Below are positions 1-64,000 of a stretch of 64,000 nucleotides of DNA, piece after piece. Numbering within the stretch: position 1 is the stretch's first letter; each line of letters begins with the position of its first letter. The stretch spans positions 1 to 64,000 of the forward strand of contig MAAL01000168.1 of the NCBI GenBank assembly GCA_002163245.1, given 5' to 3'. The stretch is from Gammaproteobacteria bacterium 42_54_T18 (lineage in GTDB: Bacteria; Pseudomonadota; Gammaproteobacteria; Pseudomonadales; Ketobacteraceae). The position numbers and the translations under genes were made by a program. The notes under the pieces were generated by a model. It ran no database searches and was not told the DNA's origin. It saw nothing but the letters and a program-made list of their open reading frames with translations.

Positions 1-334
1 GAGGGATTGAATGTAAACGAAAAAGAGCTGGCTGGGATAAGGACTATCTCTGGAGGGTTCTGACATCAGATAGACACCTTACAGAATCAATGATTTAGAT
101 GCGTTCGCCATGGGGGGAGGGGGATTCGCCTTTGTTTTCCGTTAGTTGGGGGGTATACGCTGTGTTTTTTTTGGAAGTGTCAAAATTGTCACGGAAGCGG
201 TTGTGTATATATATGTTTTTTGCGGACGATTTTGGCTGAGGAAAGACGGTTTTTTGGCTAACTGTAACGGTTGCTTTGTGACGAGATATTGGCGTATTGG
301 CGCTTAATATGAGAAGGGGGGAAGGGGTGCTGTG
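1..334 (-). ncRNA. Candidate CrcZ-like small RNA region downstream of cbrB
   Basis: No protein gene is visible here. Read on the minus strand, directly after the cbrB stop, the sequence is G-poor: no GG dinucleotide occurs between about 334 and 141. It carries several A-runs, an A8 at 165-172 and A6 runs at 216-221 and 250-255, set among C-rich stretches. In Pseudomonas the small RNA CrcZ lies at exactly this place after cbrB and sequesters Hfq/Crc through A-rich motifs. Only the A8 run strictly fits AAnAAnAA. I found no convincing sigma-54 promoter (GG-N10-GC) and the region is cut by the window edge, so this is a positional inference. Confidence 0.33.
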
Positions 335-1759
335 TTAGGCCTGTTTCATTGCAGGCTTTTTTCTTGGAATACCGAGGCGTTGGCGTCTTTCCCATAGGCA
401 TTTTCGGCTGATGCCTAGTTTCTGGGCGAGTTCTGTTTCCGTCATCTCGTCTTGGTGGTCTAGTACAAAGTGCTGGAAATAGTCCTCTAGTGATAGATCT
501 ACTTCAGGGTCTGAGTCAGTTTCGGGGTTAAAGCTTGCGATGGATGAGGGTATGCCTGCTGTCGAAGGCTTTTGGTTGGAGAGAGTACCTCGCTTGAGTT
601 GGGTTAAATCAATATCAATAGCGAGAAGTTCTTGAGTAATTTCTTCTGATTCGCATAAGATAACCGCCCGTTCTACTGCATTTTCCATTTCTCGCACATT
701 ACCTGGCCAGCTATAGTGTTCGATTGCGAGTAATGCGTCGCTGCTATAGCGTAGATTTGGTGTGTTCATTCTGTTGCTGGTACGTTCAAGCAGTGTTTCC
801 GCAAGCTGCCGTATATCAGCTTCCCTTTCTCTTAGCGGCGGTAGCTTTAAATCAACGACGTGTAACCGATAGTAGAGATCTTCGCGAAATTTACCGGTCT
901 TAGCTAATGATTTAAGGTCTCTGTGAGTTGCCGCCATTAGGCGAACATTTACGGTTTTTGATTGAACCGAACCTATCCGCCTGACTTCTTTCTCTTGTAA
1001 TACTCTTAACAGGCGTGCTTGGGCCTCAAGCGGCAGCTCTCCTATTTCATCTAAAAACAGTGAGCCGCCATCTGCAGCTTCGACTAAGCCCTTGCGGCTA
1101 CTGTTGGCACCCGTAAAGGCCCCTTTCTCATAGCCAAATAGTTCGGACTCAATTAAAGATTCGGGAATTGCGGCGCAATTGACAGATATCATTGGCCCGT
1201 CAGCTCGGTTGCTTTGCTCATGTAGTGCGCGGGCTACAAGCTCCTTGCCTGTCCCTGATTCACCTTGTACAAGTACAGTGCTATCGGTGGGGGCGACTTT
1301 TTTAATGCGTTTAAACAGTAATTGCATCGCGTCGCACTCGCCGATCATGCCGGTTATTGGGTAGTCTCGGTTAATGGTGGACTTTAACGCTTCATTTTGA
1401 CGGACAAGTGCTTGTTCTTTTAATATCCTTTGCACAGAAAGGATCATTTCATCGTGGTCAAAAGGTTTCGCTATATAGTCTACAGCCCCCATTTTCATTG
1501 AGTCTACAGCAGATTTGAGGCTTGCGTAGCTAGTCATTACTAGGACGGGGATGTGTTCTGCAAGTGGGATGATGTCGGTGCCGGGAGCTCCTGGGAGGCG
1601 TAAATCTGTAATGATAAGGTCAAAATCTGAGAGTTTATATTGATCGACGGCCTCAGATACTGCGCCAGCTTCGCTGACTTCGTAATCGTTGCGAGTTAAT
1701 AGCCTGCGCAATGCAGAACGAATAACAGGCTCGTCTTCAACAATCAGAATATGGCTCAT
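335..1759 (-). CDS. cbrB: Sigma-54-dependent response regulator CbrB
   Basis: A 474-residue NtrC-type activator. The receiver domain spans about residues 1-120, with acidic pocket E8/D9, phospho-acceptor D52, T76 and K98. An AAA+ domain follows, with Walker A GESGTGKE at 166-173, the sigma-54 contact loop GAFTGA at 213-218 and Walker B ending DE at 237-238. A Fis-type helix-turn-helix sits at the C terminus (TETELAQKLGISRK region). Length and order match Pseudomonas CbrB (about 478 residues), which activates carbon and nitrogen catabolism genes and crcZ. Its ATG overlaps the cbrA stop by one base (TGATG), implying coupled translation. The specific name rests on the cbrX-cbrA context; the family assignment is certain. 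Confidence 0.9.
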   Translation of the reverse strand: MSHILIVEDEPVIRSALRRLLTRNDYEVSEAGAVSEAVDQYKLSDFDLIITDLRLPGAPGTDIIPLAEHIPVLVMTSYASLKSAVDSMKMGAVDYIAKPFDHDEMILSVQRILKEQALVRQNEALKSTINRDYPITGMIGECDAMQLLFKRIKKVAPTDSTVLVQGESGTGKELVARALHEQSNRADGPMISVNCAAIPESLIESELFGYEKGAFTGANSSRKGLVEAADGGSLFLDEIGELPLEAQARLLRVLQEKEVRRIGSVQSKTVNVRLMAATHRDLKSLAKTGKFREDLYYRLHVVDLKLPPLREREADIRQLAETLLERTSNRMNTPNLRYSSDALLAIEHYSWPGNVREMENAVERAVILCESEEITQELLAIDIDLTQLKRGTLSNQKPSTAGIPSSIASFNPETDSDPEVDLSLEDYFQHFVLDHQDEMTETELAQKLGISRKCLWERRQRLGIPRKKPAMKQA

Positions 1760-4707
1760 CAGGTGTTGCTCTCCTCATCTTCACGGTAACGCGGTAACGT
1801 TATGGTAACACGAGTACCTTTATAATCGGAGCCGATGGGGCTGTCGATAGAAATATGGCCGAAATGTTCTTCGATAATGCTGTAAACCACCGCCATGCCT
1901 AGTCCTGTGCCCTTTCCAGGGTCTTTTGAGGTGACAAAGGGTTCGTAAATACTTTCTTTTATTTCATCGGGTATACCGCAACCATGGTCTTCCACTTCCA
2001 GTGTTACCGTGTGATTGCGGGTAACACTGCGAGTAATAATGGGGGAATCAAGGTCGGATGCATCTCGTGCATTACTGAATAAATTTATAAATACTTGGGT
2101 AATTCGTTGGCGGTCGCCGTTGATAATGTGGTCAGCAGCGATGTCATTGGTAAAGTGTTCAGTTTTTTCATCGCTACTTAGTTTTAGTAGGTCGAAAGCT
2201 TCTTGAGCGCAATCACGAAGTGATACAGGGTCATGAATGGCTTTGTTGGTGCCGCTATGACTGAAATTAACCAGAGATTGAACAATGCGTGTTACGCGTT
2301 TGGTTTGTTCAACAATTTGTTCGGACATTTCTGCAATGTCTTCGTTGTCTGATTCATATTTGAGGTTTTGGGCGAGGCAGGCGATACCTGTGATGGGGTT
2401 ACCAATTTCATGGGCAACCCCAGCAGCAAGACGGCCAACGGAAGCAAGCCGTTCGTTGTGAGCAAGTTTGTGCTCTAGCATCCGTGTTTCGGTAAGGTCT
2501 TCTACAACAATAACGAGCCCGCCGTGGGATTTGGTTTGATTTTCAGCCTTGATCGAGGCTTTATGAAGGTTAAGCCAGCGCGTAATACCTTGATATTCCA
2601 CCTCTTTCCTGTATTCGTGAGTTTCTGGGCCAGCACTTAGCTGTTGCAATACACTGCGCCAGGGCTCAGGCAGGTGGTCTAGGCTGGAGCCAACAATGTC
2701 ACCAGCGGGAATGCTGGTGATTTTTACCATGGCATGATTCCACCCGAACACCTCTCCGTCTAACCCCAAAGAGCAAACACCCATGGGTAAATCTTGTAAG
2801 GTTTGACGGTGAAAACGTCTTAGATTGTCGAGCTCCGCCGCAAGCCCGGTGAGCTTGTGGTGGTATTCTTCTAATCGATTTTCTGTGTGGTGAATATCTT
2901 GAACGGCAGACTCGTCAGAGTGCATTACATAAGGTAATGCTTCATCAATAATCTCATGGGCAACTGATGGGCCTAATAACCCTGATAGGTTGGTTTCTAG
3001 TTGGTCGCGCAATCGACGTAATGAATATGGGCGGGTTTCGTCAGCACTCATGGCTAAATCATGCAATGCGAGTTCCACTTCACGTTTAGCGGTAGTTGCG
3101 CCTAAAGGGTTCGTTAGGCGGCCGACAAATTCCCGAGCGCTGCTGACAGACAGTTCCCATCGGTATGAGCGGCGTAAGTTATCGACGTTACAGGTTTCGG
3201 CGGCAAGTTTTTCTGAAGTACTAGCATTGGTGGCCACTGATACAGCAGCAAAGACCATGGAGTTGACAAAGATTGCGACGGTGGCGGCAAGGTAGCTGGT
3301 ATCACCGTTGGGAAAGGTGTCATTGATAATGAGGGGAATGTTTATGGTTACTTGGTATTCAAACAGGATGGGTAGTAACAATAGGAATGTCCAAACAGAG
3401 ATTCCTGACAATAAACCGGTGATAAATCCGTAGCGATTGGCCTTTGACCAAAATAACACCCCAAACAAACCTGGTACAAATTGAATGGTTGCTGCAAAGG
3501 TTAAAAAACCTAGCTCTGATAGTGAGTGTCGCCCAGCCATGACTCTGTATATTAAGTAGCTGGCAAGAATGATAGATGCGATTAATACACGCCTAGTCCA
3601 TAGCAGCCAGCTATATAAATTGTTCTGTGTGTTAACTGGAGAGAGGGGTAGTACCAGGTGGTTGAGGCACATTGCAGAGAGAGCTAAAGTGCAAACAATA
3701 ATAACGCCGCTGGACGCCGATAACCCTGCAATAAAGGCTATAAGAGAAAATGTGGGGGAATTGAGCGCCATAGGTACGCCAAGTGTTACGTATTCTGCGG
3801 CAACATCGGGCTGAACAACGGCAGACCCCCAAAGGATTATTGGGATTGGTAGGGCTAGGATGAATAAATATAATGGTAAACCCCAGCTTGCGGTTAGTAA
3901 TGCTCGTGGGTTGAGGTTCTCAGTAAATGCCATATGAAACATATGGGGAGTAACAACCGCAGATACAAAAAAAGCGGCAACAATACTTCGCCAAGGACCT
4001 TCTTTGAGAGGGGCGTAGAGTGTTTCTGTTGCAGTAGGGTTATCGATAAGCCATTGGTTGAGACCTTGAGGGCCATCAAAAACTGAAAATAACACAAAAA
4101 TACCAACACCGACCATACCAATAACTTTAACAAGGGACTCGAATGCGATAGCAACGACGAGGCCTTCATGTTTGTCTCGGGAGGATATGTGCCTAGCCCC
4201 GAATAAAATGGAAAATAGGATGATCATGCAACAAAAAATAAATGCCAGAATATTGGGTGATGTTTCTTGGTTGAGAATATGAATGGTGTCCGCGACGGCT
4301 TGCACCTGTAGCGCGAGTAACGGCATGATGCCAACCAGCATACAAAGTGTGACCAATGCACCAACCCAGGGGCTGCGATAGCGAAACGCGAGTAAGTCTG
4401 CAAGGGAGCCTAGTTGGTAGTTTTTAACCAGTTTTAGGATGGGGGCGAGTAATATTGGCCCCAGCATAAAGGCCGCCGAAATACCTAAATAGTAGGCGAT
4501 AAAGTTAAACCCAAACCGGCTGGCAAACCCCACTGCACCGTATATGGCCCAAGCGCTCGCAAAAACACCTAAGGACAATACATAGACAAGCGGGTGGCGT
4601 ACAAACTTTGCTGGTATGTAGCCTTCTTCCGTAAAGTATGCGATTAAGAAAAAGAAGGATAGGTAGCTGATACCAATAAGAAAGATTTGGGTAAGGCTAA
4701 AGCTCAT
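1759..4707 (-). CDS. cbrA: Transporter-like sensor histidine kinase CbrA
   Basis: A 982-residue hybrid membrane kinase. Roughly residues 1-520 form a multi-pass sodium:solute symporter (SSS)-like domain. A PAS domain lies near 650-740, then HisKA with the phospho-accepting histidine H766 in GVAHEIGNP, then HATPase_c with N box (NLFSNARDAS), G1 (EDHGCGIPDE) and G2 (GKGTGLGM). Pseudomonas CbrA has the same architecture and almost the same length (about 983). It probably autophosphorylates in response to a nutrient or transport signal and phosphorylates CbrB D52. The start overlaps cbrX by 11 bases. Whether the SSS part still transports (histidine is reported for Pseudomonas) cannot be told from sequence. 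Confidence 0.9.
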   Translation of the reverse strand: MSFSLTQIFLIGISYLSFFFLIAYFTEEGYIPAKFVRHPLVYVLSLGVFASAWAIYGAVGFASRFGFNFIAYYLGISAAFMLGPILLAPILKLVKNYQLGSLADLLAFRYRSPWVGALVTLCMLVGIMPLLALQVQAVADTIHILNQETSPNILAFIFCCMIILFSILFGARHISSRDKHEGLVVAIAFESLVKVIGMVGVGIFVLFSVFDGPQGLNQWLIDNPTATETLYAPLKEGPWRSIVAAFFVSAVVTPHMFHMAFTENLNPRALLTASWGLPLYLFILALPIPIILWGSAVVQPDVAAEYVTLGVPMALNSPTFSLIAFIAGLSASSGVIIVCTLALSAMCLNHLVLPLSPVNTQNNLYSWLLWTRRVLIASIILASYLIYRVMAGRHSLSELGFLTFAATIQFVPGLFGVLFWSKANRYGFITGLLSGISVWTFLLLLPILFEYQVTINIPLIINDTFPNGDTSYLAATVAIFVNSMVFAAVSVATNASTSEKLAAETCNVDNLRRSYRWELSVSSAREFVGRLTNPLGATTAKREVELALHDLAMSADETRPYSLRRLRDQLETNLSGLLGPSVAHEIIDEALPYVMHSDESAVQDIHHTENRLEEYHHKLTGLAAELDNLRRFHRQTLQDLPMGVCSLGLDGEVFGWNHAMVKITSIPAGDIVGSSLDHLPEPWRSVLQQLSAGPETHEYRKEVEYQGITRWLNLHKASIKAENQTKSHGGLVIVVEDLTETRMLEHKLAHNERLASVGRLAAGVAHEIGNPITGIACLAQNLKYESDNEDIAEMSEQIVEQTKRVTRIVQSLVNFSHSGTNKAIHDPVSLRDCAQEAFDLLKLSSDEKTEHFTNDIAADHIINGDRQRITQVFINLFSNARDASDLDSPIITRSVTRNHTVTLEVEDHGCGIPDEIKESIYEPFVTSKDPGKGTGLGMAVVYSIIEEHFGHISIDSPIGSDYKGTRVTITLPRYREDEESNT

Positions 4708-4873
4708 CTAAGTCTCGACTTTGAGTTATCCAAAATGTGAGAGCAATAAGGATTGCCCACACTAAATAAGGCCGATACCACGCAGTGCCCCCTTCTGCCC
4801 ACCATTGCATGATCGAAGGTGATAAAACGAAACCTCCGGCAATTAATAATAAGACTAAGCGATCAATATACAT
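4697..4873 (-). CDS. cbrX: Small membrane protein CbrX, translationally coupled to cbrA
   Basis: A 58-residue gene read from ATG at 4873 to TAG at 4697; it begins MYIDRLVLLLIAGGFVLSPS and ends ITQSRDLDEL. Two hydrophobic segments (about residues 6-20 and 37-50) flank a short polar stretch with WW and WYRPY, so a hairpin inner-membrane protein is likely. A GAGGG purine stretch lies upstream of the ATG. Its last 11 bases overlap the cbrA start, and it fills the gap between gluQRS and cbrA. Pseudomonas carries a small gene named cbrX in this same place, overlapping cbrA and affecting its translation. The biochemical function is unknown; identity is inferred from position, size and hydrophobicity. 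Confidence 0.8.
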   Translation of the reverse strand: MYIDRLVLLLIAGGFVLSPSIMQWWAEGGTAWYRPYLVWAILIALTFWITQSRDLDEL

Positions 4874-4908
4874 GGAGGATTTTCCCTCTTTTAATGGCGT
4901 GCTGTAGA

Positions 4909-5832
4909 TTATACATCGATTGTGATCTGGGTGGAGTTTATGCGAGTAACGTTAATAATTGCCTTAGTGCTCCACGATAGTGTCCCCCATTTAAGGATAG
5001 CTTCTGGTGGTTCATGTTGCAGTAATGTGGGGGGCTTTAGGCCTAGGGTAGATAATGCAGTCCAAAGTACGCGGCTGCATTGTGTTGTTTCGATGGCCTT
5101 TGCAAAGGTTTGTTTGCTGAGTTTTTGCCCTTGCTCGTTAACTACAACAGGCAAGTGAGCGTAGTGTGGCGTGTTATATCCAAGTAGTTGTTGTAAGTGG
5201 GTCTGGCGTGGAGTGCTATCTAATAGGTCAATGCCTCGAACTATGTGACTAATTTTTTGCCAATGGTCATCAATGACTGCAGCAAGATGATACGCGTACA
5301 AAAGGTCTTTGCGTTTAATAATGAAATCGCCAACATCGGTAATGAGGTTTTGACAGAACCGCCCTTGCAACTTGTCATTGATGCAGACGGGTTGGTGAGC
5401 TCCTTCGGTGGTTAAGCGAATGCTAAAAGGTATGTTGGGTGGCGTGTGTTGCTCGCGGCATGTTCCTGGGTAGGGCGAATGTGTCGGTTGATCCTGTTGG
5501 GAGGAGTATTCGGCCAATTGCTTACGACTACACGTGCAATAGAAGGCTTGGTTGTTGGTCAGAAGTGATTGCACTGCGGCTTCATATAAATCATGACGTT
5601 GACTTTGGTAGGTGATTTCTCCATCCCAATGTAATCCGTACGCGTCAAGAGTGGATAAAATATTGTCTGCTGCTCCAGGTATTTCTCTTGGTGGGTCGAG
5701 GTCATCCATTCTGACTAGCCAGCTACCGTCGTTATGCTTGGCATCCAGGTAGCTTGCAACAGCTGTAAGCAAGGAGCCAAAATGTAACGGGCCAGAGGGG
5801 GAAGGAGCGAAGCGGCCAATGTAGTTCAGCAT
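4909..5832 (-). CDS. gluQRS: Glutamyl-Q tRNA(Asp) synthetase
   Basis: A 307-residue truncated paralogue of GluRS that glutamylates queuosine at position 34 of tRNA(Asp). It has the class I signature HFGS at 17-20 after RFAPSPSGPL, the glutamate-binding RMDDLDPPR stretch at 41-49, and KLSKQ (KMSKS equivalent) at 237-241. The family's zinc site is visible as C99, C101, Y121 and C125. There is no C-terminal anticodon-binding domain, as expected for GluQRS. The dksA-gluQRS neighbourhood is conserved in gammaproteobacteria. A strong terminator separates it from dksA, so it probably starts its own transcript, continuing into cbrX-cbrA-cbrB. Confidence 0.95.
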   Translation of the reverse strand: MLNYIGRFAPSPSGPLHFGSLLTAVASYLDAKHNDGSWLVRMDDLDPPREIPGAADNILSTLDAYGLHWDGEITYQSQRHDLYEAAVQSLLTNNQAFYCTCSRKQLAEYSSQQDQPTHSPYPGTCREQHTPPNIPFSIRLTTEGAHQPVCINDKLQGRFCQNLITDVGDFIIKRKDLLYAYHLAAVIDDHWQKISHIVRGIDLLDSTPRQTHLQQLLGYNTPHYAHLPVVVNEQGQKLSKQTFAKAIETTQCSRVLWTALSTLGLKPPTLLQHEPPEAILKWGTLSWSTKAIINVTRINSTQITIDV

Positions 5833-5900
5833 AAAAAGGCAGTACCACTTATATTCAGAGCGGTGATGAGGAGGTGTGAACTAAAAAAGGGTCTAGAACT

Positions 5901-5930
5901 AAAAAAGGAGCGCAAAAGCGCTCCTTTTTT
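5901..5930 (-). terminator. Strong rho-independent terminator after dksA
   Basis: A perfect 13-bp inverted repeat (AAAAAAGGAGCGC, four-base loop, GCGCTCCTTTTTT). The GC stem is flanked by A6 and T6, so it would work in both directions. It lies 24 bases past the dksA stop and ends the dksA transcript ahead of gluQRS. Confidence 0.9.
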
Positions 5931-5953
5931 ACAGGACATTATATGTTGAACTG

Positions 5954-6397
5954 TCAGGTCCCCCACTGCTTCTCTTTGATTTCCTGCAGTGTTTTGCAGT
6001 CAATACAGCGCGTAGCAGTAGGCCTTGCTTCAAGTCGGCGTATGCCCACTTCGATACCACAGGTTTCGCACCAACCGTATTCACCAGACTTGATCTCCTC
6101 AAGAGATTTGCCGATTTTACGAATAAGCTTCCGCTCTCGATCCCTCGTTCTTAGTTCAAGACTGAACTCTTCTTCTTGGGTGGCCCTGTCTGCGGCATCT
6201 GGAAGGTTGTTGGGCTCGTCTTGCATATGGTGCACAGTACGATCAACTTCCTCCATCAGCTCTTGTCGCCAAGCTTCCAATATCACTCGAAAGTGATCTA
6301 GCTGCTTGTCGCTCATGTATTCTTCGCCGTCAGCTTCCTCGTAAGGCTTAAAGCTGGCGCGTGATAGGTCTACTTTACTTACTTTCTTTGTTGCCAT
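5954..6397 (-). CDS. dksA: RNA polymerase-binding transcription factor DksA
   Basis: A 147-residue protein that works with ppGpp at the RNA polymerase secondary channel during the stringent response. A long coiled coil carries the tip DAADRA with D67, D70 and A72, matching the functional DxxDxA tip. The C-terminal zinc finger has C110, C113, C131 and C134 (CETC...CIDC). Length is near that of E. coli DksA (151). A GAGGA ribosome site precedes the ATG, and a good sigma-70 promoter lies about 30 bases upstream. Confidence 0.97.
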   Translation of the reverse strand: MATKKVSKVDLSRASFKPYEEADGEEYMSDKQLDHFRVILEAWRQELMEEVDRTVHHMQDEPNNLPDAADRATQEEEFSLELRTRDRERKLIRKIGKSLEEIKSGEYGWCETCGIEVGIRRLEARPTATRCIDCKTLQEIKEKQWGT

Positions 6398-6428
6398 TAG
6401 TCATTCCTCGCAACTGGTCAATCTGTGA

Positions 6429-6457
6429 TCTATAGCAAAGATCTCAACGATTGGCAA
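6429..6457 (-). promoter_or_regulatory. Sigma-70 promoter of dksA
   Basis: Read on the minus strand: -35 TTGCCA (6457-6452), a 17-base spacer, -10 TATAGA (6434-6429). Transcription would start about 25 bases before the dksA ATG. Confidence 0.5.
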
Positions 6458-6791
6458 ATCCTCAACATGCTCTGAGCTTATTGATACGGCAGGTAAGATA
6501 CCTGGTAAATATGACAGAACATATTCTTAACCTCTTTTTTTGACGAAACTTTACTAAAGAGGAAGCATTAAATAGCGGATCGTTATATGAATCCTATTAT
6601 TATTGTTTTGTTGAAGGGGCGTATGCCTTTTCCAACAGCGGTCGATCATATACCCATTTTTCTATGCTGTGAATAGTTTAATTTACACTTGGTTACTTAA
6701 CATTATCAACGTGCTACCTCGCGGCCTAGGTTGAGAATTATTAGACGGCTATATTTGATAAACATTAACCCGAGGATTACCCTAGGTTATT

Positions 6792-6832
6792 TTGTTTACT
6801 ATAGGTCACTTGGTTAATATATGGTTAATATA
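6792..6832 (+). promoter_or_regulatory. Promoter and tandem 11-bp repeat ahead of sfsA
   Basis: TTGTTT (6792-6797), 17 bases, TAATAT (6815-6820). The -10 lies in the first copy of TGGTTAATATA, which is perfectly repeated at 6822-6832. The second copy could serve as an alternative -10 or a regulator site. A strong AGGAGG at 6848-6853 then leads to the ATG at 6862. Confidence 0.4.
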
Positions 6833-6861
6833 AGTCATTTTGTGAAAAGGAGGGGGATTCG

Positions 6862-7569
6862 ATGAAATATCCTGAGTCTTTAGTTATGGGAACCCTCATA
6901 AAGCGCTACAAGAGGTTCTTGGCAGACGTAAGGCTTGAAGACGGGTCTGAAATCACGATTCATTGCGCCAATACGGGTTCAATGAAAAATTGTGCAGAAC
7001 CCGGCAGTCCGGTTTGGTTCTCTGATAGTCACAATGAGAAGAGAAAGTATCGTCACACTTGGGAAATTGTTGGTGTGGAAGCAGGTGCTATGGCGGGTAT
7101 CAATACGGGATTTGCTAATAAACTGGTTCAAGAAGCCATTGAATTGGATGTTGTTCCTGTCTTAGTTGGGTATGACCAACTGCGAAGGGAAGTGAAATAC
7201 GGAGAAGAAAATAGCCGTATTGATATTTTACTGGAGTCGGAGGGGCGTGCACCTTGTTATGTTGAAGTAAAAAGCGTCACGTTGGGTGTGGGGCAGGTTG
7301 CTTCTTTTCCTGACGCAGTGACAGAAAGGGGGCGAAAGCACCTTAGGGAATTGATATCAGTCGTGGAACAAGGGCATCGGGCTGTATTGTTTTTCTGTGT
7401 GCAGCATACAGGAGTAAATGTGGTACGGCCGGCTGACGAGATAGACCAAAAATATGGAGAGACGTTAAGGCAGGCGGTAGCGGCTGGGGTGGAGGTTATG
7501 GCTTGGCAAGCTGACATATCTGCAGAAGAAATTACTTTGGTTCGCGAGCTGCCAGTGAATTTGGACTAA
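6862..7569 (+). CDS. sfsA: SfsA-family DNA-binding/nuclease-fold protein
   Basis: A 235-residue member of the sugar fermentation stimulation protein A family. The conserved CANTGSM motif lies at 35-41. A PD-(D/E)xK-like core is visible as D121 (SRIDILL) with E135-x-K137 (YVEVKSVTL), consistent with the family's N-terminal OB-like and C-terminal nuclease-like folds. E. coli SfsA was linked to maltose gene expression and sits beside dksA; here it is divergent from dksA. The molecular role remains poorly defined. A strong Shine-Dalgarno supports the start. Confidence 0.93.
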   Translation: MKYPESLVMGTLIKRYKRFLADVRLEDGSEITIHCANTGSMKNCAEPGSPVWFSDSHNEKRKYRHTWEIVGVEAGAMAGINTGFANKLVQEAIELDVVPVLVGYDQLRREVKYGEENSRIDILLESEGRAPCYVEVKSVTLGVGQVASFPDAVTERGRKHLRELISVVEQGHRAVLFFCVQHTGVNVVRPADEIDQKYGETLRQAVAAGVEVMAWQADISAEEITLVRELPVNLD

Positions 7570-7607
7570 CAACAAAATATTAGTGAAATACACATTAAGG
7601 GAAAATA

Positions 7608-8885
7608 ATGAAACTTGAAACAATAGCTGTGCATGGTGGTTTTTCATCGGACCCAACAACCAATGCCGTTGCGGTCCCCATTTATCAAACCACTTCATTT
7701 GCTTTTGATGATACCCAGCATGGGGCCGACCTGTTCGACTTGAAAGTGGAAGGTAATATTTATTCTCGGATTACCAACCCTACTAATGCGGTGTTAGAGC
7801 AGCGAGTTGCAGAGCTGGAAGGTGGCGTGGGGGCTCTGGCGGTTGCCTCTGGGATGGCAGCAATTACGTACGCAATTCAAGCGATTACACGGTCGGGAGA
7901 TAACATAGTCAGTAGCAGTAAATTATACGGTGGGACGTATAATTTATTTGCACATACCTTGCCTCAAATTGGCATAAATGTGCGTTTTGCTGCCCATGAT
8001 GATATCGCTGCGATGGCGGCATTAATTGATGAAAATACTAAGGCTGTGTTTTGTGAATCTGTTGGGAATCCTGGTGGGAATGTTGCGGACCTTGTTGCAT
8101 TGTCGGCTATGGCTCATGAGCATGGGGTGCCGCTAATTGTTGATAATACGGTCGCATCTCCGTATTTGTGTAGACCGTTTGAGCATGGAGCCGACATCGT
8201 AGTGCATTCCTTAACTAAGTATATGGGAGGGCATGGTACAACTATCGCTGGTGCAATAGTTGATTCTGGGAATTTTCTGTGGGCTGAGCATGCTGATCGA
8301 TTCCCTATGATGAGTGAACCTGATCCATCGTATCATGGTGTTGTATATACTCAGGCACTTGGGAGTGCTGCGTACATTGGTCGCTGCCGAGTGGTTCCTT
8401 TACGTAACATGGGCGCGGCGTTATCTCCATTTAATGCATTCCAAATATTGCAAGGTATTGAAACGCTCGCATTACGTATGGATCGTCATTGTGAGAATGC
8501 GCAGCAGGTTGCAGAGTATTTGTCATCTCATGATCAGGTTGAATGGGTCAGCTATGCGGGGTTGCCGTCACACCCAGATAACTTACTAGTGCAGCAACTG
8601 CTTGGTGGAAAAGCGTCGGGTATTTTGAGTTTTGGTATTAAAGGGGGGGAAGAGGCAGGGGCAAAATTTATCGACGCGTTACAGTTGATCGTGCGCTTAG
8701 TAAATATCGGGGATGCCAAATCGTTAGCCTGTCATCCAGCCTCAACCACGCACCAACAGCTTAATGAGGATGAGTTGAAGGCCGCTGGTGTTCCATCTGA
8801 CATGGTACGTCTCTCAATAGGCATTGAACATATTGAAGATATTTTAGAAGATATTACTCAGGCACTTGTCGTATCTGCCAGTTAA
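7608..8885 (+). CDS. metY: O-acetylhomoserine sulfhydrylase (MetY type)
   Basis: A 425-residue PLP enzyme of the Cys/Met metabolism family, expected to make homocysteine (or methionine) from O-acetyl-L-homoserine and sulfide. It carries the family pattern: YSRITNPTN near 52-60, D179 for the pyridine nitrogen, and PLP lysine K204 in HSLTKYMGGHG. The length of about 425 and the large insertion after GGHGTT favour the MetY branch over cystathionine gamma-synthase or MetZ (about 390-400). It starts 38 bases after sfsA, with GGGA upstream of the ATG. A stem-loop follows the stop. Confidence 0.9.
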   Translation: MKLETIAVHGGFSSDPTTNAVAVPIYQTTSFAFDDTQHGADLFDLKVEGNIYSRITNPTNAVLEQRVAELEGGVGALAVASGMAAITYAIQAITRSGDNIVSSSKLYGGTYNLFAHTLPQIGINVRFAAHDDIAAMAALIDENTKAVFCESVGNPGGNVADLVALSAMAHEHGVPLIVDNTVASPYLCRPFEHGADIVVHSLTKYMGGHGTTIAGAIVDSGNFLWAEHADRFPMMSEPDPSYHGVVYTQALGSAAYIGRCRVVPLRNMGAALSPFNAFQILQGIETLALRMDRHCENAQQVAEYLSSHDQVEWVSYAGLPSHPDNLLVQQLLGGKASGILSFGIKGGEEAGAKFIDALQLIVRLVNIGDAKSLACHPASTTHQQLNEDELKAAGVPSDMVRLSIGIEHIEDILEDITQALVVSAS

Positions 8886-8892
8886 TAAAACG

Positions 8893-8911
8893 CTGGCGGA
8901 AAGGCCGCCAG
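8893..8911 (+). terminator. Stem-loop after metY
   Basis: CTGGCGG and CCGCCAG form a perfect 7-bp GC-rich stem around a 5-base loop, just after the metY stop. The following tract (TCTCTCCCTT) is pyrimidine-rich but not a true U-run, so termination may be weak. Confidence 0.5.
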
Positions 8912-8962
8912 TCTCTCCCTTACCAGAAGGTAGAAGGAAAGTTACATAAAAGGAAAAGCAAT

Positions 8963-9466
8963 ATGGCGACAAAATCAGAAATGTTTCGAGTTAATGTTAT
9001 ACGTCCAGTGCTAAAAGAAATGGATTTGTACTCGCTTGCGGCGGAGGAATTGTTACTCGGTACAGCAGTTCAAGAAAGTTTAAATTTTACTTACCGGACT
9101 CAAATGGGCGGAGGGCCTGCGAAGAGTTATTTTCAGATGGAGCCCGCGACTCATGATGACATTTGGAATAACTTTTTGTGTTATAAGGCAGAGTTGGCCG
9201 ATAAAGTAATCGCGACATTAACAGCGCCTAATGCGGACAAAATTGATGAACTGGAAAATAATGATTTCTATGCAGCTGCAATGGCGAGAGTGCATTATTA
9301 TCGGGTTCCAAAAGCATTGCCTGATGCTGGTGATCTCACAGGGCAAGCGAAATATTGGAAGCAGTATTACAATACACCGCTTGGAAAAGGGAAGGTAAGT
9401 GAGTATGTTGAAAAGTGGGAGTTGTATGTTATGGAGGGATATCCAGAAAAAGCCCCGGGAACCTAA
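8963..9466 (+). CDS. Phage-type protein of unknown function, lysozyme-like motifs
   Basis: A 167-residue soluble protein with no signal peptide or membrane segment. The stretch LLLGTAVQESLNF (about 31-43), followed by GGGPAKSYFQMEPATHDDIWNN, recalls the E-x-S and Gly/Gln-rich motifs of lysozyme/transglycosylase-fold proteins. As I recall, similar FQMEPATHDD sequences occur in tailed phages. E38 would be the candidate catalytic acid. No other phage gene is nearby. The ribosome site AAAAGGAAAA supports the start. Function is unknown; it could be a domesticated phage gene or unrelated to peptidoglycan. Coding status is solid, the fold is an inference. Confidence 0.7.
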   Translation: MATKSEMFRVNVIRPVLKEMDLYSLAAEELLLGTAVQESLNFTYRTQMGGGPAKSYFQMEPATHDDIWNNFLCYKAELADKVIATLTAPNADKIDELENNDFYAAAMARVHYYRVPKALPDAGDLTGQAKYWKQYYNTPLGKGKVSEYVEKWELYVMEGYPEKAPGT

Positions 9467-9554
9467 GTAGGGGTTAGAGTTTAATAAAGAGTGCCTAAGG
9501 TACAAAAACAGCGTATTGTCAGTTGCAGTTTTTCCGGTAATAAGATGGTGATAA

Positions 9555-10469
9555 ATGTTTGATCTGAATGAAATGGCTGTGTTTGCTAAGGTTGTAGATA
9601 CGGGTAGTTTTACGAAAGCCGCTGACAAATTAGGGCTGCCGAAATCAACGGTTAGCCGTAAAATAAGTCAGCTAGAAGAGCGTTTAGGGGTGCGATTGTT
9701 AAATCGGACAACACGAGCGTTAAAGCCAACGGAAACCGGCAAAGCATACTATTTTCACTGTGCAAAAATGGTGGAAGAAGCTGACGATGCAAACAGTGTT
9801 GTTACCAATATGCAGTCAGAGCCAACAGGTAAGCTACGAATTAGCGCACCATTAGCGTTCGGAGAACCATTTCTACAGGATCTTTTAGAAGAGTTTTTAT
9901 CATTACACCCACAGATATCTATCGAGTTATTGCTTGATAATAGAAATGTCGATTTGGTGGAAGAAGAATATGACGCTGCCTTTCGCGTAGGCCCATTGGC
10001 GGATTCTAGTTTTGTTGCTCGTGGTTTGGGTAAAGCGCAGTTGTTGATTTGTGCAAGCCCTGCGTATTTAGAGAAAAATGGCATACCTCGAACTCCTCAA
10101 GATTTACATGATCACAGTATTGTGCGACATCCGACGGCCCCTTGGGAGCTTGAGGGTCCAGATGGAGTGGAGTTGCTAGAGCTTAAGTCACGGTTAACAC
10201 TTAATGACATGTCTTTGATTAAGAGTTTGGTAAAGCGAGGTACTGGTATTGGAATGGTGCCTGGTGCTTTGGGGCTAAAAGAGTTTGAAAGTGGCGAGCT
10301 GGTGCCTTTGTTGATGGACTACCCGATGGTAGAGAAGATGATGTATCTGGTATATGCCAGCCGTAAACAGCCACCCTCGAAATTGGTCTCATTTATTGAT
10401 TTTGTGATGGATCGTTGTCGCCCTGTGGCCCCTTGGTCTCAGGAAATCAAGTTTGCACATATCCCTTAA
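9555..10469 (+). CDS. LysR-family transcriptional regulator
   Basis: A 304-residue LTTR. The N-terminal winged helix-turn-helix spans about residues 1-60 (DTGSFTKAADKLGLPKSTVSRKISQLEERLGVRLLNRTTR). A periplasmic-binding-like effector domain runs from about 90 to 295 (SEPTGKLRISAPLAFGEPFL). It belongs to the large subfamily whose effector domain opens with GKLRISAP. It is co-oriented with the downstream TetR gene and 90 bases from the preceding gene. The target cannot be told; no divergent partner gene is present, so it may act elsewhere or on the following oxidoreductase. Confidence 0.92.
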   Translation: MFDLNEMAVFAKVVDTGSFTKAADKLGLPKSTVSRKISQLEERLGVRLLNRTTRALKPTETGKAYYFHCAKMVEEADDANSVVTNMQSEPTGKLRISAPLAFGEPFLQDLLEEFLSLHPQISIELLLDNRNVDLVEEEYDAAFRVGPLADSSFVARGLGKAQLLICASPAYLEKNGIPRTPQDLHDHSIVRHPTAPWELEGPDGVELLELKSRLTLNDMSLIKSLVKRGTGIGMVPGALGLKEFESGELVPLLMDYPMVEKMMYLVYASRKQPPSKLVSFIDFVMDRCRPVAPWSQEIKFAHIP

Positions 10470-10500
10470 TACAGGTATTTACAAAAAGCTACTTGAGTTT

Positions 10501-10514
10501 CTAGACGATCGGTC
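10501..10514. promoter_or_regulatory. TetR operator copy 1, upstream of the tetR-type gene
   Basis: CTAGACGATCGGTC is the same 14-base core, with one change, as the complete palindrome at 11213-11229 ahead of the flavin oxidoreductase. It lies just before the regulator's start, where autorepression is expected. Confidence 0.6.
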
Positions 10515-10528
10515 GCATGCTTCGGTGT

Positions 10529-11125
10529 ATGGCTAGACCACGAAAGACAGAGCATAACAAAGAACTCATTCTCGCTAAGGGAATTGATCTGCTGTGTGAG
10601 CAAGGTTATAACGGAACGGGCTTGAAACAGATTTTAGATGCTGTGCAGGTACCAAAAGGTTCCTTCTACCATTACTTTGAAAGCAAAGAAGTGTATGCAG
10701 CCCAGGTTATTGATCTCTATATTGGGAGGTTACTAGAAGCTTTTGATAACTATTTGAAATATGCCACGGACAGACCGCTTGAGGTTATTAAGCAGCTTTA
10801 TCAGTGGATGGTAATGGATTTCCAGCGAAAACAATGTAAAGAAGGTTGTTTGCTTGGCAGTTTGGCGGCTGAAATAGGTGGCAGTAGTGACTTGTGTCAG
10901 CAGGCTCTGATTAAAGCCTATGAGCAATGGCAACAGCGTTTTGTGCCATTACTTATTGCAGGTCAGGAGGCAGGGGAAGTGCGGAAAGATATATCTGCCG
11001 AGTTACTTGCAGAAACGTTTTGGAATGCTTGGGAGGGAAGTATATTGCGTATGAAAATTACGGGAAATACGGTCACTATCGAGCGAACGTTAACAGTATT
11101 GCTTGATAGTTTGTTTCGACCATAA
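10529..11125 (+). CDS. TetR/AcrR-family repressor (NemR-like)
   Basis: About 198 residues from the preferred ATG at 10529 (MARPRKTEHNKEL); an upstream in-frame ATG at 10517 would add four residues but sits against the operator. The N-terminal helix-turn-helix reads GYNGTGLKQILDAVQVPKGSFYHYFESKE, the signature of the NemR/YcdC-type branch. The ligand domain carries cysteines (KQCKEGC), a possible electrophile or redox sensor as in NemR; that role is inferred. The linked old-yellow-enzyme-family gene and the shared operator suggest it represses both itself and that enzyme. Confidence 0.9.
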   Translation: MARPRKTEHNKELILAKGIDLLCEQGYNGTGLKQILDAVQVPKGSFYHYFESKEVYAAQVIDLYIGRLLEAFDNYLKYATDRPLEVIKQLYQWMVMDFQRKQCKEGCLLGSLAAEIGGSSDLCQQALIKAYEQWQQRFVPLLIAGQEAGEVRKDISAELLAETFWNAWEGSILRMKITGNTVTIERTLTVLLDSLFRP

Positions 11126-11172
11126 AGCGCTTCTCCGTAACAAGGAGGTAGGCGGATAGTTTTAGAGGATCT

Positions 11173-11201
11173 AACGGTAAAATTAACATTACCGTTTTTT
11201 T
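11173..11201 (+). terminator. Rho-independent terminator after the TetR gene
   Basis: AACGGTAA and TTACCGTT form a perfect 8-bp stem around an 8-base loop, followed by a T-run. It isolates the regulator from the operator-controlled flavin oxidoreductase. Confidence 0.8.
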
Positions 11202-11212
11202 ATCAGCAATTA

Positions 11213-11229
11213 CTAGACGACCGGTCTAG
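11213..11229. promoter_or_regulatory. TetR operator copy 2, palindrome ahead of the flavin oxidoreductase
   Basis: CTAGACGACCGGTCTAG has 6-base arms (CTAGAC/GTCTAG) about a 5-base centre. It lies between a plausible -35 (TTACTA, 11210-11215) and -10 (TATAAA, 11234-11239), so a bound repressor would block transcription. The core is shared with 10501-10514. Confidence 0.65.
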
Positions 11230-11252
11230 TTTTTATAAAGGTAGAGAGAGAA

Positions 11253-12497
11253 ATGACAGAATCAATAACTTTTGCGGGCCCATTAACACTGAATAATGGC
11301 GTTACTATCAAGAATCGTTTTTTTAAGTCAGCGATGAGTGAGCAGTTATCAACAAAAGAATTGTTACCTACTCCAAGCCTTGCTGCGCTGTATAGTGCTT
11401 GGGCACAGGGAGGTGTTGGACTTATTGTGACAGGTAATGTGATGATTTCTCCTGATGCTATGGGGGAGCCTCGTCAAGTTGTGCTGGAGCGAGGGGTTGA
11501 TCTTGCTCCGTTTGAAGCTTGTGCTAAAGCAGGTACGGAGAATGGGGCGCATGTTTGGATGCAACTTAACCACCCTGGTAAACAGATCCCCAAAATACTC
11601 AACAAAAAACCTGTTGCCCCTTCTGCTATCCCTCTGGGTGGAGGTTTAGAGAAGATTTTTAATGCGCCTAGAGCATTATTAACCCAAGAAATAGATACCA
11701 TTATTACGCGTTTTGCAGAAAGTGCCGTGTTGGCAAAGCAGGCGGGTTTCACCGGAGTGCAAGTCCACGGCGCTCATGGCTATTTAGTTAGTCAGTTTTT
11801 AAGTCCGCGACATAATCAGAGAACTGATAAGTGGGGTGGTTCAGCGGAAAATCGTATGCGATTTGTTCTTGAGCTGTATAAGGCTATTCGTGAGGCGGTA
11901 GGCGACGATTACCCTGTAGGTATCAAGCTGAATTCTGCAGACTTTATGAAGGATGGTTTTAGCGATGACGAGTCAATGGCGGTGGTTGAGGCGTTGGCTG
12001 CGGCAGGAGTTAATCTTATTGAAATTTCGGGCGGGACCTATGAAAGCCCTGAAATGATGGGTGGGCATAGCAAAGCGCCCGTTAAGCAAAGTACCCAGCG
12101 ACGTGAGGCTTATTTTTTGGAATATGCTGAAAAGGTAAGGTCGCGTGTTGATACCACGCTGGTTGTGACTGGGGGCTTCCGGTCGGGAACTGCGATGAAT
12201 GCAGCGCTGCGCTCCGGGGCGACTGATATGATTGGTATAGCAAGGCCGCTAGCGGTTTATCCTGATTTACCGAACCGGTTGCTAAATGACCCTGAGTTTA
12301 CGGTATCAATTAAGCGGCCAACGACTGGAATTAAGATAATAGATTTGGCATCGGCATTGGATATCTCTTGGTTTGAACAGCAGATGCATCGTATTGGCAA
12401 CGGGAAGCCTGTTAACGCCAATCTTAGTCCAATACGAGCTGCAATGGGTTCATTGTTAACAACGGGAGTTCATGCATTTAAGAAGCGGAGAGCATAG
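11253..12497 (+). CDS. NADH:flavin oxidoreductase (old yellow enzyme family)
   Basis: A 414-residue FMN-dependent TIM-barrel reductase. The substrate loop HPGKQIPK is at about 107-114. The hallmark VQVHGAHGYLVSQFLSP, then NQRTDKWGGSAENRMRF, is complete, giving the His pair that binds substrate and the flavin contacts. C-terminal phosphate-binding elements VVTGGFR and ARPLAVYPDL are present. It is longer than NemA (about 365) and lacks the FeS/FAD half of 2,4-dienoyl-CoA reductase, so it acts alone, probably on an activated C=C or nitro substrate. Regulation by the adjacent TetR is suggested by the operator in its promoter. Ribosome site GAGAGAG precedes the ATG. Confidence 0.9.
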   Translation: MTESITFAGPLTLNNGVTIKNRFFKSAMSEQLSTKELLPTPSLAALYSAWAQGGVGLIVTGNVMISPDAMGEPRQVVLERGVDLAPFEACAKAGTENGAHVWMQLNHPGKQIPKILNKKPVAPSAIPLGGGLEKIFNAPRALLTQEIDTIITRFAESAVLAKQAGFTGVQVHGAHGYLVSQFLSPRHNQRTDKWGGSAENRMRFVLELYKAIREAVGDDYPVGIKLNSADFMKDGFSDDESMAVVEALAAAGVNLIEISGGTYESPEMMGGHSKAPVKQSTQRREAYFLEYAEKVRSRVDTTLVVTGGFRSGTAMNAALRSGATDMIGIARPLAVYPDLPNRLLNDPEFTVSIKRPTTGIKIIDLASALDISWFEQQMHRIGNGKPVNANLSPIRAAMGSLLTTGVHAFKKRRA

Positions 12498-12618
12498 GTG
12501 GAAAGCATTTTTTTGCAAAAAGAATATATTTGCTACACTAAAGGAAATGTGGGTGTTTTTTGTTCATAGAGAGGATGAATGCCTTATTTGCTTCCGGCAC
12601 CATTGTTAGTGGTTTGCT

Positions 12619-12639
12619 CGCCCTTTAGGGCGGGTTTTT
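12619..12639 (+). terminator. Hairpin with U-tract after the flavin oxidoreductase
   Basis: CGCCC-TTTA-GGGCG followed by GGTTTTT. It fits a terminator for the preceding gene about 120 bases upstream. It also overlaps the end of a 17-codon reading frame (12575-12628, MNALFASGTIVSGLLAL) whose stop lies in the stem. Confidence 0.55.
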
Positions 12640-12650
12640 CTCGTTATTTT

Positions 12651-12896
12651 ATGGAATCACCTAACGAGCCGATTCCTGTGGTACAGATCATTGAAAAGGT
12701 TATGGTTCGGGCTAATTCACAAGATTATGCGGAATTGGTTGCCTACTTTGGTGTGGAAATCTTAGAGATGTGTTGTGTGCATATTGAAAAAGAAACCCTT
12801 CCCTTAGTCTCACGATTGGATGAAATTCGTGTAAACATACAGATTGCGGCAGATGCAGGAGACCCATTCACTTACTTGCTTGATGATGATGAGTGA
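12651..12896 (+). CDS. Small acidic protein of unknown function
   Basis: An 81-residue soluble protein starting MESPNEPIPVVQIIEKVMVR, with an acidic tail LLDDDE. I do not recognise the family. The frame stays open upstream to ATG 12579, which has a GAGAGG ribosome site and would add 24 residues. That extension would run through the terminator-like hairpin at 12619-12639, so I prefer 12651 even though its own ribosome site is poor. It converges with the diguanylate cyclase gene, 8 bases away. Confidence 0.6.
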   Translation: MESPNEPIPVVQIIEKVMVRANSQDYAELVAYFGVEILEMCCVHIEKETLPLVSRLDEIRVNIQIAADAGDPFTYLLDDDE

Positions 12897-12904
12897 AAAT
12901 CGAT

Positions 12905-14173
12905 TTAGGGTAGTATCTCAAGTTGTGATGGTTGTGCTTCGCAGTGGGACAACTGGGTGCTATGCCATTGGTCTCGCCCTTCATTTTTTGACTTATACAG
13001 CATTTTGTCTGCAGAGGTGACAATACGTTCCGATGGAATGCTGCGAACGGGGTATGCCGTAGCGGCTCCTAAACTAATTGTAAGCATGGTATTTACTATA
13101 GAGGTTTGATGTTCAATGTTCAGGTCGTGAACCCGCTCCAAGATGCGTTGAAGTGTTGTTTGAATTTGTATTTCGTCGATATTGGGGTACAACATGATAA
13201 ATTCTTCCCCTCCGTACCGTCCTACTAATTCCCCTGGCCGGCTAGCTTCTTGTTGTAATGCTTTGGCGAGATTCATTAAGCAGTGATCCCCGGCTTGGTG
13301 GCCATAAAAGTCATTAAACTGTTTGAAAAAATCAACGTCGAGCAAGATAACAGAGAGTGGGCGTTTTTCTCTGCGGCATCGGTTCCATTCTTGTTCCAGT
13401 CTTTCATCAAAATAACGTCGGTTGGCGAGGCATGTGAGGCTGTCTTCGCGGCTTAGTTTTTCCAGGTCGCCGTATAGTTGCTTTTGTTCTATTTTATCGA
13501 TGTCCAGTAGCAGCCCTTGTAAGAACATTGCACGTTCTCTATGTTCAATAATATAAGCGATACCCATACCGATGAGGTTGGCGGTAACAAAGTATGCCTG
13601 AAAACTGATAAATGAGATTTCATTGGTGGTAAAACGAAGAATGAATAGGTGAATTAATCCAGCAAAGTGACTCCAAAATGTCACAACAAAAAAACGCATC
13701 TTTAGCATGGAATATAGCGTTATGATGGCGTAAATAGAACCGGCATAAGCGGCGAGTTTAATCTCTGGGTTTGTGACTGTGCTGGAGACATGAAGTAGTG
13801 TCACCAAACCTACCATAGCAATTGGACCGGTGTACCAATGATATAAATGATGAATAGATTTTATGCTGGAAAGTATTGCGATTAACCCAAGACAGATCCC
13901 CCCCAGTGCATAACACAAAGGAAAGGCTCCAAGCTCTTCATAGGGTAATTGTAAAAAAACCAGGGCACCAAGTAACGCGTAGGTGAGGACAATATAGACA
14001 CTATTAATTTTTAAATTATTCAGTGCTGTTTGACGGTAGGTTTTGCGGAAAAATGTTTCGATAAAGCGTGGGAATGTTAGAAGGTAGAAACCGGACATGA
14101 GGATGTCTGTGATCTCGCTTTTTAATGCTGGATCAGTAACAGGAGAAGAGGTTCCTGTATTAGGCAAAGGCAT
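12905..14173 (-). CDS. Membrane diguanylate cyclase (GGDEF)
   Basis: About 422 residues from ATG 14173, chosen because GGAG lies upstream; a frame to 14263 lacks a ribosome site. About six hydrophobic segments fill the first half. The GGDEF domain begins at SREDSLTCLANRRYFDERL and contains the active loop GGEEF at 321-325, a functional variant, with LLDVDFFKQFNDFYGH for metal and GTP binding. The inhibitory RxxD site is replaced by R312-PG-E315, so product inhibition may be weakened. It would make cyclic di-GMP from two GTP at the inner membrane. The HD-GYP gene follows upstream on the same strand with about a 190-bp gap. Confidence 0.9.
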   Translation of the reverse strand: MPLPNTGTSSPVTDPALKSEITDILMSGFYLLTFPRFIETFFRKTYRQTALNNLKINSVYIVLTYALLGALVFLQLPYEELGAFPLCYALGGICLGLIAILSSIKSIHHLYHWYTGPIAMVGLVTLLHVSSTVTNPEIKLAAYAGSIYAIITLYSMLKMRFFVVTFWSHFAGLIHLFILRFTTNEISFISFQAYFVTANLIGMGIAYIIEHRERAMFLQGLLLDIDKIEQKQLYGDLEKLSREDSLTCLANRRYFDERLEQEWNRCRREKRPLSVILLDVDFFKQFNDFYGHQAGDHCLMNLAKALQQEASRPGELVGRYGGEEFIMLYPNIDEIQIQTTLQRILERVHDLNIEHQTSIVNTMLTISLGAATAYPVRSIPSERIVTSADKMLYKSKNEGRDQWHSTQLSHCEAQPSQLEILP

Positions 14174-14364
14174 CCAAGGTGTGCTCCATATCTTATTCTT
14201 ATAAGGTGTAACCTTAGCGTGAGTATTGCGGGTACGCGAGTGAACACAGGCTAAAAAAAACATTTGTCTAAAAATACGATTTAATATGAGTTAATAGTTC
14301 TTGACGGCAAGCGTCAGGGGATGGAATGAATTAGGAGGGGGTTAATAAGTGAGCAAAGGTATAT

Positions 14365-15648
14365 CTAAAAGGATGCCGCACGTTTAATTAGGTGTTTGTT
14401 TTTTTCAGCTTCGGCACTGGATTGTGCGGGCAGGCTTGCAGTAATGCTATCTGTGCAGTCGGCGTGATTGAGGTGGATGGTGCGTGTTTTGTAAAAATGC
14501 CACCATTTCCTATTGCTGTCACTGACAACTAATACCGTGGGTTTTAGGCGTGCATTGTTTTCTTGATTAACAACAACCGCGGTTCGATCATTGTTAAGGC
14601 GTACGATTGAACCTGAAGGGTATAGGCCAATCGCTTGAATGAATTCGTTAACTAGGTGGCCATCGAACAAGATATTGCGTTGTCGATATAGCTCTCGAAT
14701 TGCGTCAGTGGATGCGTAAGGGGCGTCACGAAAATCATGGCTGGTGAGGTTTTCGTAGTAATCTGCTATGCCGACGAGTTGAGCAAGGAAAGGTATTTTT
14801 CTGCTTGCGCTGCCACGAGGGTACCCTGAGCCATCGTAACGTTCTAAGTGGTAGGATACGATTTTAATAATGCGGCTGTTAATGTTCCCACTCGAACGTA
14901 ATAATTTGACGCCATGAACCAATGAGCGTTTAAAGACTTCTTCAACTTGTGGTGAAGGCGTACCTTGGGTAATTAGCAAATCTTTTGGCATGGTGGTGTA
15001 GCCTAGTTTGCATAGTAAAGCTGCAACTGCGACGTCGGATAATGCATCTCGAGTGATATCTAGGTGGCGTCCAGTAAGGACTGCCCAGGTAGCAACTCGA
15101 ATTGAATAGTTTAATAAATTCTGATTGTGATTGTCGACGTGAATTAAATAAGCAAATGCATCTGGGTTTCTGATGACGCTATCAACTAGGTCGTGCGTTG
15201 CAGAGCGAAGCTGATCAATCCTTAGGCGGCCACTGCCTGCCATTTGCCGAATAACGCGCGAGATTTTATCTTGAATTCGTTTGCGTGCTTTTTTCGCACA
15301 CTTGAGTTCTTTTTGGATGGGGGCAGTGGCTTTGTAGGGGTATGGGTTTTGAATGGTGCGAATTTTGAGGTTGATAACTTCGCGACCGGTGACAAGGTCG
15401 TCCTTTGAGTCATATGCTCCAGCGACATGTGTTATATCCCTAAGATCTATTGTGCTGTTGTGTCGGGATTTCTGTACATCAATCCAAACAACATCACAAA
15501 GTGAACGAAGAGTATCGATTTGCTTTCGGTTACATACATGAAAGCCTTGAATCGGGAAAGGGGTTTCTGCCCACGGGCGGTCCGTTCCCGACACAAACAT
15601 GCCGATCTGCAATATATCAACGGAGACTTTTTTACTTTGTACAGGCAT
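14365..15648 (-). CDS. Degenerate HD-GYP protein with DUF3391 domain
   Basis: A 427-residue protein with an N-terminal DUF3391-like region (SVDILQIGMFVSGTDRPW), then an HD-GYP domain from about 165 to 330. The metal ligands are not kept. The expected HDIGK reads CKLGY (C213-K214), the first-helix His is N180, and the HHE motif reads H267-L268-E. H245 and the GYP signature DGSGYP (272-277) remain. The protein is therefore probably not an active cyclic di-GMP phosphodiesterase but may bind the nucleotide or partner the nearby GGDEF protein. This is read directly from the sequence; loss of activity is inferred. Confidence 0.85.
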   Translation of the reverse strand: MPVQSKKVSVDILQIGMFVSGTDRPWAETPFPIQGFHVCNRKQIDTLRSLCDVVWIDVQKSRHNSTIDLRDITHVAGAYDSKDDLVTGREVINLKIRTIQNPYPYKATAPIQKELKCAKKARKRIQDKISRVIRQMAGSGRLRIDQLRSATHDLVDSVIRNPDAFAYLIHVDNHNQNLLNYSIRVATWAVLTGRHLDITRDALSDVAVAALLCKLGYTTMPKDLLITQGTPSPQVEEVFKRSLVHGVKLLRSSGNINSRIIKIVSYHLERYDGSGYPRGSASRKIPFLAQLVGIADYYENLTSHDFRDAPYASTDAIRELYRQRNILFDGHLVNEFIQAIGLYPSGSIVRLNNDRTAVVVNQENNARLKPTVLVVSDSNRKWWHFYKTRTIHLNHADCTDSITASLPAQSSAEAEKNKHLIKRAASF

Positions 15649-15998
15649 TCAGTTAAGTAACTTGCTAAAGGCTATCTTCTGATAGCATTATAATTATTGT
15701 TGTATAAGAAATGCTGATACTTGGTTATACGTTATTTTGTACGTGTTCTTTAGAAAAGTGTGATCTAGTTAATGAATTTTATATGATTAGTTGTGTTTGT
15801 GTCAGTCTGCTTGGGTGATAAGTAATCAATTCGAACATATTTTCTGTTAGCTTTTGTAACTGGAGATCGATATGCACCATTAGTGTGTTATAGGTCTATT
15901 AGTTTGGGCGTAATTTATTGGTTTAGGCTTGAAAAGAAGAAAATGTAACGCATATCTATCAGTAGTGTTTATTAATTACGCCATAAAAAGAGGGCGAC
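15649..15998. other. 350-bp intergenic region, no gene seen
   Basis: AT-rich gap between the minus-strand HD-GYP gene and the plus-strand TM2-like gene. A small hairpin GCTATC-TTCT-GATAGC lies at 15671-15686, next to an AT-rich -10-like stretch. Short open frames here have no ribosome site or recognisable content. Confidence 0.4.
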
Positions 15999-16220
15999 AT
16001 GGAAAAGCCAAATATTTCAGCAGTGTTAAGTTTTTTACTTCCTGGGTTGGGGCAACTCTACAATGGCTTTTTCTTAAGGGCTATCTTTTGGTTTATTCTC
16101 ACGCCGGGTTTATGGATAGGGTCGGGTGGAATGTTGGGGTGGGTTTGCCATATTATTTCTGCGTACACGGCTTTTTCGAAAGCTAAAGAGCAAAAGCAGT
16201 GGGACAGAGAGGAATTCTAA
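15999..16220 (+). CDS. Small TM2-domain-like membrane protein
   Basis: A 73-residue protein. The segment SFLLPGLGQLYNGFFLRAIFWFIL matches the pattern of TM2-type proteins, a conserved LPGxGQ-Y-G turn between two hydrophobic helices. A second hydrophobic span follows at about residues 37-57. The tail is charged (KAKEQKQWDREEF). GAGGGCGAC precedes the ATG, supporting the start. The role of these small membrane proteins is unknown. Confidence 0.8.
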   Translation: MEKPNISAVLSFLLPGLGQLYNGFFLRAIFWFILTPGLWIGSGGMLGWVCHIISAYTAFSKAKEQKQWDREEF

Positions 16221-16256
16221 AAAGAAAGGTAGGAAAAGGAAGTTGGTCTCCCTCAC

Positions 16257-16302
16257 GTCAACGCTAAGAATGTTATAAATTTATAATTCGCTCAGCATTG
16301 AC
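16257..16302. terminator. Palindromic hairpin between convergent genes
   Basis: GTCAACGCT and AGCATTGAC pair at 8 of 9 positions and enclose a second palindrome, TTATAAATTTATAA. It sits between the ends of two convergent genes, consistent with a bidirectional terminator, although no U-run follows. Confidence 0.4.
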
Positions 16303-16410
16303 CCGAGAGAGTGGGCGCATCATAAGTAAACTTTAGTTGAGTTGCCAGTACTTCTTTCCTTAATTTACATCAAGTTAGCCTTTGCAGGGCTGGTTTTCAC
16401 TATATAGGGG

Positions 16411-17259
16411 TTATGCTGAGTAAGATTCGTACGTTGCAGCCCCTAAAATGATTATCCCGCCAAGTAGTGTTGAAAAGCTTGGTTGTTCACTCAGTACTAA
16501 AAACGCAAGAATTGCACCGTAAAGCGGCTGCAAGCTGGCGATTAAACCGACAGACTTTGCCTTCAGGTGGCGTAAGCTGCTGGCAAATAAACTATGAGGT
16601 AGGGCTGTGAATACGCTTGCCAATATCAAAAGTAATAGCCATTGATTTGCTGTGATACTGGATGGGGGCAAAGAAATAAAGGGCAGGGCGATTATTCCTG
16701 CAACAAAACTTTGATAGAGCATCGAAGTTAGGCCTCCATATTGTGATAAATAGTGCTTTTGAAGCACATTGCGCAAACTGAAAAAAGCAGCTGAAAAAAT
16801 CCCCCAAAATATACCGATGGTCACACTGTTGCTGGCTGAGAAGTCGGGGACAATAAATGCGACACCTGTAAGCATGACAAGCCCGCAAAAAATGTCTTTA
16901 GGTTTTGGTTTATCTCCCTGAAAAAGCGGCTCAATAAATACCGTCATTACTGGGTAAGTGAATAGTGCAATCATGCCAACCGCGATACCCGAGACTTGCA
17001 TTGAATAGAAATACGATACCCAGTGAATACCCAGTAATAACCCGAGTCCGATCATGAGGGCTAAATGTTTGAGATTGTGGATGCGAACTGCCCCACGGGT
17101 TATAGCAAGGATGATTAGGAGGGTGAGTGCGGCAAGTATGCCCCGGTAGGCAATAATGTCGATCGCAGGTAATTCAACCAGCTTTGAGAATAAACCGGTT
17201 ACGCCCAGAAAGAGTATTGCAACGTGAACGGATAATAAACTGCGTTTATGATCATCCAT
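16411..17259 (-). CDS. EamA/DMT-superfamily transporter
   Basis: A 282-residue inner-membrane protein with about ten hydrophobic segments in two EamA repeats (AYRGILAALTLLIILAITRG in the first half; SLQPLYGAILAFLVLSEQPS in the second). Such transporters export metabolites, amino acids or drugs; the substrate cannot be inferred. Its start overlaps the end of the DedA-PAP2 gene by 8 bases, so the two are probably co-translated. Confidence 0.88.
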   Translation of the reverse strand: MDDHKRSLLSVHVAILFLGVTGLFSKLVELPAIDIIAYRGILAALTLLIILAITRGAVRIHNLKHLALMIGLGLLLGIHWVSYFYSMQVSGIAVGMIALFTYPVMTVFIEPLFQGDKPKPKDIFCGLVMLTGVAFIVPDFSASNSVTIGIFWGIFSAAFFSLRNVLQKHYLSQYGGLTSMLYQSFVAGIIALPFISLPPSSITANQWLLLLILASVFTALPHSLFASSLRHLKAKSVGLIASLQPLYGAILAFLVLSEQPSFSTLLGGIIILGAATYESYSA

Positions 17260-18643
17260 TCTTATTTGTTGCCAGCACTATTTTATAGGGGGGGTCTAAT
17301 AGTTGATAATGTTTTTTATTGACCTCAAACGAGGGGATCACAGCAAACACATAAGCGCAAAAAATACCGATGACTGTGGCGATCAGAAGGTTTTTTGGTG
17401 ATGTGGATTCTCGCGTATAAGGCTGGACGTTTTTCTGTTGGAGTATCCCATAAAATAAAGCGAGTATCATAACGCCAAGACAGGTGCCTGCAACAATGTC
17501 AGAAATCCAATGTACGCCTAAATACAGGCGGGAACAGGCAACTAATACACAGATCAAGGTACTTGCTAATATTCCACGTTTATAAGCTTGAAGCGACAGC
17601 CTGTTTCGTGACAATAAAAGCAGCATGCCCATAAAAACGATGATGATTGCTGTGTGTCCGCTGGGGAAAGAGAATGATGTTGGAGGTTGCTGTACCACGG
17701 AAGGTCGAACAAATGCGGTGGTACCCTTAAGCCAGGAGATACTGAATTGTCCAACCAGTGCGGCGCTAATCCATACTGTAGCTAGTACAAAATGGCGTTG
17801 AAGGAGAAGAAACACTGTAATGGTTGCTGCCCAAATGGCCATTGGTAGCCAATAACCTAATAATGTTACTGCAATAAAAAAATTATCGAGAAGAGGAAGA
17901 TGTAATGCAGTGAATACTTTTAGCCCCCATGCGTTTATAGACGTGAAGTGACCGTTTTTAGTCATTAAGTAAGTGCAAAGCAAAAGTGCGCTAGAAGTAG
18001 CAAATAGTATGATGCTGGTGTTTAGCCGCTGCTTGTTATTGCTTGGTCTTTTTTGATATAGGGTTAGGCATGCATTGGTTATCCAGGGGATAAATAATAT
18101 GCAGGCAAGTAAAAAAAAGTGTTGCTGCTTTACTAGTTGCTGCGTTTCTGCTGCTGCACCAATAAGGTATCCCGGTAGTAAATAAAAGGGAGACCACGCG
18201 AGTGCTGAGAGGATGTTAATGCTGTAAAAGCGTAAAGCAGGCATTTCTAGCATGCCCGCTACCAAAGGCATTACTGGGCGGATAGGGCCAATAAAACGGC
18301 CAATAACAATGCTGGCTATACCGTATTTTTGAAAAAATTCTTCCCCTTTGATTATCCATTCAGGGTGTTTGTTAAAGGGGGGGAGTTGTGTGATTTTCTC
18401 ATGAGAATGGCGGCCCAGCAAAAAGCTTAGTCCGTCTCCGAGGACTGCTCCTAGAAAACCTGCGATCAACACCCACCATATATTAATAGAGGCGCTACCG
18501 GCGGCGACGGCTGTTGCGAATAACAGGGCAACGCCCGGTATTATGATACCCACGAGTGCTAGGGATTCAAAAAAAGCCAGAAGAGCGATAGCGAGCATAA
18601 TCCATTGTTGATGCTCGCCGAACCATTGTGTGAGTTCAGTCAT
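17252..18643 (-). CDS. DedA-PAP2 fusion membrane protein
   Basis: A 463-residue protein joining two membrane enzyme or transporter families. Residues 1-200 are a DedA/SNARE-associated domain (FFESLALVGIIIPG; GRFIGPIRPVMPLVAGMLEM). Residues 270-430 are a PAP2 phosphatase with the full catalytic set: K306-x6-RP, PSGH with H330, and SRLYLGVHWISD giving R372, H378 and D382. DedA proteins have been linked to flipping of undecaprenyl phosphate and other lipids, and PAP2 enzymes remove phosphate from lipid pyrophosphates. A coupled lipid-carrier dephosphorylation and flipping role is attractive but inferred. About a dozen membrane segments. Confidence 0.9.
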   Translation of the reverse strand: MTELTQWFGEHQQWIMLAIALLAFFESLALVGIIIPGVALLFATAVAAGSASINIWWVLIAGFLGAVLGDGLSFLLGRHSHEKITQLPPFNKHPEWIIKGEEFFQKYGIASIVIGRFIGPIRPVMPLVAGMLEMPALRFYSINILSALAWSPFYLLPGYLIGAAAETQQLVKQQHFFLLACILFIPWITNACLTLYQKRPSNNKQRLNTSIILFATSSALLLCTYLMTKNGHFTSINAWGLKVFTALHLPLLDNFFIAVTLLGYWLPMAIWAATITVFLLLQRHFVLATVWISAALVGQFSISWLKGTTAFVRPSVVQQPPTSFSFPSGHTAIIIVFMGMLLLLSRNRLSLQAYKRGILASTLICVLVACSRLYLGVHWISDIVAGTCLGVMILALFYGILQQKNVQPYTRESTSPKNLLIATVIGIFCAYVFAVIPSFEVNKKHYQLLDPPYKIVLATNKNG

Positions 18644-18663
18644 AAGGGGCTGGAGGGCGGGAG

Positions 18664-19674
18664 TTATTCAGAATTCTTTAATGAACGTTTGTGGATGTCA
18701 TTGACGTTCTGCCCTTTGGATTGTAAATCTGCGTGGTACGAGCTTCTTACTAGGGGCCCGCTTGCTACGTTTTCAAACCCAAGATCGTCGCCGAAGGTTT
18801 TAAATTCTTCAAATACGTCTGGATGAACGAAGCGTTTAACGGGTGAATGAGACTTGCTGGGCTGCAGGTATTGGCCAATAGTGATCATATCGACGTTGTG
18901 TTTCTTCAAGTCGGCCAGAACTTCTAACACTTCTTCATCGGTTTCCCCTAGGCCGACCATTATGCCGGATTTAGTTGACGCTGAAGGTACGCGCTCTTTG
19001 TAGCGTTTTAATAAATCTAGGGACCATTGGTAATCAGAGCCGGGGCGAACCTCTTTGTACAGGCGAGGCACATTTTCAAGGTTATGGTTGAATACATCCG
19101 GAGGTGATTGTTCAAGAATATCTAACGCAACATCCATGCGACCACGAAAATCAGGTACTAATACTTCTATTTTAGTGCTTGGGGAGCTCTCACGGATTGC
19201 GTCAATACAGTCTGCATAATGCTGCGCACCACCATCTCGTAGGTCATCTCTGTCGACTGAAGTGATAACCACGTATTTTAAATTGAGGGCTTTAACAGAC
19301 TCTGCTAAGTGTTTCGGTTCGTCTTTATCTAGCGGATTTGGTCGACCGTGTGCTACATCACAGAAAGGGCAGCGTCGTGTACATATATCACCCATAATCA
19401 TAAAGGTCGCAGTGCCGCCGCCAAAACACTCTGGCAGGTTTGGGCAAGATGCTTCTTCACAGACTGTGTGTAGTTTTTGCTTGCGTAGCAGGTCTTTTAC
19501 CCGTTTTACTTCACCATTGGCTGGGATACGAACACGGATCCAGTCGGGCTTACGAGGAAGCTCGGTTGTGGGGATAACTTTAATCGGGATACGTGCAACT
19601 TTTTCGGCGCCGCGCAATTTTTCGCCCTGAACGGCTTTAGGGGCTCTACGAGATTCCGTTTTTTTGTCTGTCAT
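18664..19674 (-). CDS. lipA: Lipoyl synthase
   Basis: A 336-residue radical SAM enzyme that inserts two sulfurs into protein-bound octanoyl groups. The auxiliary [4Fe-4S] cluster ligands C72-x4-C77-x5-C83 and the radical SAM motif C98-x3-C102-x2-C105 are all present. The C-terminal RSSY motif that also contacts the auxiliary cluster is seen in [14 protein letters not shown] overlap of 4 bases with lipB indicates translational coupling. Confidence 0.98.
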
Positions 19675-20333
19675 GGTATTTCCAGTGGTTCTGTCAAAAT
19701 ATGCGCGCTAGTATACCCCAGATCGGTTTGTAGTTGACTTTGTAGTTGTTGGAGAATGGTATCGAAATGTGCCTTTTTAACAAAGTCACTGACTTGGCAC
19801 ATCTCAAGGCCTTGGTAACCGCAGGGGTTAATGCGATGAAAAGGCTCTATATCCATATCAATGTTAAGGGCTAAACCATGGGAAGAGCAACCTTTTCGAA
19901 TGCGCAGGCCTAAAGAGGCGATTTTTTTACCATTCGTGTATACACCAGGAGCGTCTTTTTTGGGCGCAGCTTCAATACCTTGTCTCTTTAGGGTGGCAAC
20001 GATTGCATTTTCAATCAGTGTCACTAGGGCTCTGGCACCTAATTTTCTACGTTTGATATTGACCATCAAATATACGACTAATTGCCCTGGGCCGTGATAG
20101 GTGACCTGTCCACCACGGTCAACTTGAATGACAGGGATGTCTCCAGGGGCGAGTACATGTTCGGCTTTGCCCGCCTGCCCTTGAGTGAATACCTTCGAGT
20201 GCTGTAAAAACCACAATTCATCAATAGTTTCGTTGGTTCGAGTATCGGTTAGGTGTTGCATTGCATGCCAACAAGGCACGTAATCAATGGTGCCCAGTTG
20301 GCGAATGATGAGTTGTTGATCGACGTGTGTCAT
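19671..20333 (-). CDS. lipB: Octanoyl-ACP:protein octanoyltransferase
   Basis: A 220-residue transferase that moves octanoate from ACP to lipoyl domains. The substrate-binding motif [12 protein letters not shown] is at 73-84. The conserved lysine lies in NGKKIASLG, and the catalytic cysteine is C171 in [10 protein letters not shown]. It lies between ybeD and lipA as in other gammaproteobacteria. Confidence 0.97.
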
Positions 20334-20407
20334 TGAGGGGCTCGTAACATGCGAGTGACCATTGATATGTGGTGAGATGTAAAGACAGTTAAGAGGGCGC
20401 TACTCGG

Positions 20408-20680
20408 TTAAAGCGTACAATAAACTTCAGTGCGTTTATCCAGGGCAATATAAATAGCTTCAAGTTGTTGTTTATCTTCAATTTGAACGTATGCAGTAAC
20501 GGATAGGTATTTGCCTGAACTGCTATTTTTGACGGTGATGCGGCTTTCATCAAAGTCTGGTGCGTGAGTCTTGATTACTTCTGTAACTACCTTGGACAGG
20601 GGGTGTTGTGACAGACCCATGACTTTAAAATTGTGCTCGCAGGGGAATTCCCATAAAGACTCATTGATACCATTACTCAT
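20408..20680 (-). CDS. ybeD: YbeD/DUF493 family protein
   Basis: A 90-residue small protein of the DUF493 family, with the characteristic FPCEHNFKVMG start and a ferredoxin-like alpha/beta pattern ending EVYCTL. It is conserved between the D,D-carboxypeptidase and lipB genes in gammaproteobacteria and is thought to be a regulator, with an ACT-like fold. No catalytic residues are evident. Confidence 0.92.
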   Translation of the reverse strand: MSNGINESLWEFPCEHNFKVMGLSQHPLSKVVTEVIKTHAPDFDESRITVKNSSSGKYLSVTAYVQIEDKQQLEAIYIALDKRTEVYCTL

Positions 20681-20706
20681 AACATTACTCAGGGTAGAAA
20701 CTAAAT

Positions 20707-20760
20707 ATAGGCGCTATTCATTGGTAACAGAGATCCTTGTTAACGATGAATAGCGCCTAT
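20707..20760. terminator. Long perfect palindrome between the dac gene and ybeD
   Basis: ATAGGCGCTATTCAT and its exact complement (15 bp) enclose a 24-base loop with a second inner stem TAACA/TGTTA. Probably a transcript-end or RNA-stability hairpin; there is no U-run. Confidence 0.5.
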
Positions 20761-20813
20761 TCTACTCAAATCTATGGGTAATGGCTATTTAACCGAAAAA
20801 TGTCGCCTACCCC

Positions 20814-22061
20814 TTACTGAATAAGGTTGGTGAAGAAGAGTAGGATTATATGCCAAATACGAGTGATAAAGCCGGCCTCTTCAGCATTCTCTAGCGCAGC
20901 TAATGGTGATTCGTGAATTACTTTTCCATCAAGAAGTAGCTTTATCGATCCGACTTCTTGGCCTGCGCTAAGAGGCGCGCGTATTTCGCTAGGGAAGTCC
21001 AATTCAGCCGTAATGTCTTTTTCAGCACCACGAGGAATCGTTAGCCAAATATCATCAACAGTACCTAGTTTTACGTTATCAGCATCTCCCATCCAAAGGT
21101 TGGGGCTAATAAGGGCCTCTTGAGCACTGTAACTTTTGACGGTCTCAAAAAAACGGAAGCCGTAGGTGAGTAATTTTTGGCTTTCTGCGGCGCGAGCTTC
21201 GATACTTTTAGTTCCCATGACCACTGAGATTAAACGCATGTCATTACGCTTAGCTGAGGCAACTAAGCAGTAACCGGCAGCGTTAGTATGACCGGTTTTT
21301 AATCCGTCTACACTGCTGTCACGCCATAATAATTTATTGCGGTTGGGCTGACGAATATTGTTGTAGGTAAATTCCTTTTCTGCATAAAGGCTGTAGTGAT
21401 CAGGGTGGTCATAAATGATAGCGCGGGCAAGCTTTGATAGGTCGCTGGCGGTAGTGTAATGATCGTTAGCGGGCCAGCCTGTGGCATTCATAAAGTGGCT
21501 ATTGTTCATGCCTAGGGTTGTGGCTGTTTGGTTCATAAGGTCAGCAAAAGCATCCTCGCTGCCTGCGACATGTTCAGAAACTGCGATACTCGCATCGTTC
21601 CCCGATTGAATGATAACGCCTCTCAGTAAATCCTCTAATTGAACCCGAGTACCTTCGCGGATGTACATTTTTGAGCCGCCTTTGCGCCAGGCTTTTTTGC
21701 TGATAAGCACATCATCAGTTAATGCTATGTTGCCAGTTTCAATTTGTTCAGCAGCAATGTAGCTAGTCATCATTTTTGTAAGGCTAGCGGGAGGGAGCAT
21801 TTCATCGGCGTTATTCTCAACAATGACGTGGCCACTTTGAGCATCAATGAGTATCCAGCTTTTAGCCGCCAGATTCGGTGATTGTGGTATTAGGCGCGGA
21901 GCACTCACTGCCAGGGTTGAAAGTAGGCAAAGTGTGGTGGTGACACAAATTAGTGTTGCTTTTAGATAACTAGATATGTTCAAAGGAGTTGTTGTTCTCA
22001 TTCCTGTCTCGGGCCTCGTCCGTAGCATGTCAGTTGCGGTGTGCATCATAGCATTATTCAT
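20814..22061 (-). CDS. dacC: D-alanyl-D-alanine carboxypeptidase (PBP5/6 type)
   Basis: A 415-residue low-molecular-mass PBP that trims the terminal D-Ala of peptidoglycan stem peptides. The three active-site motifs are S93-LT-K96, S153-G-N155 and K255-TG. A signal sequence ends near AVSAPRL (residues about 50-55), and a C-terminal amphipathic segment (FITRIWHIILLFFTNLIQ) would anchor it to the outer face of the inner membrane. ATG 22061 overlaps the rlpA stop (TAATG), supporting this start although M21 would also give a normal signal peptide. dacA is an equally valid symbol. Confidence 0.95.
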   Translation of the reverse strand: MNNAMMHTATDMLRTRPETGMRTTTPLNISSYLKATLICVTTTLCLLSTLAVSAPRLIPQSPNLAAKSWILIDAQSGHVIVENNADEMLPPASLTKMMTSYIAAEQIETGNIALTDDVLISKKAWRKGGSKMYIREGTRVQLEDLLRGVIIQSGNDASIAVSEHVAGSEDAFADLMNQTATTLGMNNSHFMNATGWPANDHYTTASDLSKLARAIIYDHPDHYSLYAEKEFTYNNIRQPNRNKLLWRDSSVDGLKTGHTNAAGYCLVASAKRNDMRLISVVMGTKSIEARAAESQKLLTYGFRFFETVKSYSAQEALISPNLWMGDADNVKLGTVDDIWLTIPRGAEKDITAELDFPSEIRAPLSAGQEVGSIKLLLDGKVIHESPLAALENAEEAGFITRIWHIILLFFTNLIQ

Positions 22062-23068
22062 TAGCGGTGAATAATGAGCGGGTCGCCCATTTTTTGCTGT
22101 TTAATTTGTTCGCTGACTAAGATAGCGCTCAGTTCATCTTTAAAAGGGCCTATCCGTACACGATGAATTTGTGTGTTGTTCTCGCCAAAGCCGCTGCTGG
22201 TGCTGTTGATGCTAGTCGGGGCTTTGATGGTGGAATTTAGTTTTCGTTCCAACTCTTGAGCTGTTGTTAATTGAGAAAAGGCGGCTACCTGCAAATAGAT
22301 ATGGTGTTCTGTAGGTGTCTGTTGAGTGTGTGCGTTAACAAGGGAGGCATTTACAGTATCTATAGGCATGTTTTCATCGTTGCTGGGTGTAGCTAGCGAG
22401 GGCGTTGATAATACTTGTGCCTCCATTAACGGTGGCTTTATAGGAAGGGTTACAGCGTTACTGTTTTGTTGGGTTATTGGCGCCGCTTGTTGTGTCTCGG
22501 TTGGTCGAGGGATCTCGCTAGGGTTAATGAACTCTACGCGAACACGGGCGGTGCCTTTGTCCATGTAACCTAATTTGGCGGCAGCAGCGTAGGAAAGGTC
22601 AATGATTCGGTCCTCGTGGAATGGGCCGCGATCGTTGACTTTAACAACAATCTCTCTGTTATTTTCGAGGTTGGTAACGCGTACATAGGTCGGCAGAGGC
22701 AAACTTTTGTGTGCAGCGGTCATTGCATAGGGGTCATAAGGTTCAAAGCTGGAGGTCTTTCTGCCCGCAAATTTTTCACCGTACCATGAGCCGATGCCAT
22801 CTTGTTTGTAACCTATGGCAGATTTCATCACGCGGTAGGTCTTACCAAGCACCTCATAAGGGCTGTGGTTTCCGTAGCGTGCCCGTGGTTCAATCTTGGG
22901 TACTGCATCGGGTATTTGAGATATGTCTTGAAAGTTTTTTGGTGGGCCATCTTTAGGTTCAATTGTGGCGCTAGGTGTATTGGGCTTATGTAGGGAGCAG
23001 CCCGCTGTGGCGATAATGAGAGTAGCCACAGCGGCAGGCAGGGTGCGTTTAGTTTTTGGAGTATTCAA
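22061..23068 (-). CDS. rlpA: Septal-ring lytic transglycosylase RlpA
   Basis: A 335-residue lipoprotein with lipobox cysteine C24 (IATAGCSLHK). The double-psi beta-barrel domain (GIGSWYGEKFAGRKTSS; MTAAHKSLPLPTYVRVTNL; VVKVNDRGPFHEDRIIDLSYAAA) keeps the catalytic Asp of NDRGPF and the His of AAHK. A proline- and threonine-rich linker leads to a C-terminal SPOR domain (HIYLQVAAFSQLTTAQELERKL) that binds denuded glycans at the septum. The usual TANGE turn reads TSSFE here. In Pseudomonas RlpA cleaves glycan strands lacking stem peptides, which fits its place next to the carboxypeptidase. Confidence 0.94.
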   Translation of the reverse strand: MNTPKTKRTLPAAVATLIIATAGCSLHKPNTPSATIEPKDGPPKNFQDISQIPDAVPKIEPRARYGNHSPYEVLGKTYRVMKSAIGYKQDGIGSWYGEKFAGRKTSSFEPYDPYAMTAAHKSLPLPTYVRVTNLENNREIVVKVNDRGPFHEDRIIDLSYAAAAKLGYMDKGTARVRVEFINPSEIPRPTETQQAAPITQQNSNAVTLPIKPPLMEAQVLSTPSLATPSNDENMPIDTVNASLVNAHTQQTPTEHHIYLQVAAFSQLTTAQELERKLNSTIKAPTSINSTSSGFGENNTQIHRVRIGPFKDELSAILVSEQIKQQKMGDPLIIHR

Positions 23069-23109
23069 TGTTTTTGGTTTTGTCTCGTTGTTCTTTTGTC
23101 TTGGTGAAA

Positions 23110-24159
23110 TTATTTGATTTTGGATTTAAGGGTCTCGCTTAGCTGATAGACTGCCATCGCGTAAAGTTTACTGTGATTGTAACGAGTGATAACGTAAAAG
23201 TTATTTAGCCCTATCCAATATTCGTTGCCTTGTTTGCCTTTTAAGCGGATAGCTGTTGCCTTCAAGGTTTTGTTATATGCCTTGTCTCCGACTAGGCCGG
23301 CGTTATTGAAGTCTTCAATTGTTAGAGATGGTTTTAAACTTTGGTTAACGAGGTTGTCAAGGTCACTTTCTTTCCCATCTGTTTTTAGAAAACGAGCGGG
23401 GCTGGTGATTGGAGCGTTACTGACCCAGCCGTGCTCGCTAAAGTAGTTAGCAACACTGCCAATGGCATCAATAGGGTTGTTTATCAGATCAATAATATTA
23501 TCATTGTCAAAATCAACGGCATAATGTCGATAGCTACTTGGAATAAATTGTGGAAACCCCATCGCGCCTGCATAAGATCCTGTGGTGGATTTTAGGTCAA
23601 TGCCTGCTTCTTTTCCAAGGAGCAGGTACTGGCGTAACTGTTTGGTGAAGAATTTTGACCGTGGTGGATAGTCAAACGCTAGCGTTGATAGGGCGTCGAT
23701 AACTCGATAGCTGCCTTTGTTACCGCCATATCGTGTTTCTACACCAATAATGGCAAGAATGATCTCAGGTGGTACGCCGTATTTATCATTGGCTCGCTTA
23801 AACGCTGATTTGTGTTTTTTGTAAAACTCGACCCCTTTCTCAGCTCGTTTTTTTGTAAGGAATATATCTTGATATTTTTCCCAGGTAAGGCGCTTTTCAG
23901 CAGGTCTTGCAATGGCTTTTAAGATACTATCTTTGCGTTCAGCATCATTAAATAGATCTAAAATAGCTTGTTTATCATGCCCGTCTTCTTTAACGACGGT
24001 GTTAAGGAACGCTGTAAACTTGTCGTGTTGTAGGTAATCGCTCTTGGAGGCTGCGTTAGCGTTAAACGTTACCGCACTGATAAGGGTGATAAGGGGGACA
24101 GCCAGAGTTGCAATGAACATCCGTTGTATTAATCGAGTTGATTGAAGGGTAGTTCGCAT
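23110..24159 (-). CDS. mltB: Membrane-bound lytic murein transglycosylase B
   Basis: A 349-residue GH103 enzyme. Catalytic glutamate E141 lies in AIIGVETRYGGNKG; the family motifs GAMGFPQFIPSSYRHYAVDF and NPIDAIGSVANYF follow. The N terminus has a cleavable hydrophobic signal (about residues 11-36, ending NANAAS), without a lipobox cysteine. It cuts the MurNAc-GlcNAc bond to form 1,6-anhydro ends. Placed between rodA and rlpA, as in Pseudomonas. Confidence 0.94.
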   Translation of the reverse strand: MRTTLQSTRLIQRMFIATLAVPLITLISAVTFNANAASKSDYLQHDKFTAFLNTVVKEDGHDKQAILDLFNDAERKDSILKAIARPAEKRLTWEKYQDIFLTKKRAEKGVEFYKKHKSAFKRANDKYGVPPEIILAIIGVETRYGGNKGSYRVIDALSTLAFDYPPRSKFFTKQLRQYLLLGKEAGIDLKSTTGSYAGAMGFPQFIPSSYRHYAVDFDNDNIIDLINNPIDAIGSVANYFSEHGWVSNAPITSPARFLKTDGKESDLDNLVNQSLKPSLTIEDFNNAGLVGDKAYNKTLKATAIRLKGKQGNEYWIGLNNFYVITRYNHSKLYAMAVYQLSETLKSKIK

Positions 24160-24313
24160 AAGTTGTTTGTTTTTCCGTTGTAATGCTGATGTACAAAATG
24201 TGTATATGCTCCTATCTTAGAAAATTAATTCCAGAATTGCAGCATGAATTCTTTATGATCGCTTCTTTTTTACAAAAGAATGAAATAATGGAGGTTAGCA
24301 GGACGGCTATTTT

Positions 24314-25459
24314 CTAACGAGACAGCAGTTTTCTGTGTGTTTGTACTGACATTAAAATACCAAAGCCTGCAAATAGTGTCACGATAGAGGTACCGCCATA
24401 ACTTACAAAAGGTAAGGGGACGCCGACCACGGGTAGTAACCCGCTTACCATGCCAATGTTGACGAAAATATAGACAAAAAACGTTAGGGTGATGCTGCCT
24501 GCTAATAATCGCGAGTAGGTATCCTGTGCATTCATTGCGATATAAATGCCGCGGCCGATAATCGCAAAGTACAGTATCAATAATGTGCAAACACCAATTA
24601 AACCAAATTCTTCTGCCATTACCGCAATGATAAAATCAGTGTGGCTTTCAGGTAAGAAATCGAGGTGAGCTTGCGTACCGTTAAGCCAGCCTTTGCCGTT
24701 TAAGCCACCGGAACCTATTGCGGTTTTGGATTGAATGATATTCCACCCTGTTCCCCATGGATCCCTTTCAGGATCTAGAAAAGTAAGCACGCGTTGTTTT
24801 TGATAATCACGCATTAAGAACCAGGCCCCAGTTGCAATTGGGATTAGAGCAATTGCAAATCCACCAATAACTCGCCAACGTAAACCGGAAAGAAATAACG
24901 CAAAAATACCTGAGCTAGCAATCAATAATGACGTCCCCAAGTCAGGTTGTTTAGCAATCAGTAATGTGGGGATTAAAATCAGCACACAAGAGGCAACGAC
25001 CGGTTTCCATTGGGGGGGGAGTGCACGCTCAGCGAGATACCATGACACCATCATAGGCACGATAAGTTTCATGACTTCGGATGGTTGAAAGCGAACGCCT
25101 CCGGGTAGAGGCAGCCACCGTTGAGCCCCTTTGGCTTGTGTTCCTAATACTAAAACACCAATTAATAAACCAATACCGATAATGTATAACCAAGGGCTCC
25201 AACGTATGTAGCTGCTTGGTGATATCTGTGCCATAAACATCATTACTACGAGGCCTACAACAATACGGGTTAACTGTCGCATTACCATGGGCATGCTTTC
25301 ACCGCTGGCGCTGTATAAAACAAAAAGCCCCGCTGTCAGTAATAGGAACAGCCCGCCAAGCAGCGGTGCATCTAGGTGTATGGTTTGTAATAAACTTGTG
25401 CGCCGGGTGACGGGGGAGCCATGGCTGCGGAATTGCCGTTGAAAGTCATTTCTTATCAT
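24314..25459 (-). CDS. rodA: Rod shape-determining peptidoglycan polymerase RodA
   Basis: A 381-residue SEDS-family glycosyltransferase with about ten membrane helices. Family stretches include QPDLGTSLLIASSGI (with the essential Asp region), LPESHTDFIIAVMAEEFGLIG, and the C-terminal PLPFVSYGGTSIVTLFAGFGIL. It polymerises lipid II during elongation with PBP2. It starts 14 bases after mrdA. Confidence 0.97.
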   Translation of the reverse strand: MIRNDFQRQFRSHGSPVTRRTSLLQTIHLDAPLLGGLFLLLTAGLFVLYSASGESMPMVMRQLTRIVVGLVVMMFMAQISPSSYIRWSPWLYIIGIGLLIGVLVLGTQAKGAQRWLPLPGGVRFQPSEVMKLIVPMMVSWYLAERALPPQWKPVVASCVLILIPTLLIAKQPDLGTSLLIASSGIFALFLSGLRWRVIGGFAIALIPIATGAWFLMRDYQKQRVLTFLDPERDPWGTGWNIIQSKTAIGSGGLNGKGWLNGTQAHLDFLPESHTDFIIAVMAEEFGLIGVCTLLILYFAIIGRGIYIAMNAQDTYSRLLAGSITLTFFVYIFVNIGMVSGLLPVVGVPLPFVSYGGTSIVTLFAGFGILMSVQTHRKLLSR

Positions 25460-25473
25460 GTTTTTTCTTGGCT

Positions 25474-27342
25474 CTATGGCGTGGTGTTGGCATTTGCCAA
25501 TTGAGGTAATAAGTAGGCGTCGATCATTGCTCGCGCAACGGGACCTGCGTTGGTGCCTCCACCGCCACCATTTTCTATAATAACAGCGACAGCAATTTTG
25601 GGGTTTTCAATCGGTGCGAAAGCAATAAATAATGCATGATCTCGATGCCATTCTGAGATTTTACTGGCATCGTATTTTTCATCTTGCTTGATGGTAAATA
25701 CTTGCGCTGTGCCAGATTTACCTGCCATTTTGTATTGGATGCCTTTGGATAGTTTGTAGGCTGTGCCTCGAGGGTTGTGAACAACCTTCTCCATGCCAGC
25801 AATGGCTTTATCCCAATTTATGGGGTCTTTGAGAATAATGTCTTTGCTTTTTTCGGGCGTCGGCAGGTCTGCGATATAACCATCCGTTTCGATTGATTGC
25901 ACCATTCGAGGTGCAATGATTTTTCCTCGATTGGCGAGAATTGCTGTACTTACCGCAAGCTGTAAGGGAGTGGCGAGCATATATCCTTGGCCGATACCTG
26001 CAATCAGGGTTTCACCTGGGTACCAAGGTTGGCTTTTTGTTGCTTTTTTCCAAAAACGAGAGGGGAGAATACCTGGCTTTTCGCTGACCATATCGATGTT
26101 TGTTCGAGTGCCAAAACCAAAGGGCGCCATAAAATCATGGATGTTATCGATACCTAGGTTATGAGCAAGCTCATAAAAATAGGTGTCACAAGAGCGCATA
26201 ATGGCCTTGCTTAAATCCACCATACCATGACCGTATTTTTTCCAGTCACGGTACAGGTGATCGTCATTTTCCAGCTTATACCAGCCGGGATCATAAATTT
26301 TTCGTTCCCAATTGGTGGTGCCTTTTTCGACACCAGCAATAGCAATTATGGGTTTAATGGTTGAGCCTGGAGGGTATTGGCCTTGAATTCCTCGATTAAA
26401 CAGTGGTCGGGCGCGAGACCCTTGTAACTCTTTATAGGATTTATAATCAATGCCGGTGACAAACAAGTTAGCATCAAAAGCTGGCATGCTGGAAAATGCG
26501 AGAATGCCTCCAGTACTTGGGTCTATCGCGATGGCCGCGCCCCGCCGGTCGCCGATGGTATTAATGGCGGCTTGTTGGGTGGCCCAATCTAAATAAAGGT
26601 GTAAATTGTCTCCTGGGATAGGCGCTTCACGATCGAGCACCCGAGTAATTTTCCCTCGAGCATTGGTTTCAACGGTTTGGTAGCCCACCTGTCCGTGGAG
26701 TTGGTTTTCATAGAAGCGCTCTACACCGGTTTTTCCGATATGTTCCGTAGCGCTATAGTTATTGGCATTAACTTTTTTGAGTTCCCGTTCGTTGATGCGT
26801 CCAACGTAACCAATAGTATGGGCAAGAGCACTTTTATGAGGGTAGCTACGTACTAACGATGCCTCAATGCTAACTCCTGGCATGTTATGCAAATTTACTG
26901 AGAGTTTAGCGATCTCTTCTTCGTTAAGTCGGTAGCGTAATGGAACCTCACTATAGGGGCGTCGGCGTTGGGATAGGCGCTTTTTAAAGCGTTTGGTTGT
27001 GCCTTCTTTCAGTGTGATTAGTTTGCCGATGCTTTCGATTGTCTGATCAATATCACCAGCTAATTCTTTAATAATACTGACGGAGTAGGTAGGTTGGTTG
27101 TCTGCTAGCAAAACACCATTACGATCAAAAATGAGCCCGCGATTAGGGGCGATGGGATGTTTGCTGATACGATTGCTATCGGCTTTGGTGCGGTATGTTT
27201 CGTGTTGATATACTTGTAAATAAAATAAGCGAATAACAAGAACTAACATTGCGACTAAGACAACGGCTGTTGCAACGAGGGCTCTGGATCTAAAAATACG
27301 TGTTTCGCGATAATGGTCTTTGAAGGTAGCGGGTTTGGCCAT
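25474..27342 (-). CDS. mrdA: Penicillin-binding protein 2
   Basis: A 622-residue class B transpeptidase of the elongasome. One N-terminal membrane anchor (about residues 20-42) is followed by a pedestal domain (NRGLIFDRNGVLLADN). Transpeptidase motifs are S327-TI-K330, SCD in the SxN position (typical of PBP2), and K542-SGTAQV. It cross-links peptides made by RodA, which is encoded directly downstream. Confidence 0.97.
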   Translation of the reverse strand: MAKPATFKDHYRETRIFRSRALVATAVVLVAMLVLVIRLFYLQVYQHETYRTKADSNRISKHPIAPNRGLIFDRNGVLLADNQPTYSVSIIKELAGDIDQTIESIGKLITLKEGTTKRFKKRLSQRRRPYSEVPLRYRLNEEEIAKLSVNLHNMPGVSIEASLVRSYPHKSALAHTIGYVGRINERELKKVNANNYSATEHIGKTGVERFYENQLHGQVGYQTVETNARGKITRVLDREAPIPGDNLHLYLDWATQQAAINTIGDRRGAAIAIDPSTGGILAFSSMPAFDANLFVTGIDYKSYKELQGSRARPLFNRGIQGQYPPGSTIKPIIAIAGVEKGTTNWERKIYDPGWYKLENDDHLYRDWKKYGHGMVDLSKAIMRSCDTYFYELAHNLGIDNIHDFMAPFGFGTRTNIDMVSEKPGILPSRFWKKATKSQPWYPGETLIAGIGQGYMLATPLQLAVSTAILANRGKIIAPRMVQSIETDGYIADLPTPEKSKDIILKDPINWDKAIAGMEKVVHNPRGTAYKLSKGIQYKMAGKSGTAQVFTIKQDEKYDASKISEWHRDHALFIAFAPIENPKIAVAVIIENGGGGGTNAGPVARAMIDAYLLPQLANANTTP

Positions 27343-27383
27343 AGAACACTTATAAGTAGAGGGCGTCGCAAGATAAGGGGTGC

Positions 27384-27851
27384 TTATCGGTGGTAGGGGT
27401 GGCCTTTTATGACACTCCAGCAGCGGTAAAGTTGCTCCGCAAGCATAACACGCACAAGAGGGTGAGGAAGGGTTAAATCAGATAGTGACCATTTTTCGTC
27501 GGCCCGCTGTAAGCATTCTTTGGATAAGCCTTCTGGTCCACCAATAAATATCGAAATATGCTGCCCCTGAGGGAGTAAATCTTGTAATCTGCCTGCCATT
27601 TTTTGTGTGGTGTGGCGTTTGCCGAGAACATCCAAGGCAATAACTCGATCATTATTACCTACCGCCGCGAGCATTTGTTCACCTTCCTTGTCGGTGATAC
27701 GTTGAACGTCGGCGTTTTTGCCGCGTTTGCCTGCGGGAACCTCATGCAGCTCAAGCACGATATCTTGATTGAGCCGCTTTTGATATTCTATAAAACCGTC
27801 GTTCACCCAGCTTGGCATTTTTGTGCCAACGGCGATAAGCTTAATTCGCAT
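27384..27851 (-). CDS. rlmH: 23S rRNA pseudouridine-1915 N3-methyltransferase
   Basis: A 155-residue SPOUT methyltransferase with the trefoil-knot sequence FIGGPEGLS and the C-terminal LPHPLVRVMLAEQLYRCWSVIKGHPYHR. It methylates Psi1915 of 23S rRNA. The 6-base gap to rsfS shows an operon. Confidence 0.97.
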   Translation of the reverse strand: MRIKLIAVGTKMPSWVNDGFIEYQKRLNQDIVLELHEVPAGKRGKNADVQRITDKEGEQMLAAVGNNDRVIALDVLGKRHTTQKMAGRLQDLLPQGQHISIFIGGPEGLSKECLQRADEKWSLSDLTLPHPLVRVMLAEQLYRCWSVIKGHPYHR

Positions 27852-27857
27852 GGTGAA

Positions 27858-28214
27858 TTATTCGTTTGAGCCGTTTTTGCCGCCCTCTGGTGTCATTGTC
27901 CAGAGTTTTTCTAGGTCATAGAATTTACGGGTATCAGGTGTCATTAAGTGCACAATGACATCAAACATATCAACCAGTACCCAGTCAGATCCAGGCTCAC
28001 CTTCCATGTTTGATTTTATGCCTGCTGCTTTTGCATCTAGATAGACACTTTCTGCAACGGCACTGATGTGGCGTTTGGATGTGCCGCTAGCGACAATCAT
28101 GTAATCAGCCATGCTGGTTAGAGGTTTAACATCAAGGACTACTATGTCTTTCGCCTTCATGTTTTCAAGTGATTCAATTACGGTTTGCTTTATGTTTTCG
28201 ATGCTATCTGACAT
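27858..28214 (-). CDS. rsfS: Ribosome silencing factor
   Basis: A 118-residue RsfS/Iojap protein. Characteristic stretches are DIVVLDV, DYMIVASGTSKRHISAVA and EGEPGSDWVLVDMFDVIVHLMTPDTRKFYDLEKLW. It binds ribosomal protein L14 and blocks subunit joining when nutrients are short. It sits in the conserved nadD-rsfS-rlmH order. Confidence 0.97.
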   Translation of the reverse strand: MSDSIENIKQTVIESLENMKAKDIVVLDVKPLTSMADYMIVASGTSKRHISAVAESVYLDAKAAGIKSNMEGEPGSDWVLVDMFDVIVHLMTPDTRKFYDLEKLWTMTPEGGKNGSNE

Positions 28215-28253
28215 GTGTTACGGGCCTATCATAAAAAGTTAATATGGTTATAG

Positions 28254-28937
28254 TTACTGCCAGCCATAAAGCTGGTGCAATTTAATGTAATGCCACACAG
28301 TGTCAGGAAGCAAAAAGCGTGGTTCAAAACCTTGCTGAATGTCTTCGCGTAATTGTGTGGCTGAAATATCCAATGCCGTTGTGTTATGTACATGAATGCT
28401 ACCAGCGGCAGAGCTCAGCAAATCATGGGGGTGTTCTGCTCGGTTTTTTTCTAGCAGAGCGTATTCGTCGGAGTGTGTTTCCGGTGGTTGTGAGCCTGGG
28501 CGATGTGCAACCCATAGATGACACAAGTTTAGTATGTCTTGCCAGCGATGCCAGCGGCAGAATAACCGAAATGCATCCATTCCCATGACAAATATAAGCG
28601 GAGTCTCACTTGATGTTTGATCTCGCAAATATTGCAGGGTTTCTACGGTATAGGACTCTGAGTGTTTTTCGATTTCCCAATCGTTTACGTGAAAGTTGGA
28701 TGTTTCTGCGCAAGCTAAGCGTGCCATTTTGATGCGATGGGCTGCATCACTTGATGGTGTATCGCGATGCGGCGGCAAATGGCAAGGCATAATCTCCATT
28801 TGCGTTAAGCCTAGCAGCGCGCTTGCTTCCCACGCCAACCGCAAGTGACCTAAGTGGATGGGGTCAAAAGTGCCGCCCATTAGGCCAATAGCTTGATTTT
28901 TTTGCAGTTGATTGGTTTGTTCCATTGAATGCATCAC
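28254..28937 (-). CDS. nadD: Nicotinate-nucleotide adenylyltransferase
   Basis: A 227-residue nucleotidyltransferase for NAD synthesis. It has the GGTFDPIHLGHL substrate-binding motif near residues 21-32 and the C-terminal ATP motif in the ISATQLRE region. It starts 9 bases after proA; in-frame M5 is an alternative start. Ends 39 bases before rsfS. Confidence 0.95.
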   Translation of the reverse strand: MMHSMEQTNQLQKNQAIGLMGGTFDPIHLGHLRLAWEASALLGLTQMEIMPCHLPPHRDTPSSDAAHRIKMARLACAETSNFHVNDWEIEKHSESYTVETLQYLRDQTSSETPLIFVMGMDAFRLFCRWHRWQDILNLCHLWVAHRPGSQPPETHSDEYALLEKNRAEHPHDLLSSAAGSIHVHNTTALDISATQLREDIQQGFEPRFLLPDTVWHYIKLHQLYGWQ

Positions 28938-28946
28938 AGGCTCTGC

Positions 28947-30203
28947 TTACTGGCGGATATGGCCGTCACCTAACACGATGTATTTCTGTGTAGTGAGGCC
29001 TTCAAGTCCAACAGGCCCTCGAGCATGTAACTTGTCGGTTGAAATGCCAATTTCTGCACCAAGACCATATTCAAAACCGTCAGCAAATCGCGTTGAGGCG
29101 TTTACCATAACGGAACTTGAATCAACCTCACGAAGAAAACGTTGTGCCAAAGTGTAGTTCTCCGTAACGATGGTTTCAGTGTGTTCTGAGCTGTGTTGGC
29201 TGATGTGATTCATCGCATCTTCAATATCAGCAACAACCTTTACGGAAAGGATGGGAGCAAGGTATTCAGTGTCCCAATCTTCTTTTGTTGCTGCAACAGC
29301 GCCATTTACGATGGCACAGGTTTTTTCACAACCTCGCAGTTCAACTCCTTTGGCGTGATATTGCTCCGCTAAAATGGGCAGCAACTCAGTTGCAATGGGT
29401 TCCGCTATCAACAAGGTTTCCATGGTATTACACGTACCGTAGCGCTGAGTTTTGGCATTAACTGCGATATTGATCGCCTTTTCTCTATCCGCAGCACCGT
29501 CAATATAGACGTGGCAGATGCCATCTAAGTGTTTGATCACAGGCACTTTGGCATCGTTACTAATACGTTCGATCAGCCCTTTGCCGCCTCGAGGGATGAT
29601 GACATCCACAAACTCTGGCATGGTAATGAGCTCGCCCACCGCTGCGCGATCAGTCGTTTCTATTACTTGAACTACTGATGGAGGTAATCCGGCTTTTTCC
29701 AATCCGATACGAATGCATTCGGCTACGGCTTGATTCGAATTAATGGCTTCTGATCCGCCGCGCAATATGGTTGAGTTACCGGATTTCAGGCAAAGGCTGG
29801 CCGCTTCAACAGTAACGTTCGGGCGAGACTCGTAGATGATGCCTATCACACCTAGGGGAACACGCATCTTGCCGACCTGAATGCCGCTGGGCTGGTAGGT
29901 AAGGTCGGTGATTGCGCCAATAGGGTCAGGAAGGCTGGCTACTTGTTGTAGTCCTTCAATCATGCCATCAATGCCTTTGGGCGTAAGTTCAAGTCGGTCT
30001 AGTAACGCAGGCTCTAAGCCATTCTTCTTCCCATTCTCAAGATCGATCTGATTGGCTGCAATCAGCTTGTCACGGGAGGCTTCAATGGCGTCAGCCATGG
30101 CCAAAAGAGCTGTGTTTTTAGTACCAGTACCGGCTTTGCCGATGGCCCGTGATGCTGCACGAGCCTGTTGGCCAATAGTGGCCATATACGCTTTAACGTC
30201 CAT
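28947..30203 (-). CDS. proA: Gamma-glutamyl phosphate reductase
   Basis: A 418-residue aldehyde dehydrogenase-fold enzyme for proline synthesis. The catalytic cysteine is C258 in [13 protein letters not shown]; the NADPH-binding region ([23 protein letters not shown]-type) and IPRGGKGLI are present. It heads the long minus-strand envelope and cofactor cluster; proB is not in this window. Confidence 0.96.
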
Positions 30204-30326
30204 TCCTAAATTGCCTTTGCGAGAGCTTGCGCGGGAGGTGTTCCCGAAAAGGGCGGATTATACCTGTTTTAGAGGGCTGGCGTCATGTTTCGTTTATAAC
30301 TACTCAATACCAACCTCGTAAACGGG

Positions 30327-31172
30327 TTAAACCTTAGCTTCCACAACACGGACAACTGACTCCGACTTACATTCAGGTATGGGGAGTTTTCCATAATAAT
30401 CTTCAGGTTGGTGTACGGTGGTTTCTGCAAAACCACACCCTTGAAAACCGTCAAAGATTTCTTTGTTTGTTCCATAGTGCAAATTTACGTCAGCCCGTGC
30501 GATACCACTTAGGAAGAATTTGGCTACACGTACGTATTTGTAAGAGGGGGCGTGAGTTAACCTTGGCATAAGATCGGTGATGTACCAAGCCTTTGGAAAG
30601 ACGGTTGCTAGGCTTTGCATATTTCGCCACACTTCTGAAATAGTATTTAAATCAAAATAATTGATTAGCCCCTCGGTGATAATAATTGTGGGTTTAGATG
30701 TGTCCAATACGTCTTGAAGTACGTAATCTAAACCTGACGGTGCTCCAGATTCAAAAAAGTTGCAGGTGATAACTTCATGATTAGAGGCAAGAGCACCCTC
30801 ATCTCGTAGCAGCGTTTTTTTACGTGACGCCATGCCTGGCAAATCCGCTTCAACGTAACGTAATTCAGGGTACTCTCTACTAAATAAGTAACCCCTTGGT
30901 GATAAGCCGCTAGCAATTTCTAATATCTGGGTAACACCTTCATTTTCAATTAGATGCCGAATGCGATGGTCCATAATGATGTGTCGTTGCAGCAATAAAT
31001 CGCGTAAATTCACTCCGACAATCTTGTCTGCAAAATATTCAACAGGCTGTAGTGCTCGAAAAAGTGCGCTGCTTTTTGTTGAGGTAAAAAACTTTGCAGA
31101 CATTCCATTTTCATACCAAACATGGCCGGTATAAAGTGCTGTAAAACTGATGCTAGATGAGTCCATAATCAT
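30327..31172 (-). CDS. SAM-dependent methyltransferase, leucine carboxyl methyltransferase-like
   Basis: A 281-residue class I methyltransferase. The SAM-binding motif I is LEIASGLSPRGYLFS with the acidic follow-up YVEADLPGM, and IIITEGLINYFDL follows. This arrangement is typical of the LCM/PPM1-like group of bacterial O-methyltransferases. The substrate is unknown. Its ATG overlaps the stop of the Rieske gene by one base (TAATG), so the two are made together and may act on a common substrate; that link is inferred. Confidence 0.85.
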   Translation of the reverse strand: MIMDSSSISFTALYTGHVWYENGMSAKFFTSTKSSALFRALQPVEYFADKIVGVNLRDLLLQRHIIMDHRIRHLIENEGVTQILEIASGLSPRGYLFSREYPELRYVEADLPGMASRKKTLLRDEGALASNHEVITCNFFESGAPSGLDYVLQDVLDTSKPTIIITEGLINYFDLNTISEVWRNMQSLATVFPKAWYITDLMPRLTHAPSYKYVRVAKFFLSGIARADVNLHYGTNKEIFDGFQGCGFAETTVHQPEDYYGKLPIPECKSESVVRVVEAKV

Positions 31173-31510
31173 TATTCCCCTGACACTAAAATGGTGTTGT
31201 TTACGTGTTGAAAAGCAACCGCGATAAGTGATTTTCCTGAGCAGGGCCCTGCAATGCAGTAACCTGTTTCAATTTCAAATAATGCGCCATGATTTGAACA
31301 TTGAATGTATTGTTCTTCTTTATTTAAAAATTGATTAGGTTGGTATTCAAGGTTTATCCCTATATGTGGGCAACGATTTTTGTATACATAGAATTGAGAG
31401 TCTTTTTGAATCACTACGTATTGTTGGTTATTGAGAGTGACACCTTTTGTTGTCTTATTCTCAAAGTCGTTGGTCGAACATAATGTGATAGATATCGGTG
31501 TTGTTGTCAT
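31172..31510 (-). CDS. Rieske-type [2Fe-2S] ferredoxin
   Basis: A 112-residue soluble protein holding the two Rieske ligand pairs C47-P-H49 and C71-SN-H74 (CPHIGINLEYQ; CSNHGALFEIETG). No signal peptide or membrane anchor is present, so it resembles cytoplasmic oxygenase-type ferredoxins or NirD. No oxygenase gene is adjacent. The 289-bp upstream gap to 31800 holds its promoter; I could not pick a firm -10/-35 pair. Confidence 0.9.
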   Translation of the reverse strand: MTTTPISITLCSTNDFENKTTKGVTLNNQQYVVIQKDSQFYVYKNRCPHIGINLEYQPNQFLNKEEQYIQCSNHGALFEIETGYCIAGPCSGKSLIAVAFQHVNNTILVSGE

Positions 31511-31799
31511 TTTTATTGTTGTTGATATAGATTGGCCGAAACCTGACGGTCTGAAATAGTGTGTTTACCCATGCTATCAGACTTTTGAGTGTTTGCCATA
31601 AAAAAGATATATCACTTACTTTTACGGTTGTTTTTTTGATGTGTGGAGCAGTTTTTTTTCTTATTCAATTCTCTTCTTAAGGTGTCAAAAATATCATAAA
31701 GCAGACACCTTGTTTGATGAAATGCGTGGCGCTATGATCCTCTTATTAGCGTATTTACTTTGTGTGTCTTTTTTTTGAAAACGCTGATTAGGAGGCATT

Positions 31800-32579
31800 A
31801 TGATCATTTCAGAAATGAGAGAAAAATCAGTATCTTTGATTCAAAACATCAAGTTTACACAAAGTTCCGGTCGTTCACGGCGTCGATCCTTGTGGCTTTT
31901 TTTGACGGGTACCTTGATATTGTCGTCACAGGGTGTGCAGCTTGCTTATCAGCGTCTGTTGCAGCGATTCCGAAAACAGCAGCCTCAAGCAACTAGCGAT
32001 TCCCCCCCTTTTATCAATATAGCCAATATAGATGACGATTTGGTTGATGAAGGTTCGCAGGCAGCCCCCAATATTTTCGAACGTTTAATCATGCGGGGAA
32101 CCCTGTCAGAAGGGCCGTTGATTCGGGAGGAATATGGGACAACTAATGAGATGGGAGAGCGAAATTCTTTGGTTATATTGACGACACGTTTGTATATACA
32201 TGTTCGTCGTTTTTTCAAAGGAATGAGTATGGTTGTGAATCAGGAAGCCACAGAATATGCGCAACAAGCCTTGCGGTTAGGTGAGTTACGAGATGCCGTT
32301 AGATCCAGAGAGTGGATGAGAACCAAAGAAACTACCAAGAATCATATGAAGTTGAATATTAGAAATTTCAGACATAGTTTTTGGGGAAGTTTAGGTTTGG
32401 CGGATAAAGCCGAGCTAGCAGTGCTTCGAACTGAAATTAGTCAGCTAAAGAATAGCTTAGAGTTGAGAGCTATGGCACCACTATCAACAATAACAACTCA
32501 TGATAGGCGCCAGCTTGACCGACGAAAAGGGCATTTAACTGTGGCTTATGAGAGGAGGTCACTAGAGCGACGAGCCTGA
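31800..32579 (+). CDS. Unknown membrane-anchored coiled-coil protein
   Basis: A 259-residue protein I cannot assign. It has one hydrophobic segment near residues 30-50 preceded by an arginine-rich stretch (SRRRS), so the bulk is probably cytoplasmic or anchored. A coiled coil at about 195-224 (LGLADKAELAVLRTEISQLKN) resembles the LGLAT-K-ELE pattern of phasins and related granule or membrane-adapter proteins. The C terminus repeats RR pairs (DRRQLDRRKG...YERRSLERR). GGAGG precedes the ATG. A phasin-related role would fit an organism rich in acyl-CoA genes but is only a suggestion. Confidence 0.7.
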   Translation: MIISEMREKSVSLIQNIKFTQSSGRSRRRSLWLFLTGTLILSSQGVQLAYQRLLQRFRKQQPQATSDSPPFINIANIDDDLVDEGSQAAPNIFERLIMRGTLSEGPLIREEYGTTNEMGERNSLVILTTRLYIHVRRFFKGMSMVVNQEATEYAQQALRLGELRDAVRSREWMRTKETTKNHMKLNIRNFRHSFWGSLGLADKAELAVLRTEISQLKNSLELRAMAPLSTITTHDRRQLDRRKGHLTVAYERRSLERRA

Positions 32580-32583
32580 TATA

Positions 32584-32628
32584 AAAACCCTCATAATAAT
32601 GTATTTGTAACATTATTATGAGGGTTTT
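32584..32628. terminator. Bidirectional terminator between convergent genes
   Basis: A perfect 19-bp inverted repeat, AAAACCCTCATAATAATGT and its complement, with a 7-base loop. It has T4 on one side and A4 on the other. It separates the unknown coiled-coil gene from the convergent acyl-CoA dehydrogenase gene. Confidence 0.85.
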
Positions 32629-32653
32629 GCTTCGTGCGGGGGGTGAGGAGGGG

Positions 32654-33805
32654 TTACCTTCCGACAATACCGCGTGCGATCACTTCTTTCATTATTTCTG
32701 ATGTGCCGGCATAAATGGTTTGTATGCGGGCATCACGGTAAAAACGAGAGATTGGATATTCGTCGGTGTAACCGTATCCGCCAAATAACTGTAGGCATTC
32801 ATTCACCATGCGTAACTGCATTTCGGTGGATGATAACTTCAGCATGGCGGCATCATCTATTGTCATTTCGCCACGCTCGTATTTACCCATATGCTTTTCT
32901 AGCAATGCACGACACATTTCTAGTTCAGTTTTACATTCGGCAAGCTTAAAGCGTGTATTTTGGAATTGCCCGATGGATTGACCAAATGCTTTGCGTTCTT
33001 GCACGTATTCAGCGGTAAGGTCCAGCGCGCCTTGAGCATGGCCGATGGCTTGAACAGCACAACCTAAACGCTCTCGAGGTAGTTCTTTCATTAGGTAAAC
33101 AAAACCTTTACCTTCTTCACCCAATAATGCATTTGCAGGTAGGCGAACATTATCAAAAAACAGTTCTGCAGTATCGCTACTGTGTTGTCCCATTTTTTCA
33201 ATTTTCGCGCCAGTAGAATAACCTGGTAAAGATGTGTCAACGAGGAATAAAGAAATACCCTTTGAACCAGCCGCAGGGTCAGTCTTTGCACATACGATAA
33301 CCATATCAGCGTGTATGCCGTTGGTAATAAAGGTCTTGGAGCCGTTTAGTATATATTCGTCACCGTCCTTAATCGCACTGCTGCGCATACCCGCTAAGTC
33401 GCTTCCTGCTCCAGGCTCTGTCATAGCGATCGCACCAACCACTTCACCGGTCGCCATTTTTGGCAACCAGAGGTCTTTTTGTTCTTCGTTACCAATGTTT
33501 AATACATAAGGGGCTACGATATTGGCGTGAATATTGTAGCCTGTTGCTAACCCGTGTAGTCCTAGGCGAGACATCTCTTCTTGGATCATTTGACAGACGT
33601 CAAAGCTTGCTTCTGCTGCACCGTATTTTTCGGGGAAATCTACCAACAACATGCCAGCATCACCCATGGTGTTCCACATTTCACGGGGCATGATGTGGTC
33701 TTTTTCCCATTGGTCATAATGAGGAAGCACTTCTTGCTCTATGAAACGTAATACCATATCGCGGAATAAACCAATCTCTTCATTTTTTTCTTCTGCAGTG
33801 CTCAT
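32654..33805 (-). CDS. Acyl-CoA dehydrogenase
   Basis: 383 residues from ATG 33805 (MSTAEEKNEE), chosen because GAGG precedes it and the 43-residue extension to 33934 looks non-homologous and lacks a ribosome site. Signatures AMTEPGAGSDLAGMRSSA and QLFGGYGYTDEYPISRFYRDARIQTIYAGTSEIMK are complete. The residue before GTS is Ala, not the MCAD-type Glu, so this is the isovaleryl/long-chain type with the base in ELPRERLG. It oxidises an acyl-CoA with FAD, passing electrons to ETF. It is divergent from an AraC regulator. Confidence 0.93.
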   Translation of the reverse strand: MSTAEEKNEEIGLFRDMVLRFIEQEVLPHYDQWEKDHIMPREMWNTMGDAGMLLVDFPEKYGAAEASFDVCQMIQEEMSRLGLHGLATGYNIHANIVAPYVLNIGNEEQKDLWLPKMATGEVVGAIAMTEPGAGSDLAGMRSSAIKDGDEYILNGSKTFITNGIHADMVIVCAKTDPAAGSKGISLFLVDTSLPGYSTGAKIEKMGQHSSDTAELFFDNVRLPANALLGEEGKGFVYLMKELPRERLGCAVQAIGHAQGALDLTAEYVQERKAFGQSIGQFQNTRFKLAECKTELEMCRALLEKHMGKYERGEMTIDDAAMLKLSSTEMQLRMVNECLQLFGGYGYTDEYPISRFYRDARIQTIYAGTSEIMKEVIARGIVGR

Positions 33806-34016
33806 TATGAGGGCCTCTTTTTTATCGAGGATTAGACGTGTCTCTATATCCTCATCAGTTAATGACGAGATTTTCCTTATATTAGGTCGTGGAGACAATG
33901 ACGAATACAGCCATTTCTTATCATATTCGGACATGATGTGTAAAAATTAACGGGTTTTTGGTACAATAATCGCTGGTCAGGCTAGTTTTATTATCAATAA
34001 CGGACAGTTATGTATC

Positions 34017-35057
34017 ATGTCAAATGAGAGCCATAATGAGAACTATACAGTCTCAAATTATTTTGCCAGAACCCATTTGGCGAATACTGTGCGCATTGGA
34101 GGGGATGAGAAGGAGATTCTTTCGCTTGCAGGCCTGACAAGCGAAATTATTAAGGCGCCGAGGGCTCGAATTGCTCCGCAACAATTATCGGCCATTGTAA
34201 AAGCGAATTGGGCGGTGGGAAAAGATGAATTTATGGGGTTGGCATCTCAGCGAGTAAAGGTGGGTGTGTTTCAGTTATTGGCTGAGCGTTTAGTAAATTG
34301 TCGTACGTTAGGTGGTGCGTTGAAGGAAACGGCTTATTTTTACAATTTAATTACTGATAGTATTCAGTTCGAATTGAACGTTATGTCATCACAAGTAGTA
34401 TTTGGTTTTTCTCTTCCGGGTGCGAATAGAGAGAGTACGAGTTTTTTGGTCGAATTTTTATTGTTGATATGGCATCGCTTCCCAAGTTGGCTCGTCGGAA
34501 AAGTTATTCCCTTGCAAGAAGTACAGTTTGAGTACGAAGAGCCTTTACATAGTGAAGAGTACAGGCTTATGTTTCCGAGTGCTTGTCGTTATCAATGTGA
34601 CGGCAATGCGTTGGTTTTCGAGCGCGCGGTAATGGAGCTGCCTATCATCCAAACGTCCGTCGAGTTACAACATTACCTATCTGAAATTCCGTTACCTTGG
34701 TTTCGAAAGCCGGATTTTCATGACAGTTTTACAGCACAAGTGAATCGTTTTTTTGAGCAAGGTTTTTTTCAGGAAGAAACAAGTTTAGATACTATTGCCA
34801 AAAAAATGCATACAACATCGCGAACTCTACGGCGAAAGTTGAGGGTAGAAGGGAATGGTTTTCAACAGCTTAAAGATAACAGTCGGCGAGATAGCGCGAT
34901 AAATCTTTTGGCGGATAATCGGATTAGTATAGCTGAAGTAGGGCGCCGTATTGGTTTTACCGAAACGCCTGCATTTACCCGCGCCTTTAAGCAGTGGACG
35001 GGGCTCTCGCCAGGGGCTTACCGTAAAGGGCTGCATAAGCAGCGCCTTGACGGGTAA
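34017..35057 (+). CDS. AraC-family regulator (arabinose-binding-domain type)
   Basis: A 346-residue regulator. The N-terminal ligand domain (about 20-210) resembles the PF12625 group (OruR/ArgR-like). The C-terminal AraC double helix-turn-helix runs from about 250 (SLDTIAKKMHTTSRTLRRKLRVEG) and ends with the signature ISIAEVGRRIGFTETPAFTRAFKQWTGLSPGAYRK. It is divergent from the acyl-CoA dehydrogenase at 32654-33805, which is its likely target. Confidence 0.92.
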   Translation: MSNESHNENYTVSNYFARTHLANTVRIGGDEKEILSLAGLTSEIIKAPRARIAPQQLSAIVKANWAVGKDEFMGLASQRVKVGVFQLLAERLVNCRTLGGALKETAYFYNLITDSIQFELNVMSSQVVFGFSLPGANRESTSFLVEFLLLIWHRFPSWLVGKVIPLQEVQFEYEEPLHSEEYRLMFPSACRYQCDGNALVFERAVMELPIIQTSVELQHYLSEIPLPWFRKPDFHDSFTAQVNRFFEQGFFQEETSLDTIAKKMHTTSRTLRRKLRVEGNGFQQLKDNSRRDSAINLLADNRISIAEVGRRIGFTETPAFTRAFKQWTGLSPGAYRKGLHKQRLDG

Positions 35058-35076
35058 CTCCTGCTTTTCGAAAATC

Positions 35077-35559
35077 TTACGCTTTTTTAGCTTGAGAGAT
35101 GTCGTAACCAAAGCGACCTTTGCCACTGCGTGCATTGGTTTCACCCGCTTCAGTAAAGGCAACTTCAAACAGAGAGAAGCTTAGTGAAATAGTTTCACCT
35201 GGCTCACCGTCACCTGATGCGCCAATGGAATAGCTGCTAATCAATGTGTCTTCTAACGTGTAGGTTAGAAACTCTTCTAGTTGGTCGCCGCCGGTTGTAA
35301 CAAAGTGAATAAGAACCTTCTTTCCCTTTGTGCCAATAGTTGATTCCTGAACAAGTAGCGGTGTTGCTTTGTCGACTACCTTTGTTAGCGTAATTTCGCT
35401 GATGCTAGGGCGAGAAGCTTCACGGTTTGCCATACGACCAGCATTCTGAGATATAGCGCGACCCACTCCCCAATTGAAGCTAGAAACTTCAATCATTTTT
35501 TCGTATCCCTTCGCAGTGATGTTTCCTTCGATGCCTTCAATTTCTAAGTAAATAGCCAT
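35077..35559 (-). CDS. Orphan Hcp-family type VI secretion tube protein
   Basis: 160 residues from ATG 35559, preferred because GAAGGA precedes it; a frame to 35691 adds a basic unrelated leader. The sequence shows the Hcp pattern: MAIYLEIEGIEGNITAKGYEKMIEVSSFNWGVGR at the N terminus and SYSIGASGDGEPGETISLSFSLFEVAFTE near the C terminus. Hcp hexamers build the T6SS tube and are secreted. No other T6SS gene is in the window, so it would serve a system encoded elsewhere or be a relic. Its stop lies 19 bases from the convergent AraC gene. Confidence 0.88.
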   Translation of the reverse strand: MAIYLEIEGIEGNITAKGYEKMIEVSSFNWGVGRAISQNAGRMANREASRPSISEITLTKVVDKATPLLVQESTIGTKGKKVLIHFVTTGGDQLEEFLTYTLEDTLISSYSIGASGDGEPGETISLSFSLFEVAFTEAGETNARSGKGRFGYDISQAKKA

Positions 35560-35749
35560 GTTAATATTCCTTCGTCGGTAGACTGTGTGTATTTGTTGTA
35601 TTGTTGCTGTGTTTTGTGATTTGTGATTCAGTGAGAGAATTATTACAGAGGAGTGGAGATTGCGAAAGGTCTGGGGGCGTGAATATGTCACGTTATCGAG
35701 GGGTAAAAATACAAGCTTGGGAAATGTTTTGACGAAGGTGTTTGTAATG

Positions 35750-36796
35750 TTAAATTATTAATCCTTTTCGAAAGTTGTGAGGGGTAAATCCGGTCCAGGT
35801 TTTAAAGGCTCGAATAAAGGCCCCCGCTTCGGTATATCCTGCTTTATATGCTATATCTTCGATGGATAATTCGCCTGCCCCTAGGTGATGGATAGCAATG
35901 TCTCTTCGAACCTGAGCTTTGATGACGTGGAAGCTGGTATCTTCACGCTTTAATTGTCGGCGTAATGTTTGTGGGTTTAGTTTCATTTTATCAGCGATCC
36001 AGTGTAATTCTGGTGGTTTGTCATGTTCAAGAAAGTGTTCGTTGACTTTGTTTCTTACTTCAATAGTGACGTTGCCGCCTGCATCTAGTGGTAAATAAAC
36101 ATCCATCGGTGCTCGGCGTACATAGCTCTCAACACTTGCTTCATTTTGTATGATGGGACGAGCCATATAAGATTTGTCAAATTGAAGGCTGGTGTGATGT
36201 TGGTTAAACAATACGGGGGCACCATAAAACATATGGCGGTACTCGTCCTTGTACTCCGGTGCGGGGTAATCGAGCTTTACCTGGTTCAAGATGATTCGTT
36301 CATTGGCAAGCCAGCCCAAAAAACGGTGGTGCACAGTTAACACGCTTTCGATGGCATAGGTGTTAGCTATGGAGTGTTCAGGCAGTCGAGTTAATACCAG
36401 TTCTACCTGGTTTCCGGATATCCGCAATTGGTAATGTAGGCTATTTTCAAACAGGTTGATAAATTCGATGGTGCGTTTTAATGCTTCGCCAATGGTCGCT
36501 GTGTGTACTACTGATAACGCGAGCATTCTAAAGTGACCAAGGCGAAGAGGTTTCTCGAATAAACCGGCTATCTCATCGTCCATTGCTCCACTGGTATAAC
36601 GACTGAGTAGGACATATTGCTCTAAAGGGATGCGGTTTTGCGGAGGCTGGTCTAATACTTGTGGATCGATACCGCTTTTCTGAAGAAGCCGGGGAATATC
36701 CAGCCCTGCAGTGCGGGCTCCAACCAATGATTGAATCATCATAGAGATTGGCATGCTGATCTTTCCTGCGTCTTTTTTACTTTCTTTATCATTCAT
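35750..36796 (-). CDS. AraC-family regulator, paralogue of the 34 kb regulator
   Basis: A 348-residue protein with the same architecture as the regulator at 34017: a PF12625-like ligand domain (QNRIPLEQYVLLSRYTSGAMDDEIAGLF) and a C-terminal AraC domain ending LSIEDIAYKAGYTEAGAFIRAFKTWTGFTPHNFRKG. It diverges from the acyl-CoA dehydrogenase at 36955, with a 158-bp shared promoter region, and probably controls it in response to an acyl or related ligand. Confidence 0.92.
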   Translation of the reverse strand: MNDKESKKDAGKISMPISMMIQSLVGARTAGLDIPRLLQKSGIDPQVLDQPPQNRIPLEQYVLLSRYTSGAMDDEIAGLFEKPLRLGHFRMLALSVVHTATIGEALKRTIEFINLFENSLHYQLRISGNQVELVLTRLPEHSIANTYAIESVLTVHHRFLGWLANERIILNQVKLDYPAPEYKDEYRHMFYGAPVLFNQHHTSLQFDKSYMARPIIQNEASVESYVRRAPMDVYLPLDAGGNVTIEVRNKVNEHFLEHDKPPELHWIADKMKLNPQTLRRQLKREDTSFHVIKAQVRRDIAIHHLGAGELSIEDIAYKAGYTEAGAFIRAFKTWTGFTPHNFRKGLII

Positions 36797-36954
36797 GGTG
36801 CCAGTATCCAGGGTGGTTCTGCATTGATCGTGTAACTTACTGTTTATTTTTAGTGATTTTCACGGTCATTGTCCAGAGCTGCTTTTTAATCAACACTATG
36901 TGAACGGATAAGATCCATAAGATCAATGCAGAGCAGACATAATTGAGGTGAAAA

Positions 36955-38097
36955 ATGATTCCAAGAACGGTTTATAACGCAGAGCAGGAGCAGTTTCGTG
37001 ATAGTGTTCGGAAGTTTCTAGAAGCTGAGGCTGTGCCATATCACTCTCAATGGGAAAAAGATGGGCAGATTGACCGCGCGTTATGGGGTAAGGCAGGAGA
37101 GCTTGGATTGTTGTGTCCTACTGTTCCAGAGCAGCACGGAGGGGCTGGTGTAGATTTTCGTTATAATGCCATTGTGAGTGAGGAGTGTATAAAACGTGGT
37201 TTAAGTGGTATTGGGTTTGTTCTGCATTCAGATATCGGTGTTCCTTATATTATAAAAAACGGCTCTGATGACATTATTGAGAAATATATTCCACGGTGCA
37301 TAACCGGTGAAATTATCACAGCGATTGCGATGACTGAGCCAGGAACTGGTTCTGACTTACAAGGCATTAAAACCACGGCAGTGCTGGATGGCGATGAGTA
37401 CGTCATTAACGGATCTAAAACGTTTATAACCAATGGCCAACAAGCAGATCTTGTCATTGTTGTATGTAAAACAGATACAACAGCAGGAGCAAAAGGAATT
37501 AGTTTGCTGTTGGTAGAGGCGGGTACACCTGGGTTCGCTAAAGGGTCAAATTTAGAAAAGATTGGCATGAAAGCGCAAGATACATCAGAGCTATTCTTTC
37601 AAGATGTTCGTGTTCCAAAAGCAAACCTTCTTGGTGATGAAGGTGCGGGGTTTGTGTATTTGATGCAAGAATTACCTCAAGAGCGCTTGAGTATTGCGAT
37701 CGGAGCAATGGCGAGTTGTGAATCAATATTGGAGCAAACCGTAAATTATGTGAAAGAGCGTAACGCCTTTGGCAAGCCTATCGCTACATTCCAAAATACA
37801 CAGTTTACGTTGGCGGGGTTGGATGCGGAAATAACGTCGGCAAGAGTGTTTGTTGATAAGTGCCTTGAGCTTCATGTGCAGAAAAAATTGGATACAGTTA
37901 CCGCATCAAAAGCAAAGTTGCTTTCTACTGAGTTACAAGGGAGAGTAATCGATCAATGCTTACAGTTACACGGTGGTTACGGCTATATGTGGGAATACCC
38001 CGTTGCTCGAGCTTTTGCTGATGCTCGGGTGCAGCGTATTTATGGCGGCACTAGTGAAATAATGAAATTGATTATTGCGAGGAGCTTGTTTGCGTAA
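36955..38097 (+). CDS. Acyl-CoA dehydrogenase, second copy
   Basis: A 380-residue FAD enzyme with AMTEPGTGSDLQGIKTTA and QLHGGYGYMWEYPVARAFADARVQRIYGGTSEIMK. As in the first copy, the residue before GTSE is not Glu (Gly here), so the base is likely the Glu of ELPQERLS. The sequence is clearly diverged from the enzyme at 32654, so this is an old paralogue, not a recent duplication. GAGGTG supports the start. Confidence 0.93.
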   Translation: MIPRTVYNAEQEQFRDSVRKFLEAEAVPYHSQWEKDGQIDRALWGKAGELGLLCPTVPEQHGGAGVDFRYNAIVSEECIKRGLSGIGFVLHSDIGVPYIIKNGSDDIIEKYIPRCITGEIITAIAMTEPGTGSDLQGIKTTAVLDGDEYVINGSKTFITNGQQADLVIVVCKTDTTAGAKGISLLLVEAGTPGFAKGSNLEKIGMKAQDTSELFFQDVRVPKANLLGDEGAGFVYLMQELPQERLSIAIGAMASCESILEQTVNYVKERNAFGKPIATFQNTQFTLAGLDAEITSARVFVDKCLELHVQKKLDTVTASKAKLLSTELQGRVIDQCLQLHGGYGYMWEYPVARAFADARVQRIYGGTSEIMKLIIARSLFA

Positions 38098-38211
38098 TAT
38101 TGGCCCTTAATATTGTTCAGCGAGAGGTGTTGTAGAGAGGCTTGCTTCGAAAAAGGTAGTATGGTGATATGTGAGATTAGCGTTAATTAATCTTAGGTTT
38201 TAAGGAGTTTA

Positions 38212-39183
38212 GTGAACGATATTCTCATATATGTACCCAATCAAACCCTTGTTATGAGCACAGCGTTGATTAAAGATTTATGTTGGGTCGCAGTGCAGCA
38301 TAATGCCAAGGAAAAAGAGCTGTCTGTAGAAAACTTCCAAAATGTGCGTTTAGTGAGTTGCGATGGAAAGCCTGTTCAATGTAGCTCTGGTAATCAGTTG
38401 TCGGTAGATTTAGCATTGGATGAAGTAGATTCGGCGGGTGCTATTTTTCTTAGTGCATTTTGGGGGAGTCCGAGTACAGCGCTAAAGGATAGTCAACAAC
38501 TGCTTGAGTGGTTATGTCGGGCGCACGCGCAAGGCATACCTATTGCGGGTACGAGTAACGGACCGTTTTTTATGGCAGAGGCAGGGCTGTTGGATGGCAA
38601 GGTTGCAACCGTATACCCTCCAATGGCGGATGTGTTTCAGCGGCATTATCCTACGGTTAACTTGCTACCTGAGCGAGCGATTACCGATGCCGGGAACTTG
38701 TATTGTGCGAATGGAATTGCCTCTGGGTGTGACCTAATTGTCTCTATTATCGAAATGTTGTTTGGGCCTAGTATTGCTCGACAGATAAGCCGGGATTTTT
38801 TGATTGGGTTTAATCGTAGTTACACGTTGGCTAATGTGACTTTTGATGGCCAAAAGTATCATCATGATGGGAAGGTTCTGACTGTGCAGCAATGGCTTGA
38901 GCGTAACTACGATCAAAATGTCTCTTTAGAGGTTGTAGCGGCGGACGTTGGTATGAGTCCTCGTAACTTTTCTAGGCGCTTTAAACAAGCGACGGGAGAT
39001 AGTCCAAGCCTTTATTTACAACGAGTGAGAATTGAGGCTTCTAAGGATCTTTTACGCAACACTGCTTTATCGATTGCTGAGGTGTCCTATAAAGTAGGCT
39101 ACGCTGATGAAAGCTATTTCAGCCGAGTGTTTAAACGTATTTGTGGGGATTTGCCACACGTATTTCGTGGTGGTTTAAAATAA
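38212..39183 (+). CDS. GlxA-type AraC regulator with DJ-1/PfpI-like domain
   Basis: A 323-residue regulator starting with GTG after a good AAGGAG. The N-terminal half is a class I glutamine amidotransferase-like fold (AGTSNGPFFMAEAGLLDGKVATVYPPMADVF; ANGIASGCDLIVSIIEMLFG) in which the nucleophile cysteine is not conserved. The C-terminal AraC domain reads SLEVVAADVGMSPRNFSRRFKQATGDSPSLYLQRVRIEASKDLL and ends SYKVGYADESYFSRVFKRICG. The target is unknown. It follows the acyl-CoA dehydrogenase by 114 bases in the same direction. Confidence 0.9.
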   Translation: MNDILIYVPNQTLVMSTALIKDLCWVAVQHNAKEKELSVENFQNVRLVSCDGKPVQCSSGNQLSVDLALDEVDSAGAIFLSAFWGSPSTALKDSQQLLEWLCRAHAQGIPIAGTSNGPFFMAEAGLLDGKVATVYPPMADVFQRHYPTVNLLPERAITDAGNLYCANGIASGCDLIVSIIEMLFGPSIARQISRDFLIGFNRSYTLANVTFDGQKYHHDGKVLTVQQWLERNYDQNVSLEVVAADVGMSPRNFSRRFKQATGDSPSLYLQRVRIEASKDLLRNTALSIAEVSYKVGYADESYFSRVFKRICGDLPHVFRGGLK

Positions 39184-39371
39184 TCCACTATGCTAGTATC
39201 GATTCAATTAACGATATTTTGATGTATAAAAAGTGTAAATAAAACATGACTACCTTAATACTCCAATCAAAACAAAAACGCTGTAAACGAGGGTTTCACT
39301 CTGCAGCGATGGTTGTGTGTATGCGATTAATTAGGTGTTAGCTATTTAAAGTAGGTAATACAAATACACAA

Positions 39372-39407
39372 AAGCCCGGTGCAGATTATGCAATCGGGCT
39401 TTTTTTT
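39372..39407 (+). terminator. Terminator or attenuator hairpin directly before dapA
   Basis: AAGCCCG and CGGGCTT pair around a loop that itself contains TGCA-GATTA-TGCA. Eight T residues follow. It lies only about 10 bases before the dapA Shine-Dalgarno. It could end upstream transcription or act as an attenuator of dapA; the roughly 190-base leader from 39184 shows no lysine riboswitch that I recognise. Confidence 0.75.
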
Positions 39408-39429
39408 GCCCTTCAAAAAGGAGAAAGTA

Positions 39430-40320
39430 ATGCAAAAGCTTCAATTTAGTGGATCATATGTGGCATTGGTCACCCCCTTTAAAAACGGAGAGCTTGACGA
39501 GGACGCTCTTCGCCATCTTGTTGATTGGCATATCAGCAATGGAACTGATGGTTTGGTGCCCGTGGGTACAACAGGGGAGTCATCCACGGTTACCGCAGAA
39601 GAACATAAGCAGGTAGTCGAAATTGTCGTGAAAATGGTTGCAGGGCGAATACCAGTGATTGCAGGTGCCGGTTCCAATAACCCAGTTGAGGCGCTTGATT
39701 TTGCACAACACGCACAGAGTGTTGGTGCTGATGGGGTGTTATGTGTGGCAGGGTATTATAATCGGCCATCTCAAGAGGGGTTGTATCAGCATTTTAAATT
39801 GATTCACGATAAGACTGATATCCCGATTATTATTTATAACATTCCACCGCGAGCGGTAGTCGATATTACCCCGGAAACAATGGCACGGTTGGCTGGTTTA
39901 CCACGTGTTGTTGGTGTAAAAGATGCGACCGGCGATTTAACACGGATCAGTCAAGAAAGACTGTTGATAAAGGAGCCGTTTTGTTATTTCTCTGGAGATG
40001 ATATGACGGCGGTTGCTTATAATGCTTTAGGTGGAACAGGGTGTATTTCGGTGACAGCAAATGTGCTTCCACGGCTAAGTTCTGCTTTACAGGATGCATG
40101 TTTGTCTCAAGACTACTCTCGGGCGCTGGAATATCATGATCAATTGCTTCCTGTACACCTGGCTTTGTTTGAAGAGCCAAATCCATCTGGGGTGAAGTTT
40201 GCTATGTCTTGCTTAGGGTTATGTGATGACGAGGTCCGGCTTCCTATTCTTGGCGTGAGTGAACATTTGAAATCTAAAATTAGACAATGTATCGATGAAA
40301 TAGGGAAGGCAGAATGCTAA
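39430..40320 (+). CDS. dapA: 4-hydroxy-tetrahydrodipicolinate synthase
   Basis: 296 residues from ATG 39430, chosen for its AAGGAGA ribosome site; a longer frame would start inside the terminator hairpin. The enzyme condenses pyruvate with aspartate semialdehyde in lysine/DAP synthesis. The Schiff-base lysine is K164 (VGVKDATGDL), catalytic Y136 lies in IIIYNIPPR, and the GTTGESSTV motif is present. The usual bamC/purC neighbours do not follow; a long non-coding gap does. Confidence 0.96.
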   Translation: MQKLQFSGSYVALVTPFKNGELDEDALRHLVDWHISNGTDGLVPVGTTGESSTVTAEEHKQVVEIVVKMVAGRIPVIAGAGSNNPVEALDFAQHAQSVGADGVLCVAGYYNRPSQEGLYQHFKLIHDKTDIPIIIYNIPPRAVVDITPETMARLAGLPRVVGVKDATGDLTRISQERLLIKEPFCYFSGDDMTAVAYNALGGTGCISVTANVLPRLSSALQDACLSQDYSRALEYHDQLLPVHLALFEEPNPSGVKFAMSCLGLCDDEVRLPILGVSEHLKSKIRQCIDEIGKAEC

Positions 40321-40433
40321 GGCATTATTGTTAATCGTGAGCAAGGAGTAATGACGGGCTTGTTTGTTTAGTGTGGCTGTTGCGGATTCTATTTTTATTA
40401 ATTGAGAATAATTATCAAATAGAGCTTGCAAAG

Positions 40434-40452
40434 ACAAATGAGAATCATTACT
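40434..40452. promoter_or_regulatory. Fur-box-like site
   Basis: The 19 bases ACAAATGAGAATCATTACT match the consensus GATAATGATAATCATTATC at 13 positions and contain the inverted repeat AATGA-GAA-TCATT. A weaker AT-rich match precedes it at about 40404-40422. It sits in a gap with no clear protein gene. Confidence 0.55.
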
Positions 40453-40752
40453 ATTAAGTCATTCCCGAGCTGTGGAGGCAATGAGACTAGTAAGCGGTGT
40501 AACTTACTAGTTTGGTGCTTTCTCTGGTGGGGGAGGCGAGTGAAGGTTCCGGTAACGGAGCATATGCAGACGTGTCTGTTCAATCTCTCCTCTCTCTGTT
40601 GGCTGTCGCTAACGCATGTGAACAATTTTGAGTGAAGCTTCAACTCTCTCTCAACCCTCTCTCTGAGGTTTCACTTATTGTTCGATTTAATCGCTTCCTT
40701 CACCAGGGAGGCTCGGGTTATTACTTGTGATACATGAGTTAGCTTATGTGAA
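40453..40752 (+). ncRNA. Candidate iron-regulated small RNA region downstream of the Fur-like box
   Basis: The 432-bp gap between dapA and the acyltransferase (40321-40752) has no convincing gene. After the Fur-like box come a 9-bp hairpin ACTAGTAAG/CTTACTAGT (40486-40511), a stretch rich in CUCUCU repeats (40581-40670), and a possible stem GCTTCC/GGAGGC near 40692-40712. The layout suggests a Fur-repressed regulatory RNA, as with RyhB or PrrF, but I see no sequence match to either and no clear U-run terminator. A 69-codon frame here (40426-40635) has unlikely composition. Confidence 0.3.
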
Positions 40753-41595
40753 TCAATATTTGGATAGGAGGCGGCGTAATAAGCCTTGGTTATCATCGGA
40801 GGTGCGGTAACGCTTTAATGCCTCAATCTCTTTTTCTAATGCGTCACCTATCAGTTTTCTTACTTGCCACTGTACTTCTAGATTGTCTTCCTGCCCTTTA
40901 AATGGGGTTACATCTATGGGCTCGCCAAAGGAAAAATAAAAACGCTCAGGCCGCGGTATCATTGTTGGGCCGATCCCTGTAGTTATTGGCATAATGACGT
41001 CGCCGTTGCGTAATTGTTTGTTGATGCTTTTATTTTTTAACAGCCAGCGGCCAATACGTGACTCTTTAAAATCGTAAGCATCAAATAAAATATCATAAAC
41101 ATCGTCTGCCCCCAGGGATGCGATGGGGGTGATAGGGTATTGATATTTAATGGCCATATAGGCAAAACCGGTGCGTGTTTTCCACGTGAGTTGGTATTTC
41201 TCCCCTCGGCGCTTTGCAACCTCTCGGGCTCCACCGGGGAATACTAATAAGGTTTCACCTGCTTCCATTAAGCGTGAGCAGTTTTCACGGTTGCCAATAA
41301 CAACGCCGCCTTTGTGAAGAAAGTCTCTCCATAATGGGATTTTGTAATGTGCTTCGTCCGCAAGACCACGAATAGCGATATCTTTTTTTCGTAAAACTTC
41401 AGAAAATATTAGAGGAACATCGAGAGAGCCATAAATGGTGTGGTTGCCGACGAGTAATGTGGGTTTGTCTTTGTGTAAGTTTTCAAGGCCAAAGAATAAG
41501 GGGTTAAAGTATGTTTCTGCTAGTTTCATTGCTGCATTTACTGCTGGCACGGAAGGGGGCGTGAAATCTAGCACGTCTTTATCGGTTGGGTTCAT
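40753..41595 (-). CDS. MGAT-like lysophospholipid/acylglycerol acyltransferase
   Basis: A 280-residue acyltransferase of the PlsC superfamily. The block GNHTIYGSLDVPL holds the conserved His and Asp of the active site. FPGGAREVAKRRGEKYQLTWKTRTGFAYMA is the acceptor motif typical of the MGAT-like subgroup (diacylglycerol acyltransferase relatives). It would move an acyl group from acyl-CoA or ACP to a glycerolipid or alcohol at the membrane. No signal peptide is seen. The exact substrate is open; a wax ester or neutral lipid role would fit the lipid genes nearby. Confidence 0.85.
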   Translation of the reverse strand: MNPTDKDVLDFTPPSVPAVNAAMKLAETYFNPLFFGLENLHKDKPTLLVGNHTIYGSLDVPLIFSEVLRKKDIAIRGLADEAHYKIPLWRDFLHKGGVVIGNRENCSRLMEAGETLLVFPGGAREVAKRRGEKYQLTWKTRTGFAYMAIKYQYPITPIASLGADDVYDILFDAYDFKESRIGRWLLKNKSINKQLRNGDVIMPITTGIGPTMIPRPERFYFSFGEPIDVTPFKGQEDNLEVQWQVRKLIGDALEKEIEALKRYRTSDDNQGLLRRLLSKY

Positions 41596-41652
41596 GTGAG
41601 GCTCTTACTGTGATTCTACAGAGTGCGAGAGGGGTGTTTCTGGCGTACCCAC

Positions 41653-42447
41653 TTATTCATTCGACGTCACTTGCTCATTAAGAGAGACTATTTGACTTGC
41701 CATGCTTTTCATAAGGTTTAGGCAAATATGCGGGTGAGTTTTCATCAGGGTTTCAAACTGCTCTTTTGGAACAACAAGTATCATGCAGGTAGTGGAAGCA
41801 ACCACTTTGGCAGTTCTAAGGCTGTCGGTTAATAATGCCATTGCACCAAAAATCTCATTTTCTAATACTTCGCCAACTTTGATATCGTTTACAAAAACAT
41901 CGGCATGCCCCTCAACGATCGAGTAGACACTGTCTGCTTCTGTGTCTTGTTCGATAATAACGTCGCCAACTTGATAGTGAACAAACCCTAAGGATGCCTT
42001 GTCGACGCCTTGTTCAACGAGGCTAATAATACAGGTTCGACGCTTGCACTCTTCTAATAAGTATTCACACCAAATGGGTGTAATTGATGTGGTGCTAGTA
42101 ACGGTGTTGAGTAGTTCTGCTCGGTCATATCGACGTAAGGCAAAGGGCCCCGCAGAATAAAGCCTATAAGGGCTTGGGTTGTCTATTTGGTCTAGACCAA
42201 AGATGTCCCCGATATCATAATGAAATAAGGTGGCGCTTTCTTGTTCATGAGCGACCGCCCCTTCCAGGACAATATAAACGAAATCATGATTGGGTTGGCT
42301 GGCGTAAAAATCATCAACCAATTCGTAGGATACATCGCTATAATTTAGCGTACTGACGTTCTTGTCTGTCAAAACACGTTCCAGCAACTCTTTGCAGCGG
42401 TCGTCTATTTGCTCAAATGCTTCATTAAAATCTGTTTCAATAAACAT
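41653..42447 (-). CDS. Cyclic-nucleotide-binding-domain protein
   Basis: A 264-residue protein with a clear C-terminal cNMP-binding domain (about 145-255): GDVIIEQDTEADSVYSIVEGHADVFVND, then NEIFGAMALLTDSLRTAKVVASTTCMILVVPKEQF. In the phosphate-binding cassette the Arg and Ala of RTA are kept, but the Glu of the usual FGE is Ala, so nucleotide binding may be altered. The N-terminal half looks like a second, weaker copy (FVYIVLEGAVAHEQESATLFHYDIGDIFG). No DNA-binding or enzyme domain is attached, suggesting an adaptor or sensor. Confidence 0.82.
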   Translation of the reverse strand: MFIETDFNEAFEQIDDRCKELLERVLTDKNVSTLNYSDVSYELVDDFYASQPNHDFVYIVLEGAVAHEQESATLFHYDIGDIFGLDQIDNPSPYRLYSAGPFALRRYDRAELLNTVTSTTSITPIWCEYLLEECKRRTCIISLVEQGVDKASLGFVHYQVGDVIIEQDTEADSVYSIVEGHADVFVNDIKVGEVLENEIFGAMALLTDSLRTAKVVASTTCMILVVPKEQFETLMKTHPHICLNLMKSMASQIVSLNEQVTSNE

Positions 42448-42594
42448 GAATTAACCTTGCGAGAAAATGGCTGTTTGTACAGTAGTTGGCCTAGCTTTAG
42501 TGTGTTTACTATAGCCCAGCGGTAGCTTAGGAACGATCACTTAAGGGTTCTATACCTTTAAAGTGTAGACAGTTTCCCAAATTTGGAAGAGAAA

Positions 42595-42623
42595 CCACCC
42601 TAATGTTGTTAGTATTTGGGTGG
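42595..42623 (-). terminator. Hairpin after the PfkB-family kinase gene
   Basis: CCACCC and GGGTGG form a 6-bp GC stem around a 17-base loop. On the minus strand it is followed by a pyrimidine-rich TTTCTCTTCC, so it may be a modest terminator. Confidence 0.4.
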
Positions 42624-42650
42624 CTTGGAGGTGAGGTTAGTACGGGGCGT

Positions 42651-43643
42651 TTAAAGGCTGTTTTCGTTGAGTAAAGTTTGGTGCTGCTCTTTGGCTAGCC
42701 TTGGGCCAAACTGAGAAACCACTTGTGCAGCGGCGTTACTTGCAAAGGCCCCAGCTGATGGGAAGTCATGCCCTTCGCTTAAAGCGTACAAAAATGCGCC
42801 TGCAAACATGTCTCCGGCGCCGTTAGAGTCAAGCGCGGTAATCGGTGTTGGGTCTATTTTATGCTCTGTTGATCCATCAAAGACAATCGCTCCGTCACTA
42901 CCAAGAGTAACTGCAAAAGTTTTTGCGACCGTTTTAATTTTGGCAATTGCGGTATCAAGCTGATCAGTATCAGCCCACGATAGTGCTTCTTGCTCATTAC
43001 AAAACAGCAGGTCAACACCTTCACCTAACATTTCATTTAGACCATCCTTAAAAAAGCTCACCATGTTGGGGTCAGAAAAAGTGAGAGCTGTTTTAACATT
43101 GCTGGCTTCGGCAATTTGTCGGGCTTTGATTGCAGCAGCTCGACCTGTCTCAGAGGTAACGAGGTAACCTTCCAAGTAAACAAACTGGGATTGCTGGATG
43201 GCTTTTTCGTCAAGCTCCTTTTCGGATACGGTTTCAGATATGCCCAAAAACGAATGCATAGTACGTTCGGCGTCGGGTGTCACCATAACGATACACTTAC
43301 CGCTTACACCATTCTCTCGATTGTCTTTAAGGTTGGTGTCTACACCAGCAGCCGCCAGGTCTTTTACATAAAAATCACCGGTTGCATCGTTGGCTACTTT
43401 GCAGGAGTAGTATGCGTTGCCGCCAAAGTGGCTTACTGCAATGATCGTGTTGGCAGCAGATCCGCCACTGGCTTTTTTACCGTTATGACCTGCCAATGCC
43501 TGGGTAAGGCTCTGTTGTTGAGCCTCATCAACCAGTGTCATTACCCCTTTGTCGATACCTTGTTTGGACAAAAAGTCGTCATCGATAGTGAATTCCATAT
43601 CAACAAGCGCGTTTCCGATGGCGTAGACGTGGTATTTGGTCAT
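42651..43643 (-). CDS. PfkB-family sugar/nucleoside kinase (adenosine kinase-like)
   Basis: A 330-residue ribokinase-fold enzyme. The N-terminal PfkB signature KASGGSAANTIIAVSHFGGNAYYSCKVAND carries the substrate glycines. The C-terminal signature DSNGAGDMFAGAFLYAL holds the catalytic base D278. The overall pattern is that of the bacterial adenosine kinase-like group, which phosphorylate adenosine or a related sugar. It is divergent from the PBP1b gene with a 158-bp promoter gap. Confidence 0.88.
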   Translation of the reverse strand: MTKYHVYAIGNALVDMEFTIDDDFLSKQGIDKGVMTLVDEAQQQSLTQALAGHNGKKASGGSAANTIIAVSHFGGNAYYSCKVANDATGDFYVKDLAAAGVDTNLKDNRENGVSGKCIVMVTPDAERTMHSFLGISETVSEKELDEKAIQQSQFVYLEGYLVTSETGRAAAIKARQIAEASNVKTALTFSDPNMVSFFKDGLNEMLGEGVDLLFCNEQEALSWADTDQLDTAIAKIKTVAKTFAVTLGSDGAIVFDGSTEHKIDPTPITALDSNGAGDMFAGAFLYALSEGHDFPSAGAFASNAAAQVVSQFGPRLAKEQHQTLLNENSL

Positions 43644-43801
43644 TGGTGATCCTTATAAAGTACACATTTGAGGTGGTTTTTTTGATTGTAGCTATTGTAT
43701 GTGAAATTTTATTTTTGTCACGGCATCAAGGAATGAAAGCACGTATACTGCTGTCCTATTTATTCAATCTTTAGAATAGAAATAAGAGGTGTTGTTGTTC
43801 T

Positions 43802-46489
43802 GTGGCGCGATCAAGTGATAAGTCAACCGATAAAAAAACCAAACCTGTGAAGAAAATGGCTCAAAAGCCAGTTAAAAAGCCGGCTGCAGGCAAGAAACCG
43901 ACTGCAAAAAAAGCAGCCGCTAAGAAACCTGTGAATAAGAAGGCGGTTGCACCGAAAAAAACGTCAGGTGCCAAGAGCAGTGCCAGCAATGGGGCTGCTA
44001 AATCAGCAGGCAAGAAGGCATCAGCAAAAAAGACACCTGTAAAAAAGGCACCAGCAAAGAAAGCTCCACAAAAAACAACCTCTAAAAGTAAACCTAAAGC
44101 CTCGTCGAAAACAGCAACGACAGCAAAAAAATCATCTGCTCAAAAAACAAAAAAGATCACAACAAAAAAAGCTTCGGTCAAGAAGGCGCCCATCAAGAAA
44201 TCAACAACAAAGCCGCCCTCTAACAAGAAAGGTTTTTTGCTGCGGTTATTCCTTGTGTTTCTCGTAGTTGCTGGAGGTGTGATTATCTATGCTGACGCGA
44301 TTATAATTTCCAAGTTTGACGGTAAGCGCTGGTCTATTCCAGCGAAGGTATATAGTCGGGCCCTTGAATTGTTCGACGGTGCTGAATTGTCCGTAGATCA
44401 ATTACGTCGAGAATTGCAGTGGTTAAATTATCGTGAGAGTTTTGGTGATATGAAGCGAGGGAGTTTTCGCCAGCGTGGAGAGTCGTTTGAAATATCGTCC
44501 AGAGGGTTTGATTTTTGGGACGGTCGAGAATCGGCGCACTATGTATCGTTATCTATTCGAAATAATAAGGTCCGAAGACTTGAAGTTGATGGCCAACGAA
44601 ATGAGGTGGTTCGTTTAGAGCCGGTGTTAATTGGTGGAATCTACCCCGCACACAATGAAGATCGAGTATTGGTATCGTTTGATCAGGTCCCTCCCAATTT
44701 GGTTTATGCATTGTTGGCAGTAGAGGATCGAGATTTTTACGATCATTGGGGAGTATCTTTACGGGGTATTGCGCGAGCGTTGTGGACGAATGTTAAAACT
44801 GGGGCGGTGAAGCAGGGAGGCAGTACCTTAACTCAGCAGTTGGTAAAGAACTTCTATCTAACTAGCGAACGAACCTTAACGCGAAAGGCGACAGAAGCTG
44901 TAATGTCATTGTTATTAGAAATGCATTATGACAAAGATGATATTCTTGAAGCTTATATGAATGAGGTTTACCTGGGGCAGTCAGGGAAGCGGGCCATTCA
45001 TGGTTTTGGGTTGGCGGGCTTGTTTTATTTTGGCCAACCTTTGCGTGAATTAGAAATACACCAATTAGCGTTATTGGTCGGGTTGGTAAAAGGCGCGTCT
45101 TGGTATGATCCGAGGCGGCACCCAAAACGTGCAATGGATCGACGTAACCAAGTGTTATCCCTGATGCTTGATCAGGGTTATATCAGTGTGGATCAACATA
45201 AGAGAGTGAGTGCTCGGCCGCTTGATGTTATTAAAAAACCGATGTACGAAGATGAAAAGTATCCTGCATTTCTTGATTTGGTCAAACGTCAACTGCACCG
45301 TGATTATCATGATGAAGATTTAAAAAGTGAAGGGTTGCGTGTCTTCACTACGTTAGACCCAGGTGTGCAAGAGTCCTTAGAACGTAGTTTTGCCAATATA
45401 TTTTCGAGTATTGATCAACAATATGGAACGCAGGTTCAAGGTAAGCACCAGGCCGCTTTGCAAGGAGCCGGTATATTTACCCACTCGAATACGGGAGAGG
45501 TTGTTGCTGTTGTGGGGGATCGGCGGCCTCGGTATAAAGGGTTTAATAGAGCGTTAGATGCATATCGTCCTGTGGGGTCTTTAATGAAACCGGCAGTTTA
45601 TCTAAGTGCCATCGAGCAGGGGTATCATTTAGGCAGCATGCTGGATGATAATCCCGTCACTATCTCGTTACCGGCGGGTAAAGAGTGGTCCCCCAAAAAC
45701 TTTGATAAACAGTCCCATGGCATGTTGCCGCTACAGGTGGCGTTATCACGCTCTTATAATCAAGCAACTGCCCGTTTAGCGATGGATGTAGGCATAAACA
45801 ATATACTCGATGTTGCTAAGCGCTTAGGTGTGAAAAAAACGTTACCCAGTGTACCTTCAATTTCGCTAGGAGCGGTTAGCCTATCTCCTTATGAAGTGAC
45901 CGAAATGTATCAAACGATAGCTGCGGGTGGTTTTAATACACCGTTACGAACGATTCGTTTTGTACTTGATAATCAGGGTAAACCGTTACAGAGATATGAA
46001 ATTGATGTTGAGCAGCGGTTTGATCCTGGTGACATGTTTGTGTTGAACAGTGCTTTGCAAGAGACCATAGCTAAGGGTACTGGGAAAAGTGCAGCAAGGT
46101 GGTTAGATCCATCGTTGGCGTTAGCGGGTAAGACCGGAACCAGTGATGATCAAAGGGATAGTTGGTTTGCTGGTTATTCAGGGAATTATCTTGGGGTTGT
46201 TTGGTTGGGTTATGATGATAATTTTCCAACACCATTAACAGGTGGTACGGGGGCGCTACCTGTGTGGGCCAAAACCTTGACATCGTTAGCAGTTGTGCCG
46301 CTAGATACACCAAAACCGGGTAATGTTGAATGGGTGTGGCTAGATGCAGAGAAACAAGCTCGTAGCCAATCTCATTGTGATAAGGCAATATTTATCCCAA
46401 TGGTTGTGAATACCATACCTGAGAAGCAAGCTCAGTGTGGCCAGGCAGGTCGGGTTATGAATTGGTTTAATCAATGGTTTGATGACTAA
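43802..46489 (+). CDS. mrcB: Bifunctional penicillin-binding protein 1b with lysine-rich tail
   Basis: An 895-residue class A PBP beginning with GTG. Residues 1-143 are a cytoplasmic tail in which about a third of residues are lysine, in KKAPAKKAP/AAAKK-type repeats like histone H1. A single membrane helix (about 144-166) leads to a UB2H-like region (WSIPAKVYSRALELFDGAELSVDQLRRELQWLNYR). The GT51 domain has E308 in LLAVEDRDFYDHWG and GGSTLTQQLVKN. The transpeptidase has S593-LM-K596, SYN and K777-TGTS. It both polymerises and cross-links peptidoglycan. The tail is unusually long and basic for PBP1b. Confidence 0.95.
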   Translation: MARSSDKSTDKKTKPVKKMAQKPVKKPAAGKKPTAKKAAAKKPVNKKAVAPKKTSGAKSSASNGAAKSAGKKASAKKTPVKKAPAKKAPQKTTSKSKPKASSKTATTAKKSSAQKTKKITTKKASVKKAPIKKSTTKPPSNKKGFLLRLFLVFLVVAGGVIIYADAIIISKFDGKRWSIPAKVYSRALELFDGAELSVDQLRRELQWLNYRESFGDMKRGSFRQRGESFEISSRGFDFWDGRESAHYVSLSIRNNKVRRLEVDGQRNEVVRLEPVLIGGIYPAHNEDRVLVSFDQVPPNLVYALLAVEDRDFYDHWGVSLRGIARALWTNVKTGAVKQGGSTLTQQLVKNFYLTSERTLTRKATEAVMSLLLEMHYDKDDILEAYMNEVYLGQSGKRAIHGFGLAGLFYFGQPLRELEIHQLALLVGLVKGASWYDPRRHPKRAMDRRNQVLSLMLDQGYISVDQHKRVSARPLDVIKKPMYEDEKYPAFLDLVKRQLHRDYHDEDLKSEGLRVFTTLDPGVQESLERSFANIFSSIDQQYGTQVQGKHQAALQGAGIFTHSNTGEVVAVVGDRRPRYKGFNRALDAYRPVGSLMKPAVYLSAIEQGYHLGSMLDDNPVTISLPAGKEWSPKNFDKQSHGMLPLQVALSRSYNQATARLAMDVGINNILDVAKRLGVKKTLPSVPSISLGAVSLSPYEVTEMYQTIAAGGFNTPLRTIRFVLDNQGKPLQRYEIDVEQRFDPGDMFVLNSALQETIAKGTGKSAARWLDPSLALAGKTGTSDDQRDSWFAGYSGNYLGVVWLGYDDNFPTPLTGGTGALPVWAKTLTSLAVVPLDTPKPGNVEWVWLDAEKQARSQSHCDKAIFIPMVVNTIPEKQAQCGQAGRVMNWFNQWFDD

Positions 46490-46533
46490 TAGCGTAGTGT
46501 TTAATGTGTAGCGACAACAAATGGATCAAAAAA

Positions 46534-46932
46534 ATGATGAAGTGGAAAGCGGTTGTTTTAGTTTGTTGCCTCTGGCTATCGGGCTGTAGTTCTATTATTT
46601 TTATTGGTCAAACACCAGAGGATAATAAAACGGCAGCCGAGACCGGTTTGGTGGCGGTAGATAACCTGATTGTAAGGGGTGATGAGCAGCGTAGACGTGG
46701 GCAGCTTGATATAGCTTCTGCTACTTTAGAGCGTGCAGTACGTCTAGCGCCACGTTCACCAGACGTTTATGTAGCCCTATCACGGGTTAAGCTTGATGCA
46801 GGGCAGTATTCCGCTGCGGTACAGTTTGCCCAGAAAGCATTATCATTATTTCCATCTAAGGTTAGCTGGAAGCAGGAAAGAGCCAGAACGGAAGCGCAAT
46901 GGGTGATAAATGAAGCAAATAAGAAGCGTTAG
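46534..46932 (+). CDS. TPR-containing outer-membrane lipoprotein
   Basis: About 132 residues from ATG 46534 (MMKWKAVVLVCCLWLSGCSS), whose lipobox LSGC marks a lipoprotein; the frame extends to ATG 46504. Tetratricopeptide-like helices follow (RRGQLDIASATLERAVRLAPRSPDVYVALSRVKLDAGQYSAAVQFAQKALSLFP). It starts about 45 bases after the PBP1b gene and is co-oriented, so it may be an outer-membrane partner of PBP1b (compare LpoB or CpoB roles). That role is inferred from context only; the sequence is not LpoB. Confidence 0.82.
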   Translation: MMKWKAVVLVCCLWLSGCSSIIFIGQTPEDNKTAAETGLVAVDNLIVRGDEQRRRGQLDIASATLERAVRLAPRSPDVYVALSRVKLDAGQYSAAVQFAQKALSLFPSKVSWKQERARTEAQWVINEANKKR

Positions 46933-46972
46933 TTAATGCCAATAAGCATGTTCAACCATTGAAGGTAATAAT

Positions 46973-48133
46973 ATGAACAGTCAGATTGTGTTACCGAGAA
47001 TTCTTCAGGTGGGTGCGGGAGCGTCTGCAGAGGTTGGCAACGTTTTAAAAAGCTTGGGGTGTACAAAGCCACTTATTGTCACTGACAGAATGATGGTGCA
47101 GTTGGGTTATGTTGCTCGTGTTCAAGCGCAATTATCTTCAAATGATATTCATGTTGATATTTATACTGACACTGTTCCGGAACCAACGGAGGTTTCAATT
47201 CTTGCAGGGGTAGAAAAAATCCAACAAGGTGATTTTGATTCTATTATTGCAATTGGGGGTGGTAGCCCTATTGATAGCGCAAAAGCGATGGCTATTTTGG
47301 GCAAATATGGCGGTAAGATGCGAGATTATAAGGTACCTCGTATTGTTAATGAGCCTGGACTGCCAGTTATTGCGATTCCTACAACCGCAGGTACGGGGTC
47401 GGAAGCAACGCGGGTTACGGTTATTACTGATGAGGCACAAGGTGAAAAGATGTTGTGTCTGGGGATGGGCTTTATGCCTGTTGCCGCATTGGTTGATTTT
47501 GAATTAACGGTTAGTTTACCTGCTCGAACTACTGCAGATACGGGGATTGACGCGTTAACTCATGCAATGGAAGCGTACGTATCTAAAAAATCCAATCTCT
47601 ATACGGATAGTCAAGCAATCCAAGCCATGGGGTTGTTAGCTCCGAATTTGCGAAGGGCGTACTGTGATGGAGAGGATAAAGAAGCACGAGAAGCCATGAT
47701 GTTAGGGGCAACGTTGGCGGGGATTGCTTTTTCGAATGCATCTGTAGCATTGGTACATGGAATGAGCCGGCCTATTGGTGCATTTTTTCATGTACCTCAT
47801 GGGTTATCGAATGCAATGTTGTTGCCAAGTGTTACTGAATATTCTATTTCGTCAGCACCTGCTCGTTATGCGGACTGTGCACGCGCAATGAAGGTGGCTT
47901 TGCAGTCTGATTCAGATAACATTGCAAACGAAAAACTGATGATTGAATTGGTTGCCATAAATGAAGAGCTACATGTACCGACGCCGGAAGAATTTGGCAT
48001 TGATAAAAGAGCATTTTTTGATGTACAGGCGATTATGGCTGAGCAGGCTCTAGCATCGGGGTCCCCTGCAAATAATCCGCGAGTTCCATCGAAGGACGAT
48101 ATCGTTGGTATTTATAAGAAACTTTGGGTTTAG
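46973..48133 (+). CDS. Iron-containing alcohol dehydrogenase
   Basis: A 386-residue group III alcohol dehydrogenase. The nucleotide-binding motif is AIGGGSPIDSAKAMAIL, followed by GTGSEATRVTVITDE. The metal-binding residues fall in DFELTVSLPARTTADTGIDALTHAMEAY (Asp and His) and HGMSRPIGAFFHVPHGLSNAMLLP (two His). It likely interconverts an alcohol and aldehyde with NAD(P)H. It is followed within 60 bases by a metallo-beta-lactamase-fold gene. Confidence 0.92.
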   Translation: MNSQIVLPRILQVGAGASAEVGNVLKSLGCTKPLIVTDRMMVQLGYVARVQAQLSSNDIHVDIYTDTVPEPTEVSILAGVEKIQQGDFDSIIAIGGGSPIDSAKAMAILGKYGGKMRDYKVPRIVNEPGLPVIAIPTTAGTGSEATRVTVITDEAQGEKMLCLGMGFMPVAALVDFELTVSLPARTTADTGIDALTHAMEAYVSKKSNLYTDSQAIQAMGLLAPNLRRAYCDGEDKEAREAMMLGATLAGIAFSNASVALVHGMSRPIGAFFHVPHGLSNAMLLPSVTEYSISSAPARYADCARAMKVALQSDSDNIANEKLMIELVAINEELHVPTPEEFGIDKRAFFDVQAIMAEQALASGSPANNPRVPSKDDIVGIYKKLWV

Positions 48134-48190
48134 CCTTAAGTGAAATCGTTAAATGATTAAAACGGTTAAAGAATGATAAGAGGACGAATA

Positions 48191-49090
48191 ATGAAAAAGA
48201 TAATCAGCTTGATGAGCTTGTTGCTCTCTACCGTTAGTTTTGCACATGATGATGCGAATTCTGACAAGAACATTTTTCGCGAAGTGGTTGTGACAGAGAG
48301 TATATCCATGTTGCAAGGTACCGGTGGAAACGTGGGGTTGCTCAAAGGGGAAGATGGGTTATTAATTATTGATGACGATTATAAGGTTAATGTAGGTGCA
48401 TTAGAGAAAATTCTTGATAAAAAAGATGGGAGGCCTCGCTTCATTATTAATACTCATTGGCATAATGATCATACTGGCGGGAATGAGCACTTAGGGGAAT
48501 ACGTTACTATCATAGCTCATGATAATGTTCGTAAACGTCTTGGCACCGCACAAGAAATCAAATTTTTTGGTATGAAAATACAAGCTAGTGAGAAGCCTGC
48601 GTTACCCGTAGTGACGTTCGACACATCATTGTCGTTGCACTTTAACGGTCAGGAGTTAAAGGTTGTACATTATCCGAATGGCCATACGGATGGTGATAGC
48701 ATTGTTGTTATTCAACCCGCGAATGTTGTTCATATGGGGGATCACTTCTTTTCCGGTCGCTTCCCTTTTGTTGACGTTGAAAGCGGCGGTGATGTGATAG
48801 GAATGATTACGAATATTAAATCGGTAATCGAAACACTCGATCCTAAAGTAAAAGTGATCCCTGGCCATGGCCCATTATCTTCATTGTCGGATTTGAAAGA
48901 ATACAGCCACATGTTGGAAACTACCTCGGCTATTGTGAAAGAGGCCATTGATGAGGGAATGTCGTTAAAGCAAGCTCAAGCTAAAGGTTTTCCTGGGCGA
49001 TGGAAGAGCTGGGGCGCGGGCTTTATTGATGAGAAAAAGTGGATAAAAATGGTGTATACCAGCTTGAAGGCTGGAGAGCATTCTTCATAA
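48191..49090 (+). CDS. Periplasmic metallo-beta-lactamase-fold hydrolase
   Basis: 299 residues from ATG 48191 (MKKIISLMSLLLSTVSFAHDD), which follows AAGAGGACG and gives a typical signal peptide cleaved near SFA-HD. The zinc motif THWHNDHTGG has H89, H91, D93 and H94. Further ligands lie in PNGHTDGDS, VHMGDHFF and PGHGPLSS. Export suggests action on a periplasmic ester, lactone or lactam; whether it is a true beta-lactamase cannot be told. Confidence 0.88.
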   Translation: MKKIISLMSLLLSTVSFAHDDANSDKNIFREVVVTESISMLQGTGGNVGLLKGEDGLLIIDDDYKVNVGALEKILDKKDGRPRFIINTHWHNDHTGGNEHLGEYVTIIAHDNVRKRLGTAQEIKFFGMKIQASEKPALPVVTFDTSLSLHFNGQELKVVHYPNGHTDGDSIVVIQPANVVHMGDHFFSGRFPFVDVESGGDVIGMITNIKSVIETLDPKVKVIPGHGPLSSLSDLKEYSHMLETTSAIVKEAIDEGMSLKQAQAKGFPGRWKSWGAGFIDEKKWIKMVYTSLKAGEHSS

Positions 49091-49101
49091 TCCCCCTTAG
49101 T

Positions 49102-49566
49102 ATGATTGGACAAATGGAACAGGTGATGCGTCAAGGACATTGTCATTGTAAAAGTGTTTGTTATGAGTTCGGTGGGAGCCCTTTAACTTGTTACGCCTGT
49201 CATTGTACTGACTGTCAGTCATCAACGGGTAGTGCGTTTACATTATCGATGATTGTTAATCAGAGTGATGTGACTGTTATTGAGGGGAGTGTTGCTGTTG
49301 ATGGTTTCTCTCACAATGGGGCTGATATTGAAAGGCATCATTGTGAAAGTTGTGGGTCTGTGTTGTGGTTTTCCGGTAAAGAATACCCTGGGATTCTTGC
49401 GTTAAAACCTGGTTCATTTGATGATACATCGTGGTTTTCGCCCGTTGCACATTTGTGGGTTCGCAGTAAGCAGCCGTGGTTGGTGTTGAATTCGTCGATA
49501 AAACAATTTGAAGAGCAACCTGAAATGGCTGAGCTTTTTGGGCTGTGGGAATCGCTAAATAGGTAG
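49102..49566 (+). CDS. GFA-family zinc protein
   Basis: About 154 residues from ATG 49102; in-frame ATGs at 49114 and 49126 are alternatives and none has a strong ribosome site. The CENP-V/GFA fold is shown by GHCHCKSVCYEF, YACHCTDCQSSTGSAFT and HHCESCGSVLWF, giving the two zinc sites (CxC, CxxC and CxxC pairs). GFA stands for glutathione-dependent formaldehyde-activating, but most members have no proven activity. It lies just after the MBL-fold gene and may be co-transcribed. Confidence 0.88.
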   Translation: MIGQMEQVMRQGHCHCKSVCYEFGGSPLTCYACHCTDCQSSTGSAFTLSMIVNQSDVTVIEGSVAVDGFSHNGADIERHHCESCGSVLWFSGKEYPGILALKPGSFDDTSWFSPVAHLWVRSKQPWLVLNSSIKQFEEQPEMAELFGLWESLNR

Positions 49567-49584
49567 CAACGAAACTAGAAAGAA

Positions 49585-49653
49585 GAATAGAGGGGTCAAA
49601 GTACTATCTTTGTTTTGGGGCCCCTCTATTCCAGTATTCTAGCTGGATACTGG
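49585..49653. repeat. Nested inverted repeats between convergent genes
   Basis: GAATAGAGGGG (49585-49595) pairs exactly with CCCCTCTATTC (49621-49631); inside lies a second stem CAAAG/CTTTG. Immediately after, CCAGTAT pairs with ATACTGG (49631-49653). Probably a compound terminator for the GFA gene and the opposing small gene. Confidence 0.55.
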
Positions 49654-49929
49654 AAAAAGTTCTTTGGTCTCTCTGCATCGCTTGTGAAGGTACCAATACA
49701 AATCATCGTCAGTTTTGGCCTCTTCTAATATCCAGTCAGTTAAACATTCCAGTGTGTAATGTATTGTAAATCCATCTGCCCACATCTGATGAAGTTTGCA
49801 ACTGCTTTTTCGGCAGCGTTCTTGGGCCACGGCCTGGGGCAATTTTAAATCTCGCCCTATGCCAACTAAAACTCCTTTTTCAAATACGTGCTTTTCAATA
49901 ATGTCAGTGGAGAATAATGCTTTATACAT
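49639..49929 (-). CDS. Small protein of unknown function
   Basis: A 96-residue soluble protein that I do not recognise. It has five cysteines (two in RCRKSSC) and aromatic-rich C-terminal helices (LTDWILEEAKTDDDLYWYLHKRC). No signal peptide or membrane span. Its stop lies in the hairpin region shared with the convergent GFA gene. The composition looks like a genuine protein; the start has no strong ribosome site. Confidence 0.6.
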   Translation of the reverse strand: MYKALFSTDIIEKHVFEKGVLVGIGRDLKLPQAVAQERCRKSSCKLHQMWADGFTIHYTLECLTDWILEEAKTDDDLYWYLHKRCRETKELFPVSS

Positions 49930-49985
49930 TCTTAATGGTTTGCCTTGTTACAAATAAATAGGGGGGGTGTTAGGTATACATTAGG

Positions 49986-51266
49986 TTATAGCTGAGCAAA
50001 AACTTTTTCAACAGCATCTAATGTTTTGTTGAGCTCTTCTTGCGTGTGCGCTGCTGAGACAAAGCCTGCTTCGTAAGCGCTAGGAGCCAGGTAAATGCCT
50101 TCTTCAAGCATCAAGTGGTAAAATTTCTGGAAGCGTTCAATGTCACATTTTGTGACCTGTTCAAATCGACTAACCGTTTCTTCTTCCGAGAAAAAGAATC
50201 CAAACATGCCGCCAATTTGATTGGTGGTTAGTGGAATGCCTGCTGCTTTGGCTCGAGTTTTAAACCCTTCCATTAAGTACTGCGCTTTTTCCGTAAGCTT
50301 GTCATAAAAACCGGGTTCTGTGACAGCGTTTAGCATGGTTAATCCAGCGGCCATTGCCACAGGGTTTCCGGATAGGGTGCCTGCTTGATAGACGGGGCCA
50401 GCAGGGGCGATGTAATTCATGATTTCCTTTTTGCCACCAAACGCCCCAACGGGCATGCCGCCACCGATGACTTTTCCTAAGGTGGTGAGATCAGGTTTTA
50501 CGTTGTAAACGCTTTGCACTCCACCTAGGGCAACGCGAAACCCTGTCATGACCTCGTCAAAAATTAATACTGTATCGTACTCGTCGCAAACCGCGCGCAA
50601 ACCTTCGAGGAAGCCTTCTTCTGGAGGGATGCAGTTCATGTTTCCAGCGACAGGTTCAACAATGATACATGCAATCTCATTGCCTGATTCTGCAAAGGCT
50701 GCTTTTACAGAGTCCAGATCATTAAATGTTAATGTGACCGTATGCTCTGCGACACTATCGGGAACGCCGGGTGAGCTAGGTACTCCTAGTGTTAGCGCAC
50801 CGGACCCTGCTTTTACTAATAATGCATCGGCATGGCCGTGATAACAGCCTTCGAATTTTACGATTTTATCGCGGCCAGTGTAACCACGAGCTAAGCGGAT
50901 TGCTGTCATAGTGGCCTCGGTGCCTGAGTTCACCATGCGTACCATGTCTATGTTGTCCATGATGTCGCAAACCTTGTTTGCCATATCAATTTCAATGGCG
51001 GTGGGAGCGCCAAAACCTAAACTCTTTGCAGCTTGTTCTTGTACGGCTTTGATTACGCCGGGGTGGCCGTGGCCTAGAATCATTGGCCCCCACGAACCGA
51101 CGTAATCGATGTAACGTTTGTCATCTTCATCAATAAGGAAGGGGCCTTCTGCGGCCTTAAAAAAAATTGGAGAGCCACCAACACCCTTGAAAGCACGAAC
51201 TGGACTGTTAACACCGCCAGGGATGTGTTCTTGGGCAGCAGCAAAAAGGGTTTCAGATCGGTTCAT
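49986..51266 (-). CDS. hemL: Glutamate-1-semialdehyde 2,1-aminomutase
   Basis: 426 residues from ATG 51266 (MNRSETLF); this start puts the PLP lysine of [12 protein letters not shown] at K265, the same number as in E. coli HemL. An upstream frame to 51305 adds 13 residues. The enzyme makes 5-aminolevulinate for haem. Motifs [17 protein letters not shown] and [35 protein letters not shown] are complete. It lies in the thiD-thiE-hemL order seen in Pseudomonas. Confidence 0.97.
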
Positions 51267-51325
51267 AGTGTGACTCATAGTACGGTTGTCCAGGTGGTAG
51301 ATCAATTACGTGTAAATATCGAGAG

Positions 51326-51961
51326 TTAGTGTCGTGCAAACGCGTCGCAGTAGGCGCTACAGCGCGAGGTGATATTGCTTGTGATGCTAGCGGGTTTGAA
51401 GATGTCTTCAATAACTGCGAGCATAGAAAAGCCTGATTCTAGTAACTCGTCAGCTTTGCTTAATGTGATACCCCCAATGGCGACGGCTGGCACATTAAGG
51501 TTGGCTAGACCGTTGCGTATTGACTGTAAATCAGCTGCTTCAGCATTGGGTTTCGTGGTGGAGCTGTAAAAGCGGCCAAAGGCAACATAATCAGCCCCAT
51601 CGACAACGGCTTTGTGGGCTAAATCCAATGAGCCGTGACAAGTGGCGCCAATAATAACATTGTTGCCGAGTTGCTGGCGAGCGGTGTGTATATTTGCATC
51701 GGTTACACCGAGGTGTACGCCATCAGCCTTTACTTCCATGCAAAGTTCAATGTCATCATTGATGATAAATGTGCATTGGTATTGTGTACATAAGGCCTTT
51801 AACGCCAGGGCTTCATCTAGCCTTTTTTGTTTGTCTGTGGTTTTGTCGCGGTATTGAAGAATACGAACCCCACCAAGTAACGCCTGTTCTGCGCGCTCAA
51901 TTAAATAAGGCGCAGGGGTGAGAAGGTTGTCGGTAATTGCGTACAGGCCTTGCAGGCGCAT
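51326..51961 (-). CDS. thiE: Thiamine-phosphate synthase
   Basis: About 211 residues from ATG 51961, preceded by GCGGAG; an upstream TTG at 51979 is possible. It joins HMP-PP and thiazole phosphate. Typical stretches are LYAITDNLL, ILQYRDKTTDKQKR, VHLGVTDANI, GATCHGSLDLA, DYVAFGRFYSSTTKP and VAIGGITLSKADELLESG. It is in the same operon as thiD and hemL. Confidence 0.95.
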   Translation of the reverse strand: MRLQGLYAITDNLLTPAPYLIERAEQALLGGVRILQYRDKTTDKQKRLDEALALKALCTQYQCTFIINDDIELCMEVKADGVHLGVTDANIHTARQQLGNNVIIGATCHGSLDLAHKAVVDGADYVAFGRFYSSTTKPNAEAADLQSIRNGLANLNVPAVAIGGITLSKADELLESGFSMLAVIEDIFKPASITSNITSRCSAYCDAFARH

Positions 51962-52054
51962 GAAGGGTGTTCTCCGCAAAGATAGCTTGGCATCTCGTTT
52001 GGACAGTGCCGAGTGGACAATGTCGATTGGATAATAGCTGCGGATGATACGCGA

Positions 52055-52885
52055 TTAATGCATTTTCTTCCAAGGTTGAGCGAGGCCTTGGTCCGACCAA
52101 TAATAACGATTTGGTATCATTTGCCCCATTCCCAAGTGTCTTGCGTGTTGTATCGTGTTACTGGTGTATTGCTGCGCCTCTTTAACGGCTATTTCAACGG
52201 GGTTGTTGTGTGCAATAAAACCGGCGATAGCAGACGCTAACGTACAACCGGTACCATGGAACTCGCCTTCCAGTCTATCCCAGGTTTGCTCGTTTAAGCA
52301 CTGGCGTTGTCCCCAAAAGCGGTTGATGATTTTTACGTTGGGTTCATGGCCGCCCGTGATGAGAACATAGCGGCAATCATCATCCATTAGGCCCTGAGCA
52401 CAGGCGTCTAAGGAGTCAGCATCAGGATATAACGTTCTCGCTTCAATAGAGTTAGGTGTGATGATGGTGCAATAAGGAACCAATAAATGCCGAATGGCGT
52501 CTACTAAGGCAGCTTCGCCCAAGTTCCCACCACCTCCGGCTTTGAGCACGGGGTCCAGGATAACGGGGGTTTGTGGGTAGTCTTGTAAGATAGTATGAAT
52601 GGCTTCGACATTTTCAACACTTCCGATCATACCAATCTTAAATGCGGCAATAGGCATGTCTTCTAATATTACCCGTGCCTGCTCTATTAAGAAGTTTGAA
52701 TCAGTAGGGCTAAAGTCTTTTACACTTACGCTATCTTGTGCTGTTAGCGCAGTAATAATTGGAGTGCAATGACACCCCAGGCTATTGAGCGTTTCAATAT
52801 CAGCTTGAATACCTGCGCCGCCGCTAGGGTCGTGGCCAGAAAAAGACATGACGATAGGGGGTGTCGTCTGTTCTAATGAAGCCAT
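52055..52885 (-). CDS. thiD: Hydroxymethylpyrimidine (phosphate) kinase
   Basis: A 276-residue ribokinase-fold enzyme that phosphorylates HMP and HMP-P for thiamine synthesis. It shows SGHDPSGGAGIQADIETLNSLGCH, KIGMIGSVENV, DPVLKAGGGG and the catalytic FHGTGCTLASAIAGF. The usual nucleotide-binding GTGC cysteine is present. Only 41 bases separate its start from the divergent ABC exporter, leaving no room for a TPP riboswitch. Confidence 0.95.
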   Translation of the reverse strand: MASLEQTTPPIVMSFSGHDPSGGAGIQADIETLNSLGCHCTPIITALTAQDSVSVKDFSPTDSNFLIEQARVILEDMPIAAFKIGMIGSVENVEAIHTILQDYPQTPVILDPVLKAGGGGNLGEAALVDAIRHLLVPYCTIITPNSIEARTLYPDADSLDACAQGLMDDDCRYVLITGGHEPNVKIINRFWGQRQCLNEQTWDRLEGEFHGTGCTLASAIAGFIAHNNPVEIAVKEAQQYTSNTIQHARHLGMGQMIPNRYYWSDQGLAQPWKKMH

Positions 52886-52926
52886 TCAAATTACTCCTTT
52901 CTTTATTTATATACGTATCATAGCTT

Positions 52927-54711
52927 ATGCAAAATCAAAGTCACAAGAACTCTTCATCTATACCGTCACCGATAAAGGGACTTTCTATTTTAGTTCCCAT
53001 ATTTCGCTTTTTGGCACCCTATAAAACTCGCGTTGTAGCCGCAATGATTGCCTTGGTTTTTACTGCTGGAATGTCGCTGTCCATTGGACAGGGGTTGCGG
53101 TTGATGATAGATGATGGGTTTAGTGCGAATTCGCCAGAGCTGTTAGATAGGGCCGTGTTGATATTTTTAGGTTTGGTTGTGTGTTTGGCGGCCGGGTCTT
53201 ATAGCCGGTTTTATCTGGTTTCTTGGTTGGGAGAGCGAGTGGTTGCCGATATTCGTAAGGCTGTTTTTGATCATTTGGTACAGTTGCATCCAGGCTTTTT
53301 TGAGACGCAACATAGCGGGGATATCCAATCGCGTATTACAACGGATACCACATTGCTGCAAACGGTGATCGGTTCATCGTTATCCATGGCGTTGCGCAAC
53401 ACGTTGTTATTTATGGGTGGGTTTATTTGGTTGTTTATTACCAATGTGAAGTTGAGTTTAATTGTTTTTGCGGTGGTGCCTTTTGTGGTTATGCCGATAG
53501 TTATATTTGGGCGACGAGTTCGACGTTTAGCACGATCAAGTCAAGATCGAGTCGGGGATGTGGGCGCTTATGTGGGTGAAACGGTTCATCATATTAAAAC
53601 GGTACAAGCTTATAACCACCAAATAGAAGATATGCGCTTATTTGGTTTGCATGTGGAAAATGCATTTGATGTTGCCCAAAAACGCGTTTCTCAACGAGCA
53701 ATGCTAATGGGCGTCGTTATATTACTGGTGATGGGGGCGGTCGGTGCAATGATGTGGGTCGGTGGTCATGACGTGTTGGAGGGGCGGATATCTGGCGGTG
53801 AGTTGGCGGCTTTTGTTTTTTATGCAGTGATTGTTGGTATGTCAGTTGGTGCTATAAGTGAAGTGATAGGGGATTTGCAACGTGCAGCGGGGGCAGCTGA
53901 GCGAATACTTGAGCTGCTTGGAACGGAAAACGACCTTACTGCTCCCGAGTCACCTTTGCTACTACCTGACCCTCTGCGTGGGGACTTGTTAATTGATAAT
54001 TTGTCTTTTCATTATGCAACACGAAAAGAGCAGTGGGTTATTGATGACCTGTCATTGGTGGTAGAGGCGGGAACTGTATGCGCCTTAGTAGGGTCGTCGG
54101 GGGCAGGAAAAACGACCTTATTTGATTTGTTATTGCGCTTTTATGATCCGCAGAAGGGAGCCATTTTATTGGATTCAGTTCCTATTGAACAGATAGATCC
54201 ACTTTCCTTACGGGCGCAGATAGGCTTGGTTTCACAAAAACCAGCGCTATTTACAGGCTCAATTAGAGACAATATCGCATACGGTTCTGCAAAGGTAACG
54301 CAAGATGCAATCATCAAGGCTGCTAAAGCAGCGTATGCCCATGACTTTATCGAGCAGCTCCCCGATGGTTATGACACGTTGTTGGGAGAGCACGGGGTGG
54401 GGTTGTCCGGTGGGCAGCAGCAACGAATAGCGATAGCCCGTGCGGTGTTAAAGGATCCTAAAATACTACTGTTGGACGAAGCGACAAGCGCCCTGGATGC
54501 GGAGAGCGAGCACCAGGTACAAAAAGCGTTAAATGAATTGATGGAGGGCAGGACCACGCTGGTTATTGCACACCGGTTAGCGACAGTGTTGCATGCCGAT
54601 AAGATAGCCGTACTTAATAAAGGGCGAATTGAAGCGGTAGGTACACATACGGAATTAATTGCCAGTAACCCCTTATATGAGCGTTTAGCTTCACTTCAAT
54701 TCAATGAATAG
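52927..54711 (+). CDS. ABC exporter (fused membrane and ATPase domains)
   Basis: A 594-residue type IV ABC half-transporter. Six membrane helices occupy about residues 20-320. The ATPase has Walker A GSSGAGKT at 389-396, the Q-loop in LVSQKPALF, the signature LSGGQQQR, Walker B ILLLDEATSALD and the H-switch AHRLAT. Closest in style to the multidrug/lipid exporters of the MsbA/LmrA type; it would work as a homodimer. The substrate is unknown. It is divergent from thiD. Confidence 0.92.
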   Translation: MQNQSHKNSSSIPSPIKGLSILVPIFRFLAPYKTRVVAAMIALVFTAGMSLSIGQGLRLMIDDGFSANSPELLDRAVLIFLGLVVCLAAGSYSRFYLVSWLGERVVADIRKAVFDHLVQLHPGFFETQHSGDIQSRITTDTTLLQTVIGSSLSMALRNTLLFMGGFIWLFITNVKLSLIVFAVVPFVVMPIVIFGRRVRRLARSSQDRVGDVGAYVGETVHHIKTVQAYNHQIEDMRLFGLHVENAFDVAQKRVSQRAMLMGVVILLVMGAVGAMMWVGGHDVLEGRISGGELAAFVFYAVIVGMSVGAISEVIGDLQRAAGAAERILELLGTENDLTAPESPLLLPDPLRGDLLIDNLSFHYATRKEQWVIDDLSLVVEAGTVCALVGSSGAGKTTLFDLLLRFYDPQKGAILLDSVPIEQIDPLSLRAQIGLVSQKPALFTGSIRDNIAYGSAKVTQDAIIKAAKAAYAHDFIEQLPDGYDTLLGEHGVGLSGGQQQRIAIARAVLKDPKILLLDEATSALDAESEHQVQKALNELMEGRTTLVIAHRLATVLHADKIAVLNKGRIEAVGTHTELIASNPLYERLASLQFNE

Positions 54712-54774
54712 TGTTTAATTTCAAAGGGATATGCGTGATCGAGGGAAAAACAAGCGATTTTTGGGCGAGATGTG

Positions 54775-54780
54775 TATAAT
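54775..54780 (+). promoter_or_regulatory. Candidate -10 element before the thioesterase gene
   Basis: TATAAT is a perfect -10 hexamer 52 bases before the ATG; the matching -35 (about 54752-54757) is poor. It lies in the 121-bp gap after the ABC exporter. Confidence 0.4.
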
Positions 54781-54832
54781 GCCCTTCGAAGTCAGCTGCC
54801 TCATTTAACCCAGATAAGAAACGAAGTGTAAT

Positions 54833-55252
54833 ATGAATACAGACGACAGAATGTTCTCTTTAGCGATAAACCCACGCTTTTGTGATACTGATGCGATGGG
54901 CCATATCAACAACACCGTCTACCCTGTATGGTTTCTTGAAGGTCGAGAATCTGTTTTAAAAATTTTCAACCCCAACCTTGCAACCGAAGAAGTTAGCCTG
55001 GTGTTAGCCAAGCTAGAGATTGAATATATTGATGAAATGTTCTTTGGTAAAGCCGTTGAAATTCGCACCTTTGTATTAAGAATTGGCACCTCTTCTGTAC
55101 TTGTTGGCCAAGAGGCGTGGCAAAGCGGTGAGCTGTGTTCGACTGCAACCGCGACAATGGTGAATTTTGACAAGCACACGCGTAAATCTGTGCCTATCCC
55201 TGGCGATGTTAAAGAGCGCCTCGCAAAACATGTACTTGAGACAGATGTTTAA
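54833..55252 (+). CDS. Acyl-CoA thioesterase (4HBT hotdog fold)
   Basis: A 139-residue single-hotdog thioesterase. The family block RFCDTDAMGHINNTVYPVWFLEGRE carries the active-site Asp (D18 or D20), Gly-His and NN motif of the YbgC/4HBT group. The rest fits the fold (EIEYIDEMFFGKAVEIRTFVLRIGTSSV). It releases free acid from an acyl-CoA; chain length is unknown. Confidence 0.9.
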   Translation: MNTDDRMFSLAINPRFCDTDAMGHINNTVYPVWFLEGRESVLKIFNPNLATEEVSLVLAKLEIEYIDEMFFGKAVEIRTFVLRIGTSSVLVGQEAWQSGELCSTATATMVNFDKHTRKSVPIPGDVKERLAKHVLETDV

Positions 55253-55267
55253 TAAATAACCATGTTT

Positions 55268-55294
55268 ACCAATGGTTTACGTAATACCATTGGT
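55268..55294. terminator. Palindromic hairpin after the thioesterase gene
   Basis: ACCAATGGT and ACCATTGGT form a perfect 9-bp stem; the loop contains the palindrome TTACGTAA. No U-run follows, so its role as terminator is uncertain. Confidence 0.45.
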
Positions 55295-55465
55295 GACTGG
55301 TTGGTCGAGGTCATTTGTTAAGCCGTCGTTTACAAAAGTACATAAATCTCCAATTTATCCCGCCCGATATTGTGTTATAAAAATGGAAACCGAATAATTC
55401 TCTGTATGAAGTCTATACTTCGAGAGATGGATCTCCAGAAAGAGTGCTTGTTGTTAGGGGGTGTA

Positions 55466-56932
55466 ATGAAAAGAGAGCTGAAGGCCTGTTTAGAGGCAAT
55501 GAAACACGCAGAGTCATACCAAGCTTGGTCTGATGCTGCCAAAGAATATGATCGTTTATCGGGTAATGAAGAGTGGAAAGAGGACGATGCTTCTCCTCAC
55601 TACGATTATAAAATGATTCGATTGCGTTACAACGAGCTGCGAACTGCTCGAGAGCGTGGTGATGTTAACCAGCTTGTGTTTTTCTTCAATGAAGGGTTGC
55701 ACGGTAATTTAGGCCGTATCGCAAACCCAATGCTCTACCAACAAAGCTTTTTTGGGACCAAAAACCTTGTTACAGACTATCTTGATGAAGTCTGCGCCTG
55801 CCTGTGTTGGATCGCAAAAACAGAATTCCCTAATTTTTCATTCGTTCAAAAGCTTGAGTTTTTTGAGCGAACAAGCCAAGCATTTGGTCAATCTGGAATG
55901 ATGCTAAGTGGCGGGGCAGCCTTAGGCCTATTTCACCTAGGCGTTTTAAAGGCAATGTTTGATGAAGGTTTATTGCCTACCGTTATTTCTGGTTCAAGTG
56001 CAGGGTCGATTATGGCATCTGCGTTAGCAACCCATAATGACGAAGAGCTTGAGCAGTTATTTGATCCAGAATACTTGTACCTTGAAGCTTTCAGAACGAT
56101 TGGGTGGCGCGGTACATTAAAAGGCCAGGGCATATTGGACCCCGCACAGTTAGAGCTGTGTCTTGAGCGTAATGTTAAAGACATGACGTTTGAAGAAGCC
56201 TATAAACACAGTGGCCGTAAAGTGAGTATTACGGTATCTCCAGCGGATCCACATCAAGAATCACGTTTACTTAACGCGTTGTCCTCTCCCCATGTGTTGA
56301 TTCGTAAAGCAACATTAGCATCTTGTGCGATACCCTATGTGTATCCACCGGTAATGTTATGGGCGAAGAATATTGATGGGGAAAAGTGCCCCTTTATCCC
56401 ATCTCGACAATGGGTTGATGGTTCCATTAAAAACGACTTACCCGCACAACGTCTTGCCCGTTTGTATGGTGTAAACCACACCATTGTGAGTCAGACTAAC
56501 CCCCATGTAGCCCCTTTTATTTCTCAGAAGCACAAAGAGAAAAAGATGGTGGGTTATATTACCGACATGGTTATCAACAACACTCGGTACAATGTCTCTC
56601 AAGCGTTTGAATACTTGACCAACAAAGTATCAAATCTACAGTTAGCGTTATTGCTAGATAAAGCACAATCTATCGTAAATCAAACGTATGTGGGCGATGT
56701 TAATATCGTACCTCCACGTCGACCTAGCAATATTTTTAAACTGCTCACGAATGCGACGCCAGATATTTTGGCGGGCTATATCAAAGAGGGTACTGCGGCT
56801 ACTTACCCCAAGATAGAGTCCATTCGTAACAGCACAATGATTAGTCGAACAATCAATGAGTGTTTGGATCAGCTTAAGCTTGAAGAAGAGCGCGAGCTAC
56901 AAGAATACTCACAGCACCACGCAACGGCGTAG
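55466..56932 (+). CDS. Patatin-like phospholipase with DUF3336 domain
   Basis: 488 residues from ATG 55466 (MKRELKACLEAMKHAESYQAW), preferred over the 55370 start because a GGGGG stretch precedes it and homology appears to begin here. The N-terminal DUF3336-type region is followed by the patatin domain: oxyanion motif SGGAALGLFHLGV, nucleophile S178 in GSSAG, and dyad aspartate D318 in WVDGSIKNDL. This is the SDP1/TGL3-like branch (triacylglycerol lipase or phospholipase A). It is cytoplasmic or peripheral; no signal peptide. It suggests storage-lipid or membrane-lipid turnover. Confidence 0.92.
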   Translation: MKRELKACLEAMKHAESYQAWSDAAKEYDRLSGNEEWKEDDASPHYDYKMIRLRYNELRTARERGDVNQLVFFFNEGLHGNLGRIANPMLYQQSFFGTKNLVTDYLDEVCACLCWIAKTEFPNFSFVQKLEFFERTSQAFGQSGMMLSGGAALGLFHLGVLKAMFDEGLLPTVISGSSAGSIMASALATHNDEELEQLFDPEYLYLEAFRTIGWRGTLKGQGILDPAQLELCLERNVKDMTFEEAYKHSGRKVSITVSPADPHQESRLLNALSSPHVLIRKATLASCAIPYVYPPVMLWAKNIDGEKCPFIPSRQWVDGSIKNDLPAQRLARLYGVNHTIVSQTNPHVAPFISQKHKEKKMVGYITDMVINNTRYNVSQAFEYLTNKVSNLQLALLLDKAQSIVNQTYVGDVNIVPPRRPSNIFKLLTNATPDILAGYIKEGTAATYPKIESIRNSTMISRTINECLDQLKLEEERELQEYSQHHATA

Positions 56933-56947
56933 TGTGTTGACCAATTA

Positions 56948-56996
56948 CGTTATACCGGGTGTAGTAGAGCTCCCGGTATAACGGTTTATCTTTTTC
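56948..56996 (+). terminator. Rho-independent terminator after the patatin gene
   Basis: CGTTATACCGGG and CCCGGTATAACG form a perfect 12-bp stem with a 12-base loop, followed by a T-rich tract (GTTTATCTTTTTCC). Confidence 0.75.
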
Positions 56997-57142
56997 CTCG
57001 AGTTTCTTTTTACCTTTTCGTTATAACCTCCTTTGTACAGCCCTTCGTTAGAGCCTTTCTTGGCCATCTGATTTTCTGAGAGTTTCGCTTGGCTCCTAGC
57101 TTTGTTAGGTTGGGCTCGCGTGTGGTGCGCTATGCTGAATAG

Positions 57143-58405
57143 ATGAATGAAGAACTACAAAGCTTTTACTTTTTGGGTGTAGCTCTGGCTATCGGTCTGT
57201 TGATCGGTGTTGAGCGCGGCTGGAAAGAGCGTGAGGCAAAAGATGGTGAGCGAATTGCGGGTATTCGCACTTACGGGCTGATAGGTCTGTTGGGTGGTGG
57301 TACGGCTTTGTTGACAGAAAGTGCGGGGGGGGTGGTCATTGGCTTGGCTTACGTTGCCATTGCTGGGGCGCTAACCACTGTTTACGTGGTGAACTTGAGT
57401 CGAGGTGATGAGGACGTGGGTATTACCAGCCTGATAACAGGGCTGGTGACATTCATGTTGGGGGCGTTGGCAGGCGTTGGAGAGGTTGTTGTTGCGGCAG
57501 CCTTTGGCGTGTTGGCAACGTTATTGCTAAGCCATAAACCAACGCTACACCGCTGGGTGGGGGCGTTGAAAGGTAAAGAGCTACGGGCAGGCATTAAACT
57601 TTTGCTGATAACTGTAGCATTATTGCCTGTTCTTCCCAATAAAGGTTATGGCCCTTGGGGAGCGTTGAACCCGTATGAAATTTGGTGGATGGTTGTTTTG
57701 GTCGCAGTCATCTCTTTTGTGGGTTACATAGCGATTAAGATTGGTGGGGCGAGGCGGGGTGTTATTTTTACCGGATTGTTTGGGGGCTTGGCGTCATCCA
57801 CAGCGTTGACGTTACACTTTTCTAGAATGGGTCGTCGAGACCCCTTGTTGGCTCCCGTTTTGGCAACGGGAATTTTACTTGCTTGCGGCACCATGTTTCC
57901 TCGTGTTTTGTTTGTTGTCACTCTTGTGAACCCTGAGATGTTTAAGCCTTTGGTGGTGCCTATGTTAGTGATGGCGTTATTAACGTACTTACCAGCTATA
58001 TGGTATTGGTGTTCACCGGTTCCGCATAAAGCGAGCAAACGAACAAAGCTTAAAAATCCGGTGGAATTAAGAGCTGCGTTAGGGTTTGGGGTGTTATTGG
58101 CATTGGTGATGCTGTTAAGTGTGGCGTTGCAGGATTGGTTTGGTGATGTCGCGGTTTTGGTTTTGGCTGCTGCATCGGGTATTGCTGATGTTGATCCCAT
58201 TAACTTGTCATTGGCACGAATGAGTTTAGATGATTTGGCATTACATATTGCGGCAACAGGGGGCTTGATTGCAGCAGGTGTGAATAGTTTAGCAAAAGCC
58301 GTGATGGCGACCGCCGTTGGCGGTCGCGAGATAGGGTTTCGAGTGGGCTTGCCCTTAATTGTGAGTGCGGGTGGAGGTTTAGCTGCCGCTTGGTTCTGGG
58401 TGTAG
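57143..58405 (+). CDS. MgtC/SapB-DUF4010 family membrane protein
   Basis: A 420-residue protein with about a dozen hydrophobic segments. The N terminus carries the MgtC/SapB-like block ALAIGLLIGVERGWKEREAKDGERIAGIRTYGLIGLLGG. The rest is the DUF4010-type repeat (LFGGLASSTALTLHFSRMGRRDP; AASGIADVDPINLSLARMSLDDLALHIAATGGLIAAGVNSLAKA), including DVDP, which may line a metal or anion path. The substrate is unproven. Its 3' end overlaps the opposing RND gene by 27 bases. Confidence 0.88.
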   Translation: MNEELQSFYFLGVALAIGLLIGVERGWKEREAKDGERIAGIRTYGLIGLLGGGTALLTESAGGVVIGLAYVAIAGALTTVYVVNLSRGDEDVGITSLITGLVTFMLGALAGVGEVVVAAAFGVLATLLLSHKPTLHRWVGALKGKELRAGIKLLLITVALLPVLPNKGYGPWGALNPYEIWWMVVLVAVISFVGYIAIKIGGARRGVIFTGLFGGLASSTALTLHFSRMGRRDPLLAPVLATGILLACGTMFPRVLFVVTLVNPEMFKPLVVPMLVMALLTYLPAIWYWCSPVPHKASKRTKLKNPVELRAALGFGVLLALVMLLSVALQDWFGDVAVLVLAAASGIADVDPINLSLARMSLDDLALHIAATGGLIAAGVNSLAKAVMATAVGGREIGFRVGLPLIVSAGGGLAAAWFWV

Positions 58406-60916
58406 TGGGTTCAGCGGTTTTATGCTGGCAATGAGTAGAGGCAGTAATGTTAGGTTTGCAAATAGCGCCGCCATCATAGCTACTCCTGTTAATAAACCGA
58501 AATACATAGTGGGAACAAAATTTGACATTGCCAATATGGAAAAACCTAAGGTAATGGTGACTGTGGTGTAATACATAGCGCGGCCAATGGATGCATGGCT
58601 TCGATTTATTGCTCCCCAGTAGTCAAGGTCTTTATAAAACTCATCGGTGACGCGGTGAACGTAATGGATTGAGTTATCAACACCAATACCAATGCTAATG
58701 GCTGCAATAGTAATTGTCATCATATCTAAGGGGATTCCCGACCACCCCATCAGTCCCAATATTAATGCGGCTGCAATAAGGTTGGGTATGATGGTAATTA
58801 ACGCCATTTTGATATTTCGAAATAACATTACAAACATAATCAAAATGGCAAAGAATACCACTCCAAGAGTGAGTATTTGTGAGTGGAAAAGGCTTTGTAG
58901 CATGTTGTTATATAACACTAACATGCCGGTTAAATGCACTTGATCTTCTTCAAGTTGCATTTTTTGAGTTAGCTCACGTTGGATTTTTTCTAACAGAACC
59001 TTGCGTTGTAATGATGGGTCTGATTCAAATACACGAATAGAAAAGCGTAGTTGGTTACCGTCTTCAGACATATATGGTTCGATTAGTGATTGTTTGATTT
59101 CTTGTGGTAATTTTTTATAAAGAATTGCCAAAGTGAAGTCATCTGAGACAACGTCTTCATCAATTTGTCGCAAAGTTTCTAGTGCTGTGGCGATAGAAAG
59201 TACTTTTCCGGTCTCTGGTAGTTCGTCTAAATACTTGTGTATGGCAAAAATTTGGTCGAAACGACGTGTGTTAAACCAATAACTTGTGCCTGTGATACCT
59301 GCACCCGCTTCGGTGCCGAAGTCATCGTCAAAATCTTCTTCCCAATCTTCATCGTCTTCCAATGAATCCAGGTCTTCGTTTTCATCAACTTCAAAAAACA
59401 CACTGGGAGCATCAATAATAACATCTAGTGGAGTGGTGCCACCCAGTTTACGATCGATAAGTGCCATACCTTGGTAGATTTCAGTATTCTTTTTAAAGTA
59501 ATCAATAAATCGGTTTTCTACCGTAAGGTTATTGATACCGATGGCGCTAAATATTGCCAGAAATATAAATAGAGAAAATGTTAGCGATGAATGATCTTTG
59601 ATGTAGCCTGCAAGGCGGAGGGTTATTTTATCTGTTATTGCATTTTTGTTGTTTGACTCACCGGGCTTTAAAAATAATAAGGTGGCGGGGAATAGCGTGA
59701 AGACCAATATGAAAGCAACAGATATGCCAATGGTCATCATCCAACCAAAATCGATGATAGGTCGAATGCCACTAAATAACAGTGACCCAAATGCAACAAT
59801 CGTGGTGATTGCCGTATAAAAACATGGAGCGGCTTTTGAGCGAATGGTGTCTTTGATTAGGGTATGTTGTGTTGCATTAGGGGATTGCTCTTGAAGCTCT
59901 CTATAACGAACAATTAAGTGTATTGATAGCGATAGGGTGATGATAAGAAGTAGTGAAATGAAATTTGAAGAAACAACGGTGACGGGCCAGTTAACAAAAG
60001 CCAGAAAACCTATCATAATAATTCCAGCGGCAAGACAGGTGAACATGGGTAAGCTAACCCAACGGAGTTTACGAAAGGTGACGGTTAAAATTGCAATCAT
60101 AAAACAGATAACACCCACACCAAAGGTCATCAGGTCATGTTGGATAAAGTCCGTTGAATCTGATGCAATCATCGGTACACCGCCAAGATGGATGTTGGCT
60201 TTCTGTTGGTAGGTTTTTATGATGCTGCGAATAGTGGCAATATCGTTTTTCTGATTCTGTTGATAGGTGCTGTTATGGGCGTCGAATTGTTGTGATATGC
60301 GATCTAGCGTTTGCTGTTCGTTGGGTAAAAGAGTGTTGTTAAGTTTCTTCTCTCGTAACGCGTCACGTTGATCTAATAGGCGGTGCCAGGTCTCATCTCT
60401 GCGGAATTGAATTTGTAACGCCGTTGTTTTACCGTCAGGGCTTATAATAAGGTTGCGGTATAGCGCGCTGGTGACAAATTCTTTCTTGGCCAATGCAATA
60501 TCTACTTGCGGGCTTTCCAGGGTTATAATGCCTTTTTGTAGCTCGTTTAAGGTTACCGGGGGGCTTTGTATCAGAGGAACATCAAGTAAGCTTGTAATAG
60601 ATTTTACACGAGATAGCGTAGAGAGATCATTTTTGAAAGATCGCAAATGGCTAAGCGCCGCTGTGCCGAAAAGTCCCTCTTTAAAGGCATTGTCAGATGG
60701 GGTATAGGTGAGGATGAGGCTGTCGTCAGAGCCGTAGCGAGCTCGAATAGCCCGGTAGTACTCTAAGGCCGAGTCGTTTTCTAACACCAGTGAGTCGGCA
60801 GAAGCATCTAGTTTGAAGTTTGGGCTTTGGTATGCAAAGAATGCAATGACCAAGGATACAAGCAGCAGGGTGATTTTAGGCTGGCTGAGAACGAATCGGT
60901 TGTAAATGTTGAGCAT
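58379..60916 (-). CDS. RND/MMPL-family transporter
   Basis: An 845-residue protein with two sets of six helices after N-terminal helices, and two periplasmic loops, in the MMPL/HpnN-like style (YYRAIRARYGSDDSLILTYTP; MMTITIAAISIGIGVDNSIHYVHR). The second loop holds an unusual acidic run at about residues 505-540 (DLDSLEDDEDWEEDFDDDFG). These proteins export lipids or hydrophobic compounds by proton motive force. The second, related gene follows on the same strand. Confidence 0.9.
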   Translation of the reverse strand: MLNIYNRFVLSQPKITLLLVSLVIAFFAYQSPNFKLDASADSLVLENDSALEYYRAIRARYGSDDSLILTYTPSDNAFKEGLFGTAALSHLRSFKNDLSTLSRVKSITSLLDVPLIQSPPVTLNELQKGIITLESPQVDIALAKKEFVTSALYRNLIISPDGKTTALQIQFRRDETWHRLLDQRDALREKKLNNTLLPNEQQTLDRISQQFDAHNSTYQQNQKNDIATIRSIIKTYQQKANIHLGGVPMIASDSTDFIQHDLMTFGVGVICFMIAILTVTFRKLRWVSLPMFTCLAAGIIMIGFLAFVNWPVTVVSSNFISLLLIITLSLSIHLIVRYRELQEQSPNATQHTLIKDTIRSKAAPCFYTAITTIVAFGSLLFSGIRPIIDFGWMMTIGISVAFILVFTLFPATLLFLKPGESNNKNAITDKITLRLAGYIKDHSSLTFSLFIFLAIFSAIGINNLTVENRFIDYFKKNTEIYQGMALIDRKLGGTTPLDVIIDAPSVFFEVDENEDLDSLEDDEDWEEDFDDDFGTEAGAGITGTSYWFNTRRFDQIFAIHKYLDELPETGKVLSIATALETLRQIDEDVVSDDFTLAILYKKLPQEIKQSLIEPYMSEDGNQLRFSIRVFESDPSLQRKVLLEKIQRELTQKMQLEEDQVHLTGMLVLYNNMLQSLFHSQILTLGVVFFAILIMFVMLFRNIKMALITIIPNLIAAALILGLMGWSGIPLDMMTITIAAISIGIGVDNSIHYVHRVTDEFYKDLDYWGAINRSHASIGRAMYYTTVTITLGFSILAMSNFVPTMYFGLLTGVAMMAALFANLTLLPLLIASIKPLNPLHPEPSGS

Positions 60917-60958
60917 TGTGTATTAAGCCGTAGTTTAGGTGTTGGTGGTATACATCAT

Positions 60959-61010
60959 AATATTGGATATCAAATCCCGTCAATGCATACAGGCTTTGAT
61001 ATCCAATATT
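60959..61010. repeat. Perfect 16-bp palindrome between the two RND genes
   Basis: AATATTGGATATCAAA is exactly complementary to TTTGATATCCAATATT; the loop is 20 bases. It lies 11 bases after the end of the frameshifted RND gene on the minus strand. Probably a terminator or stabilising hairpin without a U-run. Confidence 0.55.
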
Positions 61011-61021
61011 ACTGCGTTGTT

Positions 61022-63525
61022 TTACTCGCTAGCAGCGCAAGGTTGAGAGCTGTTTGTATCGTTGTCTGGTTTGTTGGCTTTTTCGTTGATGTTTACGCTA
61101 GCGTTGGGGGCATCAATAGGCTTATTGAGAAGTACCATAAATGCCGGTGCGAATAAGAAGGAGGAGACTAGCGCAAGGGCAATACACAGTGCGGTTAATA
61201 CACCAAATCCAACCATGTTGTTTAATGTTGATTGGGTATAAATCAAAAAGCCAAAAGACAATACAATTGACGTTATAAACATTGCGCGCCCAGAAGATAG
61301 CAATGTGCTTTCGATTGCCAGTTTTGCATTCCCCGTTATTGCCAGGTTCCGCCTGAAACCATGGATAAAGTGTACGTTATCATCCACCGTCAATCCGATA
61401 GCGATAGAGCCTATTAGCATGGTGAACATATCGAGCGGATATCCTAGGAGACACAGTATAGAAACCACGATAGTGATTGGCATTAAAGAAGGAATCATCG
61501 TGACAAGTCCTAGCTTTACGTTACCCACTAATAGAATCATCATTAGAGTGATGACAATACCGGCGAGAATATAACTTTCTGCTGTTGAATAAAGCATTTC
61601 TGCAAAGGTTGTTCCCAGAACGGCGGCAACACCGGTAACAACAATTTTCTGAGCGTATTGTTGTAGATCTTGATCGAGCTTACTCTCTAGTCGTGTTAAT
61701 AGATCTTGGTAGTGAAGCGCGTCAACCCAAGGGATCATGACGGTGATTCGCATGGTTTGGTATTTACGATCGATCAATTTAAACAGGTTGTCGGGATTAT
61801 CTAATTCGACTAAAAACAACTCTTGGCTGATTAGCTTGTTATCCTCAGGAATGGAGTAATAGGCTTGATCATTGTCGTGCAATCCCCGATTGCTTTCCTT
61901 TATTACATCTACAACACTGATGATTTTGGCAATAGAGTAATGCTCCGTTTCCCAGGCCAAAATATCTTCAATGGTTTTTTCGGCTTGTTGTAGAAGGCCT
62001 GAATTGTTAACACCACGATCTTTACCTGTATCGATGGATATTTCGATTGTCATGGTGCCGCCCATACGTTCTTGGGTTTTTTCAATGGCTAATATAGCAG
62101 GGTGATCTTCTGGGAACCAAGATAAAGGGTCGTGTCCAAATTGAATTTGGGTTGCGATAGCAGTAGAGCTGATAAAAAGGATAATACCCGAAGTCACGAT
62201 GATTTTGGGGTAACGTGTAGAGACGTGAATGCAGGTATAAAGTATTTTATTTATTACTGTTTTTTGTCGGTTAAGATTTACCACAGGGCGACGTTTTATC
62301 GGTAATAGGGTAATTAGGCAGGGTAAAATAAATATCGTTAACATAAAGGCTAGTAGGGACCCGATAGCTCCAAATATACCCAAGCTAGCAATAGGAGATA
62401 ACTCTGATGTGCCAAAGGAGGCAAGCCCAGCAGCGGTGGTGACGCTGGTAAAAAACATCGCTAAACCTGTGTGTTCTAAGGATTGGCGCAACGCTTCGTT
62501 CTTTGTCGCCCCTTCGTCATAACGTTGGAAAAAAATGGTCAGTAAATGGATGCTGTCTCCAACACAAACACCAATGCAAATGACGGTAAAATGGACGTCG
62601 TCATTTGCATTGGTGTATCAAGAATCGCCATGAAACTGATGGTTGCGGTTACTCCCAAAATCATCACCACCAAGGGCATAAATACCGCTGATCCACGCCT
62701 GAATACAATTCCCAATACAATGCCAACCAATAATATGCCTAACACACTGAAAACGGTAAAGTCCCGTTCTATTGCTTCCCCCAAGATGATTGCAATAGGC
62801 TGTGACCCGGCGATGCGTATGTCATTTGATAGTTTGCCCGTGAAGTTGTCAACGATACTGCCGATGGCAGCATAGGCTTCACGCATTTCTTTGTCTTCCA
62901 TGTACTTGGTAGTGACATTTCCTTCGGCATCTTTCCCGTAAATATAGGGCTCAAGGCGTAACATGACGCTGGTGAGGTGGCGGTCTTTTGAGATAAGGTA
63001 ACTCTGATACGTAGGGCTGTCGTAGGTGTAGCTTTGTAACTTTTTAAGTTCCTGTGGGTCTTTGGGAAGCTCAATGGGTAATAAGTCTTCTATGATTAAC
63101 GTGTCATTTTCACCGTAAATATGGGATGCGTTAATTAGCGAATCTACTGATTGTAGATAAGGGACTTCATCTTCTAGTGCCTGATGAAACGCTCGTAAGT
63201 TATCAACGAACGTTTGATTGAAGAGATCTTCAACTTCTACCGTTATAATAAAAACTTCATCTCGACCAAAGGTATCTTTGAATTCGTTGTAATCAATGAT
63301 GGATTGTTCTTCTTGGTCGAGAAAGCTTTCTATGGCAGTGTCAGTACGTAGGTGTACTAACTGTGAGGCGATGGAGCCAATAATCAATAAACACATTGTG
63401 AACCACAGAACTGGATGATGGCTGATACTGACACCAAGTCGGCCAAAGCTTTTCTCTGCTGTTGATTTCCAGTTGGATTGGTTACTTTTACTGAACATCT
63501 GGTTCTTCCTCTCGTAAGAAGACAA
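61022..63525 (-). pseudogene. Second RND/MMPL-family transporter, broken by a frameshift
   Basis: Two overlapping parts of one gene: 63525-62539 (328 residues, ending FVLETASIY-stop) and 62491-61022 (489 residues from an internal Met). Together they give an RND protein of about 834 residues, like the neighbour. Between PSF (just upstream) and GDSIHLL (continuing in the other frame) there are 17 bases where 18 would keep frame, consistent with a one-base deletion near 62561-62577. The C-terminal part retains SIAIGLTVDDNVHFIHGF. It could be an assembly error, but no homopolymer is present. The break lies inside an 18-bp inverted repeat. Confidence 0.85.
62568..62616. repeat. Perfect 18-bp inverted repeat at the frameshift
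   Basis: ACACCAATGCAAATGACG (62568-62585) is exactly complementary to 62599-62616, with a 13-base spacer. It is within coding sequence and covers the place where the reading frame is lost. Confidence 0.95.
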
Positions 63526-63543
63526 TGTAGGGGGTGTTAGATA

Positions 63544-63570
63544 ACATAGGTATGCACTGTATACTTATGT
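63544..63570. promoter_or_regulatory. Candidate operator upstream of the RND operon
   Basis: ACATAGGTAT and ATACTTATGT pair at 9 of 10 positions about a 7-base centre, 18 bases before the RND gene start. The symmetry suggests a regulator site; no family assignment is possible. Confidence 0.35.
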
Positions 63571-63757
63571 GGCAGGCCTAGCAATTGACATTGTTTCACC
63601 CCATGTCAACTAGTTCACTAGTACTTAAGGAGTATTTGGGCTGCTCTGATGTGGCGTTAAATTACCGATTTATACATAAAGCTTGTTGTAACAAATTGAA
63701 AATTATGTGATTTTTATGGTTAAGACATTTAAGGTTAATATTATCTAAGGTAACGCT

Positions 63758-64000
63758 ATGAATTTGGAAAAGTCTAAAAAAAGAATTGTTAAGAAGGCTA
63801 AGATGGGGTTTCAGGGATATCCTGAGATCTCAATTGCATATTTTGGCCGTAGTAATGACCGAGCTGACGAAGTGGTTCTGACGTTTGTAGCTGACGAAGG
63901 TGTTCAAGCAATGGAGGAAAGGTTTAAAAGTGAGTCAGATGCGCGGGAGGATGAGGCTATTCAATCTGCCATAGTAAAAATGATTGAGCGTTCGGAAGCA
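63758..64000 (+). CDS. Conserved protein of unknown function, cut by window edge
   Basis: 81 codons open to the end of the window from ATG 63758, preceded by TAAGGTAACGC. It starts MNLEKSKKRIVKKAKMGFQG and contains FGRSNDRADEVVLTFVADEGVQAMEERFKSESDAREDEAIQSAIVKMIERSEA. The charged helical end and lack of hydrophobic segments suggest a soluble protein. I do not recognise the family. A 232-bp gap separates it from the divergent RND operon. Confidence 0.7.
   Translation, partial: MNLEKSKKRIVKKAKMGFQGYPEISIAYFGRSNDRADEVVLTFVADEGVQAMEERFKSESDAREDEAIQSAIVKMIERSEA

Follow-up and report, generated by a model that had tools for sequence, protein, structure and literature searches.

A single MMPL/RND transporter gene, divided between two reading frames, was found at positions 61022-63525 on the minus strand of the window (the whole 64-kb stretch of DNA analysed here), as indicated by the list of open reading frames (ORFs) and by profile search. 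Both halves scored above the curated cut-off of the MMPL profile (PF03176; Table 1), which places the gene in the MMPL domain family; with the HAE3 transporter profile (TIGR00921) the intact orthologue described below reached 193.4 bits, under the cut-off of 351.9 for that subfamily. The upstream frame ends at 62539 and the downstream frame is open from 62617, the ORF listed for the latter (61022-62491) beginning at a TTG at 62491. For the upstream ORF, an ATG at 63498 appears to be a likelier start than the listed TTG, and the predicted protein shared 86% identity with the orthologue of the nearest genome across query residues 7-302. Alignment with that orthologue revealed one base fewer at the join of the two halves, as the earlier note had proposed; the alignment gap falls near 62571, within the downstream arm of an inverted repeat. 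Again as proposed, there is no homopolymer at the shift: no run longer than three bases occurred there, and a seven-T run sits past the stop of the upstream frame. Directly downstream, in the same orientation, another MMPL/RND gene (58379-60916) has an open frame.

Table 1. Features of the divided MMPL/RND gene and of the inverted repeat at its junction (window coordinates)
Feature	Position	Strand	Remarks
Upstream ORF of the broken MMPL/RND gene	62539..63525	-	From ORF list; MMPL PF03176 31.7 bits (cut-off 20.5)
Downstream part of the same gene, other frame	61022..62617	-	From ORF list; MMPL PF03176 35.3 bits (cut-off 20.5)
Overlap of the two frames	62539..62617	-	Holds the inverted repeat; without an XXXYYYZ slippery heptamer
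Upstream arm (gene orientation), inferred template	62599..62616	-	Encodes Thr-Pro-Met-Gln-Met-Thr; same residues in orthologue and outgroup L041
Spacer, 13 nt	62586..62598	-	Orientation as in orthologue (alignment)
Downstream arm, inferred rewritten	62568..62585	-	Lacks one base and has two neighbouring bases shared with no homologue seen; every change brings it closer to the complement of the upstream arm

The arms of the repeat are complementary at 18/18 positions, which confirms the exact 18-bp inverted repeat that had been noticed, and its improbability by chance was also borne out: only 3.8e-5 arms of at least 18 bp (spacer 3-40) are expected per 64 kb, and the longest arms in 60 Markov-simulated 64-kb sequences were 9 to 13 bp. 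Among perfect inverted repeats within ORFs it was the longest in 524 kb of sampled genome sequence (window included), and among inverted repeats with differences in their arms it was the longest in 19,867 aligned columns. Folded as single-stranded DNA, the repeat had an energy of -20.3 kcal/mol (z -8.1) in the window and of -4.4 (z -1.1) in the orthologue. The window contains four more perfect repeats whose arms are at least 14 bp long, at 5900, 20707, 32584 and 60958; two of these, at 20707 and 60958, are intergenic, and those at 5900 and 32584, which were absent from the list of in-ORF repeats, look like terminators. The repeat at 60958-61011, situated between the two RND genes, has perfect 17-bp arms and a 20-nt spacer; since its counterpart in the nearest genome is 13 bp long with paired changes in both arms, it is probably a conserved hairpin.

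The nearest genome (G001, same genus) carries an intact orthologue on its contig C19, with 84% DNA identity over 2408 aligned columns and a protein identical to that of record CAJXXT010000019.1. The window gene, entered as its two halves with the junction masked, paired with this orthologue at 100/100 in a 20-protein tree; the other same-genus copies (L035, L036 and L042) clustered with the C30 paralogue of the window's own genome. Among 57 genomes and 14 loci examined, this was the one close orthologue, the outgroups being more distant, and the ancestral wobble bases are uncertain as a consequence. For comparison of the repeat, 19 rows representing 18 distinct genes (rows L005 and L034 are both the G001 orthologue) were used, the site being located by the pattern Phe-(Leu/Ile)-Leu-Ala-Val. 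Because this pattern itself requires the motif, conservation was taken instead from an 11-sequence alignment of close homologues and from the 18 codon rows. Sequences L017-L033 were excluded from the close homologues, being either remote RND proteins whose motifs differ or sequences that failed to align.

None of the 19 rows contained the perfect repeat, the longest continuous pairing being 7 (orthologue row L034). Two relatives carry the imperfect inverted repeat from which a quasipalindrome mutation starts, with 11/18 positions pairing ungapped and a run of 7 bp in the orthologue, and 10/18 and a run of 5 bp in the outgroup L041; from these we infer the state of the ancestor. The repeat has become perfect in the window, and the changes are clustered in one arm, as predicted by the other arm, apart from one template base found in neither relative. 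The upstream arm resembles the ancestral state, 17 of its 18 bases being common with L041 and 16 with the orthologue; the base adjoining the spacer is present in neither, so that a separate change is needed for that pair.

The arm that departs from the intact homologues is the downstream one, as had been suggested, and each difference inside it goes towards the complement of the other arm. In the relatives it overlies Pro-Ser-Phe-Leu-Leu-Ala-Val, and Phe-Leu-Leu-Ala-Val-Cys-Val-Gly forms invariant columns in the 11-sequence alignment. The codon rows, two of which are one gene, encode Phe-Leu-Leu-Ala in 17/18 cases and Phe-Ile-Leu-Ala in L016, and none of the 18 has a G at the first or a C at the middle position of the first Leu/Ile codon; both occur in the window, where the Ala codon two codons further on is also one base short. 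Relative to G001, a span of 8 nt contains one deletion and three substitutions, the third substitution being a synonymous CTG/TTG Leu difference that may be older, since TTG is present in 6/18 rows. From Phe to Val, the corresponding arm of L041 matches the window except at the first two bases of that Leu codon and at the lost base, and there are two more differences nearer the spacer. One further difference lies immediately beside the rewritten arm, and the template gives no account of it.

These results support quasi-palindrome template switching, the cause put forward in the earlier note, in that the changed arm has been identified and all its differences match one template. We consider it probable (about 0.83) that a single short template switch within an imperfect repeat accounts for both the substitutions and the deletion, i.e. 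that this is a quasipalindrome mutation in a gene that was intact in the ancestor. The ancestral gene would have borne the imperfect inverted repeat; the growing strand would have halted in the second arm during DNA synthesis and paired with the first arm, approximately 7 nt of which would have been copied instead of approximately 8 nt of the proper template before the strand returned. The first two bases of the invariant Leu codon would thereby be altered and one base lost two codons on, so that the same event, presumably a single one occurring in replication, would have perfected the hairpin and shifted the frame. As the spacer has kept its orientation, the arms would have been homogenised with no inversion of the spacer.

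The strand made in the direction of the gene produces the template arm first, so that fold-back of this strand on itself suffices and is the simplest route, whereas synthesis of the opposite strand would require a switch to another molecule. The plus-strand GC skew was positive in 8/8 bins, a weak hint that the gene-direction strand is the lagging strand, and we draw no conclusion on the strand from it. Template switching is described as more frequent on the leading strand in E. coli (PMC6357072), and according to a review, hairpin mutations may arise more readily on the lagging strand (PMC10710837). Mirror repeats were counted in the same alignment as a control and yielded one case of 15 bp, rich in differences and located in low-complexity A-rich sequence, and another of 12 bp, one arm of which had three differences. 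Mirror repeats have no templating meaning. Among true inverted repeats with differences in the alignment, the longest measured 18 bp (the repeat at the frameshift) and 17 bp (the intergenic hairpin).

How recent and how real the break is can be judged from the rest of the gene. Pairwise dN/dS relative to the orthologue was 0.072 for the upstream half and 0.047 for the downstream half, figures that are rough because dS is near 1, and these values show both halves to have been under apparently strong purifying selection. The lack of any sign of decay suggests that the break is very recent, polymorphic or, less likely, an artefact. In an artefact, fold-back copying during library amplification or a wrong assembler path at the hairpin would have generated the sequence, the gene in the cell being intact. 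Such an origin is unlikely, although it would agree with the strong constraint on both halves, with the lack of any other break seen in the gene, and with the state of the assembly (199 contigs, 3.93% contamination). The consensus would have to be dominated by faulty sequence, and apart from the C30 paralogue a DNA search of the assembly turned up no other copy that might be intact. Nor does the assembly look indel-prone: 61 indels were present in the 19,867 aligned columns, 41 of them not multiples of three, and by reading of the list the remaining in-ORF indels appear to add up, in pairs or groups, to multiples of three or to sit at gene edges, with the single indels at 55456 and 63511 taken to precede the true starts. 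The indel at the repeat thus seems to be the sole clear disruption of a coding body in the 19.9 kb.

Considerably less probable is the completion of the repeat by chance through separate ordinary mutations after the gene had died. Fewer changes would be needed given the imperfect repeat beforehand, with its 7-bp run in the orthologue, and a base of the template arm likewise seems to have mutated separately; against this, the gene exhibits no further decay, two adjacent changes at sites conserved in 18/18 rows and a deletion all fall within 8 nt, and each change lengthens the pairing towards an arm length expected by chance at only 3.8e-5 per 64 kb. Gene conversion, by which a tract was written in from a paralogue or another locus, is hardly credible: the own-genome paralogue at C30 (69% DNA identity over 312 query bases) could have been a donor, but it carries Phe-Leu-Leu-Ala with ordinary codons (row L002), and in an exact-match search of the genome the only occurrence of the rewritten arm's 13-mer outside the two arms was a single one on contig C144, where the flanks are unlike. 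Equally hard to sustain is a functional hairpin, e.g. a programmed frameshift signal allowing the full-length protein still to be produced, for which the conservation of both halves and the strength of the hairpin might speak, as the perfect form is missing from 19/19 homologue rows, the shift lies inside the stem instead of upstream, and for a -1 frameshift the overlap offers no slippery heptamer, T-run heptamers occurring only past the stop of the upstream frame.

Quasipalindrome template switching is an established mechanism, known from Ripley's 1982 model, phage T4 rIIB, yeast CYC1, the E. coli thyA hotspot and lacZ reporters, as described in PMC7202029 and PMC6357072. The present locus resembles the E. 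coli quasipalindromes (lacZ QP5/QP6 and thyA) in that, as they are presented in these sources, an imperfect repeat becomes perfect or more perfect and bases are lost by templating, and a lacZ reporter quasipalindrome likewise measures 18 bp (PMC7202029, PMC6357072). Those systems are engineered reporters or a laboratory hotspot, and the reporters are described as losing 4 bp and regaining function, whereas here, in a natural genome, two or three substitutions accompany the loss of 1 nt and the gene is broken. Homogenisation of arms in coding genes of Saccharomyces cerevisiae, as reported in PMC8604942, is similar in that multi-nucleotide changes bring one arm into agreement with its partner and are polarised with relatives; that study differs in its arms of 7-16 bp (its Table 1), its simulation test over many genes and its events, which are described as substitutions. 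Short-range template switching in great apes, in which clustered changes are explained by a local template switch, is also comparable, although the account given there concerns primate genomes and uses a formal likelihood model based on pair hidden Markov models (PMC7954356). Our search of the open-licence literature found no paper on template switching at an inverted repeat in a bacterial pseudogene, and we claim no priority.

According to published reports, exonuclease I (ExoI) aborts template switching. Its C-terminal domain (PF08411) had no match in 15/15 genomes of the family Ketobacteraceae, including the genome studied here, three of the 15 being less than 90% complete (84, 87 and 54%), and was matched in 20/23 other genomes of the same order; xseA and sbcD are present in the genome studied here. 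Perfect in-ORF repeats with arms of at least 13 bp numbered four in 459 kb of coding sequence of this genome, one of them being the 18-bp repeat, vs 0.26 expected from base composition. The same count gave 0 in 358 kb (G007) and 0 in 36 kb (G001:C19) for relatives lacking ExoI, and 0 in 353 kb (G019), 1 in 174 kb (G017) and 0 in 181 kb (G023) for genomes bearing it, the samples being not random. As far as these sequences indicate, the repeat count does not support a family-wide effect of ExoI absence, and an excess of coding repeats in this genome alone is possible. A loss of exonuclease I in the lineage of the family, and with it a rate of quasipalindrome switching so raised that gene breakage and arm rewriting are a regular source of change, would be a bold proposal, which we regard as improbable.

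Three further in-ORF perfect repeats of 13-15 bp were noticed in this genome, namely L060 4899-4931, L062 15485-15522 and L062 7688-7728 (contig C144). In L062 7688-7728, two bases of one arm are unlike those of G001 and each favours pairing; this would be consistent with a small, unpolarised rewriting. At L060 4899-4931, two adjacent bases of one arm differ from G002; as G001 shares one of them with the genome studied here, only one change is clearly derived. The differences at L062 15485-15522 lie in both arms. A clear second template-switch event is apparent in none of the three.

The locus adds a natural case to a mechanism that is itself already known. One template switch seems to have rewritten a codon and broken a gene at the same time, in a case where the changed arm is identifiable from relatives. 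Clustered changes at the break of a pseudogene need not, therefore, be counted as separate mutations, and such breaks are recognisable from sequence with one close relative. The absence of ExoI from the genomes of the family would provide a natural setting in which any such effect is testable.
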